IMG/VR virus record: IMGVR_UViG_3300010354_000774
Span: 1 to 21,978 of that record
DNA length: 21,978 nt
Strand: one strand, 5' to 3'
From: a virus
Each line of letters opens with the position of its first letter. The stretch's first letter is position 1. Below the pieces are notes generated by a model, which saw nothing but the letters and a program-made list of their open reading frames with translations, was not told where the DNA came from and searched no databases. Shown here in pieces: positions 1-21,978 of this stretch. Both the position numbers and the translations under genes were made by a program.

Positions 1-32
1 GTTGTGCTATGTCCAACTTGTGGCTGTGCCAT
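1..32 (-). CDS. Start of a head-module gene, truncated by the window edge
   Basis: An ATG at 32-30 overlaps the TAA stop of the head morphogenesis gene (TAATG) and opens a frame beginning MAQPQVGHS that runs off the left edge. A good Shine-Dalgarno site (AGGAG) lies roughly ten bases upstream, inside the end of the previous gene. By position after the portal and head morphogenesis genes it could encode a scaffold, protease or capsid protein, but too little is visible to say. Confidence 0.55.
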   Translation of the reverse strand, partial: MAQPQVGHST

Positions 33-877
33 TAATCTTCATCTCCTAAAATCATACTAAGTGCGTCCTCGCCTATATCGCGTGTATCTACTACATACGG
101 CGCAATATCGCAAACACAATTTGGGTGTGCTGGCGGTTCCGTATCTCCACTTGGAAATGTTTCGCCAATACGGATAGGCGACACACTTTCGTTTTCCTCG
201 CAAATATCACAAGGGTCGGCAACTAGCCACTCTACCAGTTCCACGCCACTTTCTTCATAAAGTTGCCTACTTGCTGTTGTAACGGCGCGGCTAGTTTCTG
301 TTTGAGCAATCGTTAATGCGCGCTCGCTGTCGCTATCAATTAAATCTGCCACTTCATCTTTGATTTTAGATGGCGCCCAACCCTTTTCTAATGCTCTTGC
401 CAATATTGTGCCTAATCGGTCAAGTGTTGTGCGATTAATGCCTTGAATTGTTACACCGCGATTATCCAAAAGCGTAGATAAGCCACGCGGCTTTCTGACT
501 AACAATGCCGCTGGTTTATTGCCTGCTCGCCATGTAGCCCAGTTAATGTTAGTGGCGCGGCGTAATTGGTCTAATGTAGGCGCTTTACTTATCTTGGCTT
601 TGGCAATTGAACTCATGCCAACATCTTCGCCTAGTGCGTAGCCTTCTAAATAAACACGGCGTAATGCGGCACTTAACGCGTCATCATTTGTGCGCACATG
701 TGTTCTAGCCCATGAACGTGCCTGTTCAGGCGTTAAAGTCTGAAAGTTCATGGCAACAAAATCATCTACAACAGCACTTGTATTAAATGATTCTTTAATG
801 GCGTTTCTAATCAGTTTTGCGTTACGTGCCGCTAATCTGACTTTTGCGCCATTACGTTGCTTCCATGCGCGGTTCAT
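32..877 (-). CDS. Phage head morphogenesis protein (Mu F / SPP1 gp7 family)
   Basis: This minor capsid protein of about 281 residues is expected to sit with the portal and help early head assembly. The C-terminal part carries the family signature: a CDICEEN segment, a GETFPSGDTEPPAHPNC stretch and a final CVCDIAPY, the Cys/His pattern of Mu gpF-like domains. The N-terminal part is charged and helical. The ATG at 877 is preferred over a TTG further upstream because AAGG lies seven bases before it and it begins just after the portal stop codon. The gene follows the portal directly, as is usual for this family. The role is inferred from family and order. Confidence 0.85.
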   Translation of the reverse strand: MNRAWKQRNGAKVRLAARNAKLIRNAIKESFNTSAVVDDFVAMNFQTLTPEQARSWARTHVRTNDDALSAALRRVYLEGYALGEDVGMSSIAKAKISKAPTLDQLRRATNINWATWRAGNKPAALLVRKPRGLSTLLDNRGVTIQGINRTTLDRLGTILARALEKGWAPSKIKDEVADLIDSDSERALTIAQTETSRAVTTASRQLYEESGVELVEWLVADPCDICEENESVSPIRIGETFPSGDTEPPAHPNCVCDIAPYVVDTRDIGEDALSMILGDED

Positions 878-885
878 TGTGCGCC

Positions 886-2709
886 TTACGCCAAATAGCG
901 TTCGGCATACCAACGTGCGCTTTCGTAATCTTTAACAGATACGAATTTATTTAACACTTCGGCATACACAACTGGCACTTCTTTGAAATTAAACTGGCGT
1001 TCAGGCTCTTGCTTCAAGAATCGCAAAAACTTCTTCAACTCTTGTGCCGCTTTTTCGCCATTAGTAACGTCCTCCGTTACTACTGTTTCTTCTTGTAGTT
1101 CAGGCGTTACAAGATTTTCGCCTTCTAAGCCAAGACCGCCAACTGCGTCCTCAAAAGGCTTTATGCCTGATTCTGTTATGAAATAAGAACCAGTTGCCAC
1201 AGAAATAATTGGCATATCGGCTTCAGGCGCCTCAATAAGTGGCAAGCCTGAACGAGAACGCGCCTCATTAATTGTTAGTGAGCCTGATTTAATTTCCAAA
1301 TCACGTGTGCGCGCAATTGATTCTAAATCTTGGCGTCCTGATTCCATAAACTTAAATTCAAGTTCGCGTGGCATGCCAAGATATGTGTAAGACAAGTTAG
1401 AAATCATTTTGGCAATCCATGTTGCTAACGGAATTGCGCCAATAACTTCTGAAGATTCGGCTTGTCCAAGTTGGAAACCTGCGCCGCCTAAGCCGCTTTT
1501 TGGATTAAAGCCAATCTCTGATGGCAAAACTCCAAAGTGACCGCAAATGCTATTTACTAAATAATCATCTAACGTATCTTTAAATCTTTCGCCGTAGCCA
1601 TCAAATTGAATTGGCGTCATGCCTGCTGGCAATAAACGCACACGCTTACGTTGCTGTGTTTGCCCTGCCAAATCATCATTAAAAATGTTTTCATAGGCGC
1701 GTAACAAATCAGGATTATTACCAAAGTTGGCGTCAGTTGCCATTAACAATTCAGGCGTTACGCCATCTGTATATTCGGCACGTAACCATTGCTGACGGCG
1801 TAAATAAATATCGGCAACTGCGAGTGCGCGTTCTGTTGGCGAATAACCATAAACAGACATTGAACGGCGATTGCGTATCATGTAAGAAAGTTCATCACTT
1901 GTAAATTCGCCATCTGCCGATTCGCCTTCAGTTGGCGCGGCAAATTCACTACGAGGAAAACCAAAAAGAATTTGCTGATAGGCAGGATTTGGCGGTGTAG
2001 GGCGCATGCCGCGGTCATCAATAAGTGGCTTAATAGTTGAGCCATCTAGTATCTGTAAGCCGTGTAATTCGCCGCCTACTGTTGCTTGAGGCCATACAGC
2101 CCACGCGTCAAGCACAAGAATTTCTTCTAGCGCAATATTTAACCAATCGTTAAACAATAAGCCGTTTGCTTTATCAGGCTGTTCCCAAAATTGGCGCATG
2201 CGTGAGATTTCTTCAGTATATCTTTCACGCGCAACTGTCATAGCGCGCACATGAGTGCCGCCTATTTCTGTAATAATCTTTTCGGCACTATCTTCTGCCA
2301 AAACAATATCCCAATTTAAGCCAATGATTTTAGATTTTAATACTTCAATACAACGGCGCAATATATCTATTTGGTCTGCCGCCGCGCGTAATGTTTTAAA
2401 CGGCACTAAACGTGTTTCAGTTACATTTATGTTTTGTGCTACTTGAAATTCGTATTGACGTGGCGCTGGTCTGCCACTATCTGCGATTGGCGGATTAATT
2501 GCGCCCGGCACAATTGGCATGCCCGGACTAAACGGCACAGTTGGCGTAATTGGATTACGTGGCAAAGGGTCTGATTGCCCATAAGTTGTATTGGCGCTTT
2601 GTGCTTGCCGCATTTGTTGCTCTGTCATTGAAACTGCGCCTACTGGAAGATTAGGTGCTTTAGTAATCTCTTTTGCTACTCGTTCAGCAAATCGGTCTAT
2701 TAAACCCAT
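886..2709 (-). CDS. Phage portal protein
   Basis: This 607-residue protein has the length and position of a portal, the ring at one capsid vertex through which DNA is pumped. It begins a few bases after the terminase large subunit and precedes the head morphogenesis gene. Visible portal-like features are an N-terminal low-complexity Pro-rich stretch, a segment around residues 110-135 resembling the region where portals describe a local nucleus (RRCIEVLKSKIIGLNW), and the conserved-looking NSICGHFGVLPSEIGF at about 390-405. A ribosome site (AGAGG) precedes the ATG at 2709. The last 100 residues are acidic, then basic, and look like an accessory tail. Confidence 0.88.
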   Translation of the reverse strand: MGLIDRFAERVAKEITKAPNLPVGAVSMTEQQMRQAQSANTTYGQSDPLPRNPITPTVPFSPGMPIVPGAINPPIADSGRPAPRQYEFQVAQNINVTETRLVPFKTLRAAADQIDILRRCIEVLKSKIIGLNWDIVLAEDSAEKIITEIGGTHVRAMTVARERYTEEISRMRQFWEQPDKANGLLFNDWLNIALEEILVLDAWAVWPQATVGGELHGLQILDGSTIKPLIDDRGMRPTPPNPAYQQILFGFPRSEFAAPTEGESADGEFTSDELSYMIRNRRSMSVYGYSPTERALAVADIYLRRQQWLRAEYTDGVTPELLMATDANFGNNPDLLRAYENIFNDDLAGQTQQRKRVRLLPAGMTPIQFDGYGERFKDTLDDYLVNSICGHFGVLPSEIGFNPKSGLGGAGFQLGQAESSEVIGAIPLATWIAKMISNLSYTYLGMPRELEFKFMESGRQDLESIARTRDLEIKSGSLTINEARSRSGLPLIEAPEADMPIISVATGSYFITESGIKPFEDAVGGLGLEGENLVTPELQEETVVTEDVTNGEKAAQELKKFLRFLKQEPERQFNFKEVPVVYAEVLNKFVSVKDYESARWYAERYLA

Positions 2710-2713
2710 TACA

Positions 2714-4060
2714 TTAACCTCTCAAATTATTGCCACACTTAATACAAGTTGCTGCCGTTTTTGGCGATGGCATGCCACAAACAGAACATAATAATGCCAT
2801 ACTTGCTAACGCAATCATACTATTGCCGCCGCTATTTAACTCTGTTATAGCCCACACAAGTGCGTCTAATCGGTCAGGCGATTCTTTACTAAGTGGCGTC
2901 CATTCGCACATTTGAGTTTCTAGTTGCTCAAAATAGCCAACATGATGAACTCTGCCTTGTTCATACAATGAAGAAACTGGCTCGGCGCGTAACTGTTTGC
3001 CACGTGTTGCCGTTACTTTCTGAACTGGCACAGCCATATCAACTTGCTTAATGACGCTTATTACCATATCACCGCCGTTATTTGTTTCAGCAATTATCTT
3101 GTCGGCTTTTAATTCGTGATACAGATTTACGGCTTGGCGCGCCCATGTATCAGGCGAGGCTCTAAAAGATTTATCGTCCAATACATAGTAATGACCATCT
3201 GCCGTTAAGCCAGCCGCTACTATGCCAGTTTCGTCTGAATCGGCGTTACTTGTCACGGCAGGGTCAATCGCCACAACTATACGCACAAGTGCTGGAGATT
3301 TTTGAACGCGAGCCGTTTCAATCATTTGGCGTGTCCATAATGCGCCTTCAACATCATCAAGAATTTCGCCATATAACTCTTGTCTGCCTAATCGTGTGTT
3401 TTCGTAACGCAATTTAAGTTCAGCGAGCGCAGATGGCGCAAGATTCTTGGCGTTATCAAATGTTGAGCCGCGCACTACTACAACTTTGTCACGCGTTATT
3501 AAATCTTTTATTAACTTAGTTGGTCGCGGCGTTGTTGTTACAACAGTTTGTGGGTGTGTGCCTAAACGTAACGCAAATTGATATTGGTCCCACGTATCAG
3601 GATATTTAAATGCCGCCAACTCATCAAACCAACCGCCGTGAAACTGTGGTCCGCGTAAGCGGTCAGGTTCTTCGCCGCTAAATAACTTTATGCGTGACCG
3701 ATTGGTTAAAAATATTTCGCCAAAAGTGCGATTGTATTCTCGTAACGTGCCGTATTGTTCAAGTATCTTAATGATTCCTGATTCGCCTTCTGCGCACGTA
3801 TCTCTAACATCGCCATAAGTAGGCGCAACAATTGCCCATCTTGTGTTAGGTCGGCTTGACGCTTCATACGCCAGCCACTCTGCCGCTGTTCTTGTTTTGC
3901 CAGCACCGCGACCTGCCAAGTAAAGCCATACAAGCCAATCGTTATTCTCCGTTGGTAATTGCTCTTGGCGCGCCAGTTGGTGCGTCCATCGCACTCGCCT
4001 GCTCGCTATCAAGGAGTGCGACAAGTCTTTTAACTTCGGCGTCAATTGTGTCGCGCTCAT
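2714..4060 (-). CDS. terL: Terminase large subunit with a C-terminal zinc-ribbon-like tail
   Basis: This is the DNA-packaging motor: an ATPase plus headful or site-specific nuclease. The Walker A motif is GRGAGKT at residues 50-56 and the Walker B is WFDEL at 144-148. The RNase H-like nuclease domain shows AIDPAVT with Asp266, ETNNGG at 325-330 and PDRLDALVWA with acidic residues near 396-399. After the nuclease domain, the last 25 residues contain CSVC (425-428) and CIKC (439-442), a zinc-ribbon-like tail not typical of TerL. The ATG at 4060 has GAGG upstream, so the first 40 codons overlap the small-subunit gene in another frame. No later ATG lies before the Walker A, supporting the long overlap. 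Confidence 0.95.
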   Translation of the reverse strand: MSATQLTPKLKDLSHSLIASRRVRWTHQLARQEQLPTENNDWLVWLYLAGRGAGKTRTAAEWLAYEASSRPNTRWAIVAPTYGDVRDTCAEGESGIIKILEQYGTLREYNRTFGEIFLTNRSRIKLFSGEEPDRLRGPQFHGGWFDELAAFKYPDTWDQYQFALRLGTHPQTVVTTTPRPTKLIKDLITRDKVVVVRGSTFDNAKNLAPSALAELKLRYENTRLGRQELYGEILDDVEGALWTRQMIETARVQKSPALVRIVVAIDPAVTSNADSDETGIVAAGLTADGHYYVLDDKSFRASPDTWARQAVNLYHELKADKIIAETNNGGDMVISVIKQVDMAVPVQKVTATRGKQLRAEPVSSLYEQGRVHHVGYFEQLETQMCEWTPLSKESPDRLDALVWAITELNSGGNSMIALASMALLCSVCGMPSPKTAATCIKCGNNLRG

Positions 4061-4433
4061 AAATATTTACCTCAATTTCTGCCTTTGTAGGCATATCTAA
4101 GCCAAGTAGTTTGGCTCGCCTTTCCGCAATCTTTATGTAAGTCAATATTGCTCGCGCTCGCTGTTCAGGCGTGGCACTTGTGTTAATAATGTCGCCCCAA
4201 ATTGCCGCCTGAGCAATATCTAAGCGGTCAATTTCCATGTTGCGTGTTTCTACTACGTCTTGATACACAATGCGCTCTAAGCCGCGTTTCCACGCGTTGT
4301 AGGCGCCACTAGCACTTGCGTAGCCAACACGAACAGCAATTAAGTCAAACGGCAATCCGCCGCGCCTTAACTCTAATACTTTTGCTTCTTTTTCTAACGT
4401 TTCAGGTTTTAATTTACTTTTGCCCTTCGGCAT
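3942..4433 (-). CDS. terS: Terminase small subunit (putative)
   Basis: This 163-residue protein lies directly upstream of the large subunit. Small subunits recognise the packaging site and regulate the motor. Residues about 10-50 look like a helix-turn-helix (KVLELRRGGLPFDLIAVRVG, then YASASGAYNAWKRG), followed by long amphipathic helices with the pattern seen in oligomerising small terminases (RARAILTYIKIAERRAKLLG). The final residues are encoded in the long overlap with terL. The start ATG at 4433 has GAGG upstream. The identification rests on position, size and the helix-turn-helix; sequence families of small subunits are very diverse. Confidence 0.85.
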   Translation of the reverse strand: MPKGKSKLKPETLEKEAKVLELRRGGLPFDLIAVRVGYASASGAYNAWKRGLERIVYQDVVETRNMEIDRLDIAQAAIWGDIINTSATPEQRARAILTYIKIAERRAKLLGLDMPTKAEIEVNIYERDTIDAEVKRLVALLDSEQASAMDAPTGAPRAITNGE

Positions 4434-4623
4434 TGCCAGTCCTCACTATGTTAATAAACTCTGAATAACGGCAGTTACATGAATCATCTTCGCCAGTATT
4501 TGCCAGCCATGAATACGTTCTACGGCAACTTGTATCGTGAGAGAACGTTCTACTGTGCGCCTCTAACTGTGCCGCTATCAGTTCGCGTTGCTCTTGTAGC
4601 AATATGCCTACTGTTTTCTCCAC
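4414..4623 (-). CDS. Small hypothetical protein upstream of terS
   Basis: This 69-residue protein starts with GTG (4623) behind a GGCGGTG-like ribosome site and overlaps the terS start by 20 bases. It has a helical N-terminus (GILLQEQRELIAAQLEAHS) and a Cys-containing second half (SCRRTYSW and DSCNCRY), suggesting a possible metal site or disulfides. I do not recognise the family. Its translation is probably coupled to terS. Confidence 0.65.
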   Translation of the reverse strand: MEKTVGILLQEQRELIAAQLEAHSRTFSHDTSCRRTYSWLANTGEDDSCNCRYSEFINIVRTGNAEGQK

Positions 4624-4664
4624 GTTTTCACCGCCATATATTCATAGAATAAGTGCCAATTAAA

Positions 4665-5798
4665 TCATTTTTTCGGAAGTGGTGCTAACACTTTCGCAAC
4701 TTCATAATCGGGCGCGCCTACGTATCTAAATGACGTGGTAACGCGCGCCCTAGACACTCCCATGCGACTTGATAGGGAAGATGTTTTCCCTTGTTTAGCC
4801 ACTCGGCTAGGCATGCGAATTAGTTCCCAGTTTGGCGACTTGTTTAGATGATGAACTTGCGTTGGGTGGCTGGCTGTCGCATAAACCGATAAGCCTTGCG
4901 CTATTAAGCCACTTGCGATTCTTTCGTGAAAAATTCTGCCTAATCCAATGCCTTGAAAGTCAGGTAACACTACGTTACGGCTAAATCTTCTAGCGTTACG
5001 AATATGTGCGTTTGGTAATGGCAACATGGCACTAACGCAAGCAGGCTGGTCATCAATCAAGCCAACATAAACGTGCGCCGTCTTATTCAAGTTTTTATCT
5101 AAATAGTGATGACGTGCGAATATGGGCCACGCTTCATACTTTGCCCAAATGATTTCAAGGTTAATTTCTGGGCGTCGCCTAAGTGACCTCCATCTAAAGG
5201 AGCCAATATGTGGCTCGTAAATCCAATCAGGCTGTAACCATTCTTCAATGTCGTAGTGGCAACCTACGGCAACAAATTTCTGATTACGTTTTCTTACAGC
5301 ACTAGCAATAGCAACAGAGCCGATTTTGGCAACTGTGCGGTCAATAACGGAAGTGAATTCATCAACAACTGTTATGTCATTTTTTTGCGCCAGCAAACGC
5401 GCAATTGATACCCGAAACTGTTCGCCGTTACTTAGTGCGTAATATGGGCGTAGCCAAGCGGGCGGCGAACTAAAGCCAACAGATGAGAGTAATTCTGTTA
5501 CTTCACGCATAGCCATGTCAGTTGGAAACGCGTCTATTACAGCCTTTTCCATATCCCAATCAAGTGTTTCCGATTTTTTCAAAATATCGCCAAATTTTTC
5601 TTTCGCAATTGTTGTTTTGCCAGCGCCGCTTGGACCCACAATTAATCCAACGTTCCAATCGCGTTCGTTCAAATCGGGAATGTTATTTTGAACTTCCGTT
5701 ACAGACCGCGCCTCGCTATCAATGTCAAATAAGCCTTCTAATTGCATAACGCGTGGTGTGCGAATAATCGGACTTTCAAGCCTAATAATGTTACTCAT
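4665..5798 (-). CDS. ABC-type ATPase fused to a GNAT acyltransferase (candidate Mom-like DNA modification enzyme)
   Basis: This 377-residue protein has two domains. Residues about 45-200 form an ABC-type ATPase: Walker A GPSGAGKT (55-62), signature LSNGEQFRVSIARLL (122-136), Walker B ITVVDEF (142-148) and an H-loop histidine at 181. There are no membrane segments, so it is not a transporter subunit. Residues about 215-340 look like a GNAT acyltransferase with the acyl-CoA loop VVLPDFQGIGLG (276-287) and a later SHPTQVHHLNKSPNW segment. GNAT enzymes acting on phage DNA include Mu Mom, which modifies adenines. The neighbouring ParB-like gene and the nearby terminase fit a genome-modification role. 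Acetylation of a protein or small molecule remains possible. The ribosome site GAAAGG precedes the ATG. Confidence 0.85.
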   Translation of the reverse strand: MSNIIRLESPIIRTPRVMQLEGLFDIDSEARSVTEVQNNIPDLNERDWNVGLIVGPSGAGKTTIAKEKFGDILKKSETLDWDMEKAVIDAFPTDMAMREVTELLSSVGFSSPPAWLRPYYALSNGEQFRVSIARLLAQKNDITVVDEFTSVIDRTVAKIGSVAIASAVRKRNQKFVAVGCHYDIEEWLQPDWIYEPHIGSFRWRSLRRRPEINLEIIWAKYEAWPIFARHHYLDKNLNKTAHVYVGLIDDQPACVSAMLPLPNAHIRNARRFSRNVVLPDFQGIGLGRIFHERIASGLIAQGLSVYATASHPTQVHHLNKSPNWELIRMPSRVAKQGKTSSLSSRMGVSRARVTTSFRYVGAPDYEVAKVLAPLPKK

Positions 5799-5921
5799 TT
5801 TTTGCCTTTCATTACTTGCCGAACATTACCCTTATGGTTTTATTGCCATAAGGGTTCTGTCCAGCACTCTCTCTTATCGCACTTTGCGATAGTGAGGTGT
5901 CGGGTATCTGACCCAACTTTA
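5799..5921 (-). promoter_or_regulatory. Structured leader between parB-like and ABC-GNAT genes: three consecutive hairpins
   Basis: Reading the minus strand, three inverted repeats follow the ParB-like stop codon. The first is GGGT-CAGAT-ACCC (5914-5902). The second is an imperfect stem closing on TATCGC-AAAGT-GCGATA (about 5898-5871). The third is a perfect 10-bp stem ACCCTTATGG / CCATAAGGGT with an 8-nt loop (5855-5828). None has a strong T-run after it, so a simple terminator is doubtful. The third ends about 30 bases before the ABC-GNAT start, where it could act as an RNA control element or a protein-binding site. Confidence 0.6.
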
Positions 5922-6455
5922 TTAAATGATTATTGCTCGCACTTTCAAGCCTTCTTCAGAAAGGCGTAACAATAATGCCGTTTGTTCATTTTCATCTGCG
6001 CACTCAATAACTACTTCATAACGTTCGCCTAAGTCCTTGTAATCAGTATCAGGCAAATTTTCTTTTTCGTTTAACTCAAAATTGCCAAAGCCAAGCGCCT
6101 TAATATCCCAATCGCCTAAATCTAATTCGCGCAATTGGTCTAACAGTATTGTGCTATCCCAAGTTGCCATTTCAGCCGTGCGATTATCAGCGAGCGCATA
6201 AGCCTTTATTTGTTCTTCTGTCCAGTTTTCAGGCACACGCACAACGTCTAAGCCTTTCCAGCCTATTTTATGCGCCGCTTCAACTGTTCCGTTGCCAGCA
6301 ATCACTACATTTTCTTTTGTTACAACAATTGGCTTACGTTGCCCAAATTTGCGTAACGATTCAGCAATTGCGTCAATGTTTGCCTCGTTATGCTTACGTG
6401 CGTTATTTGAATCAAGTTTTAATTCATCTAAAAGCACAGTTTCTATTTTTTCCAT
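5922..6455 (-). CDS. ParB-like N-terminal domain protein, stand-alone
   Basis: This 177-residue protein carries the ParB/sulfiredoxin-like fold: LDSNNARKHNEANIDAIAESL (residues about 15-35), KFGQRKPIVV, the VIAGNGTVEAAHKIGW box around 52-67 and a VPENWTEEQIKAYALADNRTAE segment around 75-97. In phages such domains are often fused to DNA methyltransferases; here the C-terminus is a small beta-alpha unit ending YEVVIECADENEQTALL to VRAIII, with no methyltransferase. In this class the domain can act as a DNA-directed nuclease, CTPase or modification adaptor. It sits directly upstream of the ABC-GNAT gene, so they probably work together. The ATG at 6455 has GAAAGG upstream. Confidence 0.85.
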   Translation of the reverse strand: MEKIETVLLDELKLDSNNARKHNEANIDAIAESLRKFGQRKPIVVTKENVVIAGNGTVEAAHKIGWKGLDVVRVPENWTEEQIKAYALADNRTAEMATWDSTILLDQLRELDLGDWDIKALGFGNFELNEKENLPDTDYKDLGERYEVVIECADENEQTALLLRLSEEGLKVRAIII

Positions 6456-6477
6456 TTTAGCCTTTCGTTAATTTTAA

Positions 6478-6514
6478 GAAAGAGTGCGCTCAGGACAGGG
6501 GAGCGCACTCTTTC
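6478..6514 (-). terminator. Perfect 14-bp hairpin between the HTH gene and the ParB-like gene
   Basis: GAAAGAGTGCGCTC and GAGCGCACTCTTTC form a perfect 14-bp inverted repeat with a 9-nt loop. On the minus strand it lies 10 bases after the stop of the small HTH gene and is followed by TTAAAATT, a weak T-run, about 20 bases before the next start. It is a plausible terminator or attenuator marking the end of the early operon, but it could equally be a processing or protein-binding site. Confidence 0.6.
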
Positions 6515-6524
6515 ATTGCGCGCG

Positions 6525-6731
6525 TCACTCCGAAGGGACGGACGGAGTTCGCGCTGCCTTTACCTGTGCCACGTCAGCCATTTTGAATAGCGAGCGGCGT
6601 TTTTCCTTGCCACATGGGACAAGGATTTTGCGGTAAACCAGTTGCCGTAAATTAACGGCTGAAACTCCAAGAAACTCGGCAGTTGCCACCGAATCAATTA
6701 TCTCGTCAGAAACGTCATCATTAAATTCCAT
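6525..6731 (-). CDS. Small helix-turn-helix (excisionase/MerR-like) DNA-binding protein
   Basis: The protein from the ATG at 6731 is 68 residues. It has the layout of small winged HTH proteins: SVATAEFLGVSAVNLRQLVYRKIL, in which the segment around LGVSAVNLRQL would be the recognition helix, followed by FKMADVAQVKAAR, typical of the wing and last helix of excisionase-like domains. The ATG is preferred over an upstream TTG because AGAAAGG lies about eight bases before it and it clears the SSB stop codon. It may be a regulator; no integrase is visible in the window, so an excisionase role is unproven. Confidence 0.75.
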   Translation of the reverse strand: MEFNDDVSDEIIDSVATAEFLGVSAVNLRQLVYRKILVPCGKEKRRSLFKMADVAQVKAARTPSVPSE

Positions 6732-6742
6732 TTTTGCCTTTC

Positions 6743-7144
6743 TTAGATTGCCCAAGGGTCATCTACTGGGTCCTCAATTGGTTTTTCGTTGTGCGCCACT
6801 TGTGGCTCAGCAACGTTACGCGGAACAATACCGTAAGAATCCGCATTAATTTGTAACGATTTTACAATTTCGTTTTCTTTGTTTGTAAAACTTTCAACAC
6901 TAAAACGACCTGTAATAATTACACGCGTTCCTTTACGCAATTCATTAGCCGCGCCAGTTGCGTCTTTACCCCACACAAAACAACGAAACCAAATTGTTTC
7001 GCCATCTTGCCAATCGTTATTTTTTTTAACGCGTGGAGTGTTGGCAAGATTAAATGATGTTACGGTTACCCCAGTTGGTGTTAAACGTAATTCAGGGTCG
7101 CCGCCTAAATTGCCAGTAACAGTAATAATTCCTTCACCAGCCAT
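6743..7144 (-). CDS. ssb: Single-stranded DNA-binding protein
   Basis: This 133-residue OB-fold protein coats single-stranded DNA during replication and recombination. Family hallmarks are the opening GIITVTGNLGGDPELRLTPTG, the core ETIWFRCFVWGKDA, and LRKGTRVIITGRFSVESF. The C-terminus is acidic and ends in DDPWAI, in place of the bacterial DDIPF tail used to recruit partner proteins. The ATG at 7144 follows a strong AAGGAAGG site; the frame is open upstream but the added residues are not SSB-like. Its start overlaps the end of the HNH gene by 11 bases, so the two are probably co-translated. Confidence 0.95.
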   Translation of the reverse strand: MAGEGIITVTGNLGGDPELRLTPTGVTVTSFNLANTPRVKKNNDWQDGETIWFRCFVWGKDATGAANELRKGTRVIITGRFSVESFTNKENEIVKSLQINADSYGIVPRNVAEPQVAHNEKPIEDPVDDPWAI

Positions 7145-7484
7145 ATTGTTCCTTCCTTTCCAAATAAACGTAAGTGCCTTCCGCGCTAAGTGTAACAACA
7201 GAGCCGTTAGCAAGTGTTAATGGATATTCACTCGGCTCTGCGTGTCTTGGCACGATTAATCCTAATTCGGTGGCAACTTTTATATTCAGATGAACACTAT
7301 CTGTGCCGAGATTGTGGCATTTATGATGTAACGCAACTAAATTATCGGCTGTATCTTTTCCGCCACGCGAGCGCAACTTTCTATGATGTAAAGCAAAATC
7401 TTCAGTTAAGCCAAACCCACATTTTTCACAGTAATGTTGGCAACGTGTCAGAATTAAATCGCGTAATGCTTGCCAATCCGTCAT
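7134..7484 (-). CDS. HNH endonuclease
   Basis: This 116-residue protein has an HNH nuclease domain. CEKCG (residues 19-23) and CHN near 56-58 would hold a structural zinc, and the catalytic run is ALHHRKLRSRGGKDTADNLV followed by LHHKCHN. The C-terminal 45 residues form a short beta-rich domain ending in ERKEQYGW. Unlike homing endonucleases it carries no obvious DNA-recognition repeat. It sits between ssb and rusA within the replication and recombination genes; a role in DNA processing is possible. The start ATG follows AAAGGACG. Confidence 0.88.
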   Translation of the reverse strand: MTDWQALRDLILTRCQHYCEKCGFGLTEDFALHHRKLRSRGGKDTADNLVALHHKCHNLGTDSVHLNIKVATELGLIVPRHAEPSEYPLTLANGSVVTLSAEGTYVYLERKEQYGW

Positions 7485-7513
7485 GCGCCGTCCTTTGTGA
7501 TTATGAAGATGGG

Positions 7514-8005
7514 TTAATCGGTATAAGTATTGAAATAATCGTCTATGACGGCTTCGGCATTAGCCAAACTGCGGCGTAACTTTTCTTTATCAGTAAATTT
7601 AATCCATACGCCTTCATTATCGCCATACTCTTTTACGGCAGTTAATTTAACTACTTGCTCATCATCTTCATAAGCAACGCCAGTTAAACCATCAAGCACA
7701 GCGCGCGATAATTTATCTATGTCTGGGCGTATGTATGGCTCATTGCGCGTTACAGTTTTTGGTTTTTTAAGCACAAACGTTAAATGAATTTCTACGCCTT
7801 GTTGTGCTTTTTGAAAGATAGCCGAACGTGCTTTGTTGGCAATATCAGCGCGCCATAACGCTAAATCTTGTGCGCGCACATGAATAGCGTGTCCGTTAAT
7901 AAATTTTAGGGAGCCTTGTGGAACTGGTCTGCCGCTTACGAAAAAGTCGGCTTTAATACCAGTTTCTTCTTTGCCAATGTTGCCACGCGGCACAAGGGGT
8001 TCCAT
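7514..8005 (-). CDS. rusA: RusA-family Holliday junction resolvase
   Basis: RusA cuts four-way DNA junctions formed during recombination and replication. The sequence shows VSGRPVPQGSLKFI near the N-terminus and the metal-binding run RPDIDKLSRAVLDGLTGVAYEDDEQVV, with the conserved Asp residues. The start is uncertain. The ATG at 8005 gives about 163 residues but has a poor ribosome site and overlaps the upstream lysozyme-like gene by 53 bases; a TTG at 8017 is also open. The natural family start would be near the IKADFFV segment. It is grouped with ssb, Bet/RecT and the Cas4-like nuclease genes. Confidence 0.9.
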   Translation of the reverse strand: MEPLVPRGNIGKEETGIKADFFVSGRPVPQGSLKFINGHAIHVRAQDLALWRADIANKARSAIFQKAQQGVEIHLTFVLKKPKTVTRNEPYIRPDIDKLSRAVLDGLTGVAYEDDEQVVKLTAVKEYGDNEGVWIKFTDKEKLRRSLANAEAVIDDYFNTYTD

Positions 8006-8354
8006 AACGGTGCTCAATATAGCGCAATCCGTTATTAATTTGAGCCATTGGGTGCTTATTCTTCTCTTTTAACATTTGGGCAATTCCAAACGCTGTGCTG
8101 TGCGGATTATCGGCTAAATGATTCCAGCCTGATTCTTTGCCCCATAATCTTGCTAGGCAAACATATTGTTTTTTGTTCCAGTTGTATTTTTTAAGCGCAA
8201 TTCGTGCGTAATCTTTTGGATTATTCATCGCAAGATTCTGTAACAGTTGAATTTGCGACATTTTAGGCGCCTGTGCCTCGGCAGGGCTGGCTAGTGATAA
8301 AAACATGCCGATTATTGCTATAAACGATACTTTGATTTTTTTGATGTGTTTCAT
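7953..8354 (-). CDS. Secreted lysozyme-like (SLT / transglycosylase-type) protein
   Basis: The 133-residue product begins with a classical signal peptide: basic MKHIKKIK, a hydrophobic stretch (VSFIAIIGMFLSLA) and an SPAEA cleavage-like end near residue 27. The rest has the pattern of actinobacterial transglycosylase-like domains: CLARLWGKESGWNHLADN, with a Glu placed like the catalytic one, then FGIAQM, then INNGLRYIEHRYGTPCAAW and a final HWQRRNWY. It would act on peptidoglycan outside the membrane. The gene sits among replication genes, not beside the CHAP endolysin. The start has AAGGAG upstream. Confidence 0.85.
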   Translation of the reverse strand: MKHIKKIKVSFIAIIGMFLSLASPAEAQAPKMSQIQLLQNLAMNNPKDYARIALKKYNWNKKQYVCLARLWGKESGWNHLADNPHSTAFGIAQMLKEKNKHPMAQINNGLRYIEHRYGTPCAAWQHWQRRNWY

Positions 8355-8365
8355 ATTGCTACTCC

Positions 8366-8677
8366 TTACAGAGTGCGAGTTTTATTCGCCTCTTGTTTTT
8401 CGTAGTTTTCTGTATTTTTATATGATGAACGCTCTCTTAGGCGTTGTGCCATTTCTTCACTACTGGCAGATGTGCGTTGTATGTGCGCTCTTTCAGGGTC
8501 ACATACCGAGCAGAATTGAACGCCATCATACCAAGTTTCCACTTTTGTTTCCACGCCGTTACGCGTAACAATTTTTGTGTCAGAATAACGGACGTGAATC
8601 CAGCCGCGCTCGCAACCATCAGTATGTGTGCAACGGCAATTAACTTTACGGCAATGATTTTCGTTTGTCCCTAACAT
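8366..8677 (-). CDS. Cys-rich small protein, possibly zinc-binding
   Basis: This 103-residue protein has an N-terminal block of cysteines and histidines (CRKVNCRCTHTDGCERGW) and a second pair CSVC near residue 58, which together could bind zinc. The C-terminal third is charged and probably disordered. The start ATG overlaps the stop of the upstream 53-residue gene (TAATG) and uses the AAGGAACTG site within it. I do not recognise a named family; similar Cys-rich proteins occur in actinophages. Function unknown. Confidence 0.75.
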   Translation of the reverse strand: MLGTNENHCRKVNCRCTHTDGCERGWIHVRYSDTKIVTRNGVETKVETWYDGVQFCSVCDPERAHIQRTSASSEEMAQRLRERSSYKNTENYEKQEANKTRTL

Positions 8678-8838
8678 TACAGTTCCTTTCTTAGTGCGTT
8701 GAGTGCTTGGTCTAGTGCCATTTCATGCCCTTCTTTGTAAATAAACGCCAACTCATTTGCCGGCGTATCTGTTATGCGTAATTCTTCAATCTCGCGTAAC
8801 AGTTTAGATATGAATTCAAAATGGTCAATTTGCGCCAT
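8677..8838 (-). CDS. Small hypothetical protein of 53 residues
   Basis: The frame opens with ATG at 8838 and encodes MAQIDHFEFISKLLREIEEL and ends NALRKEL. It starts inside the end of the preceding gene (14-base overlap) with AGGCAAAACGC upstream. Its TAA overlaps the next ATG, and its last codons carry the ribosome site of that gene. Such tight nesting argues that it is real. It appears as two amphipathic helices around a short turn. Function unknown. Confidence 0.7.
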   Translation of the reverse strand: MAQIDHFEFISKLLREIEELRITDTPANELAFIYKEGHEMALDQALNALRKEL

Positions 8839-9100
8839 GCGTTTTGCCTAACGCTATATCGGCACAAATGGCTTGAACACCGAGTAAAGCGTTATCAATG
8901 CCACCACTTATTTTCATTATCTTTGCGCGGTTTTCTAACGGTTTAAAATCGCAAATATCGTTATAGATTTGTAGCCGTATTTGTTTTTCAAGTGTTTTTA
9001 TTACTTGCTTTGCCAAGTCTGTGGCTTGTTCGTTTGGCGTGTCTAGGCGTAGTTGCCCATCTTCAACATACCAATGATTTTCTTTACAATTGTTTTCCAT
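8825..9100 (-). CDS. Hypothetical protein, helical
   Basis: The 91-residue product begins MENNCKENHWYVEDGQLRL, then has a long predicted helix (ATDLAKQVIKTLEKQIRLQI) and a second helical region ending ADIALGKTHGAN. AGAAAGG lies about eight bases before the ATG. No family is recognised. It belongs to the early operon between the initiator-like gene and the Cys-rich small genes. Confidence 0.75.
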   Translation of the reverse strand: MENNCKENHWYVEDGQLRLDTPNEQATDLAKQVIKTLEKQIRLQIYNDICDFKPLENRAKIMKISGGIDNALLGVQAICADIALGKTHGAN

Positions 9101-9127
9101 TTTGCCGCCTTTCTGCCGTGCGCCTTG

Positions 9128-9152
9128 TTGCGCGGATTAAACAACTGCGCAA
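9128..9152 (-). repeat. Conserved-loop hairpin, copy 1
   Basis: A perfect 6-bp stem TTGCGC / GCGCAA encloses a 13-nt loop that reads AGTTGTTTAATCC on the minus strand. It begins directly after the TAA stop of the replication-initiator-like gene. Closely related loops occur at 13533-13553, 15771-15785, 17254-17266 and on the plus strand at 17617-17637. There is no T-run after it, so it would be a weak terminator at most. Confidence 0.65.
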
Positions 9153-9989
9153 TTAATTTTGCGCCGCCTTTTCCTTATACATGTTTTGCGCCACTCGGTA
9201 AGCGTAACTAACCAAATCAGTTAAGTCTTTGCTCGCCGCTTCATCAATTGCTAATAAGGCTATACGACCAAATCTCTTAGTCATTTGCCCAATTCTGCCA
9301 ATTTCTTGACTTGATAACTGGCGCGTTTGTAGTTCAGCCACATACCAAGCGGTTAGTGCGATACAGCCGCCTATATCGTTATTGGTGTGTAACTTATCCC
9401 ACTCATCTTCAACAAGCCGAGATAGATTCCATGCGTTAATGCCATTGGCTCTCGCTTCAGCAAGTTTGTTTGAGATATTTTCTACGGCAAGTTTGGCACT
9501 AGCCACTCTCGGCGCAGGTAGTTCTTTAGTATTTATCTCTGTATTCTGTGTTCTGTCCTCTGTATTCTGTATTCTGTATTCTGAGGACGTAACTAACGCG
9601 TTATCCCAATCGTCATCACCGCCTTCCGATTCCGCGTTAGTGTTTTCTTGTGTTTTTTGGCGTTCTCTATAACGCTTTTGGCGCTCACGTGTTAAAGACC
9701 GCTTTTGTTCCACTTCACTCTTAGATGTTTGATGTGCCAAATAATCGTGAATACGAAATCCGTTATTTTCAACGTCATCTAGCCATAAACCAACGCTTGA
9801 TAGTTCGGCAATCGCCGCCATATCTCCGTTAGCCAGCCTGCTTGCTATTGACATTGGCACAAATCCGTCTGTCAAATAACGACCTGCGTAACACAAGCCA
9901 CTTATATGAACACGAAATGCCAAGTCAGATAGTCCAACAATTTTGGGGTGGTCGGGGAATCCATCATCTATTTTTACCCATGTTGCCAT
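9153..9989 (-). CDS. Replication-initiator-like DNA-binding protein
   Basis: This 278-residue protein opens with MATWVKIDDGFPDHPKIVGL and a winged-helix-like domain (about 1-95), in the style of phage replication initiators and DnaD/O-like proteins. A charged linker follows (SEVEQKRSLTRERQKRYRER, then acidic and Asn/Thr-rich), then a helical C-terminal domain (about 160-278) with AIDEAASKDLTDLVSYAYRV. The linker is partly encoded by a heptamer repeat (9542-9583) that resembles origin iterons, as in lambda O. Neighbours are nuclease, Bet/RecT, RusA and SSB genes. A purely regulatory role is possible. AGAAAGG precedes the ATG. Confidence 0.7.
   Translation of the reverse strand: MATWVKIDDGFPDHPKIVGLSDLAFRVHISGLCYAGRYLTDGFVPMSIASRLANGDMAAIAELSSVGLWLDDVENNGFRIHDYLAHQTSKSEVEQKRSLTRERQKRYRERQKTQENTNAESEGGDDDWDNALVTSSEYRIQNTEDRTQNTEINTKELPAPRVASAKLAVENISNKLAEARANGINAWNLSRLVEDEWDKLHTNNDIGGCIALTAWYVAELQTRQLSSQEIGRIGQMTKRFGRIALLAIDEAASKDLTDLVSYAYRVAQNMYKEKAAQN
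9542..9583. repeat. Six tandem 7-bp repeats inside the initiator-like gene (candidate origin iterons)
   Basis: On the plus strand the units read TATTCTG, TGTTCTG, TCCTCTG, TATTCTG, TATTCTG, TATTCTG without a gap. A degenerate unit (ATCTCTG) precedes them at 9535-9541. They encode a seven-residue protein repeat (YRIQNTE, DRTQNTE). Repeats within a phage initiator gene can be the replication origin. The alternative is simple slippage in a disordered linker. Confidence 0.75.
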
Positions 9990-9991
9990 GA

Positions 9992-10276
9992 TTAAACCTT
10001 TCTTAGTCCTAGTGCTATATCGGCGGCTTCATTCCAAATCGCCTCTATAACTTTCCAATGTTCGGCACTTTCTGTCATGTTTTTATCTTCAAACATTTCT
10101 TTCCAATAACAAGATTCCGAGGCGCGTTGTCTTAGTTGTTTTTCAATCAAATCACGCACTTCTTGCTCTGTTAGCGGTAAAAAACGTTCCATGTTGTATG
10201 AGGAACAAGTCGGCTGATGTGCTTCCGCTATATGTTCATTACATTCCACGCAAAGATTTTCGTTTGTGTATGGCAT
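9992..10276 (-). CDS. Small hypothetical protein with CxxC motif
   Basis: The 94-residue product begins MPYTNENLCVECNEHIAEAH and then HQPTC, so residues 9-12 plus a nearby His/Cys pair could hold a zinc ion. The rest is helical and acidic (QEVRDLIEKQLRQRASESCY). The ATG overlaps the stop of the nuclease gene by one base (TAATG), so expression is coupled. This zinc-ribbon plus helix layout recurs among small phage proteins, but I do not assign a function. Confidence 0.75.
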   Translation of the reverse strand: MPYTNENLCVECNEHIAEAHQPTCSSYNMERFLPLTEQEVRDLIEKQLRQRASESCYWKEMFEDKNMTESAEHWKVIEAIWNEAADIALGLRKV

Positions 10277-11190
10277 TATTTCACCGTCAATCGCATAGAA
10301 GAATCTCCTTGCTTTGTCGGAACAAAACCTAGGAGTTTTTTGACTTCTTGCTCATCAACACTTGTGCGCCCATTGATTTGGCTCCAAGATACTTTGACGC
10401 CATCAGGCGTTACGCCATTAACGTTTTCCAATGCCGCTTTAACGCCATCTTTTTGTGACGTTAATTCTTTTATTTGGCTGTCTAGTTCCAAATAACGCTT
10501 TACGGCAGAAATTACTGTTGTATCTTCAATAATTTCGCCTGTAAATTCTTTTCCCTTGCCACCACACTTCTCGCCAAAATACGGACAATAATGTTGGCAA
10601 AATTGTGCCGCGTAGCGTTCAGGTTCGGGTGCCGTGTCACGTGATTGAACGTCACGTAGCCAAGCAATTGCCTCTAAAGCAATTTGCTCGTTGTATTCCT
10701 CTGTGTGTATCTTAATTTGGCGTTCATCGCCGTCACGTGGAATGGCTACTAGAGTTACAGTTTTTGGCGTAGCGTTGCCAGCCTTCTGAATAAGCCACGC
10801 ATAAACTTGAACCTGCCAACGTTGTTGTTTGCTTGGAAAATAATCTAAGTTTTTTAACTTGGTTGTTTTCCAATCTACAACGGCTCCAATTTCGGGAATA
10901 TACAAATCAACATGACCTTTTAAGCCGTCATATTCCAATTCTTCTTCCAGCCAGTATTCACCCCATGATTCTTTTACTAACGCTTCCTCAATCATTTTGT
11001 GAATTGCTGTTCCCATTAATGCTGGCAGGCGTAACGTATTTGTATTAGTTTTTTCTGCCTTGTTGAGTTGTAGCCATACTTGTTTGCGACAACCGCCTAA
11101 TTGCGATACACCGATTTGCTCTTGTTGTGAGCGTTCGCGGTTGTTATCGTAACTTGTAAGTGCTTTCATTAACACTTCATCAATTTTCAT
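10276..11190 (-). CDS. Cas4/RecB-like PD-(D/E)XK nuclease
   Basis: This 304-residue protein is a DNA exonuclease candidate. The core motifs are GHVDLYIPE (Asp95) and VVDWKTTK (Asp106, Lys108), followed by the QVQVYAW helix (126-132), and His64 lies in an upstream helix. Four cysteines, one near the N-terminus (34) and three in CQHYCPYFGEKC (198, 202, 209), match the iron-sulfur cluster layout of Cas4 and AddB. The last 80 residues form a coiled, charged extension. The gene is four small genes from the Bet/RecT annealase; such pairs make phage recombination systems, the nuclease resecting ends. GGGAAC precedes the ATG. Confidence 0.9.
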   Translation of the reverse strand: MKIDEVLMKALTSYDNNRERSQQEQIGVSQLGGCRKQVWLQLNKAEKTNTNTLRLPALMGTAIHKMIEEALVKESWGEYWLEEELEYDGLKGHVDLYIPEIGAVVDWKTTKLKNLDYFPSKQQRWQVQVYAWLIQKAGNATPKTVTLVAIPRDGDERQIKIHTEEYNEQIALEAIAWLRDVQSRDTAPEPERYAAQFCQHYCPYFGEKCGGKGKEFTGEIIEDTTVISAVKRYLELDSQIKELTSQKDGVKAALENVNGVTPDGVKVSWSQINGRTSVDEQEVKKLLGFVPTKQGDSSMRLTVK

Positions 11191-11443
11191 AACTATGTTC
11201 CCTTCCGCCTAGTTTGTATGCCAATGTGTAAGCCATTTCGCTAAACGTTTCATCGGCAATTTGATTTACTGCTTTACTGTTATTAAAACGTTCCACAATA
11301 GATGACCATTGGGAATTTGTTGCTTCACTTATGCCCATCTCGGATAAAATGGCATTTAATTCTTCTTTTTCGTAGAAGATTAAACACAATTCTGCCGTGT
11401 CGGGCATATCTTTTATTATTTCTTTTAACTGTCCTACTTTCAT
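11180..11443 (-). CDS. Hypothetical protein upstream of the Cas4-like nuclease
   Basis: The 87-residue product starts MKVGQLKEIIKDMPDTAELC and is acidic and helical throughout, with no membrane segment. Its last four codons overlap the nuclease start. A strong GGAAGG site precedes the ATG. The opening resembles short modules of the form KVGELKEILKDLPD found in many bacterial and phage small proteins, but the function is unknown. Confidence 0.75.
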   Translation of the reverse strand: MKVGQLKEIIKDMPDTAELCLIFYEKEELNAILSEMGISEATNSQWSSIVERFNNSKAVNQIADETFSEMAYTLAYKLGGREHSYEN

Positions 11444-11453
11444 TTTTTCCTTC

Positions 11454-11792
11454 CTACATTTCTAAACTGGCTCTAACGGAAGTTCCGATAGAACGTGCAA
11501 TATCTACTTGCGTTCTAATACGCGTGGCATTAGCGCGCGCCGCTTTAACGGTTGCCTCTGCCACGTTTAGTGCCTGATACTGCTCGGCACATAAAACAAG
11601 TGCTTGGTCATTAACGTCTTGAACACGCAACTTATCGTTTATGTATGACAGCCGCGTTTTAGCCACCGCTATTTCATAAGTGGCTTTTGCCTTGTGATAG
11701 GCGTGTTCGGCTTGTTCTAAATAGGCATGTGAATCATCAACCTCTTTAGATAATGTTGCCAGCCTATTTTCTATAGCCTGTGGTGTAACCAT
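11454..11792 (-). CDS. Coiled-coil hypothetical protein
   Basis: From the ATG at 11792 the product is 112 residues, almost wholly coiled coil (AIENRLATLSKEVDDSHAYL, AEATVKAARANATRIRTQVD). The ATG is chosen because GGAAAGGA lies just upstream; a GTG nine codons further up is open but lacks a site. It begins inside the end of the small zinc-ribbon gene. Genes of this shape accompany phage recombination proteins, but the family is not recognised. Confidence 0.75.
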   Translation of the reverse strand: MVTPQAIENRLATLSKEVDDSHAYLEQAEHAYHKAKATYEIAVAKTRLSYINDKLRVQDVNDQALVLCAEQYQALNVAEATVKAARANATRIRTQVDIARSIGTSVRASLEM

Positions 11793-11892
11793 TTGGCTTA
11801 TCCTTTCCAGTATTGCCACAAATTGAACATTGCGCCAACGGGTCTGTTTTCCAGTTGGCGCAATACCAACAGCGATATGGCTCGTTACTCAC
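11764..11892 (-). CDS. Small zinc-ribbon protein (about 42 residues)
   Basis: Opening at GTG 11892 (or ATG 11901), the frame encodes SNEPYRCWYCANWKTDPLAQ followed by CSICGNTGKDKP and ends YTTGYRK. Two CxxC knuckles eleven residues apart are the mark of a zinc ribbon. GGAAAAA lies before the GTG. It overlaps the upstream gene end and the start of the coiled-coil gene, and contains the latter's ribosome site. It is probably a nucleic-acid or protein-binding accessory factor. Confidence 0.65.
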   Translation of the reverse strand: MSNEPYRCWYCANWKTDPLAQCSICGNTGKDKPNGYTTGYRK

Positions 11893-12121
11893 TTTTTCCA
11901 TGAGCAATTACGCCAATTATGATAATTAGTGCTTCATCTTGCGAGAAGCCAGCGAGTATTAAATTGCCATACAACTCAAACAATTTATCTACTGGAATAG
12001 CCAATTCAAACTCTTTTTCTTTTGCGATTGGCTTAATTGTTATTTTTGTTTGTGTTCTTTTTGTTGCGCCATTTGAGTAGATTTGCTCAAAAAAGGCAAG
12101 TGTTTCTTTATCTATGTCCAT
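11885..12121 (-). CDS. Hypothetical protein with hydrophobic C-terminus
   Basis: The 78-residue product begins MDIDKETLAFFEQIYSNG. The C-terminal stretch (LYGNLILAGFSQDEALIIII) is hydrophobic but interrupted by charged residues, so a buried helix pair is more likely than a membrane span. The ATG overlaps the stop of the upstream gene (TAATG), with AGGAG ahead. Function unknown. Confidence 0.75.
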   Translation of the reverse strand: MDIDKETLAFFEQIYSNGATKRTQTKITIKPIAKEKEFELAIPVDKLFELYGNLILAGFSQDEALIIIIGVIAHGKSE

Positions 12122-12447
12122 TACATACTCCTAATTGTTCGTAGTTCAAACACGTTTTCCCATTGTGGGTTGTTGGCAATAATGAGCCGTGAATAATGTG
12201 GCGCATAATTGTTATTTATCTTGAAATCAGAATTGGGGTCATCTGTTTCCATGTAATAGTTCCAGCGCAAAACCTCAAATAACATTTTGATACCGATTTT
12301 GCGCCTTCCGCGATTAACCATTTCTCTAGTCATTGATTCCAATGCCGTATAAACCTGCGGATTAAGTCTGTGAAATTCTTCAAACTTATCCGCAGGTGAT
12401 ATGACGCCAGTTAGATTTAATTCCAAATTATGGAATGAATTAGACAT
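12121..12447 (-). CDS. Conserved-type phage hypothetical protein next to Bet/RecT
   Basis: The 108-residue product has the pattern FEEFHRLNPQVYTALESMTR, then RGRRKIGIKMLFEVLRWNYY, DFKINNNYAPHYSRL and a final FELRTI. I recall this pattern in a family of phage proteins of unknown function that often sit near recombination or replication genes. The ATG overlaps the end of the Bet/RecT gene by 8 bases. A DNA-associated role is possible, but no catalytic motif is visible. Confidence 0.8.
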   Translation of the reverse strand: MSNSFHNLELNLTGVISPADKFEEFHRLNPQVYTALESMTREMVNRGRRKIGIKMLFEVLRWNYYMETDDPNSDFKINNNYAPHYSRLIIANNPQWENVFELRTIRSM

Positions 12448-13285
12448 TAGTTGCGCCTAAATTATCTTTAAGTGCTTGTAACGCCGTTAGTTTGGTGCGC
12501 CGCATTAATATCTCGTTTTTGAGAGTTGTCGGCTCATCATTGTCCGTTGGCTTAAATTGATAATCTAAATAGGTTTTATGGCGTTCATATAACGCTTTTA
12601 GTGCCTCAATAGATTCAATTGCGTCTGCCTCGTCCAATATCTTTCTTAAATCAACAGTTAATTCTGCGCTTGCCACAAATTGCTTTGTAGGCACTTCAAC
12701 TGTTGCGATAACTGGCGTTTGGCTTGTTACGTCAGCCTGTTCCATTTCTTCTGCCGTATAGATACCCGACAAATCATTTGGAAATGCTTTACGTAACGCC
12801 AACGATTCGGCACATTTAGCCAACATAACGTCAGCCATCTTGTTCCATAAGCCCATTGGCTTGTTGTCCTTGCCAAGTGGGCAATATGAATCAAAACGCG
12901 CCACAGCCCAAAGCGGTTCGGAGAATCCTTTACGGAATACGCCGACTTTTGCCGCGATAGGCGGTGTTGATTGAAGCCATACGTCTGTCCATTCGCCATC
13001 TTCGCCACACCAAAATGGTCCAGCCTGTCCAGCGTATTCGCCACTACGTTGCGCCACGATACGTAATCCATCAATACTTGCCTGAATTGTGTATCTGCCG
13101 CCGCGATTAATCATGTAAATCTGCCTAGCGAAAGGGTCAAGACCAGTTCGCTGTGCGAAATGTAGAAAAACTGCCAAGTCGCCTTTTGGTGCGCCTTGTA
13201 GTCCTAATTGATTAAGTGCGGCGATTTGTTTATCGTCCCAAAACGCTTGCTCGGTTGATACGGCAAGTGTTGCGTTATTACTCAT
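12440..13285 (-). CDS. bet: Bet/RecT-family single-strand annealing protein
   Basis: This 281-residue protein pairs complementary single strands during phage recombination. Diagnostic segments are LAVFLHFAQRTGLDPFARQI, then YTIQASIDGLRIVAQRSGEY, WAVARFDSYCPLGKD and KCAESLALRKAFPNDLSGIY followed by TAEEM, all characteristic of lambda Bet and its relatives. The last 90 residues form a variable tail. AGGGAG lies before the ATG. With the Cas4-like nuclease, SSB and RusA it makes a complete recombination set: resection, annealing and junction resolution. Confidence 0.95.
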   Translation of the reverse strand: MSNNATLAVSTEQAFWDDKQIAALNQLGLQGAPKGDLAVFLHFAQRTGLDPFARQIYMINRGGRYTIQASIDGLRIVAQRSGEYAGQAGPFWCGEDGEWTDVWLQSTPPIAAKVGVFRKGFSEPLWAVARFDSYCPLGKDNKPMGLWNKMADVMLAKCAESLALRKAFPNDLSGIYTAEEMEQADVTSQTPVIATVEVPTKQFVASAELTVDLRKILDEADAIESIEALKALYERHKTYLDYQFKPTDNDEPTTLKNEILMRRTKLTALQALKDNLGATNV

Positions 13286-13493
13286 TTGTTTCTCCCTTTG
13301 TTTTCTTTTCGCGTGACAAATTCAACCGATGAACAGTTGGATTTAGTTCGGCATGTGATAACGCGTCAATGATTACGGCACTTGCGTGTTCGCGTAATTC
13401 TTCTCGGCGTTCTTTTGGTGTTTGCTTTACTGCGCCTTCTTTCGGTTCAGGCATATCTACTCCGATAATTGCCTTCACTTTGATACGTGCCAT
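13278..13493 (-). CDS. Small basic hypothetical protein upstream of Bet
   Basis: The 71-residue product starts MARIKVKAIIGVDMPEPKEG and has a charged central helix (KERREELREHASAVIIDALS). It overlaps the Bet start by 8 bases, and AAAGGAAGG precedes its ATG. The sequence is rich in Lys, Arg and Glu without Cys or Trp. Not recognised; it may be a Bet accessory. Confidence 0.7.
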   Translation of the reverse strand: MARIKVKAIIGVDMPEPKEGAVKQTPKERREELREHASAVIIDALSHAELNPTVHRLNLSREKKTKGETNE

Positions 13494-13532
13494 TGGTTTG
13501 CCTTCCTTTGGTAAATAACCACCGCAATTTGC

Positions 13533-13553
13533 GGCGGATTAAACAACTGCGCC
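13533..13553 (-). repeat. Conserved-loop hairpin, copy 2
   Basis: On the minus strand GGCG-CAGTTGTTTAATC-CGCC has the 13-nt loop family sequence closed by a different stem from copy 1. It overlaps the stop codon of the small membrane protein (13553-13555). A partly overlapping palindrome, CCGCAATTTGCGG at 13522-13534, could form an alternative hairpin that excludes it. The next gene's ribosome site lies further downstream. Confidence 0.65.
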
Positions 13554-13783
13554 TAAAACCACGCCACTTGGCACTCGGTTGTAGTTGCGTTTGGTCGTAA
13601 ATCGCAATTCACATTAAAATGTAAGAAGAATTGCGCCACGAAAAAGCCAGCCACTAAAGACACGACAAAAACTAGGCGTCTGCCTCTAAGTGTTAATTTG
13701 CTGTCATTATTAAGGCGAATAAGAATCATTACGCCACTTGCGAACGCCATAGAAAATAAAATGGCTATTACATTACTTATCAT
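13553..13783 (-). CDS. Small membrane protein with two predicted spans
   Basis: The 76-residue product has two hydrophobic stretches: NVIAILFSMAFASGVMILI (about 4-22) and RLVFVVSLVAGFFVAQFFL (about 36-54), separated by a short basic loop (RLNNDSKLTLRGRR). Its C-terminal tail contains two Cys residues (NCDLR, TECQVAWF). GGAGG precedes the ATG. Short two-span proteins in phages can be holins, antiholins or superinfection-exclusion proteins; here, far from the endolysin, a holin role is less likely. Confidence 0.75.
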   Translation of the reverse strand: MISNVIAILFSMAFASGVMILIRLNNDSKLTLRGRRLVFVVSLVAGFFVAQFFLHFNVNCDLRPNATTTECQVAWF

Positions 13784-13814
13784 TTGGGTTGCCTCCAGTT
13801 GTAGATGATACTTG

Positions 13815-13901
13815 AAAAAACGATTAGGAACGTCATAGGCGCGTTAGCCATTTATGTAGCGTGTCTTTGTGTCACTACATAAAAGCCAACGCGCCTAATC
13901 G
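13815..13901 (-). terminator. Long bulged hairpin followed by six T: intrinsic terminator on the minus strand
   Basis: The arms are CGATTA / TAATCG at the base (13821-13826 and 13896-13901) and GGCGCGTT / AACGCGCC above (13838-13845 and 13888-13895), then GC pairs and TTATGTAG / CTACATAA (13852-13859 and 13875-13882). One arm has an 11-base insertion. On the minus strand the last base of the stem is followed directly by TTTTTT (13820-13815). It lies 20 bases after the stop of the DUF932-type gene, so it probably reduces transcription into the membrane protein and Bet genes. The rest of the intergenic interval shows nothing else. Confidence 0.7.
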
Positions 13902-13923
13902 GTTAGTTTGGCTGGTTAGTTAA

Positions 13924-14937
13924 TTACAAAAGAGCCAAGATTTTATTCTTGAATCTATCGCCACTTCCATTAACAATACGTTCGGCACGTGCCATGTCAG
14001 CGTCCTTTGAGCGAACTGGCTTTGCCCAATCGGAATACTCCACAAACGTGTTGTAAGCCGCCCACTTAGTATTCTTAATGTTGGCTTGTGTTGGTGCGTT
14101 CCATAAGCCCATTAGCGCGCCACGTGCTTGTGTAGCCATAGTAATGGCACGTGGTGATTCTTCCTTTGGGTCAAGTGGCACTACATACTCAACTAACTTG
14201 GCGAACTCTTTGTCCGTCATTGATTGGTTAAGTAATGTTTCCGCTTCTTTCTCAAATTCAGCCGAATACTTAAATGTAACTTTAAGTGCTTCACGTGCCG
14301 CTTGAATCTTGCCGCCAGCGGAAGGTGTATGGCGAATTGAGTATTTAGATTTAGCCGCGCGTAGTGCCGCCGTTAATGTGTTCTGACATACAACGCGGAT
14401 TGGCGTAACACAAACACTAAATGATGATGAGCCATCATGTGTGTTCCATGCCATCAAATACATATCAATGGCATCCACGCCACCAATTTGTAATCCTTCG
14501 GGCATTTTCATAGTCATAAACACTTTACGACCATTATCAATTGAGCCAGCCGTTTCAAAAACTGCGCCTGATTCGTCAGCCACATAATTAAGAAACGAAA
14601 ACGCTTCCGCGTTCTGAACTGGCGTGTAACGATTACCAACCACGCCAAGTGCTTCCGCTACGCCAGTTTTTGGGTGACGGCGATAAGTAATGAATCTATC
14701 GCTGTGCGTAACTTCTTCCATTGAACCTTGTTCCATTGCTGAATCGCCCAACATTGGAATCATGGTTGAAACTGGGTTTTCTGATTTGATTACGTCCCAG
14801 TTTAGATAAGCGGTTTTAAGTGCTTCTTCCGCTGTTAGTGCGCCTTCTGTAACTGTGCCGAGTTTGTGCCACGCTACTTCTCGCGCGGTGAAGAAAGCGG
14901 TTGTGCCATCTTCAAACTCCTCTAGTCTGTGTGCCAT
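13924..14937 (-). CDS. DUF932 / TIGR03299-type phage protein
   Basis: This 337-residue protein has the recurring features of the DUF932 phage/plasmid family. It opens with MAHRLEEFEDGTTAFFTARE and VAWHKLGT, continues with ALGVVGNRYTPVQNAEAFSF (about 96-115), and has a central SFSVCVTPIRVVCQNTLTAA near 178-197. The C-terminal half is helical with ITMATQARGALMGLWNAPTQ and a final SGDRFKNKI. Members are common on phages and plasmids, and their function is not established. The ATG overlaps the upstream stop (TAATG), with GAAAGGA about ten bases before it. It is the largest product of this part of the early operon and is followed by a terminator. Confidence 0.9.
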   Translation of the reverse strand: MAHRLEEFEDGTTAFFTAREVAWHKLGTVTEGALTAEEALKTAYLNWDVIKSENPVSTMIPMLGDSAMEQGSMEEVTHSDRFITYRRHPKTGVAEALGVVGNRYTPVQNAEAFSFLNYVADESGAVFETAGSIDNGRKVFMTMKMPEGLQIGGVDAIDMYLMAWNTHDGSSSFSVCVTPIRVVCQNTLTAALRAAKSKYSIRHTPSAGGKIQAAREALKVTFKYSAEFEKEAETLLNQSMTDKEFAKLVEYVVPLDPKEESPRAITMATQARGALMGLWNAPTQANIKNTKWAAYNTFVEYSDWAKPVRSKDADMARAERIVNGSGDRFKNKILALL

Positions 14938-15224
14938 TATTTCTGTCCTTTCGTTGTTGTTAGTTGTTGTGCGTATTGCGTTAAATCGTTGGCAACTGTT
15001 TGCGCTATCTCAAACGTATTACCAACGAAACTTGGTGCTGGCAGAATTGCCATAATTTTTGCTGATGAGGTTAAAAATCTTGCTTCGTTATACCATTTAG
15101 TAAATTCTGAGAATTTAATAACGGCATGTTGTTCAGATTTAACCCAACCAACAAGTTTTGCGTAGTCGTGATAATGCCCATTTGGCGAACAAACCACGTA
15201 ACTATCTGTAACTGTGCTTGTCAT
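14937..15224 (-). CDS. Hypothetical protein in the early operon
   Basis: The 95-residue product begins MTSTVTDSYVVCSPNGHYHD and contains a mixed core (AKLVGWVKSEQHAVIKFSEF, then AKIMAILPAPSF) without membrane segments or metal-binding motifs. The ATG overlaps the previous stop (TAATG), and GGAGG lies upstream. Its stop overlaps the start of the DUF932-type gene, so the three genes from 15697 to 13924 form a coupled unit. Not recognised. Confidence 0.75.
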   Translation of the reverse strand: MTSTVTDSYVVCSPNGHYHDYAKLVGWVKSEQHAVIKFSEFTKWYNEARFLTSSAKIMAILPAPSFVGNTFEIAQTVANDLTQYAQQLTTTKGQK

Positions 15225-15697
15225 TATTCTGCCTCCACGTTATCTACTTGGTAATCGTCATCTTCTGTGCCATCGTGTTCCAAATTGTTGCTTACTTCAT
15301 AACTAATGGCGTCAAGAATTTGGCGCTCGGCATCTTCTTCACTATCTGCCTCAACGCCTGTAATAGTAAATGTAATGGTTACATTTGCTGAGTAAGTGAA
15401 TTTGAGTTCTTGTGCGCCAATACGATTGAGTAAATCGTTAATGTCGTCCACGTCCATTTCAACTGTGGCGTTTTTGTCGCCATCTACTTCATCTTTGAAA
15501 TATTCACGAACGGTGTTGCGTAGATTGCCAATCTCGGCACTTGCTTTCCAATATCTATCGGTGTATGACTCCTTAGATTCCTTTAGAGAATCTACTTGCG
15601 CCAATAGTTTGTCAATCTCAACCAATAACGCCTCGCCTTGTAGAGTGTTAATTAGTTGTTCTGCTTTTTCACGTGTTGTTACTGTATTTGTTTCCAT
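15224..15697 (-). CDS. Acidic coiled-coil hypothetical protein downstream of a ribozyme
   Basis: This 157-residue protein has an N-terminal coiled coil (LLVEIDKLLAQVDSLKESKE), a middle region (ATVEMDVDDINDLLNRIGAQ) and a strand-rich segment (FTYSANVTITFTITGVEADS), then a very acidic tail. It is the first gene after the hammerhead sequence at 15724-15809: cleavage would leave a 5' leader of about 55 nt. AAAGGACAGG lies before the ATG. The function is unknown; the acidity suggests a protein- or DNA-mimic role, which is speculation. Confidence 0.75.
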   Translation of the reverse strand: METNTVTTREKAEQLINTLQGEALLVEIDKLLAQVDSLKESKESYTDRYWKASAEIGNLRNTVREYFKDEVDGDKNATVEMDVDDINDLLNRIGAQELKFTYSANVTITFTITGVEADSEEDAERQILDAISYEVSNNLEHDGTEDDDYQVDNVEAE

Positions 15698-15723
15698 TTG
15701 CCTGTCCTTTGTTTGTGCTGATG

Positions 15724-15809
15724 AGCCTCATCAGTAGTGGCATTTACCACTAGACGTGCCAAATATGTGCGTTGCTTAAACAATTGCGCATATTTGGCAC
15801 GTTTCGGCT
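15724..15809 (-). ncRNA. Type II hammerhead ribozyme, copy 1
   Basis: Read on the minus strand the order is: AGCC (5' half of stem II), GAAA (15805-15802), stem III of 16 pairs with one C-A mismatch (15801-15786 with 15770-15755), then GUC (15755-15753). Stem I follows as TAGTGG / CCACTA with loop TAAATG (15752-15735), then CTGATGA (15734-15728) and GGCT (15727-15724), which pairs with AGCC. All invariant hammerhead residues are present, including A15.1-U16.1. Cleavage is predicted after C17 at 15753. The element starts at the stop codon of the small zinc-ribbon gene. The loop of stem III carries the conserved AATTGTTTAAGC motif. Confidence 0.9.
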
Positions 15810-15964
15810 TAATCGGTGAGGTATCTTTCCTCGCTATTAATACATTTGGCGTCAGGACAAAACATAAGTTTGACCCAAGTGCCAGTTATTACATCTTTAC
15901 CACATGCGCCACAACGTATTTTGCCTGAACGTTGTGGCGCTTTATCTGCCTCTACTTTAGACAT
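15809..15964 (-). CDS. Small zinc-ribbon protein of 51 residues
   Basis: From ATG 15964 the frame encodes MSKVEADKAPQRSGKIRCGA, then CGKDVITGTWVKLMFCPDAK and a last segment CINSEERYLTD. Cys18/Cys21 and Cys36/Cys41 make a likely zinc ribbon. AAGGAAAG lies before the ATG, which overlaps the end of the upstream gene by 8 bases. Its TAA is shared with the first base of hammerhead copy 1, so ribozyme cleavage would leave this message with a structured 3' end. Confidence 0.75.
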   Translation of the reverse strand: MSKVEADKAPQRSGKIRCGACGKDVITGTWVKLMFCPDAKCINSEERYLTD

Positions 15965-16196
15965 TGGCGCTTTCCTTTTCTTCTATCTTGTTGCCATCTT
16001 TATCTACATAAACAATTTCTAGCGGAATCTTGTTTAACTCCAAAACCCATAACATGCGGAATTGGTCGGGAGTTAAAAACGCCGCTAAGTGCTGAATAAG
16101 TGTTTCCATGCCATCTGTTTTACGGAACACTTTAAGTGCTGTATCAATATCACTTGCGTTTGCTTGATAGTTACGTTCTGCCTTTGTTGTTGCCAT
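15957..16196 (-). CDS. Hypothetical protein in the early operon
   Basis: The 79-residue product begins MATTKAERNYQANASDIDTA and continues with two helices (ALKVFRKTDGMETLIQHLAA, TPDQFRMLWVLELNKI) and a short acidic tail. No metal, membrane or catalytic motif is visible. AGGTAATAAAA precedes the ATG. It lies between the 62-residue protein and the zinc-ribbon gene. Not recognised. Confidence 0.75.
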   Translation of the reverse strand: MATTKAERNYQANASDIDTALKVFRKTDGMETLIQHLAAFLTPDQFRMLWVLELNKIPLEIVYVDKDGNKIEEKESANV

Positions 16197-16223
16197 TTTT
16201 ATTACCTGTCCTTTTCTTGTTAG

Positions 16224-16412
16224 TTAGTTAAGCGAACCAAACTTTTTGATTCGCTGTCTTGCGTCATACTTTGCGTCCTTGATAGATGACGCATAAAACG
16301 TGCGCTGTCCCAAATACAAATCGCCAAGCCATGCGTCAATCTGAACTGCGCGTGGCTCTGCTTCTGGTCGGATTACTTTGTATTCAACCTCGCGTAATGT
16401 TTTGTCGTCCAT
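16224..16412 (-). CDS. Small hypothetical protein of 62 residues
   Basis: The product starts MDDKTLREVEYKVIRPEAEP, then has a strand-rich core (VQIDAWLGDLYLGQRTFYAS) and a basic end (YDARQRIKKFGSLN). The ATG follows AAGGGAG and sits four bases after the stop of the 55-residue gene. The compact beta layout suggests a small folded domain. Not recognised. Confidence 0.7.
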   Translation of the reverse strand: MDDKTLREVEYKVIRPEAEPRAVQIDAWLGDLYLGQRTFYASSIKDAKYDARQRIKKFGSLN

Positions 16413-16415
16413 TTG

Positions 16416-16583
16416 TTATGCTCCCTTGATTAAGTTAATTGCTGATTTGATTCCATCTATTTGTCCAACAAGCCACATAATGTGTTCATCTGTGCGATTG
16501 TTGTTTTCTGCGTAGTAATCGGCTTTGTCATCTTGTAAGTTAGAAATTAAATTTTCTAACTGTGTTAATAGATTGTGTGTCAT
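16416..16583 (-). CDS. Small hypothetical protein of 55 residues
   Basis: From ATG 16583 the frame encodes MTHNLLTQLENLISNLQDDK followed by ADYYAENNNRTDEHIMWLVG and ends SAINLIKGA. AAAGGCGG precedes it, and its stop is followed by CAAATG, the start of the next gene, an arrangement repeated at the neighbouring junction. It looks like two helices joined by an Asn-rich turn. Function unknown. Confidence 0.7.
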   Translation of the reverse strand: MTHNLLTQLENLISNLQDDKADYYAENNNRTDEHIMWLVGQIDGIKSAINLIKGA

Positions 16584-16586
16584 TTG

Positions 16587-16844
16587 TTATGCCGCCTTTC
16601 GTGTTTTGATTACTTTGCCATTAGCGTCACGCTTGCCAGCCACAATGTCATCAATAAAATCAATGAAATAGTCGGCGTCAAAATTGCTATTTGCTTCTTT
16701 GGCTACTTGGCAGAAACCTTGAATTGCCTGAGTTGTGCCTAGTAGTTGTTGTGCTTTTTGGTCCACGTCCCAATCGCTGTTACAGATTGTTTGGCGAACT
16801 TGTGCGAACTTAATTGCCATTGCTATGAAGTGCTTCTTAGTCAT
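16587..16844 (-). CDS. First gene of the early operon; hypothetical protein
   Basis: The 85-residue product starts MTKKHFIAMAIKFAQVRQTI and includes WDVDQKAQQLLGTTQAIQGF and ADYFIDFIDDIVAGKRDANG, a mainly helical fold with a basic tail. AAAAGGG lies before the ATG. Hammerhead copy 2 lies upstream: cleavage would leave a leader of about 60 nt ahead of this start codon. It is the first leftward gene after the control region. Not recognised. Confidence 0.75.
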   Translation of the reverse strand: MTKKHFIAMAIKFAQVRQTICNSDWDVDQKAQQLLGTTQAIQGFCQVAKEANSNFDADYFIDFIDDIVAGKRDANGKVIKTRKAA

Positions 16845-16868
16845 TTGTTTATCCCTTTTGTTTGGCTG

Positions 16869-16938
16869 TCCTCGTCAGTAGTGGCGCGCCAATTAATGCC
16901 ACTAGACCGCGCGACTTTTAGTGCCGCGCGGTTTCGGA
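16869..16938 (-). ncRNA. Type II hammerhead ribozyme, copy 2
   Basis: On the minus strand: TCC (5' half of stem II), GAAA (16935-16932), a perfect 7-bp stem III CCGCGCG / CGCGCGG with an 11-nt loop (16931-16907), GUC (16907-16905), a perfect 7-bp stem I TAGTGGC / GCCACTA with a 12-nt loop (16904-16879), CTGACGA (16878-16872) and GGA (16871-16869), which pairs with TCC. The A15.1-U16.1 pair is kept. Cleavage is predicted after C17 at 16905. Stem II has only three clear pairs. The first six pairs of stem I match copy 1, while stem III differs completely. Confidence 0.9.
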
Positions 16939-17062
16939 TTTATGTGCTGTCCTAGTTAGTTATGTTCTAAGGCTGGTTCGCCATTGGGTCCTTCGCCGCT
17001 ATCAAATAACTTCCAATCGGCGTCACTCGCTCGGCACATTGCTGTGCGTCATGGCGTCCGAT

Positions 17063-17077
17063 TATCTGTTACAACTT
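17063..17077 (+). repeat. Direct repeat TATCTGTTACAACTT, copy 1
   Basis: This 15-base sequence is identical to the one at 17153-17167, exactly 90 bases away. It overlaps the candidate -10 box of the leftward promoter, so it may be an operator. A related TATTACAACGCCGCC lies at 17105-17119. Confidence 0.6.
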
Positions 17078-17152
17078 TACGGCGGGTCACAAACTTGCCA
17101 AAAGTATTACAACGCCGCCGATTCGGTCACGTGGCGAATACCAAACTGTGCC

Positions 17153-17167
17153 TATCTGTTACAACTT
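17153..17167 (+). repeat. Direct repeat TATCTGTTACAACTT, copy 2
   Basis: This copy is identical to 17063-17077 over 15 bases; it is followed by GCCGCC, as is the partial copy near 17105. Confidence 0.6.
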
Positions 17168-17241
17168 GCCGCCAATGGCGATACTTTTGTAACTACGTGC
17201 TGGCTGGTTTGGACTTTGGTAGTTTTGCTGGCTACATATTG

Positions 17242-17273
17242 AAAAAGTGGCGCGCTACTAACAACTGCGCCAC
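17242..17273 (-). terminator. Intrinsic terminator with the conserved-loop hairpin (copy 4)
   Basis: On the minus strand GTGGCGC and GCGCCAC form a perfect 7-bp GC-rich stem around a 13-nt loop AGTTGTTAGTAGC, followed directly by TTTTT. It should stop leftward transcription coming from the right, including read-through from the metallophosphoesterase operon, before the early promoter region. Its loop belongs to the same family as copies 1-3 and 5. Confidence 0.75.
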
Positions 17274-17274
17274 A

Positions 17275-17442
17275 AATTCTTGCCTTCTCTATGTCAATAA
17301 ATGCCAAGAGTTGCCGTCACAGAGGTGCCGTCCCGTAGGAAGTCTTTCGCGGATTCTTTCACCGATTCTTGGTCATTTATTTAGTTGTCAATGTGCTTGC
17401 GAGATTCTTACTGGTCTGCGGTCAAGTTGAGAACGGATTCTC
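17275..17442. repeat. Recurring GATTCTT motif in a gene-poor stretch
   Basis: GATTCTT or a one-base variant occurs at 17275-17281 (AATTCTT), 17352-17358, 17364-17370, 17403-17409 and 17436-17442 (GATTCTC). All are in the same orientation. No gene is visible between 17274 and 17496. The sites could bind a regulator or initiator. Hairpin GAGAA-CGGA-TTCTC at 17429-17442 includes the last one. Confidence 0.4.
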
Positions 17443-17616
17443 GGCGCTTTTTGGGCGGTAAGACGTTCGCTGACTTTCAGAATTCGCTATTTAGTTATGA
17501 GGACAGCCTATCACATAAAGCCTGACGCTACTTTTAACGCGTTATTTCAGACGTTACTTAAAAACCACTTATGCCAACAAAATACGCGCCAAATAATGTG
17601 GCGCACACGCCAAATG

Positions 17617-17637
17617 GGCGCAGTTGTTCAATCCGCC
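17617..17637 (+). repeat. Conserved-loop hairpin, copy 5, on the plus strand
   Basis: GGCG-CAGTTGTTCAATC-CGCC has the same stem as copy 2 and a loop differing by one base, but on the opposite strand. It lies upstream of the two plus-strand genes, so its orientation again follows the local transcription direction. Between 17586 and 17604, GCGCCA / TGGCGC makes another hairpin just ahead. Confidence 0.6.
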
Positions 17638-17659
17638 GCGCCGAGCCTTGTGGCGTAAC

Positions 17660-17680
17660 AGTGCGTAACGCACTTACAAT
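17660..17680 (+). promoter_or_regulatory. Candidate -10 box with an operator-like palindrome for the plus-strand genes
   Basis: The palindrome AGTGCG-TAA-CGCACT (17660-17674) directly precedes TACAAT (17675-17680), a near-consensus -10 box. Seven bases later comes the ATG at 17688, which has no Shine-Dalgarno site. This spacing fits a leaderless transcript, common in Actinobacteria. No good -35 is visible. A repressor bound at the palindrome would block the promoter. Confidence 0.45.
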
Positions 17681-17687
17681 AAGTGGC

Positions 17688-17912
17688 ATGGCTGCCAATA
17701 AATCCAACTACACGCACATTGAAATACGGTGCGGTGGATTAGTTGTGCAATTAGGAACAGAAACCGAATATCCTGATTTAGTAGATGATTTAGCAAATCG
17801 CGCCGTAAATGTATTCAAGGAAACTATGGCGCACGCAAAAGAAAACGGCATTGACGTGTCAGATATGCGCCTAATTACCTCCGATTATGGAGATGACGAA
17901 GAAGAAGAATAA
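17688..17912 (+). CDS. Small acidic hypothetical protein on the plus strand
   Basis: From ATG 17688 the 74-residue product reads like a folded domain: MAANKSNYTHIEIRCGGLVV, then QLGTETEYPDLVDDLANRAV and a helix NVFKETMAHAKENGIDVSDM, and ends with an acidic tail (YGDDEEEE). The frame is open to ATG 17571, but those extra residues look non-coding and overlap hairpins. There is no ribosome site, and the start is seven bases after a TACAAT box, so it may be leaderless. It is one of two genes opposite to all others, in the position where phages often place a regulator. No HTH is visible and I do not recognise it. Confidence 0.7.
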   Translation: MAANKSNYTHIEIRCGGLVVQLGTETEYPDLVDDLANRAVNVFKETMAHAKENGIDVSDMRLITSDYGDDEEEE

Positions 17913-18016
17913 TGTGCTTACAATGTGGCAATTGCGCCGCAGAACACGGCTATTCACTAGATGAGGCAGTAGATACCGCCGAATCTAATCCAGCCAAATC
18001 TTATATTCAGCCGTAA
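17912..18016 (+). CDS. Very small CxxC protein coupled to the preceding plus-strand gene
   Basis: The frame encodes 34 residues beginning MCLQCGNCAAEHGYSLDEAV and ending SYIQP. Three cysteines in CLQCGNC plus a nearby His could bind a metal. Its ATG overlaps the stop of the 74-residue gene (TAATG). The end runs 32 bases into the convergent metallophosphoesterase gene. The coupling supports a real gene, but the length is short enough for chance. Confidence 0.5.
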   Translation: MCLQCGNCAAEHGYSLDEAVDTAESNPAKSYIQP

Positions 18017-19019
18017 CTCTGCCTTTATTTGGGTCAATAAAATGTAGGCGTTGGCTTGGTATCGCACTAGCCGCCAATAAATCTCTAGCGTATCTATTGT
18101 CCGATTCTGTGCTTCCAGTTTGATACACCGAACCCAAGCCATTAGCCATGGGCCAGCAAGCATGAGTGTGATAATGCCCGATATAAACATCTCTAAATTC
18201 CCACGGATATGCGCCACTACGCCATCTATTTGCGTGTTGAACAATAGCGGTTGGCGAAGCAAAGCCGTTTCTGCCTACTTCATCGCCATGTATTAACAAA
18301 GCACGATAGTTGCCGACTTCTACACGCTGAACATCATCAGGACAATCTTGCCAAGTTAATCGTTTTTCGCTAGATAATAACTGGCGCGCCAATTCATAAC
18401 ACATGCGGTCAATGTTGTCGCTACGTGGCACATCTGCGCGCTTGCTTCCAATTCTGCCGTGATTACCCCACTCAGATACAACTAACACGTTTTCATAGAT
18501 AGTCAATGCGCGGCGCACAATATCTACCATCAAGCGGCTGACATTTACATATTGTCCAAATAAACTTGAATCAATTTCGTGTAATTGGGCTGGATAGTTA
18601 AACAAGCCTTCCACCATGTCGCCGCCAAACATAATTACAACATCTTTAACTGGGTGGTCGGCGCGCTGTATCTCTGTAATTCTGTGCGCTTTATCTACAA
18701 ATGAATTAACGCGTTTGCGCATTATTTCCGTGTTATATGTGCTTGTTTTTTTACTGCCTTGCCAATCAGTTAAATGCCATAACGCGCACTCTACGTTCTT
18801 TTTACGTTTGTCTATTGCTGGCGCAATTACATCAGTAACTGGACCCATCGCTAATGTGGCGTCATAAGCGGCTTGTTTAGTTGCCTCTACTAATTCTTCT
18901 GTGCGGTTTTTAGATTCTTTTAATTGTTTTTGAGTGCGCACCAACGCTCGGCGTAATTCTGTTACATCTTCCGAAGATATTTCGTCAGGTAGTTCCGCCA
19001 AACGTTTTTCTAAAGTCAT
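17985..19019 (-). CDS. Calcineurin-like metallophosphoesterase
   Basis: This 344-residue protein has a coiled-coil N-terminus (about 1-55) and a two-metal phosphoesterase domain. Motifs in order are LTDWQGS (Asp85; the usual DxH His is Gln), MFGGDMVEG (130-138), SEWGNHGRIG (182-191), LLIHGDE and YIGHYHTHA. The set matches SbcD/Mre11- and phage-type metallophosphoesterases, which are nucleases or phosphodiesterases. The Gln in the first motif is a change from consensus that may alter metal binding. The start overlaps the upstream stop (ATGA). A DNA-end or nucleotide-processing role is likely, but the substrate is unknown. Confidence 0.9.
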   Translation of the reverse strand: MTLEKRLAELPDEISSEDVTELRRALVRTQKQLKESKNRTEELVEATKQAAYDATLAMGPVTDVIAPAIDKRKKNVECALWHLTDWQGSKKTSTYNTEIMRKRVNSFVDKAHRITEIQRADHPVKDVVIMFGGDMVEGLFNYPAQLHEIDSSLFGQYVNVSRLMVDIVRRALTIYENVLVVSEWGNHGRIGSKRADVPRSDNIDRMCYELARQLLSSEKRLTWQDCPDDVQRVEVGNYRALLIHGDEVGRNGFASPTAIVQHANRWRSGAYPWEFRDVYIGHYHTHACWPMANGLGSVYQTGSTESDNRYARDLLAASAIPSQRLHFIDPNKGRVTAEYKIWLD

Positions 19020-19288
19020 TTTTTCTTTTTCTGTATGTCGTAAAAAGCAGAACTTTGCGCATGTTGCGTATAACCAAACTTATCTAGCCAGTTATCTTCA
19101 TGTTCAGGATTCTTAAATGCTCTAACAGTTTTAAATGCGTCCATCATTAATGCCACTTTATACGGCTCAATTGGTTCAACGCCTAATAATGCGCCCCATA
19201 TTTTGCCAATGACTAAAAAATTAGAATAAAAGTCACCGTGATACATGTCGCGTTGCTCAAGAATTTCTTTTATTTTTTGTTCGGACAC
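19016..19288 (-). CDS. DUF6378-like phage protein
   Basis: The product, about 90 residues from GTG 19288, follows the pattern of a small phage family: EILEQRDMYHGDF, then IWGALLGVEPIEPYKVALMM, DAFKTVRAFKNPEHEDNWLD and KFGYTQHA. GTG is preferred to the TTG two codons up because AAAGG then has proper spacing. It overlaps the preceding gene by 19 bases and the metallophosphoesterase start by 4. The helical fold resembles all-alpha nucleotide-pyrophosphohydrolase-like proteins, but catalysis is unproven. Confidence 0.75.
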   Translation of the reverse strand: MSEQKIKEILEQRDMYHGDFYSNFLVIGKIWGALLGVEPIEPYKVALMMDAFKTVRAFKNPEHEDNWLDKFGYTQHAQSSAFYDIQKKKK

Positions 19289-19503
19289 CGACAAATGCCT
19301 TTTCTATGTTGAGCAATACTTATTTCCGCTATGCGCCAGCCTTCTTTACGTAAGGCAGAGGCAAGTGTTACATCAGGCACTTTATTATCAAGTGCTTTTA
19401 ATAACGCTTTTTTATCTTCATCATTTAGATTATTAATTAACTTAGCAAAAGGGCATACGCCACTATTGTGCTTGAATTCCTCAATAGACTTTTCTAAAGA
19501 CAT
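19270..19503 (-). CDS. Small DNA-binding-like protein
   Basis: From ATG 19503 the 77-residue product reads MSLEKSIEEFKHNSGVCPFA, then DKKALLKALDNKVPDVTLAS, and ends with ALRKEGWRIAEISIAQHRKG and CRCPNKK. The pattern CPFA plus a helix-turn-helix and HRKGICRC resembles small phage DNA-binding proteins that I recall from actinophages. Neither the ATG nor the TTG at 19521 has a good ribosome site, so the start is uncertain. Confidence 0.7.
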   Translation of the reverse strand: MSLEKSIEEFKHNSGVCPFAKLINNLNDEDKKALLKALDNKVPDVTLASALRKEGWRIAEISIAQHRKGICRCPNKK

Positions 19504-19544
19504 AGCAGAAGAATACCGCAAAGACCGCCAAAAATGTGTATGGC

Positions 19545-19934
19545 TTAGCCTTTACTTAAACAAGTTAAGCAAATTCTTCCGCGTTTATTTGGCAAGCGTT
19601 TGGTGTTTGTTGGTGTGTATTCATGCCCATTTTTACAATGTGTGCGAGCGCGCCGCTTTTTGGCATATAAAGACCGCTCAATGTTTTGTGATTGCGGTAT
19701 GGCTTGTAAATGATTTGGATTCACACAACTTGGTTGGCGGCAAATGTGGTCTATGACTAATCCATTGGGTATCTCGCCTTTGTAATGGCGATAAGACCAT
19801 CTATGTGCTGTAACAGTTTTACGTCCAAAGTCCGTAAAAACGCCGTAGCCGCTTTTTAACTTACTTGCCTGCCAAATCCAGCAACCATTCTCATCTAGTC
19901 TGTATTTGGCTGTAAATCGCTCTAATAGGGTCAT
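19545..19934 (-). CDS. HNH homing-type endonuclease
   Basis: This 129-residue protein opens with ENGCWIWQASKLKSGYGVF, typical of stand-alone phage HNH enzymes, followed by AHRWSYRHYKGEIPNGLVID and HICRQPSCVNPNHLQAI, which carry the catalytic His and the Cys/His zinc site. A C-terminal block (THCKNGHEYTPTNT, later RICLTC) forms a second metal knuckle common in this group. GAGG precedes the ATG. Such genes spread as selfish elements between phages; it lies between the lysis cassette and the metallophosphoesterase operon. Confidence 0.92.
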   Translation of the reverse strand: MTLLERFTAKYRLDENGCWIWQASKLKSGYGVFTDFGRKTVTAHRWSYRHYKGEIPNGLVIDHICRQPSCVNPNHLQAIPQSQNIERSLYAKKRRARTHCKNGHEYTPTNTKRLPNKRGRICLTCLSKG

Positions 19935-19949
19935 TTGCGCCTCACCTGT

Positions 19950-19982
19950 GCCAGCGACAGGCTTCCCCTTCCTGCCGCTGGC
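19950..19982 (-). terminator. Strong hairpin between holin-like and HNH genes
   Basis: On the minus strand GCCAGCGGCAGG pairs with CCTGTCGCTGGC over 12 positions, one being a G-U pair, with a 9-nt loop. On the plus strand the same position would be an A-C mismatch, which favours a function in the leftward transcript. There is no T-run after it, so it may be a processing or stabilising structure and not a true terminator. It precedes the HNH start by 16 bases. Confidence 0.5.
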
Positions 19983-20014
19983 TCAGCGTTATTTAGTTGT
20001 AACGGATATGCCGT

Positions 20015-20203
20015 TTAGAACGCACCCTTGCCAAAAGCAGGGTCGTTTGGATTGACGGCACGAGCCGCTGGTCCAATTACGGCGATTAGCGCACCAAGAA
20101 GAATCTTCTTAGTGTCTGTTTCGCCCTGTGAAACAGCAAATGCCACTACTGCCGCAAATGTGCGTAGATAGGAAGCAAGTGCCGCTTTTAATTGGTCGTT
20201 CAT
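20015..20203 (-). CDS. Putative holin-like membrane protein
   Basis: The 62-residue product begins MNDQLKAALASYLRTFAAVV and has hydrophobic stretches at about 12-25 (YLRTFAAVVAFAVS) and 33-46 (ILLGALIAVIGPAA), then ends NPNDPAFGKGAF. A short protein with two hydrophobic segments next to the endolysin suggests a holin, and the PNDPAFGKG end is typical of a group of small phage membrane proteins. AAGGAG precedes the ATG. The holin call is an inference from size and position. Confidence 0.65.
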   Translation of the reverse strand: MNDQLKAALASYLRTFAAVVAFAVSQGETDTKKILLGALIAVIGPAARAVNPNDPAFGKGAF

Positions 20204-20211
20204 GTTTCTCC

Positions 20212-20670
20212 TTATGGTCGGGCTACTGCCATAACAAGAGAGTAGGCGCGTTTCTTACGATAAACGCCATCTCCGTTACTTTGGGAGCCTTTTGTATCTG
20301 CGGCAGTATTACCCTCAATACACCACAAATACTTGCCGTTATTTTTAACGACAATACCTACATGGTCGGGCTGTGCGTCATCATCAAATTGAAAAAAAAC
20401 AATATCGCCAGCCTGTGCTTGTCCGATTGGAACTAACTTGTTTTTCTTGGCGAACCATTTTAAACCAGCGTCACAACTGGCAAATCCTTTTCTAGTTGAA
20501 GCCGCAACGCTAGAAGCAAGTCCAGCCTCGCTAAATACCCATGAAACAAACATGGCACACCACGGCTGATTATTCATGCTATACCACTTGCCATACATTG
20601 TGTCGTTATTTACGCCTTCTTGATAATCAATTTGCGAATTGGCAATATTTACTACTAATTCTTTACTCAT
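20212..20670 (-). CDS. CHAP-domain endolysin
   Basis: This 152-residue cysteine peptidase/amidase should cut host peptidoglycan at lysis. The CHAP catalytic residues are visible: Cys38 in QPWCAMFVSW, His103 in QPDHVGIV and the acidic/Asn site in WCIEGNT (119-122). There is no signal peptide and no clear separate cell-wall binding domain, so the enzyme is a single-domain type that needs a holin. CGAAAGG lies upstream of the ATG, which overlaps the stop of the previous gene. Flanked by two membrane proteins, it forms the lysis cassette. Confidence 0.92.
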   Translation of the reverse strand: MSKELVVNIANSQIDYQEGVNNDTMYGKWYSMNNQPWCAMFVSWVFSEAGLASSVAASTRKGFASCDAGLKWFAKKNKLVPIGQAQAGDIVFFQFDDDAQPDHVGIVVKNNGKYLWCIEGNTAADTKGSQSNGDGVYRKKRAYSLVMAVARP

Positions 20671-20894
20671 TAACGCGCCTTTCGTTTGACTAATAACAAA
20701 TAAATTTCATCAATACGTGATTCCAAATTATTCACTTTATTATCTATATCATTAACTTTATCTTTAATTGAACTGCCGCTATTTGGTTTCAATTCTGCCA
20801 AATAATGCTTTACAAGATGGCGAACACCAATAGCAAGTGCGCCGATTAGCGTTGTTACGCTGACCGCCAAGCCAGCCCAATCATTAGTGCTCAT
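20670..20894 (-). CDS. Membrane protein with coiled coil, possible second holin
   Basis: The 74-residue product has one hydrophobic helix (WAGLAVSVTTLIGALAIGV, about 6-24) and a charged C-terminal heptad region (KVNDIDNKVNNLESRIDEIY). One span plus a coiled coil resembles DUF2746-like or class III holin-like phage proteins next to endolysins. It overlaps the endolysin start by one base. GGACGTG precedes the ATG. Whether it is a holin, antiholin or spanin-like protein cannot be decided from the sequence. Confidence 0.7.
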   Translation of the reverse strand: MSTNDWAGLAVSVTTLIGALAIGVRHLVKHYLAELKPNSGSSIKDKVNDIDNKVNNLESRIDEIYLLLVKRKAR

Positions 20895-20895
20895 A

Positions 20896-21111
20896 TCACG
20901 TCCAAGTAATAATACGCACGGCGCCAGTGCTATCTACAATCTTTGCCTGATTGGTAGTTGTATTTAGCCACGCGTCACCGATACGTGGGTTTGTAGGGTC
21001 AGATGTTACCGCAGGAAATGTGAAACGTGTAGCAGTTTCAAGCAAACGCAAACGTTTTTCTAAATCCGCAAAAATAATTCGTAAATCCGCAGGTTGATTT
21101 ATGTATGCCAT
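20896..21111 (-). CDS. Small virion-associated protein (tail or fibre accessory, putative)
   Basis: The 71-residue product begins MAYINQPADLRIIFADLEKR with a leucine-rich coiled coil (LRLLETATRF) and then a short beta segment (SDPTNPRIGDAWLNTTTNQA, ending RIITWT). The DPTNPRIGDAWLNTTT pattern is often seen at the ends of phage tail-fibre or appendage proteins. GAGG precedes the ATG. It follows the large tail gene by seven bases, so a structural role is likely but not certain. Confidence 0.7.
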   Translation of the reverse strand: MAYINQPADLRIIFADLEKRLRLLETATRFTFPAVTSDPTNPRIGDAWLNTTTNQAKIVDSTGAVRIITWT

Positions 21112-21118
21112 AAACGCC

Positions 21119-21978
21119 TCAATTCGTAGTTTGCGTTAATGTTAATGTAACGCGTTCAGGGCCATTTTCACCAGGTTCAACATTTAAAGCAACAATTCTA
21201 TAAACTTGGTCTAACGTATTAGGAAAATTACTGTCAGTTATGCGAATACGTGCGTCATCGCCTATTCCATAAGTTCCAAATTGTGGCGTTTCATAGGCTG
21301 GAACTACAACTTTCATTGTTGTTGGCGGATAAGAAACGGCATTAACTTGTCCTAATGCCAACTGGTCTAAATAGGCTTGGTCTGTTACGTCAGAATAATT
21401 GCTTTGTTCTTCTAATAACGCCCAACCATCGGCATATTTTGTTGTATCTTCTTGAATTGATATTAATTTGCCTTCATTACTGCCTGCGCCTAGCGCATAA
21501 ACTTTATTTGCCGCAATTGCGCCATCTTCGGGATATTCGTATTCCACAATATTGCCCGGCATATCAAACATAATTGCTTCAGGATTGAATTGGTCATAAA
21601 CAGTTCCAATGCGTGGATAGCCAAGTGTTAATGTTTTACTTGGCTGACCTGAGCCGTTATACGCAACTGTAATATTAAAATCAAAACCATCTTCGGCGCG
21701 AGATAAATCTTGTAACGCATTGTAAATTGTTTTTAATTCATAGTTGTAATAATTACGCGATAATAAAATGCCTGAAGTTTCTGCGCCTATAGAAACGTTA
21801 ATATTGCCATAAGGCTGACCTTGCGCCCACGCCACTAGCGTTTGTGCAATAGATAACTGGTCTATATTGTTGAAAAATATATCTTGGCTTATTCGCCTGC
21901 GCTCAAAATAACTTTCAAATTCACGCGCACTTATATTTAATGTTTGCGTAGTTGAATTGTATGTTCTGCCCCATATAA
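21119..21978 (-). CDS. Minor tail protein, Gp37-like (5' end missing)
   Basis: The frame is open to the right edge, so the gene is truncated; a GTG at 21835 is internal. The visible 286 residues start IWGRTYNSTTQTLNISAREF, then ESYFERRRISQDIF and DQLSIAQTLVAWAQGQPYGN. They continue with beta-rich, Gly- and Pro-containing segments (PSKTLTLGYPRIG; VEPGENGPERVTLTLTQT) and stop at 21119. This matches the siphovirus Gp37-like minor tail proteins common in actinophages, placed at the tail tip. Lysis genes follow, as expected at the end of a tail module. Confidence 0.8.
   Translation of the reverse strand, partial: IWGRTYNSTTQTLNISAREFESYFERRRISQDIFFNNIDQLSIAQTLVAWAQGQPYGNINVSIGAETSGILLSRNYYNYELKTIYNALQDLSRAEDGFDFNITVAYNGSGQPSKTLTLGYPRIGTVYDQFNPEAIMFDMPGNIVEYEYPEDGAIAANKVYALGAGSNEGKLISIQEDTTKYADGWALLEEQSNYSDVTDQAYLDQLALGQVNAVSYPPTTMKVVVPAYETPQFGTYGIGDDARIRITDSNFPNTLDQVYRIVALNVEPGENGPERVTLTLTQTTN

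Follow-up and report, generated by a model that had tools for sequence, protein, structure and literature searches.

Hammerhead ribozymes occur in phage genomes, and one such motif stands at the head of a leftward gene cluster in the 22-kb virus record of a lake-type phage. The window analyzed here is the whole stretch of 21,978 nucleotides (positions 1 to 21,978 of IMG/VR record IMGVR_UViG_3300010354_000774), and its relatives are all uncultured contigs. Cleavage in vitro and in E. coli has been reported for type II hammerheads situated between genes of phages (PMC3088659), and the role of prokaryotic (bacterial and phage) hammerheads is still described as open (PMC6155905).

We read positions 16938 to 16869 of the minus strand in the 5′ to 3′ direction and obtained a complete type II hammerhead, designated copy 2. 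Stem II is formed by UCC (16938–16936) and GGA (16871–16869), and the core by GAA (16935–16933, within GAAA at 16935–16932) and CUGACGA (16878–16872). Stem I consists of seven pairs between UAGUGGC (16904–16898) and GCCACUA (16885–16879). Stem III (16932–16923 with 16915–16906) is closed by loop III, ACUAAAA (16922–16916). The 7-bp stem I, the GUC triplet, CUGACGA, and the GGA:UCC pairing can be read directly from the minus strand, as described in the initial annotation. The perfect stem III noted there was also found, with a length of 10 bp including the A15.1-U16.1 pair, not 7 bp. Hammerhead cleavage chemistry is well established, and its application to this motif places the predicted cleavage site, GUC^U, at 16905/16904. 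Cleavage would leave a 2′,3′-cyclic phosphate on 16905 and a 5′-OH on 16904. The predicted cut lies 60 nt before the first ATG of the operon at 16844, which agrees with the distance given earlier.

An all-family Rfam scan detected copy 2 as the sole match anywhere in the window. The Hammerhead_II model (RF02276) matched 16939–16860 over the full model (1–66) with 35.0 bits (E = 8.1e-4 against 4227 Rfam families and 1.9e-7 with the Hammerhead_II model alone). This score is 2 bits below the Rfam gathering score of 37, which is a curation cut-off and not a structural criterion; orthologues at the same position scored 38.4, 42.4, and 43.7 bits with this model. The MFE structure of the copy 2 piece was the hammerhead fold (MFE z = −2.85). 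A strict descriptor identified two motifs in the window, copy 2 and another hammerhead designated copy 1, and gave no match in 300 simulated windows. GAAA precedes stem III, UC (16906–16905) provides the UH at the cleavage site, and CUGACGA, which fits CUGANGA, precedes stem II. Stems I and III are closed by loops and stem II is open, as indicated by the full-model coverage and the fold. By every sequence and structure criterion tested, copy 2 is a type II hammerhead, at the position where the initial annotation had placed one.

Loop I of copy 2 can also pair with the tail downstream of stem II, a feature absent from the initial annotation. This pseudoknot (16862–16892, minus strand) joins UUGGC (16892–16888) to GCCAA (16866–16862), and the pairing is kept with changed sequence in relatives (UUGGC:GCCAA, UAGGC:GCCUA, and GUGGC:GCCAU). 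With at least 4 pairs as the threshold, 4–7 bp are possible in all 31 distinct ribozymes. The pairing is exactly 5 bp in 23 of these copies, compared with 5 expected from shuffled tails. A loop I–tail pseudoknot is present in most natural type II hammerheads, in which it speeds cleavage (PMC3088659), and the pseudoknot of copy 2 occupies the same place.

Further relatives were gathered using homologues of the next gene and the upstream region, and every leader-bearing relative found carried a hammerhead at the equivalent position. Covariation was counted over 12 orthologous rows, in which copy 2 is compared with 11 distinct orthologues. Double compensatory changes were found in 7 of 8 pairs of stem I and 7 of 11 pairs of stem III, with no broken pair in either stem. 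No change was found in stem II or loop III, and within the core only N7 varied. ACUAAAA was identical in 12/12 rows of the leader-first set, and is thus fixed in all leader-first copy 2 orthologues although stem III changes. The window-type stem I pattern was found in 28 contigs of IMG/VR. Stem I is UAACUAUUU/GAAUAGUUA, with an AUA triplet, in L051, L054, L056, and L059, UUACUAC/GUAGUAA in L061, and UUACCG/CGGUAA in L066. The first six pairs of stem I are the same in the two hammerheads of the window and their stems III differ, as noted previously. The shared pairs are no general constraint, as other phages use unrelated stems I here. The alignment proposed in the initial annotation thus bears out its view that the fold is under selection, because compensatory changes occur in related phages. 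The score below the Rfam gathering value would suit a chance or decayed motif without activity. This is highly improbable in view of the compensatory changes in stems I and III and the pseudoknot across 31 distinct copies, the 300 simulated windows without a descriptor match, and the scores of 38–44 bits reached by same-position orthologues.

In one orthologous group the core is followed by an additional U before stem II begins (CUGAUGA-U-GGA), which might slow the ribozyme (L072, L074, L076, L078, L079, L081, L086, L095–L098, L101, L102, L108, L109, and L113).

The approximately 350 nt preceding the ribozyme are non-coding. We compared this region between the window and six relatives (L008, L009, L051, L054, L056, and L059); the leader was 83–96% identical, versus 55–72% for the coding sequence of the first gene. 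More distant relatives (L061, L064–L066, and L069–L121) shared only sequence blocks, and the architecture was the same. RNAalifold analysis of 26 divergent homologues yielded one multi-helix RNA, a candidate structured non-coding leader RNA at 17294–16969 of the minus strand. It is closed over about 300 nt by helix P1 (AAGGC 17286–17282 with GCCUU 16973–16969). P1 was 93% paired, and all five pairs covaried across this distance, with variants including AAGGC/GCCUU, GGGAU/AUCCC, and AUGGA/UCCAU. Over the whole structure, 91.1% of cells were paired and two-sided changes were found in 39 of 65 pairs, compared with 30–37% and 11–20 pairs in controls whose partners were shifted by 1–3 columns; the helices were counted on the same alignment from which they were read. 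G-U cells outnumbered A-C cells (70 vs 48), which is only a mild sign of the strand. The linker from P1 to stem II varied in sequence and length.

A coding function of the leader was rejected, as no stop-free frame was present on either strand in the 26 homologues. ARAGORN detected no tRNA or tmRNA gene in the window. Outside the hammerheads, nine records (the window, L059, L065, L066, L079, L091, L111, L113, and L116) showed no Rfam match to the leader up to an E-value of 1, including GOLLD and ROOL; an sR2 match in L113 was taken as chance. In a set of 50,697 phage records, neither the locus (near BLAST) nor the ribozyme and leader (distant BLAST) had a meaningful match. In our view, the leader is therefore a candidate for a new family of large structured RNAs of phages, on account of its covarying structure, the lack of an open frame, tRNA, tmRNA, or Rfam match, and its absence from the 50,697 phage records at distant-BLAST sensitivity. 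GOLLD and ROOL are long, ornate, conserved non-coding RNAs, largely from phage and lake sequence. The leader is like them a long conserved phage RNA, but its class is shorter (approximately 330–400 nt) and matches neither Rfam family. To our knowledge, a 3′-end hammerhead is not a feature of GOLLD or ROOL. The leader motif GAAGGACCCAATGGCGAA matched 12 sites in GTDB genomes, none with the ribozyme signature, and these were taken as chance. Promoter and terminator scans showed no excess over shuffled sequences, and no convincing promoter was located. DNA signals such as a replication origin or promoters could partly account for the conservation of the leader.

The connection between leader and ribozyme was evaluated using leader-pattern searches, which were blind to the ribozyme. 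These searches identified L006, L008, L009, L011, L051, L054, L056, L059, L061, L062, L064, L065, and L066, and in all of them a hammerhead directly followed the leader. Pattern matches in L050, L052, L053, L055, L057, L058, L060, and L063 fell within coding sequence and were disregarded. When the ribozyme signature (TCCGAAAY...CACTAAAAG) served as the query, many more contigs were identified in which a leader of this kind precedes the motif. The linkage rests on the leader-first searches, because most later matches were found with the ribozyme itself. Since the leader-first contigs all carry the hammerhead and the signature matches are preceded by the leader, copy 2 and the leader RNA form one unit. 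Judged from these contig sequences, the arrangement of leader RNA, ribozyme, and first gene is kept by dozens of related phages.

Downstream of the ribozyme, AAAGGG (16858–16853, minus strand) is the likely Shine-Dalgarno sequence of the first gene and is found at the same position in relatives. The gene (16587–16844, minus strand) encodes an 85-aa protein with no PHROG match, and its homologues follow the leader and ribozyme in L008, L009, L051, L054, L056, and L059. The leftward gene run includes a RecT-like annealing protein, an exonuclease, and replication genes, and the operon is presumably early, from its gene content and position. Terminase homologues in isolates were at most 51% identical. 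Isolate homologues of a 337-aa PHROG_1221 protein (13924–14937) were at most 46% identical among the matches listed, and were mostly from actinobacteriophages. An actinobacterial host is only a guess because of these low identities. Distant homologues of the 85-aa protein were also present in L033–L047, larger phage contigs of up to 317 kb in which the descriptor detected no hammerhead nearby.

It is fairly probable that the ribozyme is a processing site between the approximately 330-nt structured RNA (17294–16969) and the leftward operon. Because the hammerhead sits where the leader RNA meets the first gene, it probably frees a non-coding RNA and makes the start of the early mRNA. The ribozyme would fold, and cut at 16905/16904, as soon as transcription has proceeded beyond the tail (16862). 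Upstream of the cut, the folded leader RNA would be released, its defined 3′ end made by the stem III hairpin and bearing a 2′,3′-cyclic phosphate. Downstream, the product would be the early mRNA with a 5′-OH and the stem I hairpin at its extreme 5′ end, followed by the Shine-Dalgarno sequence 46 nt and the first ATG 60 nt after the cut. The sequences show the motif and its compensated conservation, the structured nature of the upstream RNA, and the constant association of the two; we infer that leader and operon are transcribed as one RNA, that cleavage takes place in the cell, and that the freed leader RNA is itself functional. A broader interpretation, to which we give about an even chance, is that an undescribed class of large structured RNA (approximately 330–400 nt) heads the early operon of this uncultured lineage. 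The dedicated type II hammerhead would be its built-in 3′ maturation element, and a single cut would produce the early mRNA and, at the same time, a free phage RNA that acts in trans.

Copy 1 (15718–15809, minus strand), which the initial annotation had also recognized, is located about 1.15 kb downstream of copy 2, and a syntenic relative with changed stems is present in L059. It has stem II AGCC/GGCU, a long stem III, a stem I beginning with UAGUGG, and the core CUGAUGA. Its predicted cut at 15753/15752 lies 55 nt before the ATG at 15697. The tail UCAUCAG (15724–15718) is complementary to its own core, and the hairpin CUGAUGA-ggc-UCAUCAG (15734–15718) is part of the MFE fold. In loci L002–L116, 56 distinct ribozymes of the copy 1 type were found between genes. 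The next ATG was 46–63 nt away in 53 of the 55 measurable cases (median 54). The intercistronic ribozymes make up the whole spacer, since in 50 of 56 the preceding gene has its stop codon in or next to stem II. A tail antisense to the ribozyme's own core CUGANGA, with 6–7 pairs possible, was present in 30 of 56 compared with about 1.5 expected, and the free core base N7 matched the tail in 24 of 25 (17 U-A and 7 C-G). This tail could plausibly lock the core after cleavage or act as a timing element or switch, and it suggests how these ribozymes could avoid re-ligation or be timed. The copy 1 type thus forms a second class, mostly without the loop I pseudoknot, and copy 2 has no antisense tail; copy 2 may rely on the pseudoknot in its place.

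The two-ribozyme layout at the head of the leftward cluster recurs in more than 20 related contigs. A post-transcriptional programme of early genes was suggested in the initial annotation. That suggestion treated the ribozyme only as a 5′-UTR device and was incomplete, as the ribozyme is also the 3′ border of an RNA of approximately 330 nt. Because this structured RNA is more conserved than the gene behind it, its release is no less likely to be the purpose than the programming of early mRNA.

The spacing of the copy 1 type is also evidence for another explanation, in which the ribozyme would only trim the early mRNA, and the 5′-OH and stem I hairpin would stabilize and insulate it. The upstream region would then be promoter and leader, and the downstream copies would act alike for later genes. 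The tightly fixed distance from cut to ATG in the non-leader ribozymes (46–63 nt in 53/55, median 54) and the stop codon overlapped or abutted by the 5′ strand of stem II (50/56) agree with such a device. We consider it unlikely, however, as the approximately 330-nt covarying upstream RNA, more conserved than the gene, would remain unexplained, and there would be no reason for the invariant loop III and constant leader attachment of this copy alone.

A DNA control element with foldback symmetry (a replication origin, promoter cluster, or operators) that the ribozyme follows by chance is a rather improbable explanation of the upstream region. The region separates a rightward gene (about 17689–17912) from the leftward operon, the repeats TATCTGTTACAACTT are present, and the phage has a replication-initiation-like gene. 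This explanation is weakened because the compensated helices, such as P1, span 300 nt, which is typical of RNA, and the ribozyme and the leader helices share one strand. Slightly less probable still is an allosteric switch, in which the leader would sense a ligand, a protein, or its own folding state and gate the ribozyme and expression of the early operon. The large conserved RNA does adjoin the ribozyme, and the invariant loop III could be a docking site; the ribozyme, however, folds alone at MFE with its own pseudoknot, and the linker from P1 to stem II is variable in sequence and length. A processing site between leader RNA and operon remains our preferred interpretation.

The basic idea is not new, because multiple operon hammerheads and one heading an early phage transcript are described in PMC3088659. 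RF02276 as presented there is similar to copy 2 in the open stem II, core, GUC, loop I–tail pseudoknot, phage genome, and proximity to a start codon. Unlike those examples, copy 2 forms the 3′ boundary of a large structured RNA and has the invariant loop III ACUAAAA, and some orthologues here have the AUA triplet and others the extra U at stem II. The same text describes a halovirus early transcript that starts within 3 nt of the hammerhead cleavage site. This HHphage ribozyme of HF1/HF2 likewise immediately precedes the first ORF of an early polycistronic transcript whose 5′ end was mapped near the cut, but it belongs to archaeal viruses, has a variant core, and is 13 nt from the start codon (PMC3088659). 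A structured upstream RNA such as that of copy 2 is not reported for HHphage in the part of PMC3088659 available to us. Clustered prophage hammerheads (A. tumefaciens ardA, C. scindens, and Azorhizobium) resemble the present set in that several occur per phage transcript, flanking genes; they cleave in vitro, and the A. tumefaciens set also in E. coli, as stated in the same paper. In contrast to the clusters described there, the ribozymes studied here have a near-constant ATG spacing, a stop codon over stem II, and arrays of up to five in 8.3 kb (L005).

As far as the databases and literature examined show, the new features are a large structured RNA with a dedicated 3′ hammerhead and the two tail classes. 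The locus offers a concrete, testable role for hammerheads in one lineage, in which the ribozyme stands where a conserved structured RNA gives way to the first early gene. Sister ribozymes are placed at the boundaries of genes, with a nearly constant distance to the next start codon, and the leader RNA, with its strong covariation, may represent a new family of large phage RNAs.

The window contains a 22-nt inverted repeat between the tail (16859–16880) and 17492–17513. Its role as an anti-ribozyme strand was rejected, as the complementarity is lost in L032. The upstream arm holds a 10-nt perfect complement, GGCUGUCCUC, of GAGGACAGCC in the ribozyme, on the same strand, which L032 lacks. A hairpin motif, GCGCARUUGUUNA, occurs four times in the window compared with 0.04 expected, at intergenic or 5′-UTR positions (9138–9150, 13540–13552, and 15777–15789 on the minus strand and 17618–17630 on the plus strand). 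It is also found in the stem III loop of copy 1, and after copy 2 in L008, L009, and L011. L005 (8.3 kb) and a 14.6-kb stretch of L015 each carry five type II hammerheads, with a single ribozyme ahead of each of several genes at a near-constant distance to the ATG.
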